Shown piece by piece: positions 1 to 64,000 of a stretch of DNA of 64,000 bases. Source of the DNA: Microbacterium testaceum StLB037 (GTDB taxonomy: Bacteria > Actinomycetota > Actinomycetes > Actinomycetales > Microbacteriaceae); assembly GCF_000202635.1 (NCBI RefSeq), contig NC_015125.1, forward strand, positions 3,782,001 to 3,846,000, in the 5' to 3' direction. The position numbers and the translations under genes were made by a program. The notes below the pieces were generated by a model, which was given only the letters and a program-made list of their open reading frames with translations, was not told the DNA's origin and did not search any database. Numbering within the stretch: the first letter of the stretch is position 1; each line of letters starts with the position of its first letter.

Positions 1-406
1 ACACGGGCAGCACGAGCGAGGCGGTGTTCGCCAGCACGACCGTGACGAACGCGAAGGGGAGCGGATCGAGCTTTCGCGCCACGGCCATCGAGATCACGAC
101 CGGCGTCAGCAGCACGGCGGTGGTGTCGAGCGACAGGAAGGCCGTCGCGACCGTCGCGAGCGCCACGACGAGCACCCACAGCCACACCGTGCGCCCGCGC
201 GCGACGCGAGCGAGGCGCGCGGCCACGACGTCGAAGAGCCCGGCTTTGGATGCCAACTCGGCGACGACCGTGACGGCGACGACGAACAGCAGGATGGGCC
301 AGACGCGGTCCGCGACGGCGAGGGCGGCGTCCGCGGGGAAGACGCCGGTGAGCAGCGCGATGATCCCGAGGATCCAGAGCACGCCGCCGATGATGGCCAA
401 AGTCAC
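1..406 (-). CDS. ArsB/NhaD-superfamily (SLC13-like) permease, partial
   Basis: About 135 N-terminal residues are visible; the rest runs off the left edge. Read on the minus strand they form three or four hydrophobic segments (for example IIGGVLWILGIIALLTGVF near the start). A polar re-entrant stretch with SLDTTAVLLTPVV follows at about residues 88-100, the kind of motif seen in ArsB/NhaD and SLC13 ion transporters. The substrate cannot be told. I chose the GTG at 404-406 because a -10-like CATAGT lies 6 bases before it, the spacing of leaderless starts elsewhere in this window. A TTG at 398-400 with GGAG 8 bases upstream is the alternative. It is divergent from thrS. Confidence 0.6.
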   Translation of the reverse strand, partial: MTLAIIGGVLWILGIIALLTGVFPADAALAVADRVWPILLFVVAVTVVAELASKAGLFDVVAARLARVARGRTVWLWVLVVALATVATAFLSLDTTAVLLTPVVISMAVARKLDPLPFAFVTVVLANTASLVLPV

Positions 407-455
407 CGCTCCACTATGCGGCACGTCCGGTGCCGTTGAGGTCACGCCCGCCCGG

Positions 456-481
456 TAGCCTGGAAGCGACCCTTTCAGGAG
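456..481 (+). promoter_or_regulatory. thrS promoter and ribosome binding site
   Basis: A -10 box TAGCCT (456-461) would start transcription near 468 and give a leader of about 20 bases. AGGAG (477-481) lies 7 bases before the GTG start of thrS. No T-box-like leader fits in this short space. Confidence 0.5.
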
Positions 482-488
482 ATGTGCT

Positions 489-2489
489 GTGACTGATTTC
501 CCCGCCGATGGCTTCGCCCTCTTCCCCGACCGTTCGGTTGTCGCCCTGCGCGTCAACGGCGAGCTGAAAGACCTCGCCACGACCGTCACGGCCGACGACG
601 AGGTGGAGCCCGTCACGATCGACAGCGCCGACGGCCTGTCGATCCTCCGGCACTCGACGGCGCACGTGCTCGCCCAGGCGGTCCAGCGCGTCAAGCCGCA
701 GGCCAACCTCGGCATCGGTCCGCCCGTCACCGACGGTTTCTACTACGACTTCCAGGTCGACGAGCCGTTCACTCCCGAGGACCTCAAGGTCATCAAGAAG
801 GAGATGGAGCGCATCGTCCGCGAGAACCAGCGGTTCGTGCGCCGCGTCGTCACCGACGACGAGGCACGCGCCGAGCTCGCCGACGAGCCGTTCAAACTCG
901 AGCTCATCGGCCTCAAGGGCGGGGCTTCGACGGGCTCAGCCACCGAAATCGCGGAGGGCGCCTCCGTCGAGGTGGGCGCCGGCGAACTGACGATCTACGA
1001 CAACGTCACCCGCGACGGCGAGACCGCGTGGAAGGACCTCTGCCGGGGACCCCACGTGCCCGGCACGCGCCTGATCGGCAACGGCTGGGATCTCACCCGC
1101 ATCGCGGGCGCCTACTGGCGCGGCAGCGAGAAGAACCCGCAGCTGCAGCGCATCTACGGCACCGCGTGGCCGACGAAAGACGAGCTGCGCGCGTACCAGC
1201 ACCGCCTCGAAGAGGCCGCGAAGCGCGACCACCGCAAGCTCGGCAAGGAGCTCGACCTCTTCTCGTTCCCCGACGAGATCGGCCCCGGCCTCTCGGTGTT
1301 CCACCCCAAGGGCGGCATCATCCGCTACGAGATCGAGCGCTACATGCGCGAGCGCCTGCTCGCCAGCGGCTACGAGGTCGTGAACACCCCGCACATCACC
1401 AAGGGCGACCTGTTCATGACGAGTGGTCACCTGCAGTGGTACGCCGACGGCATGTACCCGCCGATGGTGCTCGACGAGGTGGTGGATGCCGATGGGCACG
1501 TCTCGCGCGAGGGCCAGGAGTACTACCTGAAGCCCATGAACTGCCCGTTCCACAACCTGATCTTCCGCTCGCGCGGCCGCAGCTACCGCGAGCTGCCCCT
1601 GCGCCTCAGCGAGTTCGGCTCGGTCTACCGCTACGAGAAGAGCGGGACGCTGTCGGGTCTCACCCGCGTGCGGGGCATGACCCAGGACGACACGCACATC
1701 TACGTCACGGCCGACCAGGTCAAGGGCGAACTGACCCACAGCCTCGACTTCGTGCTGCAGACCCTGCGCGACTACGGCCTCAACGACTTCTACCTCGAGC
1801 TGTCGACCAAGGAGGAGGGCAACCCGAAGTTCATCGGCGACGACAGCCTGTGGGTCGAGGCGACCGAAACCCTCCGCGAGGTCGCCGAGGCCTCGGGCCT
1901 CGAGCTCGTGCCCGATCCGGGTGGGGCGGCGTTCTACGGCCCGAAGATCTCGGTGCAGGCCCGGGACGCCATCGGCCGCACCTGGCAGATGTCGACCATC
2001 CAGCTCGACTTCAACCAGCCCGAGCGCTTCGAGCTCGAGTACACCGGTCCCGACGGCGAGAAGCACCGTCCGGTGATGATCCATCGCGCCCTCTTCGGCT
2101 CGGTCGAGCGCTTCTTCGCGATCCTGCTCGAGCACTACGCCGGAGCCTTCCCGGTGTGGCTCTCGCCCGTGCAGGTCGTGGCCGTTCCCGTCGCCGCCGA
2201 GTACGGCGACTACCTGCAGGGCATCGTCGCCGACCTCAAGAGCAAGGGCGTTCGCGCCGAGGCCGACCACAGCGACGACCGCATGCAGAAGAAGATCCGC
2301 ACGCACACCACGCAGAAGGTGCCGCTCATGCTGATCGCCGGCGAGCAGGACCGTTCCAACGGCACGGTCTCGTTCCGTTTCCGCGACGGAACGCAGCTCA
2401 ACGGCATCCCTGTCGACGAAGCCGTGGCGCGGATCACCGGCGCCATCTCGTCCCGCACGCTCGTCAACACCGCGGAGGACCTGGCGTGA
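489..2489 (+). CDS. thrS: Threonine--tRNA ligase
   Basis: Cytoplasmic class II synthetase that charges tRNA-Thr. The 666 residues are normal for the family. An N-terminal TGS domain (about 1-60) is followed by the editing domain with H55-x3-H59 ([10 protein letters not shown]) and LCRGPH near 184. The catalytic core contains [10 protein letters not shown] and the motif 2 region [17 protein letters not shown], followed by the C-terminal anticodon-binding domain. The GTG start has AGGAG 7 bases upstream. Residues about 145-152 (GASTGSAT) are encoded by a REP-like sequence at 921-944, an unusual in-frame insertion in a core enzyme. The stop overlaps the start of the HIT gene by 3 bases. Confidence 0.97.
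921..944 (+). repeat. REP-like element inside thrS
   Basis: GGGGCTTCGACGGGCTCAGC followed by CACC. It shares the core CTTCGACRGGCTCAG with a second copy in carA (49356-49379). The arms here are GGCT and AGCC; those in carA are CCCT and AGGG. The arms differ in sequence but pair in both copies. It is read in frame as GASTGSAT. Confidence 0.6.
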
Positions 2490-3052
2490 CGCCGGACCCG
2501 GATGCCACGGGAACCGACGACGCCGAGTTGATCGACGCGGCGACCCTGCCGGGGGTACCGGACGAGTTCCAGCGCCTGTGGACCCCGCACCGTATGGCCT
2601 ACATCTCGGCGGGCCGGGAGCCCATGGAGCAGAACTGCCCGTTCTGCGCGGCTCCCGGCAAATCCGACGAGGACGGGCTGATCGTCGCGCGCGGCAAGAC
2701 GGCGTACGTGCTGCTCAACCTCTTCCCCTACAACTCCGGCCATCTGCTGGTGTGCCCGTACCGTCACATCGCCACCTACGACCAGGCGACCGACGAAGAG
2801 GTCGCCGAGATCGGAGTGCTCACGCAACGCGGAATGCGCGTGCTGCGCGCCGTGTCGCGGTGCGACGGGTTCAACCTCGGGATGAACCAGGGCGCGATCG
2901 CGGGGGCCGGAGTCGACGCGCACCTGCACCAACACATCGTTCCCCGCTGGGCGTCGGACGCGAACTTCTTCCCGATCATCGCCAAGACCAAGGCCCTGCC
3001 GCAGCTCCTCGGGGACGTGCGGCGCACGGTCGCGGAGGCCTGGGGCGACTAG
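2486..3052 (+). CDS. HIT-family nucleotide hydrolase/phosphorylase
   Basis: A 188-residue histidine-triad protein with the active-site motif [11 protein letters not shown] (HxHxHxx) near residues 150-160. A CPFC motif lies near the front (NCPFCAAPG, about 51-59), as in the actinobacterial branch related to M. tuberculosis Rv2613c (diadenosine tetraphosphate phosphorylase). The likely role is cleavage of dinucleoside polyphosphates in the cytoplasm; the exact activity is inferred from family and position. The GTG start overlaps the thrS stop, with GGAGG (2473-2477) 8 bases upstream. The thrS-HIT pair is conserved in actinobacteria. Confidence 0.88.
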
Positions 3053-3094
3053 GTCGGGTGTTCGCAAGCCCCTCGCCTCATGACCGAGCGTCGC

Positions 3095-3100
3095 TAGCGT
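3095..3100 (+). promoter_or_regulatory. Leaderless -10 box for the lipoprotein gene
   Basis: TAGCGT lies exactly 7 bases before the ATG at 3108, so transcription should start at or next to the start codon. The GGGAG between them is too close to the ATG to act as a normal ribosome binding site. Confidence 0.5.
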
Positions 3101-3107
3101 GGGAGTC

Positions 3108-3695
3108 ATGACCTCTCGCCCTCGCGCCCTCGTTCTGTCACTGACGGTGGCCGCGGTGATCGTCGGTATGACGGCCTGCTTCCCCGTCCCGAACCTCGGC
3201 GGAGCGGGTGAGAACGAGAGCGCCCCCACGCAGACGCAGCCCGTCGATCCCGCGGACGGCGCGGATGCCGAGAGCATCGACGATCCTCTGGCCGAGCGGC
3301 AGGAGTTCTTCGAGGAGCAGCAGCTCCCGCTGGATGGGACACCGCTCGTCGCGGTCACGCCCGCGCAGAAGGAGTTCATCTCCCAGCAGCGCGCTTACGT
3401 CGAGGGTCAGGGGTCGACGTGGTCGGCCCAGGACGAGAACATCGCCCTCGCTCTCGCTGCGGATGCGTGCGAGTCGGCGATCCTCAACAGCCACAGGGTC
3501 GACGCGTCGACCCTGCAGACGCATGTCGCCACGTCGCCCCTGTTCGCCGCCATCCTCCCGAAGGATGCGGATGCCGCGACCCTCGCCGCAGGAGAACGCA
3601 ACGTCGCGAGCGTGATGGTGTTCGGGACATCGTTCCTGTGCCCGGACGATGCGCCGGCCTGGCAGTCGGCCTACGGCGAGGTGTACGGCGGCTGA
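3108..3695 (+). CDS. Putative secreted lipoprotein
   Basis: A 195-residue protein with a type II signal peptide: a positive start (MTSRPR), a hydrophobic stretch and the lipobox GMTAC near residue 25. It should be lipid-anchored on the outside of the membrane. The Cys is followed by an acidic Pro/Ala/Glu-rich linker (about 30-75). The folded part from about 85 onward has two cysteines (LAADACESA and SFLCPDD) that could form a disulfide. I do not recognise the domain; a DUF732-like fold is possible but unproven. It is convergent with pdxY, 15 bases away. Confidence 0.7.
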   Translation: MTSRPRALVLSLTVAAVIVGMTACFPVPNLGGAGENESAPTQTQPVDPADGADAESIDDPLAERQEFFEEQQLPLDGTPLVAVTPAQKEFISQQRAYVEGQGSTWSAQDENIALALAADACESAILNSHRVDASTLQTHVATSPLFAAILPKDADAATLAAGERNVASVMVFGTSFLCPDDAPAWQSAYGEVYGG

Positions 3696-3701
3696 GCCGC
3701 C
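3687..3701. terminator. Short hairpin holding the lipoprotein stop codon
   Basis: GGCGGC-TGA-GCCGCC: a 6-bp GC stem whose three-base loop is the lipoprotein stop codon. It lies in the 15-base gap between convergent genes and could end transcripts on both strands. There is no U-tract, so termination is only suggested. Confidence 0.35.
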
Positions 3702-3710
3702 TCACCCGCT

Positions 3711-4565
3711 TCAGCGCACCTGACGCACCGAGAACTGCAGGCGCGGGTGCGCGTAGGCCTCCTGCGACTCGATGAGGCGCAGCTCGCGGGATCCCGACTC
3801 GTACGTGTTGGTGAGCAGGTCGAAGACACTGGATGCCGTGCGAGCCAGCGCATCGGCCGCGTCGCCGGCGCTGCGGCGGTAGTGCGCGGTGAAGAGCGCC
3901 GCCGTGACGTCGCCTGACCCGTTCGCCTTCATGGGGATGAGCGGCGTCTGCACGATCCACGCGCCGTTGTCATCGACGACCATCATCTCGATCGTGTCGG
4001 GCTCGCGGTCGGGTCGCTCGACGCTCGTGACGAGGATCGTCCGCGGGCCGCGGTCGCGCAGCGCATCGGCGGATTCGAGGGTCGAGTCGATGCTGCCCGG
4101 CTCGGTGCCCGTCAGGAAGCCGAGCTCGAACTGGTTCGGGGTGAGGATGTCGGCGACGGGCACGACGCGCTCACGCAGCAGCTCGGGGATCGCGGGAGCC
4201 ACGAAGCACCCGGACTTGGCGTTGCCCATGACCGGGTCGCAGGCGTAGACGGCTTCCGGATTCGCCTTCTTCACCCGCGCGACGGTGTCGATGATGACGT
4301 CGGCGATTCCCTCGCCGCCCTGGTATCCCGAGAGCACGACGTCGATCTCGGGGAAGATCCCGCGCTCCTCGATCCCGGTGATCACCGCGGCCACGTCGTC
4401 GGGCGAGATCAGCGGCCCGCGCCATGCGCCGTAGCCGGTGTGATTGGAGAAGTTGACCGTGTAGACGGGGAGAACCTCGACGCCGATGCGCTGGAGGGGG
4501 AAGACGGCGGCGGAGTTGCCGACGTGTCCATACGCGACGGCCGACTGGATCGAGAGAACCTTCAT
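3711..4565 (-). CDS. pdxY: Pyridoxal kinase PdxY
   Basis: Phosphorylates pyridoxal (and possibly related vitamers) to PLP in the salvage route. The 284 residues match the family. The N-terminus has QSAVAYGHVGNSAAVFPLQ, followed by NFSNHTGYGAW, CDPVMGN near 150, and the ribokinase-type anion-hole motif NGSGDVTAAL with the catalytic Asp near 225. It starts inside the end of the MocR gene (ATGA overlap at 4562-4565), so the regulator and kinase are cotranscribed and coupled. The divergent pdxST genes supply de novo PLP, so this locus carries both routes. Confidence 0.92.
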   Translation of the reverse strand: MKVLSIQSAVAYGHVGNSAAVFPLQRIGVEVLPVYTVNFSNHTGYGAWRGPLISPDDVAAVITGIEERGIFPEIDVVLSGYQGGEGIADVIIDTVARVKKANPEAVYACDPVMGNAKSGCFVAPAIPELLRERVVPVADILTPNQFELGFLTGTEPGSIDSTLESADALRDRGPRTILVTSVERPDREPDTIEMMVVDDNGAWIVQTPLIPMKANGSGDVTAALFTAHYRRSAGDAADALARTASSVFDLLTNTYESGSRELRLIESQEAYAHPRLQFSVRQVR

Positions 4566-5899
4566 GCCTCGATCCTTCCACCTCGCGCGGTAGGTCGCCG
4601 CGTTCCCGCAGCGACGGCGATGTCGTCCGCCAGAGTGACCGCCGAGGCCTCGTCGAGATCGTGCACCGTCAGGCGAAGGAAAGAGCCCGTGGCGGGGGTG
4701 AGGAAGAACGGGTCGCCCTCGCGGACAAGCCAGCCGCGGCGCATCAACTCCTCGCGCACGTCGGCGGCGGGCGCGGGCATTGGAACCCAGAGGTTGAGGC
4801 CGTCGCCCGGCGCCACGGGAAGGCCGCGGTCGGTCAGCGCACGGGCGAATGCCGCATTGCGGGCCGCGTAGTGCGCGGCAGCGCGCTCGATGTCCGCGCG
4901 CACCGCGTCATCCGTGACGAGCGCGAGCGTCATGCGCTGGAGGATGTGGCTCACCCACGTCGTGCCGGGCGTGAGCCGCACGGCGAGTCCGTCGGCGGTG
5001 TCCGGATCGGATGCCGTGACGGCGAGGCACGTGTCGGGTCCGAGGAACTTCGACATCGAGCGGATGCGCGCCCACCGCCGCTGCGCCGGACCGATGACGG
5101 AGTGCAGCGGCGCGCGTGAGAGCAGAGAGAAGTGATCGTCCTCGATCACGAGCACGTACGGATGTGCCGCCAGCACGTCGCGCAGCGCCGCGGCGCGCTC
5201 GGCGCTGAGACTCGCCCCGGTGGGGTTGTGGGCGCGCGGCGTGACGATCACGGCACGCACCCCGGCGTCGAGCGCGGCGCTGAGCCCGTCGACGGTCATC
5301 CCGTCGGCATCCACCGCCACCGGAACCGCACGGTACCCGCCCGTTCGGACCGTGTGCAGGGCGGAGAGGAAGCACGGATCCTCGAGCGCCACGGCGTCGT
5401 CCCGCTGCAGGGCCTGAGCGAGCAATCGCTCGATCGCATCGCTCGCGCCGCTCGTCACGGTGATGCGGAGGTCGTCATGGGGGAGCTGGTCCGCCATCCA
5501 GTCACGCGCCCAGGCCTCGAGGCCCGGGTCGATGACCGGCTCGCCGTACAGCACGGGACGCGTGGAGCGGACGAGGGCGGCGGTGGGGTCCGGGATGAGC
5601 GTCGGATCGGGGTTCCCGGTGCCCACGTCGCGCAGGACGGTGCCGGGCGCATACCCCTCCTGCGCCACGGTCGTCCGATCCGCCACGCGGGTGCCGCCGC
5701 GTCCGCGCGCCTCGACGAGCCCGGCCTGGGCGAGCTGACGGTACGCCGCGACGACGGTGTTGCGGTTGACGCCGAGTTCGGCCGCGACGGCGCGCACCGA
5801 GGGCAGCAGCGTGCCCGGCGCCAGTTCGCCGCGTTCGATCCGCTCACGCAGGTCGGACGCGATTCCGGATGCCGATCGGCCGGTCATGTCGATGGTCAT
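4562..5899 (-). CDS. pdxR: MocR/PdxR-type regulator (GntR HTH fused to aminotransferase-like domain)
   Basis: A 445-residue regulator. Residues about 8-75 form a GntR winged helix ([20 protein letters not shown]). A type I aminotransferase-like domain follows, with the PLP-site motif SMSKFLGP and HNPTGASLS. In this family PLP binds the large domain and changes DNA binding; PdxR proteins of Corynebacterium and Listeria activate pdxST when PLP is scarce. Divergence from pdxS and the coupled pdxY gene strongly suggest the same job here. A -10 box TAAGGT (plus-strand ACCTTA, 5921-5926) would give a leader of about 20 bases. Confidence 0.9.
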
Positions 5900-5920
5900 A
5901 GCCCCCCTGGGTCCCTGTCC

Positions 5921-5962
5921 ACCTTATGTCCTCAGCCATGCTACGTTTTGGCCTAAGCCAAA
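5921..5962. promoter_or_regulatory. Divergent pdxR/pdxS promoter with candidate PdxR operator
   Basis: A perfect inverted repeat TTTGGC-CTAA-GCCAAA lies at 5947-5962. An imperfect direct repeat CCTCAGCCA (5930-5938) / CCTAAGCCA (5952-5960) has a 22-base period, about two helical turns. MocR regulators usually bind paired repeats. The site would cover the pdxR -35 region and abut a possible pdxS -10, TACGTT (5942-5947, preceded by TGC). The leader to pdxS would be about 64 bases. Confidence 0.45.
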
Positions 5963-6017
5963 TGGAGCGCGACCCGACGCGCGGAAGATCGCGCCCCGAG
6001 CGCGGAACGGAGTGGAC

Positions 6018-6891
<874 letters not shown>

Positions 6892-6902
<11 letters not shown>

Positions 6903-7512
6903 CGCTCCGCGCGTCGGCGTGCTCGCCCTCCAGGGCGACGTGCGCGAGCACCTCGCGGTGCTGACCGCCCTCGGCGCCGACGCACGTCCCGTACGTCGAC
7001 CCGAGGAACTCGCCGCCGTGGAGGGCCTCGTCCTCCCCGGCGGCGAGTCGAGCGTCATCGACAAGCTCGCCCGCGCCTTCGGCCTGTTCGAGCCCGTCCG
7101 GGCGGCCATCGCCGCGGGCATGCCGATGTACGGCACCTGCGCGGGACTGATCCTCCTCGCCGACCGGATCGACGGCGCGATCACCGGCCAGCGCACGTTC
7201 GGCGGGATCGATGCCCGCGTCGCGCGCAACGTCTTCGGCAGCCAGACCGCGTCGTTCGAAACCGATCTCGACGTCCCCGCGCTCGGCGACCCGCCGGTCC
7301 ACGCCGTGTTCATCAGAGCGCCCGCGGTCGTGGAGTGGGGACCGGATGCCGAGCCCCTGGCATCCCTTCCCGATGGGCGCGTGGTCGCGATCGAACAGGG
7401 CGCCCTCCTCGGAACTGCGTTCCACCCCGAATCGACGGGGGAGACGCGCTTCCACGAGCGCTTCCTCGCGCGGGTGAGCGCTCGACGCGGCGCGGGCGCA
7501 CCCGCGCTCTAG
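6892..7512 (+). CDS. pdxT: PLP synthase glutaminase subunit PdxT
   Basis: Class I glutaminase that feeds ammonia to PdxS in the 12+12 PLP synthase complex. The 206 residues contain [11 protein letters not shown], the oxyanion stretch [12 protein letters not shown], the nucleophile Cys in [10 protein letters not shown] (about residue 84) and the His/Glu pair in FHPESTGET near 180. The GTG start lies inside the end of pdxS, so the two subunits are translationally coupled, which suits their fixed stoichiometry. Confidence 0.95.
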
Positions 7513-7515
7513 ACT
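7510..7515 (+). promoter_or_regulatory. Leaderless -10 box for yebC
   Basis: TAGACT with 7 bases to the ATG at 7523. It overlaps the pdxT stop codon, so yebC-ruvC can be expressed apart from pdxST. Confidence 0.5.
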
Positions 7516-7522
7516 GGAACCT

Positions 7523-8281
7523 ATGTCCGGACACTCCAAATGGGCCACGACCAAGCACAAGAAGGCGGTCGTCGATGCCCGCCGCGCCAAGTCGTGGGCC
7601 AAGCTCATCAAGAACATCGAGGTCGCGGCCAAGCTCGGCGGCGCCGACCTGCAGGGCAACCCGACCCTCTTCGATGCCGTCCTCAAGGCCAAGAAGACCT
7701 CGGTCCCCAAAGACAACATCGACCGCGCGATCAAGCGCGGCGCGGGCATCGGCGGCGAAGCCGTCGAGTACCTGTCGATCATGTACGAGGGATACGGCCC
7801 GAACGGCGTCGCCTTCCTCATCGAGTGTCTGACCGACAACAAGAACCGCGCGGCGGCCGAGGTGCGCACCGCGCTCAGCCGGAACGGCGGCACGCTGGCC
7901 GACCCGGGCAGCGTCGCCTACAACTTCAGCCGGAAGGGCGTCATCGTCGTCCCGCGCGAGGGTACGACGGAGGACGACGTCATGCTCGCGACCCTCGAGG
8001 CCGGCGCCGAGGAGATCGAGCCGCACGGCGACGGCTTCGGCATCATCACCGAAGCGAGCGACCTCGTGACGGTGCGTTCCGCACTGCAGGAAGCCGGCAT
8101 CGAGTACGACTCGGCCGACGTCGAGTTCGTCCCCTCGTTGAAGATCGAGGTCGACGCCGACACCGCGCGCAAGGTCTTCCGCCTCATCGACGCCCTCGAA
8201 GACAGCGACGACGTCCAGAACGTCTACACGAACTTCGACCTCACCCCCGAGGTGCAGGCGGAGCTCGAGAACGACGAGTAA
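7523..8281 (+). CDS. yebC: YebC/TACO1-family protein
   Basis: A 252-residue cytoplasmic protein starting with the family signature [15 protein letters not shown], then [11 protein letters not shown] and [10 protein letters not shown]. Members have been described as transcription regulators (PmpR) and, more recently, as ribosome-associated factors that help translate proline-rich stretches. The genome position next to ruvCAB is conserved across bacteria. The ATG has no Shine-Dalgarno but has TAGACT 7 bases upstream, so the mRNA is probably leaderless. Confidence 0.93.
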
Positions 8282-8316
8282 GGGCGCGCCCTGAGCTCGA
8301 GCACGGCCCCTGCGCT

Positions 8317-8322
8317 TAGCGT
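8317..8322 (+). promoter_or_regulatory. Leaderless -10 box for ruvC
   Basis: TAGCGT is followed by 7 bases and the GTG at 8330. This decides between the two in-frame GTG codons at 8321 and 8330: the first lies inside the -10 box. Confidence 0.5.
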
Positions 8323-8329
8323 GGGGGCC

Positions 8330-8932
8330 GTGTCTCGTTCCCTCCGCGTCCTCGGTATCGACCCCGGCCTGACCCGCTGCGGCATCGGCGTCGTGGATGT
8401 GTCACCCAACCGCACGGCGTCCCTCGTGCACGTGGGCGTCGCCCGTTCGGCGCCGAGCGACCCGATCGAGAAGCGGCTCGCGGCGATCGCCGCCGGCATC
8501 CGCTCGGTACTGCGCGAACACGACCCCCAGGTCGTCGCCGTCGAGCGCGTCTTCGCGCAGAACAACCGCCATTCGGTGATGGGGACAGCTCAGGCCAGCG
8601 GCATCGCGCTCCTCCTCGCGGCCGAGCACGGCATCCCGGCGGCCACTCACACCCCCAGCGAGGTCAAGGCGGCGATCACCGGCTACGGCTCGGCCGACAA
8701 GCTGCAGGTGCAGACGATGGTCGCGCGGGTGCTCCGACTCGACGCCCTGCCGCAGCCGGCGGACGCCGCGGACGCCCTGGCGATCGCGCTGTGCCACGCC
8801 TGGCGCGGGGGAGCGGCCCCCGCGTCCGGGGAGACCACGCTCACTCCCGCTCAGCGGGCATGGCGGGATGCCGAGAAGAGGCGTTCCCCCCAGCCTCGTG
8901 TCGCTCGAACACATGTACGAAGCGATGCGTAA
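8330..8932 (+). CDS. ruvC: Holliday junction endonuclease RuvC
   Basis: Cuts four-way DNA junctions symmetrically after branch migration by RuvAB. In 200 residues the metal-binding acids are seen in LGIDPGLTRCG (Asp about 11), VAVERVFAQNN (Glu about 69) and the late PADAADALAIALCH. The C-terminus extends about 30 residues past the nuclease fold with a basic tail. The chosen start gives VSRSLRVLGIDPG, close to the usual family start. Its TAA stop (8930-8932) forms part of the ruvA -10 box. Confidence 0.95.
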   Translation: MSRSLRVLGIDPGLTRCGIGVVDVSPNRTASLVHVGVARSAPSDPIEKRLAAIAAGIRSVLREHDPQVVAVERVFAQNNRHSVMGTAQASGIALLLAAEHGIPAATHTPSEVKAAITGYGSADKLQVQTMVARVLRLDALPQPADAADALAIALCHAWRGGAAPASGETTLTPAQRAWRDAEKRRSPQPRVARTHVRSDA

Positions 8933-8935
8933 GCT
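8930..8935 (+). promoter_or_regulatory. Leaderless -10 box for ruvA
   Basis: TAAGCT, overlapping the ruvC stop codon, with 6 bases to the ATG at 8942. It marks that ATG, not the GTG at 8936, as the ruvA start. Confidence 0.45.
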
Positions 8936-8941
8936 GTGAGC

Positions 8942-9562
8942 ATGATCTCTTCGCTCCACGGGACGGCGGCTCACGTCGCCGAAGACTCTCTGGTCATCGT
9001 GGTCGGGGGTGTCGGCTTCTCGGTGGCGGTCACCTCGCAGTTCGCGCGGACGGTGCACGTGGGCGACGACGTGCACGTGCACACGAACCTCATCGTTCGC
9101 GAAGACGCCCTCTCGCTCTACGGCTTCGAGAGCCGCGAAGAACTCACCGTGTTCACGCAGCTCATCAGCGTCACGGGCGTCGGTCCGAAGTCGGCGCTGG
9201 GCGTGCTGTCGTCGCTGACCGTGCCGCAGATCGCCCAGGCGGTGACCGATGACGACGATGCCCCGTTCCGCAGGGTGTCCGGCATCGGCCCCAAGACCGC
9301 GAAGCTCATCGTCGTGCAGCTGGCGGGCAAGCTCGCCGTCGTCCCCGCCGCAGCTCCCGCAGCCGTCGCCGGCCACGGACAGGTGCCGTTGCAGGTGACG
9401 CAGGCGCTCGTGGGTCTCGGCTGGACCGAGCGCACGGCGGCCGAGGCCGTGGCATCCGTGGCCGAGAACGCCTCGGAGAGCGACCGCGCCTCGGTCCAGG
9501 CACTGCTGCGCCTCACGCTCGCGCTGCTGGGGCCTGCGCGCAAGGAGACCGTGGGTGGCTGA
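8942..9562 (+). CDS. ruvA: Holliday junction branch migration protein RuvA
   Basis: Tetrameric junction-binding protein that loads the RuvB motor. In 206 residues, the N-terminal OB fold begins [12 protein letters not shown]. Two helix-hairpin-helix motifs follow ([15 protein letters not shown] and [13 protein letters not shown], about 75-125). An alanine/proline linker leads to the C-terminal RuvB-contact domain from about 150 ([17 protein letters not shown]). The ATG matches the family start and lies 6 bases from TAAGCT. It overlaps ruvB by 8 bases. Confidence 0.95.
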
Positions 9563-10598
9563 CGTCCGCGACGCCGGGACCCCCGACGACGAGACCGAGC
9601 TCGCGATCGAGGGGGCGCTGCGCCCGACCTCGCTCGCCGAGTTCGTCGGGCAGCAGAAGGTGCGCGGGCAACTCCAGCTGCTGCTGGACGCGGCGCGCAT
9701 CCAGCAGCGCTCGCCCGACCACATCCTCCTGTCCGGCCCTCCCGGACTCGGCAAGACGACGCTCGCGATGATCGTCGCCCACGAGAGCGGGCGTCCGCTG
9801 CGCCTGTCGAGCGGTCCGGCCATCCAGCACGCGGGCGACCTCGCGGCTCTGCTGTCGTCGCTCACTCCGGGCGAAGTGCTGTTCATCGACGAGATCCACC
9901 GCATGGCTCGGTCGGCCGAAGAGATGCTGTACCTCGCCATGGAGGACTTCCGCATCGACATCATGGTCGGCAAAGGCGCCGGGGCGACGAGCATTCCGCT
10001 CGATCTCTCGCCGTTCACTCTCGTGGGGGCGACGACCCGTGCGGGCCTCCTGCCCAATCCGTTACGCGATCGGTTCGGTTTCACGGCGCACCTCGAGTAC
10101 TACGAGCCCGAAGAACTCGAACGGGTCGTCTCGAGATCGGCATCCATGCTCGACGTCGGGCTCCCCGGCACGGCGCGCTCCGAGATCGCCCGCCGTTCAC
10201 GGGGGACGCCCCGCATCGCCAACCGTCTTCTGCGACGAGTACGCGACTATCTCGTCGTGCACGGGCCGTCCGAGGGTACCGACGACGGTGACGCCGACGT
10301 GCGGACCGTGGGGGCCGCCCTCGACCTCTACGACGTCGACGCCATCGGGCTCGACCGACTCGACCGCGCCGTGCTCGATGCGCTCGTGCGCCGTTTCCGC
10401 GGGGGACCGGTGGGGCTCAGCACGCTCGCGGTGGCGGTCGGCGAGGAGCCCGAGACCATCGAGTCGGTGGTCGAGCCCTACCTCGTGCGGATCGGCTTCA
10501 TGGGCCGCACGCCGCGCGGCCGCGTCGCCACCCCCGAGGCCTACGATCACCTCGGTGCTCCTCACCCGGACGGGCTGCTCCGGTTCAGCCAGGGGTGA
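9555..10598 (+). CDS. ruvB: Holliday junction branch migration ATPase RuvB
   Basis: AAA+ motor that drives branch migration with RuvA. The 347 residues show Walker [12 protein letters not shown] (about 61-71), Walker [10 protein letters not shown] (about 112-120), the sensor stretch [10 protein letters not shown], the arginine finger region LRDRFG and a C-terminal winged helix ([15 protein letters not shown]). The GTG start lies inside ruvA. The run ruvC-ruvA-ruvB is the usual resolvasome cluster. Confidence 0.97.
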
Positions 10599-10603
10599 TG
10601 ACC

Positions 10604-10609
10604 TATACT
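10604..10609 (+). promoter_or_regulatory. yajC-secDF promoter (-10 box)
   Basis: A good -10 box TATACT lies just after ruvB and would give a leader of about 65 bases to yajC. Near its end, ACCT-GAA-AGGT can form a small hairpin next to the yajC start. Confidence 0.5.
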
Positions 10610-10681
10610 CGGCGAGGGATTCCCCGACCCCCGCTAGGCAGTGCCGCACGGCGCGCCTGACCTGAAAGGTGCACCGCCTCC

Positions 10682-11143
10682 ATGGATTTCGCGAGCTTCT
10701 TCGCCAATTACGGCCTCATCATCCTGCTGATCGGCCTCTTGATCTTCATGTTCTGGAGCTCTCGCCGCCGCATGCAGAAGCAGAAGCTCGAGCTGGAGGA
10801 GAAGGCGCGTCAGACGGTTCCCGGCGCTGAGGTCCTGCTGCAGGGCGGGCTCTACGGCACCATCGTCGAGTACGACGGTGAAGACCTCGACAAGCCGGCT
10901 CACGTCGAAATCGCCCCCGGCGTCGTCATCAAGGTCCACAGCCAGGCCGTCCTCCGCATCGTCGACCCGACCTCGGGCACCGTGACCGAAGACGAGTTCA
11001 TCGAGGCCGAGGAGACCGAGGCCGAGTACATCGCCGGTGTCACCGACGGCGAGATCACCTCGATCAGCGACGACCACCGCGCCGCGCGCCAGGCCGCCGA
11101 AGCCGACGCCGACCGCACCGACAAGGACCGTCCGCAGGCCTGA
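10682..11143 (+). CDS. yajC: Preprotein translocase subunit YajC
   Basis: Small membrane partner of SecDF. One transmembrane helix (about residues 9-28, GLIILLIGLLIFMFW) is followed by RRRMQKQKLELEEKARQ and the conserved GGLYGTIVEYDGE with VEIAPGVVIKVHSQAV. The acidic C-terminal tail makes it longer (153 residues) than the roughly 110 of E. coli YajC. It is followed by secD after 48 bases. Confidence 0.93.
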   Translation: MDFASFFANYGLIILLIGLLIFMFWSSRRRMQKQKLELEEKARQTVPGAEVLLQGGLYGTIVEYDGEDLDKPAHVEIAPGVVIKVHSQAVLRIVDPTSGTVTEDEFIEAEETEAEYIAGVTDGEITSISDDHRAARQAAEADADRTDKDRPQA

Positions 11144-11191
11144 CGCCTCGACCGTTCGTTCTCTCGTTCCGCCGCATAGAAAGCCGACTCC

Positions 11192-12898
11192 GTGGCGCCC
11201 TCTCCTCCTGTCCGCCATGCCTGGCGTGTCCTGACCGGTCTCCTCGCCATCACGGCGGTGCTGTTCGGGCTGAACGCTCTGGGCGTGTACGCCTTCAAGG
11301 CCAGCTCCTGGACCCCTGACCTCGCCCTCGACCTGCAGGGCGGAACGCAGATCATCCTGCAGGCGCAGACCACGGACGGAGCCACTCCCGATTCGGAGCA
11401 GCTCCAGCAGGCGGTGTCGATCATCCGCCAGCGCGTCGACGCGTCCGGCGTGGGTGAGACCGACATTGCGACCGAGGGCAGCGACAAGATCGTCGTGCAG
11501 ATCCCCGGCGAAGCCGACGAGGCCACGCGCCAGCGCATCCAGAGCTCGGCTCAGCTGCAGCTGCGACCCGTGCTGTTCACGGGTTCGCCCGCGACGACCT
11601 TCGTCGGAGAGGACGGCAACACCACGCCGTACCCGACGCCCGACGCGAACCTGCCGTCCACGCCGACCGCCTCGCCGACGGACGGCAGCGACCCGGCGTA
11701 CATCACGCCGGCGCTCCAGGCGCAGTTCCTCGCCTACGACTGCGCCAACCCGCCGAGCAACCCCGCCCAGGCGCCCGCCAAAGACCCCATGATCACGTGT
11801 GGGCTCAACGACGGCACCAAGTACATCCTCGGGCCGGTCGAGCTCGACGGAGACGACATCGCGGATGCCACCAACGGCCAGGAGCAGAACACCGGCCGCT
11901 GGGCCGTGAACCTCGTCTTCAACGACCAGGGCACCGAGAAGTTCGGCCAGATCAGCCAGCGCCTGTACGGCAAGCAGGCTCCGTTCAACCAGTTCGCCTT
12001 CGTGCTCGACGGGTCGGTCCTCTCGGCCCCGTCGATGAACGGCATCATCCTCGACGGTCGCCCCAGCATCACGGGCAGCTTCACGCAGGAGTCCTCAAAG
12101 GCCCTGGCCGACCAGCTGAAGTACGGCGCCCTGCCGCTGAGCTTCAACGTCGTCAGCTCCGACACCGTCTCGGCCACGCTCGGTTCGCAGCAGCTGCAGG
12201 TCGGCTTCATCGCCGGTCTCATCGGTCTCGCGCTCGTCGCCCTCTATTCGCTCATCGTCTACCGCGCCCTGGGCACGGTGATCATCGCCTCGCTCGGGGT
12301 GATGGCGGTCCTGACCTACGTGATGCTCTGCATCCTGGCCTGGCGTATGGGCTTCCGCCTGTCGCTCGCCGGCGTCGCGGGCCTCATCATCACGATCGGC
12401 TTCACCGCGGACTCGTTCATCGTCTACTTCGAACGAATACGAGACGAGCTTCGCGACGGCAAGTCGATCACCGCCGCGGTCGAGGACGGCTGGTCCCGCG
12501 CCAAGCGCACGATCTACATCTCGAAGTCGATCAACATCCTCGCGGCCGTCGTGCTGTACATCCTCGCGGATGCCACGGTGAAGGGCTTCGCGTTCACCCT
12601 CGGGCTCACGACCGCGATCGACATCCTGATCTTCATCCTGTTCACCCACCCGGTGATGCAGTTGCTCGCACGGACCCGGTTCTTCGGCTCGGGGCACCCG
12701 CTGTCCGGCATGGACCCCGAGGCCCTCGGTGCCGTCTACCGCGGTCGTGCGCAGTTCCGTGCGCCCGTCGCCGACACCGGCCGCACCAAGCGCTCGCGCG
12801 GTGAGGCGCAGCGCCGTCAGACGATCGCGGAACGCAAGCAGGCTGAGCTCGCCGCCGCTCGCGGCGATAGCCGCTCCACGAAGGAGGGAGACGACTGA
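11192..12898 (+). CDS. secD: Protein translocase subunit SecD
   Basis: Integral membrane subunit that uses proton flow to pull secreted proteins off SecYEG. The 568 residues have a first membrane helix at about 12-32, the signature LALDLQGGTQIIL, a large extracytoplasmic domain with a Thr/Pro-rich linker (about 145-165), then a block of helices from about 345 containing GLIITIGFTADSFIVYFERI. The C-terminal 60 residues are basic and cytoplasmic. It shares one base with secF (TGATG). Confidence 0.95.
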   Translation: MAPSPPVRHAWRVLTGLLAITAVLFGLNALGVYAFKASSWTPDLALDLQGGTQIILQAQTTDGATPDSEQLQQAVSIIRQRVDASGVGETDIATEGSDKIVVQIPGEADEATRQRIQSSAQLQLRPVLFTGSPATTFVGEDGNTTPYPTPDANLPSTPTASPTDGSDPAYITPALQAQFLAYDCANPPSNPAQAPAKDPMITCGLNDGTKYILGPVELDGDDIADATNGQEQNTGRWAVNLVFNDQGTEKFGQISQRLYGKQAPFNQFAFVLDGSVLSAPSMNGIILDGRPSITGSFTQESSKALADQLKYGALPLSFNVVSSDTVSATLGSQQLQVGFIAGLIGLALVALYSLIVYRALGTVIIASLGVMAVLTYVMLCILAWRMGFRLSLAGVAGLIITIGFTADSFIVYFERIRDELRDGKSITAAVEDGWSRAKRTIYISKSINILAAVVLYILADATVKGFAFTLGLTTAIDILIFILFTHPVMQLLARTRFFGSGHPLSGMDPEALGAVYRGRAQFRAPVADTGRTKRSRGEAQRRQTIAERKQAELAAARGDSRSTKEGDD

Positions 12899-13884
12899 TG
12901 CGCTCCATGACGCAGCTCGGTAACGACCTCTACTCCGGGAAGACCTCCTTCCCGTTCGTCCAGCGTCGCCGGATCTGGTTCCTCATCGCCGCCCTTCTCG
13001 TGATCGGCGCGGCGCTGGTTCCGCTCGCACGGCCCATCCAGTTCTCGATCGAGTTCACCGGTGGATCGCAGTTCACGATCTCGAACCCGGCGACCGTCGA
13101 TCAGTCGCTGGCGACGCAGGCTGTCTCCTCGGTCGTTCCGGGCGCCTCCACCCGCGTCACCGTGATCAACGACGAGGCGGTCCGCGTGCAGACCGATCAG
13201 ATGAGCAACGACGAGACCCAGGCGGTCTCGGCGGCGCTCGCCTCGGCGTACCAGGTGCCCAGTTCCGAGGTCACGAACTCCTTCATCGGAGCGACATGGG
13301 GTGCGGACGTCACGCGCCAGTCCCTGTGGGGTCTCGCCATCTTCCTTGCGCTGACCTTCCTCATCCTCGCGCTGTACTTCCGCACGTGGAAAATGTCGGT
13401 CGCTGCCATCATCGGCCTCGTCGACGTCCTCGTCATCACCGTCGGCATCTACGCGCTCTTCGGGTTCGAGATCTCGCCCGCGGCGGTGATCGGCTTCCTC
13501 ACGATCCTGTCGTACGCCCTGTACGACACCACGGTCGTGTTCGACAAGGTGAGGGAGAACACGCGAGAAGACGGGGAGATCTCCGGACGCACCTTCGCCG
13601 AATCGGTCAACCTCGCGGCGAACCAGACCCTCATCCGCTCGATCAACACGACGATCGTCGCCGTTCTGCCGATCGGCGCGATCCTGTTCATCGGTGTGCC
13701 GCTCGGTGCGCGCACATTGAGCGACATCTCGCTGTCGATCTTCGTCGGAACCCTGGTGGCCGCGTACTCGACGCTGTTCGTCGCCGTGCCGCTGTACGCG
13801 CTGCTGCGCGAGCGGGAGTCGCCGATCGCTCAGCGCGATGCGCGCGTGCGCTCCGCGCGGGAGAAGGCGGGCGTCCCCGCCTGA
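12898..13884 (+). CDS. secF: Protein translocase subunit SecF
   Basis: Partner of SecD. In 328 residues, the first helix (about 25-45) is followed by SIEFTGGSQFTISNPATVDQ and five more helices from about 140, including SYALYDTTVVFDKVRENTR and the SINTTIVAVLPIGAILFIG stretch. The start overlaps the secD stop by one base, indicating coupling. The actinobacterial neighbour apt, found between secF and rel in mycobacteria, is absent here. Confidence 0.95.
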   Translation: MRSMTQLGNDLYSGKTSFPFVQRRRIWFLIAALLVIGAALVPLARPIQFSIEFTGGSQFTISNPATVDQSLATQAVSSVVPGASTRVTVINDEAVRVQTDQMSNDETQAVSAALASAYQVPSSEVTNSFIGATWGADVTRQSLWGLAIFLALTFLILALYFRTWKMSVAAIIGLVDVLVITVGIYALFGFEISPAAVIGFLTILSYALYDTTVVFDKVRENTREDGEISGRTFAESVNLAANQTLIRSINTTIVAVLPIGAILFIGVPLGARTLSDISLSIFVGTLVAAYSTLFVAVPLYALLRERESPIAQRDARVRSAREKAGVPA

Positions 13885-13909
13885 CGGCGGGGACCCGCTC
13901 CGCCGGGCG

Positions 13910-13915
13910 TAGGAT
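13910..13915 (+). promoter_or_regulatory. rel promoter (-10 box)
   Basis: TAGGAT after the secF stop would give a leader of about 30 bases. The purine-rich run GGGGGGAGGGGC-AAGG ending 13951 serves as the ribosome binding region for rel. Confidence 0.45.
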
Positions 13916-13951
13916 TGATCGACTGACGTCATAACGGGGGGAGGGGCAAGG

Positions 13952-16204
13952 ATGACCGAAACCGCGGCCTCCGCACCACCGCCGTCCTCGCTGCGCCGAC
14001 TCGTTCCGCGGATCTTCTCGCGCGCCGCTCGTCGCGACGACGTCGACAAGCTCCTGCGCACCGTCCGGACGCATCACCCCAAGGGCGATCTCGGCATCAT
14101 CGAGCGCGCGTACGCGGTCGCCGACAAGGCCCACGACGGGCAGAAGCGCCAGAGCGGCGAGCCGTACATCACGCACCCTCTCGCGGTGGCGCAGATCCTC
14201 GCCGAACTCGGTCTCGGCCCGAAGGCGATCGCCGCCGCCCTGCTGCACGACACCGTCGAAGACACCGGTTATCCGCTCGACGAACTGGCCGCCGACTTCG
14301 GTGACGAAGTCGCGATGCTCGTCGACGGCGTCACGAAGCTCGACAAGGTCAAGTACGGCGACAGCGCGCAGGCCGAGACCGTCCGCAAGATGATCGTGGC
14401 GATGTCGAAGGACATCCGCGTCCTCCTCATCAAGCTGGCCGACCGGCTGCACAACGCCCGCACGTGGGGCTTCGTCCCCCCGCACAAGGCGGCCAAGAAG
14501 GCCACCGAGACGCTCGAGATCTACGCGCCGCTCGCGCACCGGCTCGGCATCCAGGCCATCAAGAGCGAGCTCGAGGACCTCTCGTTCGCGGTGATGCACC
14601 CCAAGCTCTACGCCGAGATCGAGAGTCTCGTCAAACAGCGCACCCCGCAGCGCGAACAGTACGTCCAGAACGTCATCGACGCCGTCGACGCCGACCTCCG
14701 CGAACTCCGGGTGCGTGGCCGCGTCATGGGGCGCCCGAAGCAGCTGTACTCCGTGTACCAGAAGATGGTCGTGCGCGGTCGTGAGTTCGACGACATCTAC
14801 GACCTCATCGGCATCCGGATCCTCGTGGGCACGGTGCGCGACTGCTACGCGGTGCTCGGCGCGATCCACGCCCGCTGGACGCCGCTGCCGGGGCGATTCA
14901 AGGACTACATCGCGACCCCCAAGTTCAACCTGTACCAGTCGCTCCACACGACGGTGATCGGACCCGGCGGTCGCACGGTCGAGATCCAGATCCGCACGCA
15001 CGAGATGCACCAGCAGGCCGAGTTCGGTGTCGCGGCCCACTGGAAGTACAAGGAGCGCATGGCGGGCGGCAAGGCGGATGCCAAGGCCGTCGACGCCGAC
15101 ATGGCGTGGATCGCGCACATCTCGGACTGGCAGGCCGAGACCGCCGACCCGGGGGAGTTCCTCGATTCACTGCGCTTCGAGATCGGCGCGAAAGAGGTCT
15201 ACGTCTTCACGCCGAAGGGACGCGTGATCGGACTGCCCGCGGGCGCCACTCCCGTCGATTTCGCCTACGCCGTGCACACCGAGATCGGTCACCGCACCAT
15301 GGGGGCGAAGGTCAACGGGCGGCTCGTGCCGTTGGAGACCGCCCTGCAGAGCGGCGACGTCGTCGAGGTGTTCACCTCGAAGAACCCCGACGCGGGCCCC
15401 AGCCAGGACTGGCTCGGCTTCGTCAAGAGCACCCGCGCGCGCAACAAGATCCGCGGCTGGTTCACGAAGGAACGTCGCGAGGAGGCCATCGAGCAGGGCA
15501 AGGACTCGATCGCGCGCGCGATGCGCCGGCAGAATCTGCCGCTGCAGCGCCTCATGAGCCAGGACTCGTTCACGGAGGTCGCGCGGCAGTTCCACTACGA
15601 GGACGTCTCCGCGCTGTACGCCGCGGTCGGCGAGGGACACGTCTCGACGCAGTCGGTGATCGAGAAGGTCACCGCGCTGGTCAGCGCGGAGGACACCTCG
15701 ACCGGGCCGATCGACCTGCCTCAGGTCGGGCGCCGGCGAGCCCCGCGCAACAGCGACTCGGGAGTGCTCGTCCGGGGCGCCCCCGACATCCTGGTCAAAC
15801 TGGCGAAATGCTGCACCCCGGTTCCGGGCGACGAGATCGTCGGTTTCGTCACGCGCGGAAGCGGCGTCTCCGTGCACCGCGGTGACTGCACCAACGTGAA
15901 GTCGCTCAAGGAAGACCCCGACCGTCTCATCGACGTCGAGTGGGCACCGACGACGAAGAGCCTGTTCCTGGTACAGATCCAGGTCGAAGCCCTCGACCGC
16001 TCCGGCCTGCTCAGCGACGTGACCCGCGTGCTGAGCGAGCACCACGTTAACATCCTCTCGGCCACCGTGTCGACGTCGAACGACCGCCTCGCCCTGAGCA
16101 AGTTTGTCTTCGAGATGGGCGACACAGTGCACCTCGACCGCGTGCTGAACGCCGTGCGACGCATCGACGCCGTCTACGACGTGTACCGCGTCACCTCGTC
16201 ATAG
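13952..16204 (+). CDS. rel: Bifunctional (p)ppGpp synthetase/hydrolase Rel
   Basis: Makes and degrades the stringent-response alarmone. The 750 residues are ordered as an HD hydrolase (LLHDTVEDTGY near 105; KLADRLHNARTW near 165), a synthetase with the bifunctional-type RFKDYIATPKFNLYQSLHTT near 315, TGS (VYVFTPKGRVIGLPAGATPV near 418), a zinc-finger region with KCCTPVPGDEIVGFVTRG near 620, and a C-terminal ACT domain (about 665-740). Both catalytic domains look intact. The last 6 bases overlap the convergent AbiEi-like gene. Confidence 0.96.
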   Translation: MTETAASAPPPSSLRRLVPRIFSRAARRDDVDKLLRTVRTHHPKGDLGIIERAYAVADKAHDGQKRQSGEPYITHPLAVAQILAELGLGPKAIAAALLHDTVEDTGYPLDELAADFGDEVAMLVDGVTKLDKVKYGDSAQAETVRKMIVAMSKDIRVLLIKLADRLHNARTWGFVPPHKAAKKATETLEIYAPLAHRLGIQAIKSELEDLSFAVMHPKLYAEIESLVKQRTPQREQYVQNVIDAVDADLRELRVRGRVMGRPKQLYSVYQKMVVRGREFDDIYDLIGIRILVGTVRDCYAVLGAIHARWTPLPGRFKDYIATPKFNLYQSLHTTVIGPGGRTVEIQIRTHEMHQQAEFGVAAHWKYKERMAGGKADAKAVDADMAWIAHISDWQAETADPGEFLDSLRFEIGAKEVYVFTPKGRVIGLPAGATPVDFAYAVHTEIGHRTMGAKVNGRLVPLETALQSGDVVEVFTSKNPDAGPSQDWLGFVKSTRARNKIRGWFTKERREEAIEQGKDSIARAMRRQNLPLQRLMSQDSFTEVARQFHYEDVSALYAAVGEGHVSTQSVIEKVTALVSAEDTSTGPIDLPQVGRRRAPRNSDSGVLVRGAPDILVKLAKCCTPVPGDEIVGFVTRGSGVSVHRGDCTNVKSLKEDPDRLIDVEWAPTTKSLFLVQIQVEALDRSGLLSDVTRVLSEHHVNILSATVSTSNDRLALSKFVFEMGDTVHLDRVLNAVRRIDAVYDVYRVTSS

Positions 16205-16774
16205 CCCCCTCCGCGGCGTGGCGCCCTCCGCGGCCGTCGCGCGCTCAGCGGCCGTCGCGCCCTCGAGGACGTCGAGGGCACGACGACCGTAGGGGATGCG
16301 GGGACGCTCGTGAATCCACGCCCTCGCCTGCTCCGCGAGGTCCGGGTCGGTAGCGGCCCAGGCCGCGGCCGCCGCGGGTTCCTCCAGACGCGCCAGATCA
16401 GCCAGGGCGCGCGTCGGCGTGGCCACGGCCACCCCCGCCACCTCCATCGTGTCGGCGGGGTCGAGCCGCACATCGTGGTAGATGACGTGGATGTCGTGCG
16501 TGACCCGGACGCGTCGCTCGCACGCGCGCTGGAGGTGGTGCGGGGACGGCTCGACGAGCACGCCTCCGTGGACCCAACCCGCGCTGTGCCGGACGAGCGC
16601 CAGCCGCTTCCCGGTCAGCGGTGCGAGGCTCCGGGCGCGCATCCACGGCGTCTCGGCGGCATCCGCGGGCATGTAGCCGGCGCCGATCCCGACGAGAACG
16701 CCGTCGAGACACGCCGCGGTGAGTTCGGCGAGCGAGAGACGCTCGTCCGGGAAGTACAGGAAGGGCGACACCAT
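16199..16774 (-). CDS. AbiEi-like orphan protein, possible antitoxin/regulator-family member
   Basis: 191 residues from the ATG at 16774. A CAGACT box sits 6 bases upstream, which suits a leaderless start better than upstream in-frame codons. The middle part (LTGKRLALVRHSAGWVHGG, then VAVATPTRALADLARLEEP at about 120-140) resembles the C-terminal half of AbiEi-type proteins common in actinobacteria. No toxin partner is adjacent. The C-terminus carries an imperfect repeat (EGATAAERATAAEGAT) encoded by an 18-base direct repeat near 16229-16265. The family assignment is from memory and only moderately sure; the function is unknown. Confidence 0.5.
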   Translation of the reverse strand: MVSPFLYFPDERLSLAELTAACLDGVLVGIGAGYMPADAAETPWMRARSLAPLTGKRLALVRHSAGWVHGGVLVEPSPHHLQRACERRVRVTHDIHVIYHDVRLDPADTMEVAGVAVATPTRALADLARLEEPAAAAAWAATDPDLAEQARAWIHERPRIPYGRRALDVLEGATAAERATAAEGATPRRGL

Positions 16775-16839
16775 CCCGTCAGTCTGACGCGAGGGTGTCG
16801 CCCTGCCCCGCCGGAGCGGGAATCTGTGGAGAGAACCGA

Positions 16840-18468
16840 TCAGCCGCCGAGGGCGCGCAGCCATCCACGGCGCGCTTCGAGCGCCTCGGAGGCCTGAGCA
16901 GCCGCCCGCTTGTCACCGCGCGCTTCGGCATCGGCGAGCTCGGACTCGAGCTTGGCGATCGCGTCGGTGATCTGGCGCGTCATGTCGTTCGCACGCGCCT
17001 TCTGCTCGGGGTCGTTGCGCTTCCAGTCCGCGTCTTCCCGCGTGCGGACGCTCTGCTCGATCTTGCGGAGCTCGTCGTCCAGGCCGCGCTCGACGTCGCG
17101 GGGGAACACCCGGCCGATCTCGTCCCACTGACGCTGGATCGCGGTCAGTCGCTGACGGGCCGTGGCGAGGTTCTTCTCGTCGACGATCGGAGCGGCCTGC
17201 TCGAGCAGGGCACGCTTCTGCTCGATCTTCTCGCGCGACGCTTCGATGTCCGCGGCTTCCCGCTCGCCGCGGGCGCCGTAGAGGGCGTCGCCCGCAGCCT
17301 TGAACCGCGCCCACAGCGCGTCGTCGACCTTGCGACCGGCGCGGCCGGAGGCCTTCCACTCGTCGAGCAGGTCGCGATAGGCGCCGATGCCGTCCTCGCC
17401 ACGCGGGGCGAGGGCCTCGGCGCGCTCCACGAGACGCGTCTTGACGTCGCGAGCAGCCTTGTGCGTGTCGTCCAGCGCCGAGAAGAACTCGCGGCGGTGG
17501 CGGTCGAAGCTCGCCCGGGCGTCACGGAAGCGACGCCACAGCTGCTGAGCCGTCGACTTGGGCAGGCGGGGGCCGTTCTGCTGGTGCGCCTGCCAGCGGT
17601 CGAAGAGAGCCGACATGTCGGCGGTGCTCTGCTTCCACTGCACGGTCTGCGGGTCGCGGGCGGCCAGAGCCTCGGCCTCTTCGACGATGAGGGTGCGCTC
17701 GCGTACCGCCTCTGCGACGGCTTCCTTGGCCGCCGCGGCCTCGCTCTCGCTCGCCTCGGCCAGCTCCGCGGTGAGAGCATCGATGCGCGAGATGAGGGTG
17801 GCGAGATCGCCCACGGCGGCGGCCCCGTCCAGCTTGCCGCGCACGCTCAATGCGGTGGCACGGAGGTCGGATGCCGACGCGCCGCCTCGGCGGTGACGAA
17901 CCTCGAGGAGGGTGACCTCGCTCGCCAGGTCGGCGAACTTGCGCTCGAAGTACGCGAGGGCTTCGGCCGGAGTCCCGTCCGGGTACTGGCCCACGACGCG
18001 CCATCCGTCGGCTTCGCGCACCGAAACGGTGCCCTCGTCATCGACGCGACCCCACGGCTCGGTCGGAGCGGCCACGCGAGCGCCCGGGCGCGGCCCGGGG
18101 CGGGGCGACGGAGCCGGAGCGGGCACGGGCGCAGCGGGCGTCGCGGCGACGGGCCCGGCGGCATCCTGTTCGGCCGGCTCGGAGATTTCCTCGCCGGCGG
18201 TTTCCTCGCCGGCGGCGGGGGAGGCAACACCGTCGCCGGATTCCGCCGCTTCGACGGGCGACTCGTCAGCGGCGCTGGGAGCCTCGGCGGCCTCCGACGC
18301 ATCCGCGGGGGAGGCGTCGACGGACTCGGCGGGGACGTCGGCCGGATCGGTGGCCGCCGCGGATTCGTCGGGGGAGACCGTCGTCTCGTCGGCGGGAACC
18401 AGCTCGTCGGTCGCGTCGCTCGCGGAGTCGTGCGGACCGGCGGTGTCGGGGGAGGAAGCGGAAGTCAC
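16840..18468 (-). CDS. DUF349 domain-containing protein
   Basis: A 542-residue cytoplasmic protein of unknown function. Residues 1-135 are a disordered Asp/Glu/Ala/Pro-rich region. The rest is an alpha-helical, Arg/Lys/Glu-rich array of DUF349-type units (for example LWRRFRDARASFDRHRREFF, WARFKAAGDALYGARG and RQWDEIGRVFPRDVER). Such proteins are often found near rel in actinobacteria. The GTG start has GAGGTG about 8 bases upstream. Confidence 0.85.
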   Translation of the reverse strand: MTSASSPDTAGPHDSASDATDELVPADETTVSPDESAAATDPADVPAESVDASPADASEAAEAPSAADESPVEAAESGDGVASPAAGEETAGEEISEPAEQDAAGPVAATPAAPVPAPAPSPRPGPRPGARVAAPTEPWGRVDDEGTVSVREADGWRVVGQYPDGTPAEALAYFERKFADLASEVTLLEVRHRRGGASASDLRATALSVRGKLDGAAAVGDLATLISRIDALTAELAEASESEAAAAKEAVAEAVRERTLIVEEAEALAARDPQTVQWKQSTADMSALFDRWQAHQQNGPRLPKSTAQQLWRRFRDARASFDRHRREFFSALDDTHKAARDVKTRLVERAEALAPRGEDGIGAYRDLLDEWKASGRAGRKVDDALWARFKAAGDALYGARGEREAADIEASREKIEQKRALLEQAAPIVDEKNLATARQRLTAIQRQWDEIGRVFPRDVERGLDDELRKIEQSVRTREDADWKRNDPEQKARANDMTRQITDAIAKLESELADAEARGDKRAAAQASEALEARRGWLRALGG

Positions 18469-18483
18469 GGAAATAGCACCTCA

Positions 18484-18526
18484 TCGCGGCAAAGCCGCCT
18501 GGGGGAGAAGGACGATCCCGAGCCTA
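18484..18526 (-). promoter_or_regulatory. DUF349 gene promoter and leader hairpin
   Basis: On the minus strand a -10 box TAGGCT (plus 18521-18526) is followed by a short leader with a tight hairpin, GCGGC-TTT-GCCGC (18486-18498), just before the Shine-Dalgarno. The hairpin could tune translation; this is inference. Confidence 0.35.
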
Positions 18527-18552
18527 GTACGCCCGACCGCGGCGTGACGGGA

Positions 18553-18849
18553 TCAGGGTGTCGGGGCCGTCGTCTCTTCCGGTTCGGGAAGCGGAGCGTC
18601 GGGAGCCGTGGAGGGAGAAGGGGAGTCCGTGACCGTCGGAGAGGGTGCGGGAGCGCCCGGACCCGCCACGAAGTACGCGGTCTGGGCCGCGATCGCGCCG
18701 GCGATCACGATGACGCCGACGACGACCCCGAGAAGGTTGTCGCGCCGACGGCGCTGACCTTGACGACGATGCAGCTCCTGCCGCGCCTGGTACGCACGAG
18801 CGCGTTCCCGCTGCTCGCGGCTCTGCCGGTCTTTCCCGCCCGTCGCCAC
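18553..18849 (-). CDS. Small single-pass membrane protein
   Basis: 98 residues: a very basic cytoplasmic start (QSREQRERARAYQARQELHR, RRRRDN), one membrane helix at about 41-63 (LLGVVVGVIVIAGAIAAQ), then a short Pro/Ser/Thr/Glu-rich outside tail. From memory, this resembles the N-terminal anchor of membrane-bound peptidyl-prolyl isomerases encoded near rel in related genera, with the isomerase domain missing. The GTG start has GGAGG 5 bases upstream; TAGGAT (plus 18885-18890) is a likely -10. It is divergent from rarA. The function is unknown. Confidence 0.7.
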   Translation of the reverse strand: MATGGKDRQSREQRERARAYQARQELHRRQGQRRRRDNLLGVVVGVIVIAGAIAAQTAYFVAGPGAPAPSPTVTDSPSPSTAPDAPLPEPEETTAPTP

Positions 18850-18944
18850 ATCGACCTCCTCCGGCCGCCCTGCGACCGTCCCCGATCCTACGCAGCACGC
18901 CGCGAGCCCGACAAAAGACCGACGCCGGTGTCGGTGGCCCCGGT

Positions 18945-18950
18945 TAGCCT
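18945..18950 (+). promoter_or_regulatory. Leaderless -10 box for rarA
   Basis: TAGCCT is followed by 6 bases and the GTG start at 18957, with no room for a Shine-Dalgarno. Confidence 0.5.
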
Positions 18951-18956
18951 GGATCG

Positions 18957-20366
18957 GTGCCCGCCTCCTCCGCCCTCTTCCAGGGCCAGACCCCGCTCGC
19001 GGTCCGGATGCGGCCCACGAGCCTCGACGAGGTCGCGGGCCAGGGCCACCTCCTGCGCCCGGGATCGCCGCTCGTCACCCTCGCGACCACCGACTCCTCG
19101 GCATCCGGATCCGCCGTCTCGGTGATCCTGTGGGGGCCGCCGGGGACGGGCAAGACGACGCTCGCCCAGGCCATCGCACGGTCGTCGGGGCGCCGCTTCG
19201 TCGAGTTGTCGGCGATCACGGCCGGCGTCAAAGACGTGCGTGAGGTCATGCAAGAGGCCCTCACGCAACGCGACCTGTACGGGCAGTCGACGATCCTCTT
19301 CCTCGACGAGATCCACCGTTTCACCAAGGCGCAGCAGGACGCGCTCCTGCCGGGCGTCGAGAACGGATGGGTCGTGCTGATCGCCGCGACCACCGAGAAC
19401 CCCTCGTTCTCGGTCATCTCGCCGCTGCTCTCGCGGTCGTTGCTCTTGACACTCCGCCCGCTCGGCGACGACGATCTGGGCGCCCTCGTCGACCGCGCGG
19501 TGACCGACCCGCGCGGTCTCGCCGGCCGCGTGGTACTCGACGACGACGCCCGAGCAGCTCTCGTCCGCCTCGCCTCGGGCGACGCGCGACGTGCGCTCAC
19601 GGCCCTCGAGGCGGCGGCCTCCGTCGCGGGCGACGACGCCGGCCACGCCGCACCGAACGCTACCGAGGTCGAGGACGAGGACGATCCGGATGCCGATGAC
19701 CCCGCCGCGGAGGCCGAGATCGCCGAGCCGCCGGTCATCACCGCCGACCACATCGCCCAGGCCGTCGACCGGGCGCTCCTGCGCTACGACCGCCAGGGCG
19801 ACGAGCACTACGACGTCATCAGCGCGTTCATCAAGTCGGTGCGCGGGTCGGATCCGGATGCCGCGATCCACTACCTCGCGCGGATGATCGAGGCGGGGGA
19901 GGACCCCCGCTTCATCGCGCGGCGCCTGGTCATCTCCGCCGCGGAGGACATCGGCATGGCCGACCCCCAGGCCCTGCAGATCGCTGTCGCGGCGGCCGAC
20001 GCCGTCGCCTTCATCGGCATGCCCGAGGGGCGTATCCCGCTCGCCGAGGCCACGGTCTACCTCGCGACCACGGCCAAGTCGAACGCGGCGTACAACGCGA
20101 TCAACGCCGCGATCGCCGACGTCCGTGCGGGCGGCTTCGGCCGGGTGCCCCTGCACCTCCGCGACGCGCACTATCCCGGAGCCAAACGCCTGGGCCACGG
20201 CAAGGGATACAAGTACGCCCACGACAGCGAGATCGGCATCGTGACGCAGCAGTACCTACCCGACGAACTGGTGGGAAAGCGGTATTACGAGCCCACGAAC
20301 CACGGCGCCGAGCGCGACGTGTCCGCCCGCCTCGAGAAGATCCGCCGCATCCTCGACGGCCACTGA
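18957..20366 (+). CDS. rarA: Replication-associated recombination ATPase RarA (MgsA)
   Basis: AAA+ protein of the clamp-loader/RuvB group that acts at stalled replication forks. The 469 residues begin [20 protein letters not shown]. Walker [13 protein letters not shown] lies near 62, Walker [10 protein letters not shown] near 113, and the C-terminal tetramerisation part has [20 protein letters not shown] and [13 protein letters not shown]. An acidic insertion ([16 protein letters not shown], about 240-256) between the ATPase and C-terminal domains is longer than usual. Confidence 0.94.
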
Positions 20367-20397
20367 GCGCTCTGCGGGAGCTCGCGGGCGGCTCTGA

Positions 20398-20552
20398 TAA
20401 CATGAATCGGCTCGAAACAGGGTTTTCGGGCATCCCCTCCTTCCTGTGATCACCTTCCGGTGCGCCCCGGCGTGCGCTCCGGATCGGGCGGAAGGGGGCG
20501 ATACGCCCGCGAGCCGCGAAAGGCGCGGCCGCGTCATCGGAAGGAGAACTTC
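20398..20552 (+). promoter_or_regulatory. rpsD promoter and structured leader
   Basis: A -10 box TAACAT (20398-20403) would give a leader of about 140 bases, long for this genome. It contains a GGGCG-ATA-CGCCC hairpin (20496-20508) and further GC-rich pairing. AAGGAG (20541-20546) sets the rpsD start. S4 often represses its own mRNA, so this is a candidate autoregulatory leader; no known motif was matched. Confidence 0.4.
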
Positions 20553-21182
20553 GTGACCACGAAGTCTCAGGACCGCCGCAAGGTGCGTCTGTCGCGCGCC
20601 CTCGGCGTCGCGCTCACCCCCAAGGCCGCCCGCTACCTCGAGAAGCGTCCCTACGCTCCGGGTGAGCACGGTCGCACCAAGCGCAAGGCCGACAGCGACT
20701 ACGCCGTCCGTCTGCGCGAGAAGCAGCGTCTGCGCGAGCAGTACGGCATCCGCGAGAAGCAGCTGCGCATCGCGTTCAACGAGGCCCGCCGCACCGACGG
20801 CCTGACCGGTGAGAACCTGGTCGAGCTGCTCGAGATGCGTCTGGACGCCCTCGTCGTGCGTTCGGGCTTCGCCCGCACCACCGCGCAGGCTCGCCAGCTC
20901 GTCGTGCACCGCCACATCCTGGTCGACGGCCAGCTCGTGGACCGCCCGTCGTTCCGCGTGAAGCCGGGGCAGCAGATCCACGTCAAGCCGAAGAGCGAGG
21001 GCCTCGAGCCCTTCCAGGTCGCCGCCGCCGGCGGGCACGCAGAAGTGCTGCCCCCCGTCCCGGGCTACCTCGAGGTCGACCTCTCGACGCTCCAGGCGAA
21101 GCTCGTGCGTCGCCCCAAGCGCGCCGAGGTGCCCGTCACGTGTGACGTGCAGCTCGTCGTCGAGTACTACGCCGCCCGCTGA
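20553..21182 (+). CDS. rpsD: 30S ribosomal protein S4
   Basis: Primary 16S rRNA-binding protein of the small subunit. 209 residues, chosen start GTG at 20553 with AAGGAG 6 bases upstream. The S4 RNA-binding domain is MRLDALVVRSGFARTTAQAR through QLVDRPSFRVKPGQQI. The N-terminal 60 residues lack cysteines, so this is the zinc-free (C-minus) form. It stands alone beside rarA, not in an rpoA-type operon, and has its own promoter and terminator. Confidence 0.97.
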   Translation: MTTKSQDRRKVRLSRALGVALTPKAARYLEKRPYAPGEHGRTKRKADSDYAVRLREKQRLREQYGIREKQLRIAFNEARRTDGLTGENLVELLEMRLDALVVRSGFARTTAQARQLVVHRHILVDGQLVDRPSFRVKPGQQIHVKPKSEGLEPFQVAAAGGHAEVLPPVPGYLEVDLSTLQAKLVRRPKRAEVPVTCDVQLVVEYYAAR

Positions 21183-21196
21183 TCCCAGCGAGCACA

Positions 21197-21228
21197 CGAA
21201 GGGCGTCGGGTTCTCCCGGCGCCCTTCG
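21197..21228 (+). terminator. rpsD terminator
   Basis: Stem CGAAGGGCG (21197-21205) pairs with CGCCCTTCG (21220-21228). It is extended inward by TCGGG/CCCGG around a TTCT loop, giving 14 pairs with one G-U. The downstream bases TCGTTC are only weakly T-rich. Confidence 0.8.
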
Positions 21229-21323
21229 TCGTTCCCGATCCGGTCGCCGGACGCGCGCGCCGCGGGGGCCGTCGCCTACGATGAAGGATGCCGCGACCGC
21301 GGCGCTGTATCGAGGAAGAAGTG

Positions 21324-21596
21324 GTGATCGTGAGAAGCCTCGTCTGGTTCGCCTTCGGCATCGTCGGTGGTTTCGTCGCCGCCCACCTGGTGAACAAGGA
21401 CCCCCGCGGCCAGGAGCTGTTCGCGCAGCTCGACTCGCGCATCGGCGAGTTCACCGACCGGATGAGCGACGCCTATCACGAGCAGGAAACGCGTCTCTCG
21501 GAGATCGTCGACGACGTCAAGGGCGTCGCCGCCTCCGCCGGTGCGGCCCTCGACAACGCCGCCGACACGGCGCGCTCGGCATCCTCGTCCGACTGA
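21324..21596 (+). CDS. Conserved small membrane-anchored protein of unknown function
   Basis: 90 residues with one N-terminal hydrophobic helix (LVWFAFGIVGGFVAAHLV, about 6-24), then a hydrophilic, likely helical region (LFAQLDSRIGEFTDRMSDAY) and an Ala/Ser-rich end. I chose GTG 21324 because GAGGA lies about 7 bases upstream (21312-21316). GTG 21321 and ATG 21288 are alternatives; a TACGAT box at 21277-21282 would start the transcript near 21288. It sits between rpsD and alaS. Confidence 0.65.
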   Translation: MIVRSLVWFAFGIVGGFVAAHLVNKDPRGQELFAQLDSRIGEFTDRMSDAYHEQETRLSEIVDDVKGVAASAGAALDNAADTARSASSSD

Positions 21597-21657
21597 CCTT
21601 CCGGCATCCCGCCCCCGGCGCCGGGGGAGGATCCGCACGCCCATCGAAAGATTCGCC

Positions 21658-24327
21658 ATGAAAACCGCCGAGATCGCCCAGCGCTTCCTCGACTTCTTCG
21701 AGAAGAAGAATCACACGATCGTCCCCTCGGCCTCGCTCGTCACCGACGACCCGGCCCTGCTGTTCACCGTGGCGGGCATGGTGCCCTTCATCCCGTACCT
21801 CAGCGGGGTCGTGCCGCCGCCCTACCCGCGCGCGGCCGACGTGCAGAAGTGCATCCGCACGAACGACATCGAGGAGGTCGGCAAGACCCCTCGCCACGGC
21901 ACCTTCTTCCAGATGCTCGGCAACTGGTCGTTCGGCGACTACTTCAAGGAAGACGCGATCCGCTTCGCGTGGGAGCTGCTGACCGCTCCTGAGGCCGAGG
22001 GCGGCCTCGCCTTCGACCCGAAGGATCTGTGGGTCACCGTCTACGAAGAGGACGACGAGGCCCGCGACCTCTGGCTGAAGCTGAGCACCCTTCCCGACGA
22101 GCGCATCCAGCGCCTCGGCAAGGACACCAACTACTGGTCGACGGGTCTTCCCGGCCCCGCAGGCCCCTGCTCGGAGATCTTCTTCGACCGCGGCCCCGCC
22201 TACGGCATCGACGGTGGCCCCGCCACCGACGACGACCGGTACGTCGAGATCTGGAACCTCGTGTTCATGCAGTACGAGATCACGAACGTGCGCTCGAAGT
22301 ACGACTTCGACATCGTCGGCGAACTCCCCGCGAAGAACATCGACACCGGCATGGGCCTGGAGCGCATCGCGTTCATCAAGCAGGGCGTCGACAACATGTA
22401 CGAGACCGACCAGGTGCGCCCCGTGCTGGACCTGGCGGCGAAGCTGGCGGGCAAGGCGTACGGCGCCGAATCGCACGAGGACGATGTGCGCCTGCGCATC
22501 GTCGCCGACCACGTGCGGTCCTCCCTGATGCTCCTCGCCGACGGCGTGACCCCCTCGAACGAGGGCCGCGGCTACATCCTCCGCCGCATCATGCGCCGTG
22601 CGATCCGCTCGATGCGCCTGCTCGGGGTCGAGGGGGCGACCTTCCCCGAGCTGTTCGCCGCCTCGCGCGACGCCATGAAGGAGTCCTACCCCGAGGTCGA
22701 GGCCGACTACGCCCGCCTCTCGGCGTACGCGATCGCCGAGGAGCAGACGTTCCTGCGCACGCTCGCTGCCGGTTCCGCCATCCTCGACCAGTCGGTGGCG
22801 GAAGCCAAGAACGGCGGGGGCACCACCCTCTCGGGCTCCGAGGCTTTCCTTCTCCACGACACGTACGGCTTCCCGATCGACCTCACGCTCGAGATCGCCG
22901 AAGAGGCGGGCCTGTCCGTCGACCGCGGCGCCTTCGACCAGCTCATGCTGGAGCAGCGCACGCGCGCCAAGGCCGACGCCCGAGCCCGCAAGGGGGCGAT
23001 CGCCGATCAGAGCGCGTACCGCGAGTTCCGCGCGCTCGGTGAGACCGTGTTCACCGGATACACCGAGCTGCAGACCGAGTCGAAGGTCCTCGGCATCCTC
23101 GTCGACGGTCAGGGGACCGACCGCGCATCCGAGGGTCAGATCGCCGAGATCATCACGGGCGAGACCGCGCTGTACGCCGAGTCCGGCGGCCAGGTCGCCG
23201 ACAAGGGCACGATCGTCGGCCCGGGCTACGAACTCGAAGTGCTGGATGTGCAGCGACCGGTTCCGGGCCTGATCAGCCACACCGTCGAGGTCACGACCGG
23301 AGAGGTCTCGGTCGGCGCGCCCGCCACGACGGTCGTCGACGCACTGAACCGCCATTCCGCGCAGCAGGCGCACTCGGCCACGCACCTCGTGCACGCCGCG
23401 ATCCGCGACACCCTCGGCAAGACGGCGACGCAGACCGGCTCGCTCAACCGCGCCGGTTACATGCGCTTCGACTTCAGCTGGGGGTCGGCGCTCTCTCCCG
23501 AGACCCGCACCGAGATCGAGGACATCGCGAACAACGCGGTGCGCGACAACCTCGAGGTCACCACGCGCGTGATGTCGCTCGACGAAGCCAAGGCCGCGGG
23601 CGCCATGGCGCTGTTCGGCGAGAAGTACGGCGACACCGTGCGCATGGTCGACATCGGCGGCCCGTGGTCGCGCGAGCTCTGCGGAGGCACGCACGTGGCC
23701 CGCAGCTCCGAGATCGGCCTGGTCAACCTCGTCGGCGAGCAGTCGGTGGGCGCCTCCAACCGCCGCGTCGAAGCGCTCGTCGGCCTCGACGCCTTCCGCG
23801 ACCTCGCCGCCGAGCGCGCGATCGTGTCGCAGTTGTCGACGTCGCTCAAGACCCCGCGCGAGCAGCTCACCAGTCGCATCGCCGAACTCGCGGCGAACCT
23901 CAAGGCCGCGGAGAAGAAGATCGCCGCCTTCGAGGCGCAGGCCCTGACCGGTCGCCTGCCCCAGCTGGTCGAGGCGGCCATCTCGGTCGGCACCGTGCGC
24001 GTCGTGGCCGAGAGCCTCGGCGAAGGCGCATCGGCCGACGACGTGCGCTCGCTCGCCCTGCAGGTACGCGACCGTCTCGGCACCGATCCCGCCGTCGTGG
24101 CCCTCGCGTCGGTCGCCGGGGGTCGTGCCACGGTCGTCGTCGTCACCAACGAGTCCGCGCGCGAACGCGGACTCGCCGCCGGCGCGCTCGCCAAGGCGGC
24201 CGCCGGGATCCTCGGTGGCGGCGGAGGCGGACGTCCCGACGTCGCCCAGGGCGGGGGAACGGATGCCACGGCCCTTCCGCAGGCGCTCGAGGGCATCGTC
24301 GCGGACGTGCGGGCGACCACCGCGTGA
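21658..24327 (+). CDS. alaS: Alanine--tRNA ligase
   Basis: Class II synthetase for tRNA-Ala with editing. The 889 residues from the ATG at 21658 start with the family pattern EIAQRFLDFFEKKNHT. FTVAGMVPFIPYLSG and HGTFFQMLGNWSFGDYFKE belong to the catalytic core. The editing site has HSATHLVHAAIRDTLG (HxxxH) and CGGTHVARSSEIG. The C-Ala domain ends with a Gly-rich GGGGGGRPDVAQGGG. The start of ruvX overlaps the stop. Confidence 0.97.
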   Translation: MKTAEIAQRFLDFFEKKNHTIVPSASLVTDDPALLFTVAGMVPFIPYLSGVVPPPYPRAADVQKCIRTNDIEEVGKTPRHGTFFQMLGNWSFGDYFKEDAIRFAWELLTAPEAEGGLAFDPKDLWVTVYEEDDEARDLWLKLSTLPDERIQRLGKDTNYWSTGLPGPAGPCSEIFFDRGPAYGIDGGPATDDDRYVEIWNLVFMQYEITNVRSKYDFDIVGELPAKNIDTGMGLERIAFIKQGVDNMYETDQVRPVLDLAAKLAGKAYGAESHEDDVRLRIVADHVRSSLMLLADGVTPSNEGRGYILRRIMRRAIRSMRLLGVEGATFPELFAASRDAMKESYPEVEADYARLSAYAIAEEQTFLRTLAAGSAILDQSVAEAKNGGGTTLSGSEAFLLHDTYGFPIDLTLEIAEEAGLSVDRGAFDQLMLEQRTRAKADARARKGAIADQSAYREFRALGETVFTGYTELQTESKVLGILVDGQGTDRASEGQIAEIITGETALYAESGGQVADKGTIVGPGYELEVLDVQRPVPGLISHTVEVTTGEVSVGAPATTVVDALNRHSAQQAHSATHLVHAAIRDTLGKTATQTGSLNRAGYMRFDFSWGSALSPETRTEIEDIANNAVRDNLEVTTRVMSLDEAKAAGAMALFGEKYGDTVRMVDIGGPWSRELCGGTHVARSSEIGLVNLVGEQSVGASNRRVEALVGLDAFRDLAAERAIVSQLSTSLKTPREQLTSRIAELAANLKAAEKKIAAFEAQALTGRLPQLVEAAISVGTVRVVAESLGEGASADDVRSLALQVRDRLGTDPAVVALASVAGGRATVVVVTNESARERGLAAGALAKAAAGILGGGGGGRPDVAQGGGTDATALPQALEGIVADVRATTA

Positions 24328-24797
24328 CGGGATTCCGGCGGGGCATCCGTCTGGGGATCGATGTCGGCCGCGCCCGAGTGGGCGTGGCCCGCTCCGATCC
24401 CGACGGAGTGCTGGCCGTTCCCGTCGAGACGGTTCCGCGCAAAGGGGAACCGGTGCGACGCATCGTCGCCCTCGCCGCAGAATACGAGGCGTTCGAGGTG
24501 CTGGTCGGACTCCCGCTCAATCTGCGGGGCGAGGACACCGCGTCGACCGCGGACGCACGCGCCTTCGCCCAGGAGTTGGCGGCCGCGCTGGCGGCGCCTG
24601 TACGACTCGTCGACGAGCGCCTCAGCACGGTGTCCGCGCACGGCGTGCTCCGGCAGGCAGGTCGTTCTCAGCGGGATTCTCGTAGCATTGTGGATCAAGT
24701 CGCCGCTGTGGTTCTGCTGCAGCAGGCGCTCGACGTGGAGCGACAGTCCGGCGAGCCGGCCGGACCCGCCGTCACACCGGGACAGGAGCCCGCCTGA
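24324..24797 (+). CDS. ruvX: RuvX/YqgF-type RNase H-fold nuclease
   Basis: A 157-residue RNase H-like protein related to RuvC and implicated in 16S rRNA 5'-end processing (YqgF). Seen are RLGIDVGRARVGVARSD with the first catalytic Asp near residue 12, EVLVGLPLNLRGE, and VRLVDERLSTVSAHG near 95. A late IVDQVAAVVLLQQ carries the last acid. The GTG start overlaps the alaS stop (GTGA), and mltG begins right after it, the usual alaS-ruvX-mltG order. Confidence 0.92.
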   Translation: MTGFRRGIRLGIDVGRARVGVARSDPDGVLAVPVETVPRKGEPVRRIVALAAEYEAFEVLVGLPLNLRGEDTASTADARAFAQELAAALAAPVRLVDERLSTVSAHGVLRQAGRSQRDSRSIVDQVAAVVLLQQALDVERQSGEPAGPAVTPGQEPA

Positions 24798-24798
24798 C

Positions 24799-26655
24799 AT
24801 GCCCGAAAACGACCCCAACGCCAACGACCCCTTCGCCGAACTGTACGGACGGCTGCCCGACCCCCGCGCAGCCGCTTCGGACAGTGCTCGGCGACGCTCG
24901 ACACCGACCGACGAGTCGGCCGACACGTCCGGTCCGCAGACGCCTCCGTCGCGTCGCGCGGCGCGTGCGGCCCGCGCGCAGACCGGCCCGACCGCCGCCC
25001 AGCCTGCCGCCCCCACGGCGCCCGAGGCCGTGGCATCCGTGACTCCACAGCCCGCGGCCGAGCCGACGCGCGGGGCGCGGTCCGAGGAGCAGGCGCCGGC
25101 GCAGCCCGCAGCTCCGAAGCCCGCCGTGTCGCAGCCGACCGCCGTGAGCTCGGCTCAGCCGCCGGCAGACGCCTCCGCGCGCGCCGCTCAGCCGGCCGCT
25201 GCTCAGCCGGCCGCAGCGCGCACCCCCGCCGCGCAAACGCCCGCGGCGCAGACCCCCGCAGCGCAAACGCCCGCCGCGCAACCGCCCGCGGCGCGCACCC
25301 CCGGGGCGCAGCCCCCCGCACCGCAAACCCCTGCAGCACGCACCCCCGCACCGCAGACCCCCGACGAGACCGCACGCCGCACCGCCGCCGCGCAGCAGCC
25401 CACCCAGCAGATGCCGATCGCCCGGCCCGAGCGCGAGCCCGCGCTCGTAGGGGCGACGGCCGGCTCCGCGGGGGCCGACGGCTCCGTCCCGAGCGGCTCG
25501 CTCGAAGACCTCTTCACCGGCCGCGCGCACACCGATCAGATCGGCGCTCCCGCACCGCGGCCTCCGAAGAAGCGCCGCCGCACGGGGGGATGGATCGCAC
25601 TGACGATCGTCCTGGTGATCCTCGGCGGACTGGCGGGCGGAGGGTTCGCCCTCTGGAACACCTACGGCGAGCGGGTCCAAGCCTTCTTCGGCACGGGTGA
25701 GTCGCTGGACTACGAGGCCGGAATGGCCAACGGCGAAGCGCGCGTCACAATCGTCTCGGGAGACACCGGCGAGTCGGTGTCTCCGAAGATGTTCGAGGCC
25801 GGGGTCACCAAGGCCTCCAACTCGCTGTACAAGTACATGGTCGACAACTCCGTGGGCTTCACCTTCCAGCCCGGCGTGTACAAGCTGCAGAAGGAGATGA
25901 CGTCGGAGGCGGTCATCGCGGCCCTCCGCGACCCGGCGACCCGGCTCGACAGCTCCGTCCAGCTGCGCGAGGGGCTGACCCTCGAGCAGTCGCTCGATGC
26001 GATCTCGGAGCAGGCCGGCATCCCGCGCGCCGATCTCGACGCCGCTGTCGCCGACCCGTCGCAGTACGGCGTGCCCGCCTCGACGCTCGAGGGTTGGATC
26101 TTCCCCGCGACCTACGACTTCGACGACGGCGTCACCGCGAAAGACGTCATCACGCGCATGGTGCAGCGCACCGTGCAGTCGCTCGATCAAGCCGGCGTCC
26201 CCGAGGCGGATCGCGAGCGGATCCTCATCATCGCCTCGATCATCGAGCGCGAGGCGCGCGCGTCCGACGACTTCTACAAGGTGTCACGCGTCATCGAGAA
26301 CCGCCTGCAGCCGGACAACGACGAGACGCACGGACTGCTGCAGATGGACTCGACGGCGCAGTACGGCGTGGGGGAGATCGGCGCGGGATCCTCGTCGTCG
26401 TCCGAGAACGCCCTGACGAGCGACAACCCGTGGAACACCTACATCCACCCCGGTCTTCCCATCGGACCGATCGCCAACGCGGGAGACCTCGCGATCGATG
26501 CGGCGATGCACCCGGCGGACGGTGACTGGTACTACTTCACGACCGTGAACCTAGCGACGGGCGAGACGGTGTTCTCGACGACCTACGCCGACCAGCTCAA
26601 GGCCGTCGACCAGTTCCAGCAGTGGTGCCGCGACAACCCCGACGGCGGATGCTGA
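24799..26655 (+). CDS. mltG: Endolytic murein transglycosylase MltG
   Basis: Cuts nascent peptidoglycan strands at the membrane. It is 618 residues, far longer than E. coli MltG (340), because of a disordered cytoplasmic Ala/Pro/Gln/Thr-rich region (about 30-245) that includes ten 5-residue repeats. One membrane helix lies at about 263-285 (WIALTIVLVILGGLAGGGF). The YceG domain has the catalytic Glu in IIASIIEREARAS (about 484) and GLLQMDSTAQYGVG. The ATG start has AGGAG 10 bases upstream. The end overlaps aroE by 7 bases. Confidence 0.94.
   Translation: MPENDPNANDPFAELYGRLPDPRAAASDSARRRSTPTDESADTSGPQTPPSRRAARAARAQTGPTAAQPAAPTAPEAVASVTPQPAAEPTRGARSEEQAPAQPAAPKPAVSQPTAVSSAQPPADASARAAQPAAAQPAAARTPAAQTPAAQTPAAQTPAAQPPAARTPGAQPPAPQTPAARTPAPQTPDETARRTAAAQQPTQQMPIARPEREPALVGATAGSAGADGSVPSGSLEDLFTGRAHTDQIGAPAPRPPKKRRRTGGWIALTIVLVILGGLAGGGFALWNTYGERVQAFFGTGESLDYEAGMANGEARVTIVSGDTGESVSPKMFEAGVTKASNSLYKYMVDNSVGFTFQPGVYKLQKEMTSEAVIAALRDPATRLDSSVQLREGLTLEQSLDAISEQAGIPRADLDAAVADPSQYGVPASTLEGWIFPATYDFDDGVTAKDVITRMVQRTVQSLDQAGVPEADRERILIIASIIEREARASDDFYKVSRVIENRLQPDNDETHGLLQMDSTAQYGVGEIGAGSSSSSENALTSDNPWNTYIHPGLPIGPIANAGDLAIDAAMHPADGDWYYFTTVNLATGETVFSTTYADQLKAVDQFQQWCRDNPDGGC
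25216..25365 (+). repeat. 15-base minisatellite in mltG
   Basis: Ten consecutive 15-base units of the form GCG-CAR/CGC-ACS-CCC-GCN encode AQTPA/ARTPA-like pentapeptides. Because the unit is a multiple of three, copy-number change would keep the frame. Confidence 0.8.
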
Positions 26656-27485
26656 CGGCGACCCGGCTCGCCGTCTGGGGAGACCCGATCGACCACTCGC
26701 GGTCGCCGGCGCTGCACACGGCGGCGTACCGCGAGCTCGGTCTTTCCTGGACGTACGGGCGACAGAGGGTGGCCGAGGCGGAGTTCCCCGCGCACCTGGC
26801 TGAGTTGGATGCCACGTGGCGGGGGCTCTCGCTCACGATGCCGCTGAAGAACGCCGCGTTCCGTAAGGCTGTCGCGCTCGACGACGCGGCGCGACGCACG
26901 GGCGCCGTCAACACCTACCTCCTCACGACCGAGGGCCCGCGCGGGTTCAACACTGACGTCGGCGGCCTGGCGCGTGCGCTGCGCGAGGCGGGCGTGGTCG
27001 AACCGAATACCGCGCGGATTCTCGGCGCCGGCGCCACGGCCACCTCCGCGGTGCTGTCCCTTTGCGAACGCGGCGTGCGGCACGTGGAGGTGGTGGCCCG
27101 GCGCCCGGAGGCCGTCGTCCCCCTGCGCGAGCTCGGGGAGTCGATCGGCGTGGAGATCACTCGGGGGTCCTTCAACGATCCCCACGCGCCCCTGCCCGTC
27201 GACGTCACCATCGCGGCTCTGCCGGGGCAGGTCGACGTGGGTCCCGGCATCCGTCCCTTCGCCGAGAACGGCGGGCTGCTCGTTGACGTCGTCTACGGTA
27301 ACTGGCCGACAGCCCTCGCCGAACGGTGGCGTGACGCGGGCAACGAGGCGATCAACGGGCTCCCGATGCTGCTGCACCAGGCCCTGCTGCAAGTGCGCAT
27401 CTTCGTCGGCGGCGATCCGGCTGTGCCCCTGGATCGCGAGGACGCCGTGCTGGCCGCGATGCGCACCGCGCTCGTGGGAGACTAG
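26649..27485 (+). CDS. aroE: Shikimate dehydrogenase (biosynthetic copy)
   Basis: NADPH-dependent reduction of 3-dehydroshikimate to shikimate in aromatic amino acid synthesis. 278 residues from the ATG at 26649. Substrate-binding parts are [13 protein letters not shown], the catalytic Lys in [10 protein letters not shown] (about 67) and the Asp in [12 protein letters not shown]. The nucleotide loop is [12 protein letters not shown]. The start overlaps mltG by 7 bases and aroC follows after 4 bases, so it belongs to the aroE-C-K-B operon. A second, divergent copy lies at 31812-32717. Confidence 0.93.
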
Positions 27486-27489
27486 GGGA

Positions 27490-28716
27490 ATGCTTCGCGT
27501 TCTCACGGCCGGCGAGTCCCACGGCCCCGAACTGATCGCCCTCATGGAGGGGATGCCGGCCGGCGTGCCCGTCTCATCCGCGCAGATCCGCGCCGAACTC
27601 GCGCGTCGTCGCCTCGGCTACGGCCGCGGCTCTCGTATGAAGTTCGAAGAAGACGAGCTGACGCTGTCCACGGGCATCGTGCACGGCTTCACCATCGGCA
27701 GCCCGATCGCGCTGCGCATCGGGAACACCGAGTGGCCGAAGTGGACCGAGGTCATGAGCCCCGAGCCGATCGAGCTGTCCGACAAGTCGCGTGGCCGCGG
27801 CGCCGCGCTCACGCGCCCGCGTCCCGGCCACGCCGACCTCGTCGGCATGCAGAAGTACGGCTTCGACGAGGCCCGCCCGATCCTGGAGCGCGCCTCCGCC
27901 CGCGAGACGGCCGCCCGCGTGGCCCTCGGTGCGATCGCCCGCTCGTTCCTCGGCGAGCTCGGCATCCGTCTCGTGAGCCACACGCTCTCGATCGGTCCGG
28001 TCCGCGTGCCCGACGACGCCGCGTTCCCGTCACCCGACGACGTCGACTCCCTCGACGCCGATCCGCTGCGCTGCTTCCACCCCGAGACGAGCGCGGCCAT
28101 GGTCGCCGAGGTCGACGCCGCGAAGAAGGACGGCGACACGCTCGGCGGCGTCGTCGAGGTCCTCGCCTACGGCCTGCCGCCGGGGCTCGGCTCCCACGTG
28201 CAGTGGGACCGTCGACTGGATGCCAAGCTCGCTCAGGCGCTGATGAGCATTCAAGCGATCAAGGGCGTGGAGGTCGGCGACGGCTTCCTTACCACGACCC
28301 GTCGCGGCTCGCGAGCCCACGACGAGCTGTTCGCCACGGGCGACGGCATCACACGCTCCTCCGACCGCGCGGGCGGCACCGAGGGCGGCATGTCGACGGG
28401 CACCGTGCTGCGCGTGCGCGCGGGCATGAAGCCCATCGCCACGATCCCGAAGGCGCTGCGCACCGTCGACGTCGCCACCGGCGACACCGCGGCCGCGCAC
28501 CACCAGCGTTCCGACGTCTGCGCCGTTCCCGCCGCCGGCGTCGTGGCCGAGGCCATGGTCGCCGTCACTCTCGCCGACGCCGTGCTCGAGAAGTTCGGCG
28601 GCGACAACATCGCCGAGACGCGACGCAACCTCGAGTCCTACCTCGCGAACCTCCCCGAGACGCTGCGCACGACCGACGCGTCCGACGCCGCGCTGCTCGC
28701 GCATGACCTCGCCTGA
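27490..28716 (+). CDS. aroC: Chorismate synthase
   Basis: Uses reduced FMN to turn EPSP into chorismate, the last common step. 408 residues from the ATG at 27490. The three family signatures are present: [18 protein letters not shown] near the start, [18 protein letters not shown] with [14 protein letters not shown], and [15 protein letters not shown] near 300. GGGGAA directly precedes the ATG. The end overlaps aroK by 14 bases. Confidence 0.97.
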
Positions 28717-29278
28717 GCCGGTGAACACCGAGGCGACGGTCCGGAATGCCGGAACGCCCGCCGCCTCGGCCGTCGTGCTCATCGGCCCCATGGGGGCGGG
28801 CAAGACCAGCGTCGGACGCCGTGTCGCGCGCGCGCTCGGCACGCCGTTCACCGACACCGACAAGCTCGTCGTGCGCGACCACGGGCCGATCCCGGCGTTG
28901 TTCGTCGCCCACGGCGAGCCGCACTTCCGGGCCCTCGAGCGCGAGGCGGTCGTCGAGGCGCTGGGCCGGGGCGGCGTCGTCGCGCTCGGCGGGGGAGCGG
29001 TTCTCGACCCGCTGACCCGCGAACGCCTGCGGGAGCACCGCGTGGTGCTGCTGACCGTGGCCCCGCACGTCGTGGCATCCCGGATCCACGGAGACGAGCG
29101 GCCCCTGCTCGGCGGCGAAGACCCCGTCGCGCGCTGGCTGCGCATCTTCGAGGAGAGGCGGCCCGTGTACGAGCAGACCGCCGACATCGCATTCGACACC
29201 TCGTCGGGCCCGCTCGCGCGGGTCGTCGACGACATCGTGGCCTGGGCACGCCGTGTGCCGGCCGGAGAGACGGCATGA
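28703..29278 (+). CDS. aroK: Shikimate kinase
   Basis: ATP-dependent phosphorylation of shikimate. In 191 residues, Walker A is [15 protein letters not shown] (about 30-45). FTDTDKLVV holds the magnesium-binding Asp, FRALEREAV the shikimate-binding Arg, and ALGGGAVLD the glycine-rich shikimate loop. The N-terminus is about 25 residues longer than usual. A later start (for example GTG 28721) is possible, but the ATG at 28703 inside aroC fits the operon. Confidence 0.94.
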
Positions 29279-30351
29279 CCGACACCACCACCATCAGCGT
29301 CGCCGGGGACTCCGGCTACGACATCACGATCGGCCGCGGCCTCCTCGCGTCGCTGGGCGAGGTGCTGCCGGCGGCGGCGCAGAAGGTGCTCGTCGTTCAC
29401 CCGCCGACGCTCGCGAAACAGGCCGAAGCGCTGCGGGCCCAGCTGATGGGCGACCGCCAGGTGCTGCTCGCCGAGATCCCGGATGCCGAGGCCGGCAAGC
29501 GCGTGGAAGTCGCGGCGTTCTGCTGGCAGGTCATGGGACAGGCCGACTTCACGCGCACCGACGTCGTGATCGGCTTCGGCGGGGGAGCGGTCACCGACCT
29601 CGCCGGCTTCGTGGCCGCGACGTGGCTGCGCGGCGTCGCGCTCGTCCAGGTGCCGACGACCGTGCTCGGCATGGTGGATGCGGCCGTGGGCGGCAAGACC
29701 GGCATCAACACCGCGGAGGGGAAGAACCTCGTCGGCGCGTTCTGGCCGCCGGTCGCCGTGGTGTGCGACCTCGACCTGCTCGACACGCTGTCGAAGAACG
29801 AGGCGACCGCCGGATTCGCCGAAGTCGTCAAGGCGGGTTTCATCTGGCATCCGGAGATCCTCGATCTCATCGAGGCCGACCCGTCGGGGATCGTGGACCC
29901 GCGCGGCGACGCATTCCGCCGCTGCGTCGAATTGGCCATCGACATGAAGGCGCGCGTCGTGGGCGAAGACCTGCGCGAGGCGGGGCTGCGCGAGGTGCTG
30001 AACTACGGTCACACCCTCGGGCACGCGATCGAGCACGCCGAGCGCTACCGCTGGCGTCACGGCGCCGCGATCTCGGTGGGCATGGTGTTCGCGGCCGAGC
30101 TGTCACGGCTCGCCGGACGCCTGTCCGACGACGTCGCGCAGCGCCACCGCACGGTTCTCGAGTCGCTCGGGCTGCCGACGACGTATCGCGCCGGGGCGTT
30201 CCAGACGCTCAAGGCCACGATGCAGCGCGACAAGAAGAGCCGCGGCGCGATGCTGCGCTTCATCGTGCTCGACGACCTCGCTCGCCCGACCGTGCTGCAG
30301 GCGCCGGACGAGTCGCTGCTGTTCGCGGCATATCAGGAGGTCGGGGCGTAG
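29275..30351 (+). CDS. aroB: 3-Dehydroquinate synthase
   Basis: NAD- and zinc-dependent cyclisation of DAHP to 3-dehydroquinate. The 358 residues contain [17 protein letters not shown] (NAD loop), [28 protein letters not shown] and the metal site [12 protein letters not shown]. The ATGA overlap with aroK gives coupling. In most actinobacteria aroQ follows directly; here the catabolic cassette intervenes. Confidence 0.97.
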
Positions 30352-30435
30352 ATCCGCGCGAACCTCGCAGCTTCCCCCCGGAATCCTGCGAGGTTTCGTC
30401 GTTTCTGCGAGAGACGGCACGCCCCACCCGCGAAG

Positions 30436-30465
30436 CGGCCCCGCCTCCGGACGGAGACGGGGCCG
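30436..30465. terminator. Bidirectional terminator between aroB and the MHS transporter
   Basis: CGGCCCCG pairs with CGGGGCCG (30436-30443/30458-30465). Inner CTCC/GGAG pairs follow after one C-A mismatch. It lies between the convergent aroB and transporter genes, 84 bases after aroB and 13 bases after the transporter stop. Confidence 0.75.
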
Positions 30466-30478
30466 TTCGACGTCGGGA

Positions 30479-31798
30479 TCAGACCCCGGCGGGGACGCGC
30501 TGTTCGGCGCGGAGGCCGAGCTGGTCGGTGGGCACGTTCTTCGTCTCGCGCGCCGTGAGGGCGCTCACCGAGGCGATGATCGCGATCGCGGCGGTGAAGA
30601 GGCTGATGACGACCCAGCCGCCCGCGCCGCCGCCACCGAGGGCCGCGACGATGCTCGGCGCGAACCCGGCCATCAGGAAGCCGAGCTGCGTGCCTATCGC
30701 CATACCGGAGAAGCGCACCCGGACGCTGAACATCTCGCCGTAGAACGACGGCCAGACGGCGTTGGCGGCGGCGTATCCGCACGAGAACGTGAGGATCGCC
30801 AGGCCGAAGGTGAGGAGGTCGTTCCCGGCGCCCATCGACAGCATGTAGAACGGCATGAACGCCGCCGACGACAGGGCGCCGTAGATGAAGACGGGCTTGC
30901 GGCCGATCCGGTCGGCGAGCTTGCCGAACAGGGGCTGCGTGAACAGCGCCACGACGTTGGCGACGACGACGAGCCACAGGGTCACACTGGCGGCGAGGCC
31001 GACCTCCTTGCCGTACGCGATGGCGAGGGTGCCGAAGACGGTGGAGACCGCGGCGATGAAGGCGCAGAAGATCACGCGGAGCACGTCGCGCCAGTGGTTC
31101 TTCAGCAGCGGGACCAGTGGCATCCGGGCGATCTGACCGGTCGCCTTCGCCTGCTCGAACTCGGGGGTCTCGTGCAGACTCCGGCGGATGAAGAACGCCA
31201 CCACGACGACCACGGCGCTGAGCCAGAACGGCACACGCCAGCCCCACGAGAACTTGATGTCGTCGGGCAGGGCGACGACCGGGATGAAGATGAGCGCGGC
31301 GAGGATCTGACCGCCCTGGGTGCCGGTGAGCGTCCACGAGGTGAAGAACGAGCGGCGACCGTCGGGCGCGTGCTCGAGGGTGAGTGACGAGGCACCCGCC
31401 TGCTCACCCGCGGCGGACAGGCCCTGGGCGAGACGGCACAGCACGAGCAGTACGGGGGCGAACCAGCCGATCTGCGCGAAGCCGGGGAGGCAGCCGATGA
31501 CGAAGGTCGAGAGCCCCATGAGCAGCAGCGTGAACATCAGCACCTTCTGGCGGCCGATGCGGTCACCGAAGTGGCCGAGGATGATCGCGCCGAAGGGGCG
31601 GGCGATGTAGGCGAACCCGAAGGTCGCGAACGACATCACCAGCGCCGCCTGGTCGCCCGAAGGGAAGAACACCGTCGGGAAGATGAGGGCGGCTGCGGAG
31701 CCGAAGAGGAAGAAGTCGTAGTACTCCACGGCGCTTCCCATGAAGCTGGCGGTGGCCGCCTTCACGGGAGTCTTCCGCGTCGTTGCGGGGGTGGTCAT
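30479..31798 (-). CDS. MHS-family MFS transporter, probable shikimate/quinate uptake
   Basis: 439 residues with about 12 membrane helices and the MHS (metabolite:H+ symporter) start ATASFMGSAVEYYDFFLFG. The loop motif GHFGDRIGRQKVL is repeated as KLADRIGRKPVF near 275. LCRLAQGLSAAGEQAGASSL is typical of ShiA/ProP-like members. The substrate is inferred from its operon: it follows a shikimate/quinate dehydrogenase gene by 13 bases, beside a dehydroshikimate dehydratase. No signs of damage. Confidence 0.85.
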   Translation of the reverse strand: MTTPATTRKTPVKAATASFMGSAVEYYDFFLFGSAAALIFPTVFFPSGDQAALVMSFATFGFAYIARPFGAIILGHFGDRIGRQKVLMFTLLLMGLSTFVIGCLPGFAQIGWFAPVLLVLCRLAQGLSAAGEQAGASSLTLEHAPDGRRSFFTSWTLTGTQGGQILAALIFIPVVALPDDIKFSWGWRVPFWLSAVVVVVAFFIRRSLHETPEFEQAKATGQIARMPLVPLLKNHWRDVLRVIFCAFIAAVSTVFGTLAIAYGKEVGLAASVTLWLVVVANVVALFTQPLFGKLADRIGRKPVFIYGALSSAAFMPFYMLSMGAGNDLLTFGLAILTFSCGYAAANAVWPSFYGEMFSVRVRFSGMAIGTQLGFLMAGFAPSIVAALGGGGAGGWVVISLFTAAIAIIASVSALTARETKNVPTDQLGLRAEQRVPAGV

Positions 31799-31811
31799 GG
31801 ACGGATGCTCC

Positions 31812-32717
31812 TTAGCGGGCGAGGGCCGGGTCGACGGGGACGTCGAGGCCTTTGTCGGTCGTGACGAGGTCGAGGAAATGGGCGGTCATGCGGGCGGGGT
31901 CGGGTCGCGTCCCCGTGATGAGGGCGAACGCGTCAACGGCCTGGTGGACCGCCATGCGTCCGCCGCTGAGCGTGCGGCAGCCGCGCTCGCGCGCGATGAC
32001 GAGGAGTTCGGTGTCGAGGGGGCGGTACACGATGTCAGCCACCCAGAGCTCGGGGCGCAGGAGCGCGGCGTCGAGGGGGAGTCCGGGATGCTCGGCCATG
32101 CCGACCGGCGTGCAGTGCACGAGACCGTCCGCGTCGGCGAGGACGGTGGCCAGCTCGGCGGGTGCGGCGGTGTCGACGACGGCGAGCGGATGCCGAGCGC
32201 CCAGGTCCGCGGCCAACGCGCCGGCCCGCGCGGGGTCGAGGTCGACGATGCTCAGGCGCGCGGTCCCGAGCCGCAGCAGCGCGTCGGCGACGGCGGACCC
32301 GGCCCCGCCCGCGCCGAGCTGGACGACGTGCCGGGTTCCGGCATCCGGGAGTCCGTCGGTGAAGGCGGCGGCGAAACCCGTCGTGTCGGTGTTGTGGCCG
32401 ACGCGGCCGGTCGGGGTGAACAGCACGGTGTTGACCGCGCCGAGGGCCGCGGCGACGGGATCGATGCGGTCGAGGTGGGGGAGCACGCTCTGCTTGCACG
32501 GGTGCGTGACGTTGACGGCGTCGTAGCCGAGCCGCTCGGCCCAGGCCAGCACCTCGCCGATTCGCTCGGCATCGATGCCGAGGGCGGTGAGGTCGAGCGG
32601 ACGGTAGACGTAGGTCAGTCCGAGGGCGCGCGCTTCGGCCATGTGCATCGGCGGCGTCAGCGAGGGGAGGACCCCCGTGCCGATGAGGCCGACGAGGTAG
32701 GGGTGCGCGTCGTTCAC
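31812..32717 (-). CDS. Quinate/shikimate dehydrogenase, catabolic copy
   Basis: A 301-residue shikimate-dehydrogenase fold, only distantly like the aroE copy at 26649. Seen are GVLPSLTPPMHMAEARALGL, the catalytic Lys in NVTHPCKQSVLPHLD (about 74), NTDTTGFAAAF, the nucleotide loop LGAGGAGSAVADAL, and a late GGRMAVHQAVDAF. LDLDP/IVDLDP-like acid at the end of the second strand of the nucleotide fold favours NAD over NADP, as in C. glutamicum QsuD. It probably oxidises shikimate or quinate. The GTG start has AAGGAG 6 bases upstream; the operator is 30 bases upstream. Confidence 0.82.
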   Translation of the reverse strand: MNDAHPYLVGLIGTGVLPSLTPPMHMAEARALGLTYVYRPLDLTALGIDAERIGEVLAWAERLGYDAVNVTHPCKQSVLPHLDRIDPVAAALGAVNTVLFTPTGRVGHNTDTTGFAAAFTDGLPDAGTRHVVQLGAGGAGSAVADALLRLGTARLSIVDLDPARAGALAADLGARHPLAVVDTAAPAELATVLADADGLVHCTPVGMAEHPGLPLDAALLRPELWVADIVYRPLDTELLVIARERGCRTLSGGRMAVHQAVDAFALITGTRPDPARMTAHFLDLVTTDKGLDVPVDPALAR

Positions 32718-32746
32718 GGTACTCCTTCGTGTCCGTGTGGCGGTTA

Positions 32747-32762
32747 TGTACTAACCGGTACG
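32747..32762. promoter_or_regulatory. Candidate TetR operator upstream of aroE2-transporter
   Basis: TGTACTA-AC-CGGTACG, an imperfect copy of the perfect palindrome at 33760-33775 (TGTACCA-GA-TGGTACA). It lies 30 bases before the aroE2 start. Confidence 0.6.
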
Positions 32763-32862
32763 TTCAGAGGAAACCACGGCGGCGCCGCGCTGTCAACGAC
32801 AGAATCCGGAGGACGCGGCGCCGAAGCCCGGGAGCGGATCCTCGGCGTGCCGGGCGGTGGTG

Positions 32863-32931
32863 CACAACTCCTGCAGATCGCCGCGTCGGGGGTGCCTGAG
32901 CCTCGGGGAAGCCGGATCTGCCGGAGTTGTG
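32863..32931. repeat. Long inverted repeat (REP-like hairpin)
   Basis: CACAACTCC-T-GCAGATC (32863-32879) pairs with GATCTGC-C-GGAGTTGTG (32915-32931): 16 of 17 positions pair, with a 35-base GC-rich spacer. There is no coding content. Confidence 0.7.
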
Positions 32932-32956
32932 TCGCGACGGCGGTGACACGCTGCTC

Positions 32957-33100
32957 GCGATCCCCCGCCCAGGCCCAGTCCGCGAACCCGCGCACCCCGG
33001 CCAGGCTCAACCCGCAGGCTCGCGCACCCCGGCCAGGCTCAACCCGCAGGCTCGCGCACCCCGGCCAGTCGCAGCCCGCAGGCGTGCGCACTCCGGGCGG
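32957..33100. repeat. 32-base tandem repeat array
   Basis: The unit starts CGCGCACCCCGGCCAGGCTC and ends AACCCGCAGGCT. Copies 1-2 (32989-33020, 33021-33052) are nearly identical. Copy 3 (33053-33084) is diverged in its second half, copy 0 (32957-32988) is degenerate and copy 4 is partial. The units are directly joined with no spacers. Confidence 0.8.
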
Positions 33101-33102
33101 AT

Positions 33103-33735
33103 TCAGCGCGAGGGCGCCGTCAGCCAGCCGACCACGACGTCGCCCAGGGCGGAGCGCAGGTGGGCGCGGCGCTCGGGGGAGGCCAGGTCGACGTCGAAGA
33201 GGTGGCCGAAGGTGTACTGGTTGGCGACCTGGAAGACGCAGTACGAGCTGATCACGAGGTGCACGTCGATCGCGTCGACGTCGGAGCGGAACACACCCGC
33301 CTCCCGACCGCGCTCGAGGATCTCGTCGAGGAGCCCCTTCGCCGGCTGCGAGAGCGTTCGCAGTCCCTCGATCTGGCGGATGAATTCGCCGCGGTGGATG
33401 TTCTCAATCGCGACCAGACGGATGAAGGCCTCGTGCCCGACGTGGTGGTCGAAGGTCAGCTCGGCGAGGGCGCGGATGGCATCCACGGGGTCGGCGTGAT
33501 CGACGTCGATCGCGCGTTCCGCCTCGCGGATTCCGCGGTAGGCCTCCTCGAGCACGGCCCGATAGAGACCCTCTTTGCCACCGAAGTAGTAGTAGATCAT
33601 CCGCTTCGTCGTGCGGGTGCGCGCGGCGATGTCGTCGACCCGGGCGCCGGAGTACCCCTCTTCGGCGAAGACCTCGGTCGCGACGGCGAGCAGCTCGGCG
33701 CGCGTGCGCTCCGCGTCTCTGCGTGCCTCGGCCAT
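33103..33735 (-). CDS. TetR-family regulator of the quinate/shikimate cassette
   Basis: A 210-residue TetR protein. The N-terminal HTH (FAEEGYSGARVDDIAARTRT, then KRMIYYYFGGKEGLY, about 20-55) is classic. The C-terminal ligand domain is alpha-helical (FDHHVGHEAFIRLVAIEN). Its ATG has TAGTCT (plus 33742-33747) 6 bases upstream, so the mRNA is leaderless. The palindrome between it and the divergent dehydratase gene, repeated upstream of aroE2, suggests that it represses both units and itself. The ligand is unknown; a pathway compound such as shikimate, quinate or dehydroshikimate is the natural guess. Confidence 0.85.
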   Translation of the reverse strand: MAEARRDAERTRAELLAVATEVFAEEGYSGARVDDIAARTRTTKRMIYYYFGGKEGLYRAVLEEAYRGIREAERAIDVDHADPVDAIRALAELTFDHHVGHEAFIRLVAIENIHRGEFIRQIEGLRTLSQPAKGLLDEILERGREAGVFRSDVDAIDVHLVISSYCVFQVANQYTFGHLFDVDLASPERRAHLRSALGDVVVGWLTAPSR

Positions 33736-33741
33736 TCGGTC

Positions 33742-33777
33742 AGACTAGTGGACCCGCTTTGTACCAGATGGTACATT
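33742..33777. promoter_or_regulatory. Divergent promoters with perfect TetR operator
   Basis: Operator TGTACCA-GA-TGGTACA (33760-33775). A -10 box for the dehydratase, TACATT (33772-33777), overlaps its right end, 8 bases before that ATG. A -10 box for tetR, TAGTCT on the minus strand (33742-33747), puts the operator over the tetR -35 region. Confidence 0.65.
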
Positions 33778-33785
33778 CGGCCGCC

Positions 33786-35597
33786 ATGAGGACCTCGATC
33801 GCGACCGTCTGCATCAGCGGCACGCTCGCCGACAAACTCCACGCCTGCGCCGACGCCGGCTTCGACGGCGTGGAGATCTTCGAGCCCGACCTCCTGGCGG
33901 CCCCCGAAAGCCCCGAGGAGATCGCCGCCCTCGCCGGGCGTCTGGGTCTGAGCCTCGACCTCTACCAACCGATGCGCGACGTCGAGGGCGTCGACGAGGA
34001 GGCCTTCGCCGCGGTGCTGCGACGCGCCGAGGCCAAGTTCCGCCTCATGCAGCGCCTCGGGATGGATCTCGTGCTCTGCTGCAGCAACGTCGCCACCGCG
34101 ACGGTGGACGATGACGCCGTCTCCGCCGAGCAACTGCGACGCCTCGGCGATCTGGCGGCGGGGTACGGCATCCGGATCGCCTTCGAAGCCCTCGCGTGGG
34201 GGCGTTTCGTCGACGACTACCGCCGCGCGTGGCGCATCGTCGAGCTCGCCGATCACCCCGCGGTGGGGGTGTGCCTCGATTCGTTCCACATCCTCTCGCG
34301 CGGGCACGACCCCGCCGACATCGCCCGCATCCCGGGCGAGAAGATCTTCTTCGTGCAGCTCGCCGACGCCCCGCGCCTGAGCATGGACGTGCTCTCGTGG
34401 AGCCGGCACCATCGCCTCTTCCCGGGCGAGGGGGAGTTCGACCTCACCGATTTCACCGCGCGCATCGTCGACGCCGGATACACCGGCCCCTGGTCGCTCG
34501 AAGTGTTCAACGACACCTTCCGACAGACCGACGCCCGCCGCACGGCGCTGCACGCGCGGCGGTCCCTGCGCTGGCTCGAGGACGCCGTCTCGCGGGCACT
34601 GCCCGATGCGCCGGCCGACCTGCGGATGCTCCCGGACTCGGCGGCCCCCTCGGGGGTCGACTTCATCGAGGTCAAGGCCGAGGACACCTCCGCGATCGAG
34701 GAGCTGCTCGCGCAGCTCGGCTTCACCTCCCGCGGTCGCCACCGCACCAAGCCGGTCACCCTGTGGACGGCGGGGGAGGCGCGGGTCATCCTCAACGAGC
34801 AGCACGCCCGGGGGTGGGAGCCGCGCCTCGCGGCGATCGGCCTCGAGGTCGACGACGCCGAGGCGGTCGACCTCCGCATGCTCGAGCTCGGCGTGCCCCG
34901 GGCGTACCGCCGCACGTACGCGACCGAGGAACGTCTCGACGGCGCCGTGGCGCCCGACGGGACCGAGGTCTACTGGGCGCAGGCAGCCGACGAGGGCGAT
35001 CCGGCCTGGGTCGCGGAGTTCGAGCACGGGGAACCGCTCCGCGCGACCGCGATCACCGGGGTCGACCACGTCAGCCTGAGCCAGCCCTGGGATGCCATCG
35101 AAGAGGCGACCCTGTTCTACACAGCGGGCTTCGCGCTCCGCGTCGACAGTGCCACCGAGGTTCCGGGACCGCGTGGCCTCGTCGCCAGCCGCGTGCTCGT
35201 CGCCCCCGGCGGCGGAGTGCGCCTGCCCCTGAACGTCGCTCCGGCGATCCTCGCCGCGGAGCGCGCGGGGGCCGCGCTCCCGCAGCACGTCGCCTTCCTC
35301 TGCGACGACGTGCGCACGGTCGCCCGCGCCGCCCGGGAGCGGGGATTCACTCCGCTCGCGATGCCCGGCAACTACTACGACGACATCGCCGCGCGCTTCG
35401 CCCTGACCGAGACCGAGGTCGACGAGCTGCGCGAACTCCACCTCGGCTACGACCAGGATGCCGCGGGTGCGTACCGGCACTTCTACACCCGCACGATCGG
35501 CGAGGTGTTCTTCGAGTTCGTCGAGCGCATCGACGCCTACGCGGGATACGGCGCCGGCACCGCCCCCGTGCGCCTCACGGCGCAGGGACGGCGCTGA
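33786..35597 (+). CDS. qsuB: 3-Dehydroshikimate dehydratase fused to HPPD-like VOC domain (QsuB/QuiC1 type)
   Basis: 603 residues. Residues 1 to about 280 form a TIM-barrel sugar isomerase-type domain with metal ligands in IAFEALAWGRF, VGVCLDSFHIL and WSLEVFNDTF. It turns 3-dehydroshikimate into protocatechuate. Residues about 290-600 form a two-part VOC region like 4-hydroxyphenylpyruvate dioxygenase, with potential metal ligands in GVDHVSLSQ, QHVAFLCDD and EVFFEFVER. The same fusion is known in P. putida QuiC1 and C. glutamicum QsuB; the second domain's role is unsettled. The ATG at 33786 is the first with a fitting -10. No ring-cleavage genes follow in the window. Confidence 0.88.
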   Translation: MRTSIATVCISGTLADKLHACADAGFDGVEIFEPDLLAAPESPEEIAALAGRLGLSLDLYQPMRDVEGVDEEAFAAVLRRAEAKFRLMQRLGMDLVLCCSNVATATVDDDAVSAEQLRRLGDLAAGYGIRIAFEALAWGRFVDDYRRAWRIVELADHPAVGVCLDSFHILSRGHDPADIARIPGEKIFFVQLADAPRLSMDVLSWSRHHRLFPGEGEFDLTDFTARIVDAGYTGPWSLEVFNDTFRQTDARRTALHARRSLRWLEDAVSRALPDAPADLRMLPDSAAPSGVDFIEVKAEDTSAIEELLAQLGFTSRGRHRTKPVTLWTAGEARVILNEQHARGWEPRLAAIGLEVDDAEAVDLRMLELGVPRAYRRTYATEERLDGAVAPDGTEVYWAQAADEGDPAWVAEFEHGEPLRATAITGVDHVSLSQPWDAIEEATLFYTAGFALRVDSATEVPGPRGLVASRVLVAPGGGVRLPLNVAPAILAAERAGAALPQHVAFLCDDVRTVARAARERGFTPLAMPGNYYDDIAARFALTETEVDELRELHLGYDQDAAGAYRHFYTRTIGEVFFEFVERIDAYAGYGAGTAPVRLTAQGRR

Positions 35598-35603
35598 TAA
35601 CGT
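35598..35603 (+). promoter_or_regulatory. Leaderless -10 box for aroQ
   Basis: TAACGT directly after the qsuB stop, with 7 bases to the ATG at 35611. It would free aroQ from the inducible cassette upstream. Confidence 0.5.
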
Positions 35604-35610
35604 GCCCGAC

Positions 35611-36069
35611 ATGACCACGCCTCGTCGCCTGCTGCTCGTCAACGGCCCGAACCTCAACCTGCTCGGCACGCGCCAGCCCGAGATCTACGGCTCCGACACG
35701 CTCGCCGACGTCGAGCGGGTCACGACCGAGGCGGCGGAACACCACGGGCTCGAGGTGCGGGCGATCCAGAGCAACCACGAGGGCGCGCTGATCGACGCGA
35801 TCCACGCCGCGCGTCTCGACTGCGCGGGCATCGTGATCAACGCCGGGGGACTCACGCACACCTCGGTCGCTCTGCGCGACGCGCTGGCATCCGTGGCCCT
35901 CCCCGTCGCCGAGGTGCACATCTCGAACATCAAAGAACGCGAGAGCTTCCGTCACTTCTCCTACATCGAGGACGTGGCCGCCGTGCACGTGATCGGCGAG
36001 GGGGTGCCCGGGTACGCCCGGGCCGTCCACCTGCTCGTCGAGGTCATCGCGGGCCGCGCCGACGGATGA
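35611..36069 (+). CDS. aroQ: 3-Dehydroquinate dehydratase, type II
   Basis: Dodecameric enzyme that interconverts 3-dehydroquinate and 3-dehydroshikimate, shared by biosynthesis and quinate catabolism. The 152 residues contain NGPNLNLLGTRQPEIYGSDT with the catalytic Tyr near 27, QSNHEGALIDAIH, INAGGLTHTSVALRDA and the catalytic His in VAEVHISNI near 106. By position it is the aroQ that normally follows aroB. It is the only dehydroquinate dehydratase in the window and its own -10 box suggests constitutive supply. Confidence 0.95.
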   Translation: MTTPRRLLLVNGPNLNLLGTRQPEIYGSDTLADVERVTTEAAEHHGLEVRAIQSNHEGALIDAIHAARLDCAGIVINAGGLTHTSVALRDALASVALPVAEVHISNIKERESFRHFSYIEDVAAVHVIGEGVPGYARAVHLLVEVIAGRADG

Positions 36070-36086
36070 CCGAGCGCAGCATCGCG

Positions 36087-36092
36087 TAGACT
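36087..36092 (+). promoter_or_regulatory. efp promoter (-10 box)
   Basis: TAGACT, 18 bases after the aroQ stop. Transcription would start near 36099 and give a leader of about 55 bases. Confidence 0.45.
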
Positions 36093-36153
36093 CGATGGCT
36101 GGGTGTGCGCCGGAGCGCCGCCTCCCCTCACACGAAACGGAATACGGGCACTC

Positions 36154-36714
36154 ATGGCATCCACCGCAGACATCAAGAACGGCGTCGTCCTCAGCATCGA
36201 CGGTCAGCTCTGGAACGTCGTGGAGTTCCAGCACGTCAAGCCCGGCAAGGGCGGCGCGTTCGTCCGCACCAAGCTCAAGAACGTCATGAGCGGCAAGACC
36301 GTCGACCGCACCTTCAACGCCGGCGCGAAGGTCGACATCGAGAACGTCGACCGTCGCGACTTCACGTACCTCTACAACGACGGCGAGGGCTTCGTCTTTA
36401 TGGACGTCGCCGACTACGACCAGATCACCGTAGGGGCCGCCACCGTCGGCGACGCCGCCAACTTCCTCCTCGAGAACCAGCAGGTGCAGATCGCCCTGAA
36501 CAACGGCAACCCGCTCTACATCGAGCTCCCGCCGTCCGTGGTCCTCGAGGTCACGTACACCGAGCCGGGCCTGCAGGGCGACCGCTCGTCGGCCGGCACG
36601 AAGCCCGCGACCGTCGAGACCGGCTACGAGATGCAGGTTCCGCTGTTCCTCGAAACCGGCACGAAGATCAAGGTCGACACTCGCACGGGCGAGTACCTCG
36701 GCCGCATCAGCTGA
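36154..36714 (+). CDS. efp: Elongation factor P
   Basis: Rescues ribosomes stalled at polyproline. The 186 residues form three beta domains, starting [20 protein letters not shown]. The tip loop is [16 protein letters not shown]; its Lys contacts the P-site t[21 protein letters not shown] lies in domain III. It precedes nusB by 2 bases, as in other actinobacteria. No EpmA or EarP modification gene is in view. Confidence 0.97.
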
Positions 36715-36716
36715 CG

Positions 36717-37127
36717 TTGTCCGCCCGCACCAAGGCGCGCAAGCGCGCCCTCGACATCCTGTTCCAGGCCGACGTCCGCGGTGAGGAACTGCCGATCATG
36801 CTGGCCGCCGAGGCCAAGCGGGCGGCATCCGAGCCCGATCGTCAGGCCTCATGGCTGTACGCCCGCGACATCGTCGATGGAGTGATCGACAACCGCGACG
36901 CGATCGACGAACAGATCACGACGTTCTCGAAGGACTGGTCGCTGCAGCGCATGCCCGCGGTCGACCGTGCTCTGCTGCGCATCGGCACGTGGGAGATCCT
37001 CTACAACGACGAGGTGCCCACGGCCGTCGCGATCGACGAGGCGGTGGAGCTCGCGAAGGAGTTCTCGACCGACGACTCCGGCTCGTTCGTGCACGGCGTG
37101 CTGGCGCGTATCGCACGTTCGTCCTGA
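36717..37127 (+). CDS. nusB: Transcription antitermination factor NusB
   Basis: All-helical 136-residue partner of NusE/S10 in rRNA antitermination. It begins SARTKARKRALDILFQADVR and has [20 protein letters not shown] and VAIDEAVELAKEFSTDDSG, all strong family marks. The start is TTG at 36717, two bases after the efp stop, so it is coupled to efp. A strong terminator follows 20 bases after the stop. Confidence 0.95.
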   Translation: MSARTKARKRALDILFQADVRGEELPIMLAAEAKRAASEPDRQASWLYARDIVDGVIDNRDAIDEQITTFSKDWSLQRMPAVDRALLRIGTWEILYNDEVPTAVAIDEAVELAKEFSTDDSGSFVHGVLARIARSS

Positions 37128-37146
37128 CCGCTCACGACATGCCCCG

Positions 37147-37178
37147 ACGCGGCCCCGACATCTCGTCGGCGGCCGCGT
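37147..37178 (+). terminator. efp-nusB terminator
   Basis: ACGCGGCC (37147-37154) pairs with GGCCGCGT (37171-37178). A second stem CCGAC/GTCGG with an ATCTC loop stacks inside. TTT follows immediately. Confidence 0.8.
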
Positions 37179-37269
37179 TTCGGCGCTCGCGGGCCGGCTG
37201 CCGGATCGGGTGGGACGGCCCCTTCGAATCGCGGCGGGCGATGTCGGAGGTCTCCGGCAGGATGCTCGC

Positions 37270-40221
37270 ATGACCTCGTGGCGCGATCTCGTTCCCGCGG
37301 GCGAGACGGCCGCGTTCGAGCCGCTCGCCCTCGGCGTCGAGCTGCGCCAGCGCGAGGCCTACGACCCCGCCCGGTGGGAAGCGCGTGCCGTCGTGCCGGT
37401 GACTCCGCGCATGCTCGCGCACCGACAGGACGACCTGCAACTCGTCGCCCGTCCCCTCGTCCGGGGTGCGCGCGAAGCGTGGATCAGAGCGGATGCCACC
37501 TGGGATGCCGTGCGTCGATCCACGGGCCGGTTCGACCCCGCGCAGGTGCGGTGGTTCGCCGAGCTGCACGCCCTCGCGCAGGCGCTGCGGACGACGGGCC
37601 CGTTCGCCCCGTCCGGCGACACGGTCGCACTCGACAGCGTCGACTCTCCGTTGCTGTGGCCGCACCTGGCCGCGGCCGAGGGGCTCGGCATCCGAATGGT
37701 CCCGATGCATCCGCAGCAGACGGTGCGACTCGCGCGCACGGCGACCGCCCGGGTGGCGCTCGATGCGGTCGGCGGGGGAGCCCTGCGCGTGTCGGCGGAT
37801 CTCGAGATCGACACGCGTCCCGTCGACGCCGCGCACGCCCGTGCCATCGGCACCGCGGGGCTCTTCACCTTCGAGATCGACCGCGATCCCGTGCCCGTCG
37901 TGCTGGCGGCGGTCGACCTCCCGGCCCCTCTGCCCACCCTGCTCGGCGGCACGATCGTCGAGGTGCCCGCGAGCGAGGCGACCGAGTTCGTCGCGGAGGT
38001 GTATCCGCGTCTGGCCCGCCGTGCCCCGCTGTCCGTCGGCGCGGGGGTTCCTCCGCCGCCGCCGGCCCGCCCGACGCTGACTGTCGAGGTCTCCTACCTC
38101 GACGACGACGCCGTCGAGTACCGGCTCGACTGGGTCTACCCGGGTGGGTTCCGGGCGGCGTACGACGATCAGAGCGACCACGCCGAGCGCGATCCGCGAG
38201 CCGAGGCGCAGATCGGCGAACGGTTCGAGACGGCGTGGACGGCGGCATCCGACCTGCCCCCGCTCGCGAAAGCGATCCTGCGCGACGCGGATGCCGCGGT
38301 CTTCGGCTCGCGTGTGCTCCCCGCCGTCGACGTGCTCGACGAGGTGCGGGTGCGCACGCGCGGTCAGCAGCCCACGTTCCGCGAACTGCGCGGCGACCCG
38401 TCGCTGCGCATCACCGCGGTCGAGTCGCTCGACCGGGACTGGCTCGACCTCGGCATCGTGGTGACGATCGAGGGCCGGCTGATCCCGTTCGGGGTGCTGT
38501 TCAGCGCCCTCTCGCGCGGCCGCACGCGCATCAAGCTGTCGGACGGCGCGTGGTTCTCGCTCGCGCACCCGGCGCTGCAGAGACTCCGAGAGCTGCTCGA
38601 GGAAGCTGCGGCGCTCGACGAGTGGGAGACCGGGCCGCGCCTGCCGCGCACCCACCTCGCCCTGTGGGCCGAGTTCGAGGACCTCGCCGACCAGTCCGAG
38701 GCGGCCGTTGAGTGGCGGCAGCTCGCGCGGGCGCTCCGCGATGTCGCCGAGGTGCCGGAGGTCGCGACCCCGCCGGGCTTCCGGGCCGAGCTGCGTCCCT
38801 ACCAGCGCGAGGGACTGTCGTGGCTCGCGCTGCTGCACGCACACCGTCTGGGCGGCATCCTCGCCGACGACATGGGCCTCGGCAAGACGCTGCAGCTGCT
38901 CGCGCTGATGGCGCACACCCGCGCTCGCGGCGATGCGCGACCGTGGCTCGTCGTCGCCCCGACCTCGGTGCTGCCGACCTGGCGCGATGAGGCCGCGCGA
39001 TTCGCCCCCGGCCTGCGCGTCACCGTCGTCGAGGCCACGGCAGTGCGGCGCGACCGTGCCATCGCCGAGATCGCGGGCGACGTCGACGTCATCGTCGCGT
39101 CGTACGGGGTCGTGCGGACGGATGCCGAGGAGTTCGCCGTGCCGCACTGGTCGGGCGTCGTGCTCGACGAGGCGCAGTTCGTGAAGAACCCCGCGACGCG
39201 CGTTCATCGCGCGATCGCGGCTCTCCGCACCGACGCCGTCTTCGCGGCGACCGGCACGCCGATCGAGAACGGGCTCGACGACCTCTGGGCGCTCCTCGCG
39301 CTGACCGCGCCCGGGCTGTTCCCGTCGATCCGGCAGTTCCGCGAGGATTACACCCGCGCGATCGAACAGCTGCCGTCCGATGCGCCCACCGACCTGTCGG
39401 CCGCGGCCGCGGGAGCGCACCGAGAGAAGACCCTCGAGCGCCTGCGCCGCCGCGTGCGGCCGTTCCTCCTCCGCCGCACGAAGGACGTCGTGGCATCCGA
39501 CCTGCCCCCGAAGCAGGAGCAGGAGATCGCGGTGCCCCTCGACCCCGCGCACCGCGCGGTCTACGACCGGGTGCTGCAGCGCGAGCGGCAGAAGGTGCTG
39601 GGGCTGCTCGACGACCTCGACCGGCAGCGCTTCATCGTCTTCCGCTCGCTCACGCTGCTCCGCATGCTGGCGCTGGCGCCGAGTCTTGTCGACGACCGCG
39701 ACGCTCACCTGGGCTCCGCCAAGCTCGACGTCCTGCTCGAGCGCCTCGTCGAGGTGACGGCCGAGGGCCATCGGGCGCTGGTGTTCAGCCAGTTCACCTC
39801 CTTCCTCGACATGGCGGCGGAGAGACTGGATGCCGCGGGTCTGGCATACGCACACCTCGACGGCAGCACCGCGCGGCGCGGTGACGTGGTCGCGGGCTTC
39901 CGCGCGGGGGAGGCACCGGTCTTCCTCATCAGCCTGAAAGCCGGGGGATTCGGGCTGACACTGACGGAGGCCGACTACGTCTTCGTCCTCGACCCCTGGT
40001 GGAATCCCGCCGCCGAGGCCCAGGCCATCGACCGGGCGCACCGGATCGGCCAGGACAAGAGCGTGTTCGTCTACCGACTCATCGCCGCGGGAACGATCGA
40101 AGAGAAGGTCCTCGCTCTCCAGCGCCGCAAGGCCGCCCTCTTCGACGCGGTGATCGACGACGGCGAGGCGTTCGCCGCCTCCCTGGACGCGGCCGATATC
40201 CGAGGGTTGCTGGGGCCGTGA
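37270..40221 (+). CDS. SNF2-family DEAD/H helicase-like ATPase
   Basis: 983 residues. About 430-500 N-terminal residues have no motif I recognise. The SNF2 core follows: ADDMGLGKTLQLLAL (Walker A) near 540, APTSVLPTWRDEAARF, VVLDEAQFVKNP (DEAQ box), TGTPIENGLDDLWALL, then the second lobe VFSQFTSFLDMAAERL, SLKAGGFGLTLTEADYVF and DRAHRIGQDK. These enzymes translocate on DNA and remodel protein-DNA complexes; the cellular role of bacterial members is mostly unknown. No SWIM-type zinc finger is seen. ATG 37270 is favoured by CAGGAT 6 bases upstream. Confidence 0.88.
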   Translation: MTSWRDLVPAGETAAFEPLALGVELRQREAYDPARWEARAVVPVTPRMLAHRQDDLQLVARPLVRGAREAWIRADATWDAVRRSTGRFDPAQVRWFAELHALAQALRTTGPFAPSGDTVALDSVDSPLLWPHLAAAEGLGIRMVPMHPQQTVRLARTATARVALDAVGGGALRVSADLEIDTRPVDAAHARAIGTAGLFTFEIDRDPVPVVLAAVDLPAPLPTLLGGTIVEVPASEATEFVAEVYPRLARRAPLSVGAGVPPPPPARPTLTVEVSYLDDDAVEYRLDWVYPGGFRAAYDDQSDHAERDPRAEAQIGERFETAWTAASDLPPLAKAILRDADAAVFGSRVLPAVDVLDEVRVRTRGQQPTFRELRGDPSLRITAVESLDRDWLDLGIVVTIEGRLIPFGVLFSALSRGRTRIKLSDGAWFSLAHPALQRLRELLEEAAALDEWETGPRLPRTHLALWAEFEDLADQSEAAVEWRQLARALRDVAEVPEVATPPGFRAELRPYQREGLSWLALLHAHRLGGILADDMGLGKTLQLLALMAHTRARGDARPWLVVAPTSVLPTWRDEAARFAPGLRVTVVEATAVRRDRAIAEIAGDVDVIVASYGVVRTDAEEFAVPHWSGVVLDEAQFVKNPATRVHRAIAALRTDAVFAATGTPIENGLDDLWALLALTAPGLFPSIRQFREDYTRAIEQLPSDAPTDLSAAAAGAHREKTLERLRRRVRPFLLRRTKDVVASDLPPKQEQEIAVPLDPAHRAVYDRVLQRERQKVLGLLDDLDRQRFIVFRSLTLLRMLALAPSLVDDRDAHLGSAKLDVLLERLVEVTAEGHRALVFSQFTSFLDMAAERLDAAGLAYAHLDGSTARRGDVVAGFRAGEAPVFLISLKAGGFGLTLTEADYVFVLDPWWNPAAEAQAIDRAHRIGQDKSVFVYRLIAAGTIEEKVLALQRRKAALFDAVIDDGEAFAASLDAADIRGLLGP

Positions 40222-40259
40222 TCGAGGCGGCGCACGCGACGGTGTGAGAGGGTTCTCCC

Positions 40260-40790
40260 GTGCTGTCCCCTCAATCCCTGAGCGAGACGGATCGCCGTCT
40301 CGTGGCGGCGTGGGCGGCGGACTGCGCCGAGCGCGTCCTTCCCCTCTTCGAGGCGGAAGCTCCGCACGACGACCGGGCGCGCGACGGCATCCGTCGCGCT
40401 CGCGCCTTCGCCCGCGGGGAGCTCGATGCTGCGGGGGAGATCCGTCGGCGCTTCGTCGCCGGGCGCGCCTCGCAATCCGCGACGTCGCCGGCGGGCAAGG
40501 CGGCGGCGTGGGCGGCCGGCCAGGCGGCCGGCGTGGCGCACATGGGCGCGCACGCGCTCGGTGCCGCGGCGTTCGCGGCGAAGGCCGCCGAACTCGCCGA
40601 TCCCGGCCGCGGTGGTGCCGTCGAACGCGCCTGGCAGATCGACCGGATGGACGCCGCCGTGACGGCTGCTTTGGGCCGTCTGCCTCCCCTCGGGCAGGAC
40701 CCCTCCGGGCCTCTGGGGTCGGGGCTCCTCGCCTCGGGGGTTCTCGGCGAGAACATCCGCTTCCTTCAGTCGGCGATCATCGCCCGCTGA
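40260..40790 (+). CDS. Imm-5-like putative immunity-family protein
   Basis: 176 residues, mostly helical and Ala/Arg-rich. The stretch DDRARDGIRRARAFARGEL, then IRRRFVAGRASQSA and AAWAAGQAAGVAHMGAHALG, resembles the Imm-5-like family (often annotated putative immunity protein), which has a repeated helical unit with DxR and W/F-ARGE motifs. No toxin gene lies next to it, so any immunity role is unsupported. The GTG start is 38 bases after the SNF2 stop; no clear Shine-Dalgarno. Confidence 0.5.
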   Translation: MLSPQSLSETDRRLVAAWAADCAERVLPLFEAEAPHDDRARDGIRRARAFARGELDAAGEIRRRFVAGRASQSATSPAGKAAAWAAGQAAGVAHMGAHALGAAAFAAKAAELADPGRGGAVERAWQIDRMDAAVTAALGRLPPLGQDPSGPLGSGLLASGVLGENIRFLQSAIIAR

Positions 40791-40872
40791 TCGTCGCGCG
40801 GCACCGGGGCCCTGGCATCCGGGGGTCCCTCGAACCGCCGTGGCATCCCGCGGCCTTCCAGCCGGCCCCGCG

Positions 40873-40878
40873 TAGACT
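40873..40878 (+). promoter_or_regulatory. Promoter of the MBL-Rieske gene (-10 box)
   Basis: TAGACT, about 31 bases before the ATG. AGGAG (40901-40905) supplies the ribosome binding site. Confidence 0.45.
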
Positions 40879-40909
40879 CGTCAGGTTCCGTCCACGACAC
40901 AGGAGCGAC

Positions 40910-42508
40910 ATGAGAATCACCGGCCTCGGCCACGCGGGCATGTTCATCGAGACGGCGGGCGGCAGCATCCTCTGCGATCCCGTCATCGGTCCGAGCTTCT
41001 TCGGCTCGTGGTTCCCGTTCCCGGATAACCGCGCCCTCGACTGGGAGCGTTTCGGCAAAGCGGACTTCCTCTATATTTCGCACCGCCACCGCGATCACTT
41101 CGATCCGGCGATGCTCGAGCGCTACGTCCCGAAGGACGTCAAGGTGCTCCTGCCCGAGTACCCGACCGACGACCTCGAGCAGGACCTCGTCGCCCTCGGC
41201 TACACGAATCTCGTTCGCACCGAGGCCGGCGTTCCCCTGCAGTTCGGCGACCTGAAGCTCATGGTCACGCCGCTGCGCGCCCCCTCGGACGGTCCGATCG
41301 GCGACTCGTCCCTGTCGCTCGACGACGGGACGGCGTCGATCCTCAACCAGAACGACTCGCATCCCCTCGATCTCGAGAAGCTGTTCGACTTCGGCAAGCC
41401 CGACGCGTACTTCACGCAGGTGTCGGGCGCGATCTGGTGGCCCATGGTCTACGACCTGCCGCAGGACGCGAAGCAGAACTTCGCGAAGCTCAAGCGCGAC
41501 GCGCAGAACAAGCGCGCGATGTACTACATCGAGAAGGTCGACGCCGCCCACGTCTTCCCGATGGCGGGTCCGCCGATGTTCCTCCGCGAAGAGCTCTTCC
41601 GCTACAACGGCACGGGCCTCGAGAACGATTCGATCTTCACCGACCAGCGCGAGTTCCTCGCGCACATGAAGGAGCAGCGCCCCGACCAGAAGGGCTACCT
41701 GTTCCTCCCCGGAACCGAGGTCGAGGTGCAGGGGTCGGACGTCACCGTCACCCAGACCCTCTATACGGATGCCGAGATCGACCGCGTCTTCGGCGACAAG
41801 TGGGCCTACCTCGCCGAGCAGCGTGACAGCCGTCAGTCCGAGGTGCGAGCCGAAGAGGCGACGCGCGCCGAGATCCTGCCGCCCGCGGAGATGCTCGCCG
41901 CGATCAAGGAATGGTGGGAGCCGCTGCTGCGTCGCGCCCGGACCATCCGCAACGGCGTCGGAGGAGCGGTGCGCTTCCGCATCGGCGAGCTCGACATGGT
42001 CGTGGACTTCCCCAAGGCGAAGGTGCGCGAGTACGCCGGCGAGGAGTGCATCTACTGGTACACGATCCCCGCCGACCTCGTCTCGACCAACATCCGAGAC
42101 CACGAGATCGACTGGTCGAACTCGATCTTCCTGTCGATGCAGTTCGAGGTCGGCCGCTCGGGCAAGTTCAACGAGTTCCTCACGACGTTCCTCAAGTGCC
42201 TGTCGCGCGACCGCATCGAGTACGTCGAGAACTGGTACGCCGAGCAGTCGGACCAGACCGAGGATGCCGAGATCGACGGCTGGACCGTCCAGCGCCGGTG
42301 CCCGCACCTGCGCGCCGATCTGACCAAGACCGGCAAGATCGAGAACGGCGTGCTGACGTGCTCGCTCCATGACTGGAAGTGGGACCTGGCGACGGGTCGC
42401 TGCCTGACGACGACGGGTCACCCGATCCGCTCCACGCCCAGCGGCGAGCGCGCGGAAGCTGAGCGCGCCATGGCCGAGGGTGCGACCGCCGAAGTCGCCG
42501 CGAACTAA
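40910..42508 (+). CDS. Metallo-beta-lactamase-fold protein with C-terminal Rieske [2Fe-2S] domain
   Basis: 532 residues. The first 250 or so form an MBL fold beginning MRITGLGHAGMFIETAGGSI, with the metal motif YISHRHRDHFD (HxHxDH) near 64. A central part follows (PPAEMLAAIKEWWEPLLRRA, then SMQFEVGRSGKFNEF). The last 80 residues hold a Rieske site: RRCPHLRAD and LTCSLHDWKWD (CxH...CxxH). The layout recalls CMP-N-acetylneuraminate hydroxylase, which also joins a Rieske and an MBL-like domain but with the Rieske first. The substrate is unknown. The following VOC gene is 4 bases away and may act with it. Confidence 0.8.
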   Translation: MRITGLGHAGMFIETAGGSILCDPVIGPSFFGSWFPFPDNRALDWERFGKADFLYISHRHRDHFDPAMLERYVPKDVKVLLPEYPTDDLEQDLVALGYTNLVRTEAGVPLQFGDLKLMVTPLRAPSDGPIGDSSLSLDDGTASILNQNDSHPLDLEKLFDFGKPDAYFTQVSGAIWWPMVYDLPQDAKQNFAKLKRDAQNKRAMYYIEKVDAAHVFPMAGPPMFLREELFRYNGTGLENDSIFTDQREFLAHMKEQRPDQKGYLFLPGTEVEVQGSDVTVTQTLYTDAEIDRVFGDKWAYLAEQRDSRQSEVRAEEATRAEILPPAEMLAAIKEWWEPLLRRARTIRNGVGGAVRFRIGELDMVVDFPKAKVREYAGEECIYWYTIPADLVSTNIRDHEIDWSNSIFLSMQFEVGRSGKFNEFLTTFLKCLSRDRIEYVENWYAEQSDQTEDAEIDGWTVQRRCPHLRADLTKTGKIENGVLTCSLHDWKWDLATGRCLTTTGHPIRSTPSGERAEAERAMAEGATAEVAAN

Positions 42509-42511
42509 TCC

Positions 42512-42907
42512 GTGCCGGGTCTGCATCACATCGAGGTGTGGGTCGCCGACCTGGCGTCGGCGCGCTCCGAGTGGGGCTGGCTGCTGTCGACGGTCGGCTT
42601 CGAACGGACCGGGCAGTGGTGCGATGGCGAGACGTGGAGCGCGGGTGACGGTGCCTACCTGACGCTGACGTCGTCGCCGAACCTGTCGGGATCCGATCAC
42701 GACCGGCGTGCTCCCGGGGTCAACCACCTCGCATTCCTCGGTGGCTCTCGTGCGCAGGTGGATGCCGTGATGTCAGCGGCGAGCGCGCACGGGTGGCGGC
42801 CGCTGTATCAGGAGCGGTACCCGTTCGCGGGTGGCCCCTCGCACTACGCCGGGTGGGTCGAGAACTCCGCGGGCTTCAAGGCGGAGATCGTCGCTGTCGA
42901 GGACTGA
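42512..42907 (+). CDS. VOC (glyoxalase/bleomycin-resistance fold) protein
   Basis: 131 residues forming one VOC module: GLHHIEVWVADLASARSEWG at the start, GVNHLAFLGGSRAQVDAVM in the middle, and GGPSHYAGWVENSAGFKAEI at the end. Potential metal ligands are His 5-6, His about 70 and Glu near the C-terminus. The substrate is unknown. The GTG start lies 4 bases after the MBL-Rieske stop, so the two are probably one transcription unit. Confidence 0.8.
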   Translation: MPGLHHIEVWVADLASARSEWGWLLSTVGFERTGQWCDGETWSAGDGAYLTLTSSPNLSGSDHDRRAPGVNHLAFLGGSRAQVDAVMSAASAHGWRPLYQERYPFAGGPSHYAGWVENSAGFKAEIVAVED

Positions 42908-43041
42908 CCCGACCCGTGCGCCGCGTTCGTCGGACCGCGGTCGAGACGGGGTGCGGCGAGCACACTCAGCGCGGCAGGCATAGCCACGAGGGCGAGGGCC
43001 TGAGTCGCAGCCTCACTCCCTCCCAGCCTTTCCGATACCCA

Positions 43042-43060
43042 CCGGCGAACCGCTCGCCGG
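43042..43060. terminator. Hairpin between VOC and DUF222-HNH genes
   Basis: CCGGCGA-ACCGC-TCGCCGG, a 7-bp stem in the 165-base gap between convergent genes. An overlapping alternative, GCCGGC-CTGT-GCCGGC, follows (43056-43071). It is likely to terminate in one or both directions. Confidence 0.5.
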
Positions 43061-43072
43061 CCTGTGCCGGCT

Positions 43073-44580
43073 TCACGCCGCGTCGAAGCGACGCGGAGAT
43101 CTCGACCGCAGGAGAGTCGGCGGCCGCACCTCACCCGTGCGCGGATCAGGTGGAGCGTGCAACCAGTAGGAGTCCCGCCCGGTGAGGGGATCGCGCTCGC
43201 GCACGATCTTCTCGCCACGATTGTGCAGGCCGAGGTGGTGATTCCGGCAAAGTGGGACGCCGTCGTCGACGTCGGTCCTGCCGCGATCCGCCGCCCAGTG
43301 GTCGATGTGGTGCATCTCGCACTGCGAGATCGGGGCACGGCATCCGATCCCGACGCACCCTCCATCGCGCACCGCGATCGCGATCCGCTGGGCGCGGGTG
43401 AACAGACGCTGATGTCGACCGACGTCCAGAGGACGGCCCGCGCCATCGAGGGCCACCGGCACCGCACCCGCGTCGCACAGGTAGCTCTCGACCACTCCGC
43501 CGGGAAGGGCTTCTCCACCGTCTTCGAGGTGCCCGACGCCGCGCACGGCGGTCTCGACGCTCCACCGCCCGGGTCACCGCCGACGCGTCTCCCCCCGACA
43601 GCCCCCGGCGCAGACGCCTCCACCACGATCCGCACCCCGGGTTGCCGGTCGCCGAACGCCTGCGCGGGATCGGCAGCGGCCCCGGTGCGCATCACGGCGA
43701 TCAGCGTGTCGTACGCGATCTGCTCGCCCGACCGATCGTCGGAGGCGTCGGCGACCAAGGCGTCCGGATCCACGAACCGCGGCCCCCTCCGCGGACGCAG
43801 CGCAGCGTGAAGGATCCCGTCGACCCACGCCGCCGCATCGTCGTCGAAGACGAACCGCCCGTGCCTCTGCCCGTGCTCGTCGATCCACGACCGGTACGAC
43901 CGGGCGGCGAAGCGCTCCTCGAACCGCAGCGTCACCCCGACGGGATCGAGACGATCGCGGGCGATCCGCGCAAATGCCCGCAACTCCTCGACCGGCAGGT
44001 GAGGCGCTTCGTCGATCAACCGCTCGGCGGCCGTCGCCCAGGCCCGGGGGAGGACGTCCGGGTCGAGCTCGGGATACCTTTCGACGGGCGGCTCGCCCAG
44101 GCCCACGCGTATTGCCTGAAACTGCGCGTGGCCGAGCGTCCCGTCTCGAAGCGCCCTGCTCATGTGGTCGAGCCACTCCCCGGCGGCACCCTCGGGCACG
44201 ACACCCGACGCCGCCGCAGAACGACCGCCGTCGGGCCCGAGCGAGGGAGGAAGGGAGGGAAGCAGATCACCCCCGGTCTTCACCGACCGCGTCACCTCGC
44301 GGCGACTCTGCCCGGTCAAGGTCTGCAGGAGTTCCGTCGCGTTCCGGTGTCCGTGTCGTTGCGCCAATCCTGCCCTGCCCAGCTCCCGTGCCGACCGCGC
44401 ATCGATCACGCGCGCCGCACAGGCCGCCAGCACGTCGAGGGCGTTCCGCGCCGCAGTGATCTCCGCCATGACTGCCATGAGCTCGCGATCGTCGAGAACC
44501 TCGATGTCGCGCCCCGCAATCAGCGTGACGACACGATCGCTCGCCACCCGAAGGCGCTCCGTCGGCAGGTGTGGACTCAT
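43073..44580 (-). pseudogene. DUF222 / HNH endonuclease-domain protein, frameshifted
   Basis: A common actinobacterial gene type of unknown role. From the ATG at 44580, the DUF222 part runs in one frame (VLAACAARVIDARSARELGR, LMAVMAEITAARNAL) to about 43573. The HNH part is in another frame: RGVGHLEDG, DGGCVGIGCRAPISQCEMHH, IDHWAADRG, VPLCRNHHLGLH, ending at 43073. The frames meet in GACCCGGGCGG on the minus strand. One extra C in the CCC run (43571-43573) would join them into about 502 residues. This is either a real mutation or a homopolymer sequencing error. TATATT lies 6 bases before the ATG (leaderless). Confidence 0.75.
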
Positions 44581-44828
44581 AGAACAAATATACGAATGTC
44601 GTGGGCCTGCCACGAGTGAATCCGGGCCTTACCACCCCGACCTTGCCGAAGTTTCACCCGCGGCCCGCCGACAGGCACCGCGCCCGCCGATCAGCGGTGA
44701 CGCGCGAGATCACGCGCCCCCGCTGAGCGCACGCGAATCGACAGGTGATGTCGTCACGGTCACGTGACCTCGGCGGCGGAACCGGCGGCCCCGTCCGGAA
44801 CCGCCCGGAAACCCCCGCCCCCACCCGC
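44581..44828. other. Intergenic region between DUF222-HNH and pyrR
   Basis: It contains the HNH gene's leaderless -10 box TATATT (minus strand, plus 44587-44592), in a short AT-rich patch unusual for this window. The remaining 230 bases show no gene, repeat or hairpin that I can support. Confidence 0.5.
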
Positions 44829-44893
44829 TACACTCGACCAAGAACCACAGCAACCTTTAACCCCGTCCCGTGAGGCGGAGAAGGGAGCGGCGG
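44829..44893 (+). promoter_or_regulatory. pyr operon promoter and PyrR-binding-loop-like leader
   Basis: A -10 box TACACT (44829-44834) starts a leader of about 50 bases. It contains GTCCCGTGAGGC (44865-44876), which fits the PyrR-binding loop consensus (UCCNGNGAGG), flanked by CCCC and GGG that can pair. The right arm overlaps the Shine-Dalgarno AAGGGAG (44881-44887). There is no terminator hairpin, so UMP-bound PyrR probably represses translation, as described for Mycobacterium smegmatis. Confidence 0.65.
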
Positions 44894-45424
44894 ATGAGTA
44901 CGCGCACCGTCATGCACGATGCCGATATCGCCCGCGCTTTGACGCGCATCTCGCACGAGATCCTGGAGTCCAACAAGGGACCGGAGGGACTCGTCCTCCT
45001 CGGCATCCCGACCCGCGGCGTCACGCTCGCGAACCGGATCGGCCCACTCGTCAGCGAGTTCGGGGGAGCGCCGATTCCGGTCGGCTCGCTCGACGTCACG
45101 ATGTACCGCGACGATCTGCACCGCAATCCCACGCGGGCTCCGCGCAAGACCGAGATCCCCGCTGGCGGCATCGACGGCAGAACCGTCGTGCTCGTCGACG
45201 ACGTCCTGTTCTCGGGGCGCAGCATCCGCGCCGCCCTCGACGCCCTGCAGGACATCGGTCGCCCCGCGGCCGTCCGCCTCGCAACGCTCATCGACCGCGG
45301 GCACCGCGAGCTGCCGATCCGTCCCGATTTCGTCGGGAAGAACCTCCCGAGCTCCCGCGAGGAACGCGTGAACGTGCGCCTCGCCGAGATCGACGGCATC
45401 GAAGAGGTGACGATCGAATCATGA
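44894..45424 (+). CDS. pyrR: Pyr operon RNA-binding regulator PyrR
   Basis: A 176-residue phosphoribosyltransferase-fold protein that binds pyr mRNA when UMP is high and may also have uracil phosphoribosyltransferase activity. It has [29 protein letters not shown] and the PRPP loop [19 protein letters not shown] chose the ATG at 44894 because AAGGGAG is 6 bases upstream; the in-frame upstream codons lie in the leader. It overlaps pyrB by 4 bases (ATGA). Confidence 0.95.
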
Positions 45425-46389
45425 GGCACCTCCTCGACACCCAGCACCTCTCGCGTGAGGACGCCCTCGAGATCCTCGACGTCGCCGAGGACATGGCCGA
45501 CACCCAGCGCCGCGAGGTGAAGAAGCTCCCGACCCTGCGCGGCAAGACCGTGGTGAACCTCTTCTTCGAGGACTCCACGCGCACCCGCATCTCGTTCGAG
45601 GCCGCCGCGAAGCGCCTCTCCGCCGACGTCATCAACTTCTCGGCGAAGGGCTCGAGCGTCAGCAAGGGCGAATCGCTCCAGGACACCGCGCAGACGCTCC
45701 AGGCGATGGGGGCGGATGCCGTCGTCATCCGCCACGGCGCGTCCGGCGCCCCGAGGACCCTCGCCACGAGCGGCTGGATCACGGCGGGCGTCGTCAACGC
45801 CGGCGACGGCACGCACGAGCACCCGACCCAGGCGCTGCTCGACGCCTTCACGATCCGCAAGCGCCTCTTCGGCGACGACAGCCGGGGCCGTGACCTCGAC
45901 GGCATCCGGGTCACGATCGTCGGTGACGTGCTGCACTCGCGCGTCGCGCGCTCGAACGTGTGGCTGCTGCACTCCCTCGGCGCGCACGTGACCCTCGTCG
46001 CTCCGCCGACCCTGGTCCCGCAGGACGTCAGCGGGTGGCCCGTCGAGATCGACTACGACCTGGACCACGCGATCGCCGCGGGCCCCGACGCGCTGATGAT
46101 GCTCCGCATCCAGCTCGAACGCATGAACGCGGCGTATTTCCCGACTGAACGGGAGTATTCGCGTCGCTATGGACTCGACGCACGACGCCTGGCGGCCCTG
46201 CCGACCGATAGCATTGTGCTGCACCCCGGCCCCATGAACCGGGGTCTGGAGATCTCCGCCGAAGCCGCCGATTCGCCTCGCTCGACGGTGCTCGAGCAGG
46301 TCACGAACGGCGTCTCCGTGCGGATGGCCGTGCTGTACCTGCTGCTGGCGGGCGAGCGGCCCCACACCGAGAAAGAGGACCTCCGATGA
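45421..46389 (+). CDS. pyrB: Aspartate carbamoyltransferase catalytic subunit
   Basis: Condenses carbamoyl phosphate with aspartate, the committed step of UMP synthesis. The 322 residues contain [19 protein letters not shown] (carbamoyl phosphate site), [16 protein letters not shown] and [12 protein letters not shown]. No pyrI regulatory subunit follows. ATGA overlaps occur at both ends, with pyrR and pyrC. Confidence 0.97.
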
Positions 46390-47708
46390 GCCACGCCACC
46401 CCCCAGACCCTTCTGGTCCGCGGCGCGCGCGTCGAGGGTCAGGATGCCACCGACCTCATCGTGAAGGACGGCGTCATCGCCGAGACCGGCACCGGCCTCT
46501 CGCACGCCGGCGCCACCGTCGTCGACGCCGACGGGCTGATCGCCCTTCCCGGCCTGGTCGATCTGCACGTGCACCTGCGCGAGCCCGGGTTCGAGGCATC
46601 CGAGACCGTCCTCACCGGATCCCGCGCGGCAGCGGCCGGTGGCTTCACCACCGTCTTCGCCATGCCGAACACCTCGCCGACGGCCGACACGGCCGGTGTC
46701 GTCGAGCAGGAGCTCGCCCTCGGCGAAGCAGCCGGCTACGTGCACGTGCAGCCGATCGGCGCCGTCACCGTCGGGCAGAAGGGCGAGCGCCTCGCCGAGC
46801 TCGGCGCGATGGCCGACTCCCGTGCCCGCGTGCGCGTGTTCAGCGACGACGGCTTCTGCGTCTTCGACCCGCTCATCATGCGCCGCGCCCTCGAATACGT
46901 GAAGGCGTTCGACGGCGTCATCGCGCAGCACGCTCAGGACCCGCGCCTGACCGAGGGCGCACAGATGAACGAGGGCGCCGTCTCGGCCGAGCTCGGCCTG
47001 ACCGGCTGGCCCGCGGTCGCCGAGGAGTCGATCATCGCCCGCGACGTGCTGCTCGCCGAGCACGTCGGCTCGCGCCTGCACGTGTGCCACCTCAGCACCG
47101 CGGGCTCGGTCGACATCATCCGCTGGGCCAAGAAGCGCGGAGTGAACGTCACCGCCGAGGTCACCCCGCACCACCTGCTGCTGACCGACGAACTCGTGCG
47201 CGACTACGACGCCCGGTACAAGGTCAACCCGCCGCTGCGCCGCGAGGAAGACGTGATGGCCGTGCGCGAGGGCCTGGCCGACGGCACGATCGACATCGTC
47301 GCCACCGACCACGCCCCGCACCCCGCCGAGGCGAAAGCCTGCGAGTGGGCGGCCGCCGCCAACGGCATGGTCGGGCTCGAGAGCGCTCTGCGCGTCGTGC
47401 AGCAGGCGATGGTCGACACCGGCCTCCTCGCCTGGACCGACGTCGCGCGCGTGATGTCGAAGACCCCCGCGCGCATCGGCCGCCTCGACGGGCACGGCAC
47501 CCCCGTGGCGGAGGGGCAGCCGGCCTCCTTCACCCTGTACGACGCGCGCCCCTCGCGTACGTTCGCGGTGGACGACCTGCGCGGTCGCAGCAAGAACTCG
47601 CCGTACCTCGGCCGGGAACTGCCCGGAGAGGTGCGCTGGACCGTGCGTTCCGGCATCCCGACCGTCGTCGACGGTGCGCTGCTCGAGACGCCCGGGGCCC
47701 TCGCATGA
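46386..47708 (+). CDS. pyrC: Dihydroorotase
   Basis: Zinc amidohydrolase (type I) closing carbamoyl aspartate to dihydroorotate. 440 residues. Metal ligands are in [47 protein letters not shown] and [12 protein letters not shown]. Substrate parts include [15 protein letters not shown] overlaps with pyrB and with the next gene. Confidence 0.96.
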
Positions 47709-48208
47709 CTCGCGAGGGTGCTCTCCTCGTGATGGCGGGCGTGGCCGTGGTCGCGCTCGGCATCCTCGCGTGGGCGTGGTGGCGACGAACGCGGCGCGAT
47801 GCGCGCTACACCGCCCCGGTGGGGGAGCTGCCCGCGGACGCCGTCGAGACGGCCGTGTTCCCGGGGCTCTACGTCGCCACGACCCGTCATGACGAGCCGC
47901 TCGAGCGTCTCGCGGTCAAGGGTCTCGGCTTCCGCTCCCGCGTCGACGTGACCGTCACCACGGCCGGCGTCGCGCTCGACCTTCCGGGCCAGCCCCGCAT
48001 CGCGCTCACCCGCGATCGCCTGATCGATGCGAGCCAGGCGACCGTCGCCATCGACCGTGTGGTCGAGCGCGACGGCCTGACGCGCGTCAGCTGGCGCATC
48101 GACGACGACACCGTCGTCGACACCTATCTCCGACCTCAGGATGCCTCGGCGAAAGCCCTCGCCGACGCCATCCGTCCGCTCATCACCACGACAGGAAGCG
48201 ACGCATGA
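47705..48208 (+). CDS. Membrane-anchored PH-like protein of the pyr operon
   Basis: 167 residues: a short start, one membrane helix at about 6-24 ([20 protein letters not shown]), a basic stop-transfer (WRRTRRDAR) and a beta-rich cytoplasmic domain ([20 protein letters not shown] to LITTTGSDA). A protein of this type occupies the same slot, between pyrC and carA, in other actinobacteria (Rv1382-like). The role is unknown; it is coupled by 4-base overlaps to both neighbours. Confidence 0.75.
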
Positions 48209-49443
48209 CCGCCCTGATCCCTTCCGCGCGCCTGACGCGCGACCCGGCCGTCCTCGTGCTCGAGGACGGCACCCGCTACACCGGACGCGCCTATGGCGCG
48301 CGGGGCGAGACCCTCGGCGAGGTCGTCTTCGCCACCGGCATGACCGGCTACCAGGAGACGATCACCGACCCCTCGTACGCGGGACAGATCGTGCTGCAGA
48401 CCGCGCCCCACATCGGCAACACGGGTGTGAACGACGAAGACCCCGAGTCCCGGCGCATCTGGGTCGCGGGTTACGTCGTGCGCGACCCCTCGCGCATGGT
48501 GTCGAACTGGCGCGCGAACCGCTCGCTCGACGACGCTCTCGTCGAAGACGGCATCGTCGGCATCTCCGGCATCGACACCCGCGCCGTCACCCGCCGCATC
48601 CGCTCCGAGGGCAGCATGCGCGGCGGCGTCTTCTCGGGCGAGGCGGCGAACCTGGATGCCGAGGAGCAGCTGCGCCGCGTGCGCGAGGCCCCGGGGATGG
48701 CGGGCCGCAACCTGTCGGCCGAGGTCTCGGTCAGCGAGGTCGAGGTGACGCCCGCGACCTCCGACCGCATCGGCAACCTCGCCGTGCTCGACCTGGGCGT
48801 GAAGACCTCGACGATCAACAACCTCGCGGCGCGCGGCTTCGACGTGCACGTGTTCCCGCAGTCGGCGACGATCGACGAGATCCGGGCCATCGAACCCGTC
48901 GCGGCGTTCTACTCGAACGGCCCCGGCGACCCCGCGGCATCCGACCAGCACGTCGAGTTGCTCCGCGAGGTGCTGAGTGACGGCCTGCCGTTCTTCGGCA
49001 TCTGCTTCGGCAACCAGTTGCTCGGACGCGCCCTCGGCTTCGGCACCTACAAGTTGCCCTTCGGGCACCGCGGCATCAACCAGCCGGTGCTCGACAAGAC
49101 CACCGGCCGTGTCGAGATCACCTCGCAGAACCACGGTTTCGCCGTGGACGCGCCCCTCGACCAGGTCGTGGACAGCCCGAACGGCTTCGGCCGCGTCGAG
49201 GTGAGCCACATCGGCCTCAACGACAACGTCGTGGAGGGTCTGCGTGCCCTCGACATCCCCGCGTTCAGCGTGCAGTACCACCCGGAGGCCGCCTCCGGCC
49301 CGCACGACGCCAACTACCTGTTCGACCGCTTCCGCGAGATGGTCCTCGCCACCCAGGCCCTTCGACAGGCTCAGGGACCGGCCACCGCGGCTCATGGCCA
49401 GAACGACGCTCAGGACACGACCCAGGAAGACACCAATGCCTAA
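48205..49443 (+). CDS. carA: Carbamoyl phosphate synthase small (glutaminase) subunit
   Basis: Releases ammonia from glutamine for CarB. 412 residues. The N-terminal domain has [20 protein letters not shown]. The class I glutaminase has the Cys in [17 protein letters not shown] (near 271), a less common form of GICLGHQ, and the His/Glu pair in [11 protein letters not shown]. The last 28 residues (about 384-412) are an unusual Gln/Ala/Asp-rich tail, part of which (ALRQAQGP) is encoded by a REP-like element. It overlaps carB by 8 bases. Confidence 0.96.
49356..49379 (+). repeat. REP-like element at the 3' end of carA
   Basis: GGCCCTTCGACAGGCTCAGG followed by GACC. The arms CCCT and AGGG can pair; the core CTTCGACRGGCTCAG is shared with the copy in thrS (921-944). 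It is read here in a different frame, as QALRQAQGP. Confidence 0.65.
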
Positions 49444-52400
49444 GCGCGACGACATCAACTCCGTCCTCGTCATCGGCTCCGGCCCGATCGTCATCGGTCA
49501 GGCCTGCGAGTTCGACTACTCCGGCACCCAGGCGTGCCGCGTCCTGCGCGAAGAGGGGGTGCGCGTCATCCTCGTCAACTCCAACCCGGCGACGATCATG
49601 ACCGACCCCGACTTCGCCGACGCGACCTACATCGAGCCCATCACCCCCGAGGTGATCGAATCGATCATCGCCAAGGAGAAGCCGGATGCCGTGCTCCCCA
49701 CCCTCGGCGGCCAGACGGCCCTGAATGCGGCGATCCAGCTCCACAAGCGCGGCATCCTCGAGAAGTACGACGTCGAGCTCATCGGCGCCGACTTCGACGC
49801 GATCAACCGCGGCGAGGACCGCCAGATCTTCAAGGAACTCGTCATCGAGGCAGGCGCCGACGTCGCGGCATCCGTCATCTGCCACTCGATGGACGAGCTC
49901 CTCGCCGGGGCGGAGAAGCTCGGGTACCCCCTGGTCGTCCGGCCGAGTTTCACGATGGGTGGTCTCGGTTCGGGCTTCGCCTACGACGAAGAAGACCTCC
50001 GCCGCATCGGCGGTGCGGGCCTGCACGACTCGCCCACCAACGAGGTGCTGCTCGAGGAGTCGATCCTCGGGTGGAAGGAGTACGAGCTCGAGCTCATGCG
50101 CGACACCGCCGACAACACGGTCGTGGTCTGCTCGATCGAGAACGTCGACCCGGTCGGCGTTCACACCGGCGACTCGATCACGGTGGCTCCCGCCCTCACG
50201 CTGACCGACCGCGAGTACCAGCGCCTGCGCGACATCGGCATCGACATCATCCGCGCCGTGGGCGTCGACACCGGTGGCTGCAACATCCAGTTCGCCGTGG
50301 ACCCCGCGACCGGCCGCATCATCGTCATCGAGATGAACCCGCGCGTGTCGCGTTCGAGCGCGCTCGCGTCGAAGGCCACGGGCTTCCCGATCGCGAAGAT
50401 CGCCGCGAAGCTCGCGATCGGCTACCGCCTCGACGAGATCCCCAACGACATCACCAAGGTCACCCCGGCGAGCTTCGAGCCCACGCTCGACTACGTCGTG
50501 GTGAAGGTGCCGCGGTTCAACTTCGAGAAGTTCCCGGCGGCCGACACCACGCTGACCACCACCATGAAGTCGGTGGGCGAGGCCATGGCGATCGGCCGCA
50601 ACTACACCACCGCCCTGCAGAAGGCGCTCCGCTCGCTCGAGAAGCGCGGGTCGAGCTTCCACTGGGGCGAGGAGTCGCGCTCGGTGGAGGAGCTGCTCGA
50701 GATCGCGAAGACCCCGACCGACGGCCGCATCGTCGTGCTGCAGCAGGCGCTGCGCAAGGGCGCGACCCCCGAGCAGGCGTTCGACGCCACCGCGATCGAC
50801 CCCTGGTTCATCGACCAGATGGTGCTGATCAACGAGGTCGCGGAGTTCATCGCGCAGGCCGACGAGCTGGATGCCGACACCCTCCGCGTCGCGAAGGAGC
50901 ACGGTTTCAGCGACGCCCAGATCGCCGAGATCCGCGGCCTCGACGAGGCCGCGGTGCGCGAGACCCGCTACGCGCTCGACGTGCGCCCGGTCTACAAGAC
51001 CGTCGACACGTGCGCGGGGGAGTTCCCGGCCCTGACGCCGTACCACTACTCGTCGTACGACGCCGAGACCGAGGTCACCCCCTCGGACCGCACGAAGGTC
51101 GTCATCATCGGCTCGGGCCCGAACCGCATCGGTCAGGGTGTCGAGTTCGACTACTCGTGCGTGCACGCCTCGTTCGCGCTGTCGGATGCCGGGTACGAGA
51201 CCGTCATGGTCAACTGCAACCCCGAGACCGTGTCGACCGACTACGACACCTCCGACCGCCTGTACTTCGAGCCGCTGACACTCGAGGACGTGCTCGAGGT
51301 GCTGCACGCCGAGAGCCAGTCGGGCACGATCCTCGGTGTCGTCTGCCAGCTCGGCGGCCAGACGCCGCTGGGCCTGGCGAAGGGCATCGAGGCCGCGGGC
51401 TACACCATCCTCGGCACGAGCCCCGAGGCGATCGACCTCGCCGAGGAGCGCGAGCTGTTCTCGCGCCTGCTCGACGACGCCGGTCTCGTCGCCCCACGCA
51501 ACGGCACCGCGATCGACGTCGAGGGCGCGGTCACCGTGGCCGAGGAGATCGGCTACCCCGTGCTCGTGCGCCCGAGCTTCGTGCTCGGCGGCCGCGGCAT
51601 GGAGATCGTCTACTCGACCGAGGCGCTGCGCGACTACTTCGTGCGCGTCGCCGACCAGGCGATCATCGGCCCCGGGCTCCCGCTGCTGGTGGACCGCTTC
51701 CTCGACGACGCGATCGAGCTCGACGTCGACGCACTGTTCGACGGCACCGACCTGTACATCGGCGGGGTCATGGAGCACCTCGAGGAAGCCGGCATCCACT
51801 CCGGTGACTCCTCCTGCACCCTGCCGCCCGTCTCGCTCGGTCGCACCGAGGTCGACCGCGTCCGCGAGGCGACCCTCGCCATCGCGAAGGGCGTCGGCGT
51901 CCGGGGCCTGTTGAACGTCCAGTTCGCGATCTCGGCCGGCGTGCTCTACGTCATCGAGGCGAACCCCCGCGCGAGCCGCACCGTGCCGTTCGTGTCGAAG
52001 GCGCTCGGCATCCCGCTCGCCAAGGCCGCCAGCCGCATCATGGCCGGCAACACGATCGCCGAGCTCGTCGCCGAGGGACTGCTGCCCGAGCAGGACGGCT
52101 CGCGCGTGCCGCTCGACGCCCCCGTCGCCGTCAAGGAGGCCGTGCTGCCGTTCAAGCGGTTCCGCACCGCCGACGGCCACACGGTCGACAGCGTGCTCGG
52201 GCCCGAGATGCGCTCGACGGGTGAGGTCATGGGCATCGACCGCGACTTCCCGACCGCGTTCGCGAAGAGCCAGGAAGCCGCGTACGGCGGGATGCCGACC
52301 TCGGGCACCGTGTTCATCTCGGTCGCCGACGCCGACAAGCGCGCCGTGATCCTGCCCGCGCACCGCCTGCAGGAGCTCGGCTTCACGCTCATGGCGACCG

Positions 52401-52723
52401 AGGGGACGGCCGAGATCCTCGCCCGGAACGGCATCCGGGTCCAGGTCGTCGAGAAGTACTCCGAGACGCAAGGGTCCGGCCAGCAGAACGTGGTCGACCT
52501 CATCAACGCGGGGGAGATCGACATGATCGTCAACACCCCCTCGGGCGGCACGGCCCGCGCGGACGGGTATGAGATCCGCGCGGCGGCCGTCGCCGCCGAC
52601 AAGGCGCTCTTCACCACGATGGCCGTCCTGGGTGCCGCCGTCAGCGCGCTCGGCGCGATGAAGGACGGCTTCGGGGTCCGCAGCCTCCAGGAGTACGCCG
52701 TGGATCGCGCGGGGCGTCTGTGA
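49436..52723 (+). CDS. carB: Carbamoyl phosphate synthase large subunit
   Basis: Makes carbamoyl phosphate for pyrimidines and arginine. The 1095 residues have the two-fold ATP-grasp plan: first half [20 protein letters not shown] at the start, [38 protein letters not shown]. Second half [20 protein letters not shown] near 560, [34 protein letters not shown]-terminal MGS-like allosteric domain ends it. The ATG lies within the last codons of carA, with AGGAAG upstream. Confidence 0.97.
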
Positions 52724-53580
52724 GCGAAACGTTCGGGCAGCGGCTCAGCGCCGCACTGTCGGCCCACGGCGCGCTGTGCGTCGGCATCGACCCCCACGCC
52801 GCGCTCCTGTCGGCGTGGGGGCTGGATGCCACGGCCGACGGCGCGCGCGACTTCGGCCTGCGGGTGGTCGAGGCCGCCCGCGGTCGGGTCGGGGTCGTGA
52901 AGCCGCAGGTGGCGTTCTACGAGCGCTACGGCTCTCGCGGCTTCGCCGCTCTCGAGGACGTGATGGCCGCCGCACGCGACGCCGGCCTCCTGGTGATCGC
53001 CGACGCGAAGCGCGGGGACATCGGCACGACCATGGAGGGGTACGCGCACGCCTGGCTCGAGCCCGGTTCCCCCCTCGAAGCGGATGCCGTGACCCTGTCG
53101 CCGTACATGGGCGCCGACTCGCTGCGCGACACGCTGTCGCTGGCGATCCGGCACGGCAAGGGTGCTTTCGTCCTCACCGCCACCAGCAACCCCGAGGCGC
53201 GCGCGCTGCAGAGCGCGATCGTGGACGACGCCCTCGCCGTCGGTGACCACGAACACGTCGCCGCCCGGGTGGCGCACGACGTGAACGAGGCGAACATCGG
53301 CGCGCCCGGCGCCCTCGGCTCGATCGGCGTCGTCGTCGGTGCGACGGTCGATCGTGCCGCGTTCGGCCTCGGCGACGTGGCCTTGGCGGGGATGCCGATC
53401 CTCGCGCCCGGGTTCGGCGCACAGGGTGCCGAGCCGGCCGACCTCGGCCGGCTGTTCGGGTACGTCGCCTCGGCGGTGGTCGCGAACGAGAGCCGGAGCG
53501 TCCTCGCGGTCGGACCGGATCGTCTCGGGGCTCGTATCGAACAGCGCGCCGCGCTGTACCAGGGAGTGTCTCGTGGTTGA
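52720..53580 (+). CDS. pyrF: Orotidine 5'-phosphate decarboxylase (type 2)
   Basis: Final step to UMP. The 286 residues are of the longer actinobacterial type 2 form: [17 protein letters not shown] near the start, [13 protein letters not shown], the catalytic Lys in [18 protein letters not shown], then [12 protein letters not shown] and [21 protein letters not shown] start overlapping the carB stop by 4 bases (GTGA). It overlaps the next gene by 8 bases. Confidence 0.95.
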
Positions 53581-54496
53581 TTCCCGCCGTCCGCCCGAGG
53601 TCGATCGCGCCGCGGCATCGCGACGCGCCGTCGCTGCGCGCCGCGAGCGGGCCGCGCTCAAGCGCGATGTCTCCACGCGCGTCATCAGCCCGCAGGAGCT
53701 TCTGCGCAGGGCCCTCGCCGACCCGTCGTCGGCCGCGGGCGCCATGCGCGTGACCGAGTTCCTCACGGCGATCCCCGCGATCGGAGAGAGCAAGCGCGAT
53801 CGGATCCTCGACGCCCTCGGCATCTCGCCGGTCAAGCGACTCGGCGGGCTCGGCTCGCGCCAGCGCGACGCACTCCGCGACTACCTCGACAGCCGATGGC
53901 CCGAACCCGGCCCCCGTGCCGGGCGGAGCCGCCTGATCGTGCTCGCCGGTCCCACCGCGGTGGGCAAGGGGACGGTCGCCGCGTACATCAAGGAGAACCA
54001 CCCCGAGATCCACCTGTCGGTGTCGGCGACGACCCGTGCTCCGCGGCCCGGAGAGGTCGAGGGCGAGCACTACTACTTCGTCGACGACGCGGAGTTCGAT
54101 CGCCTGGTCGCAACGGGTGCGCTGCTCGAGTGGGCGACCGTGCACAACCGTCATCGCTACGGCACACCGCGCGAGCCGATCGAGCGCGTGCTGGCGACCG
54201 GCGGTACGGCCCTCCTCGAGATCGATCTGCAGGGCGCCCGGCAGGTGCGCGCCGCGGAGCCCTCGGCGACCCTCGTGTTCCTCCTCCCGCCGAGCTGGGA
54301 CGAGCTCGTCCAGCGTCTGGTCGGACGAGGGACCGAGGATGCCGAGGAGCGGGCGCGCCGCCTGCGCACCGCCCGCACCGAGCTGGCGGCCCAGAACGAG
54401 TTCGACTACCGCGTCGTGAACGACTACGTCGCCTCGGCCGCGGCCGAGGTCGTCGCCCTCGCCGCACGGCGGCCGGGAGACCCCGGAAGCCGCTGA
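53573..54496 (+). CDS. gmk: Actinobacterial IHF (mIHF) domain fused to guanylate kinase
   Basis: 307 residues in one frame. Residues about 10-110 match the actinobacterial integration host factor: AVAARRERAALKRDV, AMRVTEFLTAIPAIGESKRD, then ILDALGISPVKRLGGLGSRQ. Residues about 120-300 are guanylate kinase: Walker A VLAGPTAVGKGTVAAYI, SVSATTRAPRPGEVEGEHYY, and LLEIDLQGARQVR. In other actinobacteria mihF and gmk are separate adjacent genes between pyrF and rpoZ. Here a nucleoid protein and a GMP kinase are a single chain. GTG start inside pyrF; a later internal start cannot be excluded. Confidence 0.9.
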   Translation: MVDSRRPPEVDRAAASRRAVAARRERAALKRDVSTRVISPQELLRRALADPSSAAGAMRVTEFLTAIPAIGESKRDRILDALGISPVKRLGGLGSRQRDALRDYLDSRWPEPGPRAGRSRLIVLAGPTAVGKGTVAAYIKENHPEIHLSVSATTRAPRPGEVEGEHYYFVDDAEFDRLVATGALLEWATVHNRHRYGTPREPIERVLATGGTALLEIDLQGARQVRAAEPSATLVFLLPPSWDELVQRLVGRGTEDAEERARRLRTARTELAAQNEFDYRVVNDYVASAAAEVVALAARRPGDPGSR

Positions 54497-54540
54497 CCCG
54501 GCGCCCCCGCACGCAGAGCGCATCTCGGGCGGACGTCGGA

Positions 54541-54546
54541 TAGAAT
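54541..54546 (+). promoter_or_regulatory. rpoZ promoter (-10 box)
   Basis: TAGAAT, giving a leader of about 57 bases to rpoZ, which ends with AGGAGG (54598-54603), the best Shine-Dalgarno in the window. Confidence 0.5.
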
Positions 54547-54609
54547 GACAGGATGCTTCGGCGCTTCGCGCGCCGCATCCACCCATCCCGCCGAACCAGG
54601 AGGTTCCCC

Positions 54610-54864
54610 ATGGCCGGACGTAACCAGGGCATCATCGACCCGCCCATCGACGCACTGCTCGACAAGGTCGACTCGAAGTACCAGCTCGTGATCTACGCAT
54701 CCAAGCGCGCTCGGCAGATCAACGACTACTACTCCGACCTGCACGAGGGCAACCTCTTCGACAACGTGGGCCCGCTCGTCGACTCCACCGTCGAGGACAA
54801 GCCGCTCACCATCGCGCTGCACGAGATCCACGAAGACAAGCTGCGCCTGCGCGCTGCGGAGTAA
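54610..54864 (+). CDS. rpoZ: RNA polymerase omega subunit
   Basis: An 84-residue assembly factor that clamps the beta-prime subunit. It contains [34 protein letters not shown] and [17 protein letters not shown], the actinobacterial omega pattern. The ATG at 54610 has AGGAGG 6 bases upstream; the longer in-frame upstream reading is leader. Confidence 0.95.
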
Positions 54865-54907
54865 TCCACAACACCCGTTCACACGTGATCTGTTCACACA
54901 TGTGACG

Positions 54908-54940
54908 ATGCCCCGGGCGGCTCACCGCCACCCGGGGCAT
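54908..54940 (+). terminator. rpoZ terminator
   Basis: ATGCCCCGGG (54908-54917) pairs with CCCGGGGCAT (54931-54940). Inner CGG/CCG pairs surround a CTCA loop after a 3-base bulge. It lies between rpoZ and metK. Confidence 0.75.
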
Positions 54941-54981
54941 ACTTGTGCCCGTTCCCACTCGCTCACCCCCACGGAGTCGTC

Positions 54982-56175
54982 TTGACCGACCTGCGCCTGT
55001 TCACGTCCGAGTCCGTCACCGAAGGACACCCCGACAAGATCTGCGACCAGATCTCGGACAGCATCCTCGATGCGATCCTGACCGACGACCCGACGGGCCG
55101 CGTCGCGGTCGAGACCCTCGTCACGACGGGTCTCGTCCACGTCGCCGGCGAGGTGTCGACGAGCGCCTACGTCGAGATCCCCGCGATCGTCCGCGACGTC
55201 GTCAACCGCATCGGGTACACCTCGAGCGAGACGGGCTTCGATGGCGAGTCGTGCGGCGTGTCCGTCTCGATCGGCGCGCAGTCGTCCGACATCGCCGCGG
55301 GCGTGAACAAGGCGTTCGAACAGCGCGAGCGCGGCTCCGTCGACCCGCGCGACCTGCAGGGCGCGGGCGATCAGGGCATCATGTTCGGCTTCGCGACGAA
55401 CGAGACGCCGCAGCTCATGCCGATGGCGGCCTGGACCGCGCACCGGATCGCCGAGCGCTTGGCATCCGTGCGCAAGAACGGGACGCTGCCGTTCCTGCGG
55501 CCCGACGGCAAGACGCAGGTGACGCTCGGGTACGACGGCCACACGCCCCGCAGCGTCGACTCCGTCGTGCTGTCGACGCAGCACCACCCCGACATCTCGC
55601 AGGAAGACCTGCGCGCGGCGGTGCAGGCCGAGGTCATCGACCCGGTGCTCGCCGAGACGGGGCTCGAACTCCCCGACGTGAAGTACTACATCAACCCGGC
55701 CGGACCCTTCGTGATCGGCGGCCCCAAGGGCGACGCCGGACTCACCGGCCGCAAGATCATCATCGACACCTACGGCGGGGCCTCCCGTCACGGCGGCGGC
55801 GCGTTCAGCGGCAAAGACCCGTCCAAGGTCGACCGTTCGGCCGCCTACGCCATGCGCTGGGTCGCCAAGAACGCGGTCGCGGCGGGGCTCGCCGACCGTC
55901 TCGAGGTGCAGGTCGCGTACGCGATCGGCAAGGCCAACCCGGTCGGCCTCTACGTCGAGTCCTTCGGCACGGCGCACGTGGCCGACGAGGTGATCGTCCG
56001 CGCGATCCGCGACGTGTTCGACCTGCGACCGAAGGCGATCGTCGACCAGCTCGACCTCTTGCGGCCCATCTACGCGCAGACGGCCACCTACGGCCACTTC
56101 GGGCGCGAGCTGCCCGACTTCACCTGGGAGCGCACCGACCGCGTCGACGAGCTGCGCGCGGCCGCCGGGCTCTGA
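54982..56175 (+). CDS. metK: S-adenosylmethionine synthetase
   Basis: Makes SAM from methionine and ATP. The 397 residues contain [40 protein letters not shown], the P-loop-like [19 protein letters not shown] and [15 protein letters not shown]. The start is TTG at 54982 with GGAG 5 bases upstream; it gives the usual family start. A CATACT box (54938-54943) is the likely -10. CoaBC, usually encoded between rpoZ and metK in actinobacteria, is absent here. Confidence 0.96.
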
Positions 56176-56263
56176 CCGTGCGGGCGGGCGTCGCGAGGCC
56201 CGGCGGAAGCCGCGCCTCGTCGGCGGAGGTATCGGCTCCCGGTGGCGGCAGACAGGCACGCTC

Positions 56264-58246
56264 GTGAGCGAGCGGCGCGTGGCGCGCGTGCAGCTCGAGT
56301 CTCCCGTGCCGCAGCTCGACCGCCTCTTCGACTACGCGGTCCCGCATCCCCTCGTGGCCGACATCGCCCCCGGCGTGCGGGTGAAGGTGCCGCTGCGCTC
56401 GGCCGGACGGATGATGGATGCCTTCGTCGTCGATGTCGTCGCCGACGACGGCACCGAGCGTCCCCTGTCGTCGGTCGAGGCCGTGGTGTCGCCGATGCCG
56501 GTCCTGCCGGAGCGGCTGTACACGCTCGCCCGCCGCGTCGCCGATCGTGCCGCGGGTTCGGTCAGCGATGTGCTGCGCCTCGCGGTGCCCAAGCGGATGG
56601 TCCGCGCCGAGAAGGCCTGGGCCGCCGCGCCGCCGCCCGCCGCCCCGGACGTCGTCCCCGCGGCCCGAGAACGAGCCGCCGAGTTGTTCAAGCCCTATCC
56701 GGGTCTCGCGGACGCCCTCGACCGCGGCGAGCGCCTCGCGGTCGATGCGCCCCCGCACCCGCACGCGGACCTTCCGCGCGGAGCGTGGGCCGATCTCCTC
56801 GCCGCCGCCGCCGTGCACACGCTCGCCCGGGGCAAGAGCGCTGTCCTCGTCGTCCCCGACTACCGCGACCAGGCCCAGCTCCTCGCCGCCCTGTCGGAGC
56901 TGGTGACTCCGGATGCCATCGTGCGCGACGACGCGGACCAGTCCGGTCCCGCCCGTTACGCGCAGTATCTCCGTACCCTCGCGCCCGTGCCGTGCATCGT
57001 CGTCGGTCGCCGCTCGGGCGTGTACGCGCCCGCGTACGACACGGGGCTCGTCGCCATCTGGGATGACGGCGACTCGCTCCTGTCCGAGCCGCTCGCTCCC
57101 GGGGTGCATGCGCGCGACGCCGCTCTCGTGCGGCAGGAGCTCGAGGGGTCGGCCCTGGTGTTCGCGGGACACACCCGCACCACCGACGTGCAGCGCCTGG
57201 TCGACGTCGGGTACGTGCGCGAGATCACGCAGGCGCGGCGCCCCAGCCCCCGCGTGGTGCTGAGCGCGACGCGCGAGGGGGAGCAGCGCCAGTCCCGCGT
57301 GCCCTCGTCGGCGTTCGCGGCGGCGCGGGAGGCGTTGCAGAGCGGTCCCGTGCTGGTGCAGGTCGCCCGCCCGGGCTACGCCCCGTCCCTCGTGTGCGCG
57401 GACTGCCGCCGTCCCGCGCGCTGTCCGCACTGCGCCGGCCCGCTGCGGGCCGCCCGACCGGGGGCCGTTCCCGTCTGCGCGTGGTGCGGTCGCAGCGCGC
57501 ACGCGTGGACCTGCGGGCACTGCCACTCGACAAAGCTGCGGATGGCCTCCTCCGGGAGTGAACGCACCGCCGACGAGCTCGGTCGCGCCTTCCCGAACAC
57601 CCGGGTCATCATCGCGGACGGCGCGCACCCGGTCGCCGAGGTCGACGGGCACCCGGCCCTCGTGATCGCCACCCGGGGCGCCGAGCCGATCGCCCGGGGC
57701 GGATACCGCGCCGTCATCCTGCTCGACGGTGACCGAATGCTGCAGAGCGAGGCCCTCCGCATCGGCGAGAGCTGCCTGCGCTGGTGGTCCAACGCCGCGG
57801 CTCTCGCGGCCCCCGGCGCACCCGTGCACCTCGTCGGCGTCGCCGGTCCCGTCGCCCGCGCTCTCGCCGCCTGGACCCAGCCCGCGTACGCCCGCGCCGA
57901 GCTGGCCGACCGCGTCCCCCTGCGGATGCCGCCCGCCGTGCGCGTCGCGAGCGTCGACGGACACGCGCGGAGTGTGGACACCCTCCTCACGTCGCTCCTT
58001 GAGACGGTGCCCGATCTCGACCCCCTCGCGATCCTCGGTCCGGTGGACACATCGGAGACCCCGGACGTGTCGACCTCCCGGGCGCTCGTGCGGTTCGACT
58101 ACGCGCACGGCAAGGCCGTGGCCGAGGCTCTCCGCGCCGGGGTCATCGCCGACGCCCTCCGCGCCCGCAAGTCACGCAAGGATCGCGGGCCGAAACAGCG
58201 CAGTACGCTCAGAGTTCGTCTCGACATCCCCGAGCCCGATCTGTGA
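56264..58246 (+). CDS. priA: PriA-like primosomal protein lacking helicase motifs
   Basis: 660 residues. The N-terminal DNA-binding domain (VPQLDRLFDYAVPHPLVADI) and zinc knuckles (CADCRRPARCPHCAG, VCAWCGRSA, TCGHCHS near 390-430) are intact. The Walker A loop GxxGxGKT and DEEH box of true PriA helicases are missing; the site reads ARGKSAVLVVPDYRDQ. Actinobacterial PriA proteins are known to lack these motifs, so it may act as a structural restart factor. GTG start 88 bases after metK. Confidence 0.88.
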   Translation: MSERRVARVQLESPVPQLDRLFDYAVPHPLVADIAPGVRVKVPLRSAGRMMDAFVVDVVADDGTERPLSSVEAVVSPMPVLPERLYTLARRVADRAAGSVSDVLRLAVPKRMVRAEKAWAAAPPPAAPDVVPAARERAAELFKPYPGLADALDRGERLAVDAPPHPHADLPRGAWADLLAAAAVHTLARGKSAVLVVPDYRDQAQLLAALSELVTPDAIVRDDADQSGPARYAQYLRTLAPVPCIVVGRRSGVYAPAYDTGLVAIWDDGDSLLSEPLAPGVHARDAALVRQELEGSALVFAGHTRTTDVQRLVDVGYVREITQARRPSPRVVLSATREGEQRQSRVPSSAFAAAREALQSGPVLVQVARPGYAPSLVCADCRRPARCPHCAGPLRAARPGAVPVCAWCGRSAHAWTCGHCHSTKLRMASSGSERTADELGRAFPNTRVIIADGAHPVAEVDGHPALVIATRGAEPIARGGYRAVILLDGDRMLQSEALRIGESCLRWWSNAAALAAPGAPVHLVGVAGPVARALAAWTQPAYARAELADRVPLRMPPAVRVASVDGHARSVDTLLTSLLETVPDLDPLAILGPVDTSETPDVSTSRALVRFDYAHGKAVAEALRAGVIADALRARKSRKDRGPKQRSTLRVRLDIPEPDL

Positions 58247-58260
58247 GCACGACCCGCGCC

Positions 58261-58276
58261 CGGCCGACATCGGCCG
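58261..58276. other. Perfect palindrome between priA and fmt
   Basis: CGGCCGA-CA-TCGGCCG. It could be a weak terminator or a protein site; there is no T-tract. Confidence 0.35.
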
Positions 58277-58322
58277 CACTGCGCGGGACGCCCCTTCCGC
58301 CCCGAACCGCCTGAGGAGAACC

Positions 58323-59240
58323 ATGCGCCTCGTCTTCGCCGGCACCCCCGCCGTCGCCGTCCCGTCGCTGCGAGCCCTGGCATCCGGTCCGCATGAGATC
58401 GCCGCCGTCCTCACCCGCGGCGACGCTCCGCTCGGCCGCAAACGCGTGCTCACCCCGTCGCCGGTCGCTCAGGCGGCGGACGAGCTCGGTCTCCCGCTCA
58501 TCAAGGCGGACCGCCTCGACGCCGAGGCCACCGCGGCCGTCGCGGCACTCGAACCCGATCTCGGTGTGATCGTCGCGTACGGCGGTCTGGTGCGCGAGCC
58601 TCTGCTCTCGACGCCTGGTCACGGCTGGATCAACCTGCACTTCTCTCTCCTGCCGCGATGGCGCGGAGCCGCCCCCGTCCAGCGCGCTCTCATCGCGGGC
58701 GACCGGGTGACCGGCGCGAGCGTGTTCCAGCTCGTCGCGGCGCTCGACGCCGGTGACGTGTTCGCCGAGGAGCGCTACGAGATCCCCGCCGGGGCGACCA
58801 GCGCCGAGGTGCTCGACGCCCTCGCCGACATCGGCGCTCCGCTTCTCGCCCGCGTCGTCGACGGCATCGCCGACGGAACCGCGGTGAGCACCCCGCAGCA
58901 GGGCGAGCCGACGCTCGCCCCCAAACTCTCGCTCGAGGACGGCCTCCTCGATTTCACTCGGGGTGCCGACACCCTCCTGCATCGGATCGCCGGGGTCACG
59001 CCCGAACCCGGCGCGCACACCACCCTCGACGGTGCGCGGTTCAAGGTGCTGCGCGCCGCCCCCGCCGACGCACCGCCCCTTCCGCCCGGTCGGGTCGCGG
59101 CATCCGGCAAGGACGTGATCGTCGGCACCGGCACCGCACCGCTGCGCCTCGAGACGGTCCAGCCCGCGGGCAAGGGCGCGATGGCCGCCGGCGACTGGTT
59201 CCGCGGACTGCGCACGAGCGAACCGGTGCTGGGCGCATGA
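58323..59240 (+). CDS. fmt: Methionyl-tRNA formyltransferase
   Basis: Formylates initiator Met-tRNA with 10-formyl-THF. The 305 residues start MRLVFAGTPAVAVPSLRAL. The catalytic Asn/His region is WINLHFSLLPRWRGAAPVQR near 105, and QLVAALDAGDVFAEE follows. The ATG has GAGGAG 6 bases upstream. It overlaps rsmB by 4 bases. Confidence 0.96.
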   Translation: MRLVFAGTPAVAVPSLRALASGPHEIAAVLTRGDAPLGRKRVLTPSPVAQAADELGLPLIKADRLDAEATAAVAALEPDLGVIVAYGGLVREPLLSTPGHGWINLHFSLLPRWRGAAPVQRALIAGDRVTGASVFQLVAALDAGDVFAEERYEIPAGATSAEVLDALADIGAPLLARVVDGIADGTAVSTPQQGEPTLAPKLSLEDGLLDFTRGADTLLHRIAGVTPEPGAHTTLDGARFKVLRAAPADAPPLPPGRVAASGKDVIVGTGTAPLRLETVQPAGKGAMAAGDWFRGLRTSEPVLGA

Positions 59241-60610
59241 GCGTGCAGGGAGCGCGCGCGGTCGCGTACGAGGTTCTGCGGGCGGTCTCGGGCGACGAGG
59301 CGTACGCCAATCTGCTGCTGCCGCACGCGATCGTGCGAGCGAACCTGGATGCCAAAGACGCCGGTCTCGCGACCGAGCTGACGTACGGCACCCTGCGCCG
59401 TCGCGGCACCTACGACGCGATCATCGCCGCGGCCGCGGATCGTACGGTCGACCGCATCGATCCCGCCGTGCTCGACGCGCTGCGCCTGGGCGTGCACCAG
59501 CTGCTGTCGACGCGCGTCGCCTCGCACGCTGCGGTGAACGAATCCGTCGAGCTGGCGCGCCGCCACGGGGGCGGAAGGGGGGCCGCGGGCTTCGCGAACG
59601 CCGTCCTGCGTCGTGTCTCGCGCGACACCCCGGGCGAGTGGATGGACCGGATAGCGGCGACCGCGCGCAGCGACGACGAGCGGATCGGCGTGACGACCTC
59701 GCACCCGGTCTGGATCGTCCGCGCGCTCCGCCGTGCCCTGACCGCGGAGGGTCGGGCCGACGAGCTCGGTGCGCTCCTCGACGCCGACAACGTCGCCCCG
59801 CGCGTGGCGATGGTCGCCCTTCCGGGTCTCGCCGAGGCTCCCGCCGACGCCACGGCCGCGCGCTTCGCGCCCACGGCCTTCACCACCCGCGGGGGAGGCG
59901 ACCCCGAGGGCCTCATCCGCGCGAGCGAAGGCCGGATCCGCGTGCAGGACGAGGGGTCGCAGCTGGCCGCTCTCGCCCTCAGTCGCGCGCTGCCGATCCG
60001 GGAGGGCGAGCGCTGGCTCGACCTGTGCGCCGGCCCCGGCGGCAAGACAGCTCTGCTCGCCGCCGAAGCCCTCGCGCACGGCGCTCACCTCGACGCGAAC
60101 GAGATCGCTCCGGCGCGCGCGGGGCTGGTGCGCCAGGCCGTGGCATCCGTTCCGCTCGATGTCGACGTGAGCGAGGAGGACGGGCGCGACCGCGCGGCCC
60201 GAGCACCGGGGGAGTACGACCGCATCCTCGTCGACGCGCCCTGCACCGGGATCGGTGCTCTCCGGCGTCGGCCGGAGGCACGCTGGCGCAAGACGCCGTC
60301 CGACGTGCCCGATCTCACCGCCCTGCAGCAGGAGCTTGTCCTCGCGGCCTTCGAGGCGCTGAAGCCGGGAGGCGTCGTGGCCTACGTCACCTGTTCGCCG
60401 CACCTCGCCGAGACCTCCGGGGTGCTCGCCGAGGTCAAGCGCGCCCTCGGCGACTCCGTCGAGGAGCTTGATGCGCGCGCGGTCGTCCGGTCCGTGGCGC
60501 TCGCCGAGATCGACCTCCCCGACCAGGCGGACGGCTCGCTCCGCGCGCAGCTGTGGCCCCACCGCCACGGGACCGACGCGATGTCGATCGCTCTGCTGCG
60601 CAAGCGGTGA
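59237..60610 (+). CDS. rsmB: 16S rRNA (cytosine-5)-methyltransferase RsmB
   Basis: 457 residues. The N-terminal NusB-like domain (ARAVAYEVLRAVSGDEAYAN, RLGVHQLLSTRVASHAAVNE) is followed by a Rossmann methyltransferase: RVQDEGSQLAALAL, SAM loop WLDLCAGPGGKTALLAAEA near 260, LVDAPCTGIGALRRRPEARW with the active-site PC, and VAYVTCSPHLAET with the second Cys. It is coupled to fmt by an ATGA overlap. Confidence 0.94.
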   Translation: MSVQGARAVAYEVLRAVSGDEAYANLLLPHAIVRANLDAKDAGLATELTYGTLRRRGTYDAIIAAAADRTVDRIDPAVLDALRLGVHQLLSTRVASHAAVNESVELARRHGGGRGAAGFANAVLRRVSRDTPGEWMDRIAATARSDDERIGVTTSHPVWIVRALRRALTAEGRADELGALLDADNVAPRVAMVALPGLAEAPADATAARFAPTAFTTRGGGDPEGLIRASEGRIRVQDEGSQLAALALSRALPIREGERWLDLCAGPGGKTALLAAEALAHGAHLDANEIAPARAGLVRQAVASVPLDVDVSEEDGRDRAARAPGEYDRILVDAPCTGIGALRRRPEARWRKTPSDVPDLTALQQELVLAAFEALKPGGVVAYVTCSPHLAETSGVLAEVKRALGDSVEELDARAVVRSVALAEIDLPDQADGSLRAQLWPHRHGTDAMSIALLRKR

Positions 60611-60666
60611 CCCGGGGTCTCGCGGCCGATCGGCTCTGCCCGGGTGAGCGGGCCGCGACCCCTGGA

Positions 60667-60672
60667 CATAAT
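60667..60672 (+). promoter_or_regulatory. Leaderless -10 box for rpe
   Basis: CATAAT with 6 bases to the GTG at 60679. Confidence 0.5.
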
Positions 60673-60678
60673 GGTCGG

Positions 60679-61350
60679 GTGCCTACCGACGCCCCGCGCA
60701 TCAACCCGAGCATCCTCGCCGCCGACTTCGTGAACATGGAGGCCGAGCTCGCGCGCATCGCGGGCGCCGACTTCGTGCACGTCGACGTGATGGACAACCA
60801 CTTCGTGCCGAACCTCACCTTCGGCCCGCAGATGGTGGGGCGCATCCAGGAGACGAGCCCCGTTCCGCTGGACGTGCACCTCATGATCGACGACCCCGAC
60901 CGCTGGGCACCCGCCTACGCCGAGCTCGGCGCCGCCTCGGTGACCTTCCACCTCGAGGCCGCGGCATCCCCGATCGCCCTCGCCCGTCAGCTGCGCTCCC
61001 TGGGCGCCCGGGCGGGAGTCGCCGTCAAGCCCGGCACCCCCGTCGAGAACCTCTTCGAGGCGCTCAACGAATTCGACCAGATCCTCGTGATGACGGTCGA
61101 GCCCGGATTCGGCGGGCAGTCGTTCATGCCCGAGACCATGCCGAAGCTCCGCGCCCTCGCCGATGAGGCGAAGCGCCGCGGCTCGAACGTCTGGCTGCAG
61201 GTCGACGGGGGCATCGGCGAGTCCACGATCGCCCAGGCCGCCGAAGCGGGCGCCGACACCTTCGTCGCCGGCTCCGCGGTGTTCGGCGCCGACGACCCCG
61301 ACCGCGCGATCGAGTCCCTCCGCGCCGCCGCGGCCCGCCACCGCCACTGA
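60679..61350 (+). CDS. rpe: Ribulose-phosphate 3-epimerase
   Basis: Pentose phosphate pathway TIM barrel. The 223 residues contain [39 protein letters not shown] (metal His and Asp), [33 protein letters not shown] and [20 protein letters not shown]. The GTG start is set by the CATAAT box 6 bases upstream and by the family N-terminus. Confidence 0.96.
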
Positions 61351-61367
61351 CGCCGCCTCCGCGCCCC

Positions 61368-61434
61368 CGATAAACGCCGTTCCTGCCGAGAAACGCCGCG
61401 TCCCCGCGTGTCTCGCACGGAACGGCGTTTATCG
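61368..61434. repeat. Long inverted repeat after rpe (REP-like and/or terminator)
   Basis: CGATAAACGCCGTTCC (61368-61383) is a perfect 16-base inverted match to 61419-61434. CGAG/CTCG pairs stack inside after a 3-base internal loop. A third copy of AAACGCCG lies in the loop (61391-61398). It could terminate rpe, but its internal repetition suggests a mobile intergenic repeat. Confidence 0.7.
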
Positions 61435-61483
61435 AGGTCGGAGTCGGCGCCGGCCCGCGACATCCCCACCCCCGCCGACCCGA

Positions 61484-61489
61484 TACCCT
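61484..61489 (+). promoter_or_regulatory. Leaderless -10 box for hisE
   Basis: TACCCT with 6 bases to the GTG at 61496. Confidence 0.45.
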
Positions 61490-61495
61490 GGAAGC

Positions 61496-61759
61496 GTGAA
61501 GACCTTCGACGACCTGTTCGCGGAACTCAGCGCCAAGGCCGTCGAGCGACCCGAGGGGTCGGGTACCGTCGCGCAGCTCGACGCCGGCGTGCACGCCATC
61601 GGCAAGAAGATCGTCGAAGAGGCCGCCGAGGTGTGGATGGCCGCCGAGTACGAGTCCGACGCCGCGGCCGCCGAAGAGATCTCGCAGCTGCTCTACCACC
61701 TGCAGACGCTCATGCTCGCGAAGGGCCTGACGCTCGAGGACGTCTACCGACATCTCTGA
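61496..61759 (+). CDS. hisE: Phosphoribosyl-ATP pyrophosphatase
   Basis: Second step of histidine synthesis. An 87-residue helical MazG-like enzyme: [39 protein letters not shown] with the metal-binding Glu residues, and [20 protein letters not shown]. Free-standing, not fused to HisI, as usual in actinobacteria. The GTG start is placed by the TACCCT box. Confidence 0.94.
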
Positions 61760-61773
61760 GCCCGCGCCCGACC

Positions 61774-61801
61774 GCTCGACGCCGCACTCCGCGGCGTGAG
61801 C
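61774..61801. terminator. Hairpin between hisE and hisG
   Basis: GCTC-g-ACGCCGC, loop ACTCC, GCGGCGT-GAGC: 11 pairs with one bulged G. It could cut transcription between hisE and hisG or shape the hisG leader. No T-tract and no His-rich leader peptide are seen, so it is not a classic his attenuator. Confidence 0.5.
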
Positions 61802-61837
61802 CGCCCACAGCTCACATCAACACGAAAGCCCCCCGTC

Positions 61838-62680
61838 ATGCTGCGAATCGCCGTGCCGAACAAGGGGTCGCTCGCCGAGACCGCCGCCGAGATGCTCTCG
61901 GAGGCCGGGTACACCGGACGACGCGACTCGAAAGACCTGTACACCGTCGACCCCGCCAACGAGGTCGAGTTCTTCTACCTCCGCCCGCGCGACATCGCGA
62001 CCTACGTCGGTTCCGGCGCGCTCGATGTCGGCATCACCGGCCGCGACCTGCTGCTCGACGCCCGCATGCCGGGCGCGCGCGAGGTCGAGTCTCTCGGTTT
62101 CGCCGGCTCGACCTTCCGCTTCGCCGGGCGCCCCGGCCGCTTCACCGACGTGCAGGACCTCGAGGGCCTCCGCGTCGCCACCGCCTACCCCGGCCTGGTC
62201 GACGCCTTCCTCGACGAACGCGGCATCGCGGTCGACATCGTCCCGCTCGACGGCGCGGTCGAGTCCGCCGTGCAGCTGGGAGTGGCGGATGCCGTCGCCG
62301 ACGTCGTCTCGACCGGCACGACGCTGCGCCAAGCGGGGCTCGAGATCTTCGGGCCCGTCCTCCTCGAGAGCGACGCCGTGCTCATCTCCGGCCCGAACGA
62401 GGTCGAGGGCACCGAAACGCTGCTGCGCCGCCTGCGCGGCGTGCTCGCCGCCCGCAAGTACGTGCTCGTGGACTACGACCTCCCCGTCGCGCTCGTCGAC
62501 CAGGCGATCGCGGTCGCCCCGGGCCTGGAATCCCCGACGATCTCGCCGCTGCGCGACCCCGAATGGGTGGCGGTCCGCGTGATGAGCCCGCGCCGCGACG
62601 TCAACCGCGTCATGGACGAGCTGTACGCGATCGGCGCGCGCGCGATCCTCGTCACCGAGATCCTCGCCGCGAGGCTCTGA
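61838..62680 (+). CDS. hisG: ATP phosphoribosyltransferase, long form
   Basis: First, feedback-controlled step of histidine synthesis. 280 residues, so the long form with a C-terminal regulatory domain (from about 205, [20 protein letters not shown]) that binds histidine; no HisZ is needed. [19 protein letters not shown] starts it, [13 protein letters not shown] and [20 protein letters not shown] form the PRPP site. The ATG at 61838 gives the family start. The stop shares one base with hisF. Confidence 0.95.
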
Positions 62681-63444
62681 TGACCCTCGCGCGTCGCGTC
62701 ATCCCGTGCCTCGACGTCGCGGGCGGCCGCGTCGTGAAGGGCGTCAACTTCCTCGACCTGCGCGACATGGGCGATCCGGTGGAGCTCGCGAAGCTGTACT
62801 TCGATCAGGGCGCCGACGAGGTCACGTTCCTCGATGTCACCGCCACGGTCGACGAGCGCGCCACGACGTACGACGTCGTCCGCCGCACGGCCGAGCAGGT
62901 CTTCATCCCGCTCACCGTCGGCGGGGGAGTGCGCTCGAGCGACGACGTCGCGCGCCTGCTCGCGGTCGGCGCCGACAAGATCGGCGTCAACTCGGCCGCG
63001 ATCGCCCGCCCTGCGCTGATCGACGAGATCGCCGACCGCTTCGGCGCTCAGGTCATCGTCCTCTCTCTCGACGTCAAGCGCGCGGCATCCACTCCCTCCG
63101 GCTTCGTCGTGACCACGCACGGCGGACGCACCGAGACCACTCTCGACGCCCTCGAGTGGGCCCGTGAGGCGGTCGAACGCGGAGCCGGCGAACTGCTGGT
63201 CAACTCGATCGACGCCGACGGGACCAAGCAGGGGTTCGACCTCGAGCTCGTGCGTCTCATGCGCCAGGTCGCCGCGGTCCCGGTCATCGCCTCCGGGGGC
63301 GCGGGAGCCCTCGAGCACTTCGCCCCCGCGATCCAGGCCGGCGCCGACGCCGTGCTCGCGGCATCCGTGTTCCACTCGGGTCAGCTGACCGTGGGACAGG
63401 TGAAGGGCGCCCTGGCCGCCGACGGAATCGAGGTGCGCCGATGA
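62680..63444 (+). CDS. hisF: Imidazole glycerol phosphate synthase cyclase subunit HisF
   Basis: TIM barrel that uses ammonia from HisH to make IGP and AICAR. The 254 residues contain [19 protein letters not shown] with the catalytic Asp, [49 protein letters not shown] with the second catalytic Asp, and [14 protein letters not shown]. hisH and hisA are not in the window. TGATG junction with hisG; ATGA with hisI. Confidence 0.97.
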
Positions 63445-63779
63445 GCGTCGACCGCGTCACCTACAACTCCGACGGCCTGGTCCCCGCGGTCATCCAGCAG
63501 TTCGACACGCGCGAGGTGCTGATGATGGGGTGGATGGATGCCGAGGCCCTGCGCCGCACGCTCACCACCGGCCGCGTGACCTTCTGGTCCCGCTCGCGCC
63601 AGGAGTACTGGCGCAAGGGCGACACCTCGGGCCACATCCAGCTCGTCAAGGGCGCGCGCTTGGACTGCGACGGCGACACCCTCCTCATCGAGGTCGATCA
63701 GATCGGCGCCGCGTGCCACACGGGCGACCACACCTGCTTCGACGCCGTCGACCTGCACCCGGTCGTGGGGGAGAGCTGA
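63441..63779 (+). CDS. hisI: Phosphoribosyl-AMP cyclohydrolase
   Basis: Zinc enzyme of the third histidine step. The 112 residues contain [56 protein letters not shown] and [10 protein letters not shown] with the metal-binding Asp and Cys residues. Coupled to hisF by a 4-base overlap and to the next gene by one base. Confidence 0.96.
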
Positions 63780-64000
63780 TGCGGCGCCCCCGCTCGCTCG
63801 CCGTCGTCGCGATGCTCCTCGCCGGAGCCATCGGCGTGATCGGCTCGACGCAGACGTGGATCGACGTCACCCTCAACGACGGCGCGCAGCAGACCCTCGC
63901 CGTTCCGGGCTCCGACGCGCTCCCGGTGCTCACGCCGCTGAGCCTCGCCGCGCTGGCTCTCGGCGCGGCGCTCTCGATCGCCGGACCGATCGTCCGGTAC
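63779..64000 (+). CDS. Trp-region conserved membrane protein, partial
   Basis: 74 residues before the window edge. Two hydrophobic helices (LAVVAMLLAGAIGVIG, about 7-22; LSLAALALGAALSIAG, about 53-68) flank TQTWIDVTLNDG. This matches the start of the Trp_oprn_chp membrane family, found in actinobacteria between trpE and trpC. Here it follows hisI directly (TGATG) with no trpE between. The role is unknown. Confidence 0.75.
   Translation, partial: MRRPRSLAVVAMLLAGAIGVIGSTQTWIDVTLNDGAQQTLAVPGSDALPVLTPLSLAALALGAALSIAGPIVRY

Follow-up and report, generated by a model that had tools for sequence, protein, structure and literature searches.

The locus and its genes

The window, that is, the whole stretch of 64,000 nucleotides from Microbacterium testaceum StLB037 that was analysed, carries aroE-aroC-aroK-aroB on the forward strand, then genes for a transporter, a dehydrogenase and a TetR regulator on the reverse strand, and finally qsuB and aroQ-efp-nusB, again on the forward strand. 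Our re-annotation bears out the gene order, strands and coordinates that a sequence-only reading had given for the catabolic block at 30479-35597, and the enzyme families, taken with the gene order, support its description of this block as a quinate/shikimate cassette inside a biosynthetic aro run, which looks suited to feeding on these two plant acids.

On the biosynthetic side, aroC (chorismate synthase, 27490..28716, +; PF01264, E 4.8e-114), aroK (shikimate kinase, 28703..29278, +; PF01202) and aroB (3-dehydroquinate synthase, 29275..30351, +; TIGR01357 at 344.9 bits, past the cut-off of 305) follow aroE (26622..27485, +). The latter was assigned as a biosynthetic, NADP-like shikimate dehydrogenase by Pfam and NCBIfam profiles (top NCBIfam model 225.7 bits, under its cut-off of 235) and by an Arg at the cofactor position, present in 92 of 94 aligned sequences. 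Beyond the cassette lie aroQ (type II dehydroquinase, 35611..36069, +), only 13 bases from qsuB, efp (36154..36714, +) and nusB (36717..37127, +; PF01029). The genome search detected this single aroQ as the sole dehydroquinase and found no type I dehydroquinase in the genome; the claim that both pathways need AroQ is supported.

Two hairpins separate the convergent aroB and transporter genes. The first (30361..30395; -25.9 kcal/mol on the + strand and -26.5 on the - strand, z -3.8 and -2.7) is a likely terminator, with one terminator-like match (30379-30398, +) in a scan that gave 4 matches in the region against 1.4 expected. The second (30437..30464; -36.8 and -39.3 kcal/mol, z -4.3 and -4.2) is a possible terminator, its type being uncertain because a T run is absent and the scan had no match there.

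The transporter gene (30479..31798, -) encodes a ShiA-like MFS protein of the metabolite:H+ symporter type (TIGR00883, 350.6 bits, cut-off 443.45; shikimate transporter model NF007414, 268.8 bits, cut-off 538). The adjoining gene (31812..32717, -) encodes a quinate/shikimate dehydrogenase of NAD type: NF009201 scores 392 bits, over the cut-off of 235, the closest solved structure, 3jyo, is a quinate/shikimate dehydrogenase, and the cofactor-position Asp occurs in 37 of 37 aligned sequences, while the strict equivalog NF010631 is missed (256.7 bits, cut-off 515). The product of qsuB/quiC (33786..35597, +), a two-domain 3-dehydroshikimate dehydratase with 5hmq as top PDB match, reaches 519 bits with NF042435, below the cut-off of 1200 and short of the NCBIfam QuiC equivalog level. 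It keeps all ten active-site residues listed in a passage of PMC7442255, seven of them (E134, D165, H168, Q191, S206, R210, E239) in 39/39 aligned QsuB sequences and the other three (R64, L97, L136) in 38/39. Since the transporter and QsuB score under the curated cut-offs of their models, their substrates rest on kinship. With this reservation, the transporter appears to be of shikimate type, and the NAD-type dehydrogenase would convert quinate to dehydroquinate and shikimate to dehydroshikimate, AroQ dehydroquinate to dehydroshikimate, and QsuB dehydroshikimate to protocatechuate.

An old arrangement or a recent insertion?

Among the 80 named AroB loci, 13 contain the same block, and 20 of 149 genomes of the genus have qsuB close to aroB; order, strands and site are the same even where AroB identity falls to 78%, although a few variants differ. 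A private, recent insertion is thus not supported. The sequence-only reading had itself named an old arrangement, common to most relatives, as what would speak against it, and by that condition we regard the arrangement as largely old, with patchy loss and some exchange.

A foreign cassette recently inserted by horizontal transfer, splitting aroB from aroQ by chance in one strain, is in our opinion improbable, and for the lineage of the window this scenario is mostly refuted by the shared site, the deletion scars and the comparison of trees. One clade of the core tree holds 22 of the 23 cassette carriers and the nearest clade has the cassette in 11 of 19 rows; the distribution is nevertheless patchy (13 changes on the core tree), as a recent insertion would have it. 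The trees themselves cut both ways. The cassette tree is close to the core-gene tree, yet not identical: exact identity is rejected by the AU test (significant difference), whereas forcing the cassette alignment onto the core topology costs 186 log units against 4035-4410 for five label-shuffled topologies. Close relatives bear the marks of loss: in one cassette-less genome the final 26 codons of qsuB persist, a clear deletion scar, and two others have short scars. The borders of the cassette meet their flanks without a GC step, which further speaks against recent arrival and led us to reject the cassette as a base-composition island.

Some loci do suggest movement, as the insertion scenario would have it. 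In G109 (L121) the cassette lies across a GNAT gene, on its other side, and in G114 (L120) qsuB-aroQ' is followed by a second aroQ, as though this cassette had arrived separately and brought an aroQ copy along. Many other Microbacterium loci have aroB and aroQ touching (e.g. L067-L073). The aroB-aroQ site also hosts other cargo. On balance, we infer from the trees that the arrangement dates roughly from the origin of one large Microbacterium clade, with many losses and occasional exchange.

Promoters, palindromes and the TetR regulator

Leaderless promoters of actinobacteria have a TANNNT close to the start codon. The predicted extended -10 of aroQ, TGATAACGT (35595..35603, +), has its TG within the qsuB stop codon, and a TANNNT precedes aroQ in 25/25 cassette loci and in 39/40 others where aroQ stands apart from aroB, against 2/23 where the two genes almost touch, the TANNNT rule having been fixed after the sequences had been inspected. 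Control genes rarely have it (efp 0/117, nusB 1/113, aroB 0/82, aroC 3/116). A box at leaderless distance, with 5-8 nt between it and the start codon, is thus more frequent than chance would give, and this conservation across relatives argues for the earlier proposal that aroQ has a leaderless -10 box of its own.

The tetR gene (33103..33735, -; TetR_N and TetR_C_29) has a predicted leaderless -10, TAGTCT (33742..33747, -), and a TANNNT at that distance was found at 18/18 tetR starts tested. An operator-like palindrome, GTACCAGATGGTAC (33761..33774), lies between tetR and qsuB, and its bases are shared with the first six of the predicted extended -10 of qsuB, TGGTACATT (33769..33777, +); a -10 of TANNNT type occurs at 30/31 qsuB starts tested. 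The other palindrome, GTACTAACCGGTAC (32748..32761), stands immediately 3' of the -10 of the likely dehydrogenase-transporter promoter (32768..32796, -), recognised by eye in the upstream regions of relatives (TTGACA at 32791-32796, 17 nt, TTTCCT at 32768-32773); a generic sigma-70 scan of the region listed no promoter, this one included. Genome-wide, GTACYNNNYGGTAC has only two matches, at the qsuB and dehydrogenase promoters.

Across relatives, GTAC-N6-GTAC accompanies the TetR gene. It occurs within 250 nt of qsuB at 35/42 loci with a TetR relative versus 2/15 without (Fisher p 2.4e-6, genomes counted as independent despite their kinship), the background being 2 in 1.36 Mb of 66 qsuB-less loci, and that TetR is absent (E 1e-25) from five cassette-less close relatives. 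It could be objected that tetR genes are common neighbours, that 7 of the 42 TetR loci have no exact palindrome within this distance, and that G054 and G078, the two exceptions among the loci without TetR, retain palindromes with no local tetR, so that tetR may control something else and another regulator bind the palindromes. We find this quite unlikely, given that TetR and palindrome co-occur across separate qsu loci and that both of these genomes encode the same TetR elsewhere (71% identical). The 3.6-kb locus of the orphan gene in G054 contains no exact palindrome.

The fate of protocatechuate and the proposed working of the cassette

The sequence-only reading was right that no pca genes lie near the cassette. 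The set was found 2.0 Mb away: in the 3.98-Mb genome, pcaH, G, B, D and C occupy about 1.809-1.815 Mb together with pobA and a gene for a PcaR-like regulator, and this supports its suggestion that protocatechuate would be consumed elsewhere. While pcaH, pcaG and pcaC exceed their model cut-offs, pcaB, pcaD and the PcaR-like regulator fall below theirs, so that their substrates rest on kinship; for pcaB and pcaD the pca models are still the best matches. Membership of the pca operon in the cassette's regulon is without support, because GTACYNNNYNGTAC, with one mismatch allowed, has 2 matches in L116 against 0.94 expected.

The locus thus combines what is expected of a qsu/qui cluster: a two-domain dehydratase with a full active site, an adjoining NAD-type dehydrogenase, an available dehydroquinase and, in the genome, genes for protocatechuate ring cleavage. 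That protocatechuate, the product of QsuB-type enzymes, is made for another use than growth, such as iron supply (a part of PMC10128138 ties it to iron limitation in C. glutamicum), seems very improbable with a transporter and an NAD dehydrogenase adjoining qsuB, a pca set in the genome, and a QsuB of the two-domain class which, unlike AsbF, is counted as catabolic in the relevant passage of PMC7442255.

We therefore favour, with fair confidence as far as sequence can tell, a TetR-repressed quinate/shikimate utilisation cassette between aroB and aroQ that uses the cell's one, dual-fed AroQ. Without quinate or shikimate, TetR would sit on both palindromes, one overlapping the -10 of qsuB and the other immediately past that of the dehydrogenase, and because both arms would so be silenced, QsuB would be kept from draining biosynthetic dehydroshikimate; aroQ would escape repression because of its own leaderless extended -10. 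An inducer would free TetR, and transcripts from the qsuB promoter would then cross the 13-base gap and raise AroQ too. The opposite net flows may be aided by cofactors, NAD for the catabolic dehydrogenase versus NADP for AroE.

The origin of AroQ

An unexpected result is that the Microbacterium AroQ found here is of another type than the AroQ that commonly accompanies aroB in other genera, and clusters with both qsu-linked and unlinked AroQs. The claim that aroB adjoins aroQ in many actinobacteria holds in part: order and class samples together gave 56 top-scoring aroQ loci for inspection, of which 21 have an aroB match within 1.5 kb, and 17 of these come from the 26 loci that first appeared in the class sample, while most aroQ loci fetched from the order sample have no aroB match within that distance.

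As a tentative explanation, a doubtful one in our own estimate, a qsu-linked AroQ brought beside qsuB may have replaced the ancestral aroB-linked AroQ in situ on the branch that gave rise to Microbacterium, the catabolic genes being then repeatedly lost. The cassette would have been a carrier, no intruder, and the ex-catabolic AroQ would now serve most of the genus as its sole, essential dehydroquinase. G114 would be a stage of such traffic, and so would G043 and G102, in which the only aroQ found lies behind qsuB, on a contig differing from that of aroB. The idea that relinking of aroQ to aroB first came with the cassette is not supported by the tree, where two basal rows with linked genes, L081 and L299, are cassette-less, as are L302 and L321, which form a pair; replacement by a carrier is therefore less probable. 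Nor could the aroQ' of L120 be called clearly cassette-type, since it has no settled place within the Microbacterium AroQ group.

Discussion

The locus is a natural and repeated case of opposite pathways with a common enzyme and a common place, and its layout suggests how one genome may separate such pathways yet share an enzyme. The regulatory layout, in which the catabolic arms would be under a repressor while an embedded promoter frees the shared enzyme, is clear and testable, and TetR with its operator is a candidate quinate/shikimate sensor for Gram-positive bacteria. The AroQ type switch would be an essential biosynthetic gene displaced in situ, within a conserved operon, by a distant relative. 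Its history can be tested on the variety of arrangements found in living genomes.

As in qsuABCD of C. glutamicum, QsuB, a dehydrogenase (QsuD) and a dehydroquinase (QsuC) are kept together, and protocatechuate is thought to undergo further degradation. In the part of PMC11802643 concerned, QsuC is counted as a shikimate-pathway enzyme, so that C. glutamicum too would have one dehydroquinase for both directions. Its regulator QsuR is described in a passage of PMC11258901 as a LysR-type protein answering to chorismate, and stands next to one operon; the Microbacterium cassette has instead a regulator with TetR_N and TetR_C_29 domains, palindromes at two promoters and two arms on opposite strands. 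Also unlike qsuABCD, it lies inside an aro run, its aroQ with a leaderless box of its own. QsuB resembles QuiC1 of Pseudomonas putida (5hmq, identified as QuiC1 in a part of PMC7442255) in being a two-domain dehydroshikimate dehydratase, the alignment spanning query residues 1-601, and differs in falling under the NCBIfam QuiC equivalog cut-off. Stand-alone qsu clusters of other Microbacteriaceae are comparable as well. The 18 loci retrieved (17 genomes, 16-19.5 kb per locus) show no aroB match; qsuB is present in 18/18, the dehydrogenase is matched in 13 and the TetR of the cassette in 8, a palindrome stands near qsuB in some, and 9 of the 18 have an aroQ match of their own.

The locus and its enzymes

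The genes aroE, aroC, aroK and aroB stand in series on one strand, with qsuB, aroQ, efp and nusB further along on the same strand, and between aroB and qsuB the opposite strand carries genes for an MFS transporter, a quinate/shikimate dehydrogenase and a TetR regulator. The sequence-only reading had placed a catabolic cassette inside this biosynthetic run, and its coordinates (30479-35597) match the gene calls exactly. The genome is a single contig of 3,982,034 bases, of which the window takes up 3782001-3846000, and its closest named relatives by AroB are Microbacterium, M. testaceum NS283 being first (98%).

Residues 1-601 of QsuB can be aligned with the solved structure 5hmq, which the accessible text of PMC7442255 describes as QuiC1, a two-domain dehydroshikimate dehydratase. 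The ten active-site residues listed in the same text for C. glutamicum QsuB all occur at identical numbers in the window's protein (10/10); an alignment of 39 QsuB shows no variation at seven of them and a change in one row at each of the other three. The transporter belongs with the metabolite:H+ symporters; a shikimate transporter model gives it 268.8 bits, under the model's cut-off of 538. For the dehydrogenase the closest solved structure is 3jyo, a quinate/shikimate dehydrogenase from C. glutamicum. An Asp at the cofactor position of the dehydrogenase is a mark of NAD use; it is present in 37/37 relatives, and AroE has Arg at the same position in 92 of 94. No type II dehydroquinase other than AroQ was found in the genome, and a search that detected type I enzymes in 7 of 14 control genomes found none here. 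For AroQ the closest solved structure is 8idr, the C. glutamicum dehydroquinase (PMC10772564, accessible text). Genes for pcaH, pcaG, pcaB, pcaD, pcaC, a PcaR-like regulator and pobA are grouped at about 1.809-1.815 Mb, pcaB, pcaD and the regulator scoring under the curated cut-offs.

A promoter-like box for aroQ

An extended -10 box (TGATAACGT, 35595-35603), which begins with the qsuB stop codon, is separated from the aroQ ATG by 7 bases. The motif TANNNT occurs at leaderless distance before aroQ in 25/25 cassette loci, in 39 of the 40 cassette-less loci with aroQ at least 30 bases from aroB, and in 2/23 loci where the two genes nearly touch, base shuffling giving expectations of 0.3, 1.0 and 0.9, respectively. 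The full TGNTANNNT form is found in 24, 15 and 1 of these loci, and the TANNNT test on other starts gave 0/117 (efp), 1/113 (nusB), 0/82 (aroB) and 3/116 (aroC). The counts thus indicate that aroQ has its own promoter-like box in loci where it stands away from aroB, whether or not a cassette is present. The aroB and transporter genes are convergent, and of the two hairpins between them one folds at about -26 kcal/mol and the other at -37 to -39; transcription from the aro genes would thus probably stop short of aroQ. In two loci of the testaceum group (L143 and L148, from genomes G053 and G027) aroB and aroQ touch and the -10 box of aroQ is absent; here the genes may have become coupled again.

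Candidate operators of the TetR regulator

Two palindromes may serve as TetR operators. The first (GTACCAGATGGTAC, 33761-33774) overlaps the extended -10 of qsuB (TGGTACATT, 8 bases before the ATG), with six bases in common, and the second (GTACTAACCGGTAC, 32748-32761) lies just behind the likely dehydrogenase promoter (TTGACA-17-TTTCCT). Their pattern, GTACYNNNYGGTAC, has no further match in the whole genome; the reversed pattern has 1. Tandem repeats with a 32-base period (32963-33090) lie in the dehydrogenase-tetR gap, and a 17-base inverted repeat is seen at 32863-32931.

We surveyed 57 distinct qsuB upstream regions for GTAC-N6-GTAC within 250 nt, and found it in 35 of the 42 whose locus includes a TetR relative versus 2 of the 15 others (Fisher 2.4e-6, a value that overstates the case, the rows being related). 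Both palindrome-bearing exceptions without tetR in the cassette (L122 and L126) belong to genomes, G054 and G078, that have this TetR (71% identical) at another place. In G054 this is an orphan (L330, G054:C1:3176227-3176844) distant from the qsu cassette, and likewise in G078 (L331); in both, the candidate operators remain at the cassette. The same palindrome occurs twice in 1.36 Mb of 66 loci without qsuB, and the cassette TetR was not found at E 1e-25 in five close cassette-less genomes (G020, G024, G072, G007, G053). The exact palindrome is missing within 250 nt in seven TetR-bearing loci (L120, L129, L134, L178, L187, L190, L191), L120 and L134 having imperfect versions by eye.

Two types of AroQ

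In 22 loci from other genera the best AroQ near aroB is 36-46% identical to that of the window, the exception being Humibacter albus (L110) with 72%; the best match per Microbacterium genome is 60-97% identical. A tree of 103 AroQ (147 columns, thinned Microbacterium set, 8idr left out) is split by a branch with support 100/99 into two types, A and B. Type A takes in the 17 rows from other genera that are labelled aroB-linked, and 18 of the 19 aroB-linked rows in the order and class samples; L100, nine unlinked sequences and a single one linked to qsu also belong to it. Type B contains qsu-linked rows (8 of 9 from other genera, 6/6 from other loci of the genus, three from the order sample), 21 unlinked rows and all aroB-linked Microbacterium rows of the thinned set. 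The unlinked rows have no aro or qsu matches within 1.5 kb. One other-genus qsu cluster (L182, genome G167) adjoins a type A aroQ and contradicts a clean rule.

Grouping Microbacterium AroQ with the locus-equivalent type A was rejected (p 6.8e-5, for a grouping named after the first tree; p 0.0019 with a 93-row set). Together with the split itself, this indicates that AroQ at this conserved aroB site was exchanged for another type; type B may be catabolic in origin. The qsuB-linked AroQs of G043 and G102 adjoin the Microbacterium group (99/84), and inside it fall L110, L213 (genome G289) and the unlinked L235 from another family; L110 and L213, at the aroB site of other genera, have perhaps been transferred. 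Weighing against a catabolic origin of type B, two basal Microbacterium loci without a cassette (L081, L299) have an AroQ next to aroB that shares about 70% identity with that of the window. In nine genomes aroB and aroQ are far apart or on separate contigs (by eye); all belong to one core-tree clade, so this unlinking looks derived.

Distribution, descent and loss

The 80 named AroB loci are the best of 582 confirmed, and in 13 of these 80 the cassette is present with gene order and strands unchanged (the contig of L041 stops short of aroQ). A QsuB match of at least 300 bits was obtained in 38 of 149 genomes sampled from the genus (that of G013 partial, with a stop): near aroB in 20, of which G054 and G078 have no tetR in the cassette, elsewhere in 17, and with aroB not found in one. 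Two more of the 20 are variants: in G135 (L129) the gene order differs, qsuB is split in two and a 55% transporter separates it from tetR, and G114 has an additional aroQ.

The stretch between aroB and aroQ is variable and can carry different cargoes. Many loci share the DNA of one gene, placed after aroB and before either aroQ or the transporter gene; the sole copy put to Pfam (L045:11112-11660) is a GNAT acetyltransferase, for which the window has too little space. In L044 and L054 the site holds 2.2 kb of DNA whose long open frame resembles a transporter (by eye), and Microbacterium sp. Gd 4-13 (L052:11111-15534) has a molybdopterin oxidoreductase and moeA between aroB and aroQ. In three Cryobacterium and Glaciihabitans loci (L100, L101, L109) aroB is 3.3-7.0 kb from the best aroQ match, with no strong cassette matches. 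The GNAT gene is on the opposite side of the cassette in L120 and L121, which suggests more than one arrival.

In a core tree of 102 rows (quick method), a single clade of 53 holds 22 of 23 carriers; a single gain in this clade requires 22 losses and a single gain shared by all carriers 25, and 13 changes suffice if gain and loss are free. The close groups recur in the cassette tree, and its alignment loses 186 log units when forced onto the core topology, against 4035-4410 for five label-shuffled topologies. Exact identity of the two trees was rejected by a topology test; L121 is placed by the cassette tree with L043, L048 and L049 and by the core tree with L065. We read this history as mainly common descent, with losses and some exchange. 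Direct evidence of loss is given by qsuB remnants: M. testaceum TPD7010 (L036) has kept codons 578-603 before aroQ (65% identity, tblastn E 5e-4; DNA 84-88% matching cassette genomes), and L144 and L147 retain roughly seven to nine codons from the 3' end of the gene (by eye). No clear scar was seen in the other five cassette-less rows of the L036 clade (L042, L143, L145, L146, L148).

Comparison with known systems

We found no report of a TetR-controlled quinate cassette in an aro operon, nor of an AroQ type switch of this kind, in titles and abstract starts, a coverage outside which most subscription journals lie. The locus is real and conserved, and a variant form of quinate/shikimate utilisation accounts for it well; its surprising features, as predicted from sequence, are a shared and separately promoted aroQ, a putative pair of TetR operators and the switch of AroQ type. 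The nearest studied system, going by the accessible text of PMC11258901, PMC7442255, PMC9705862 and PMC11802643, is the qsuABCD operon of C. glutamicum, with its LysR regulator QsuR.
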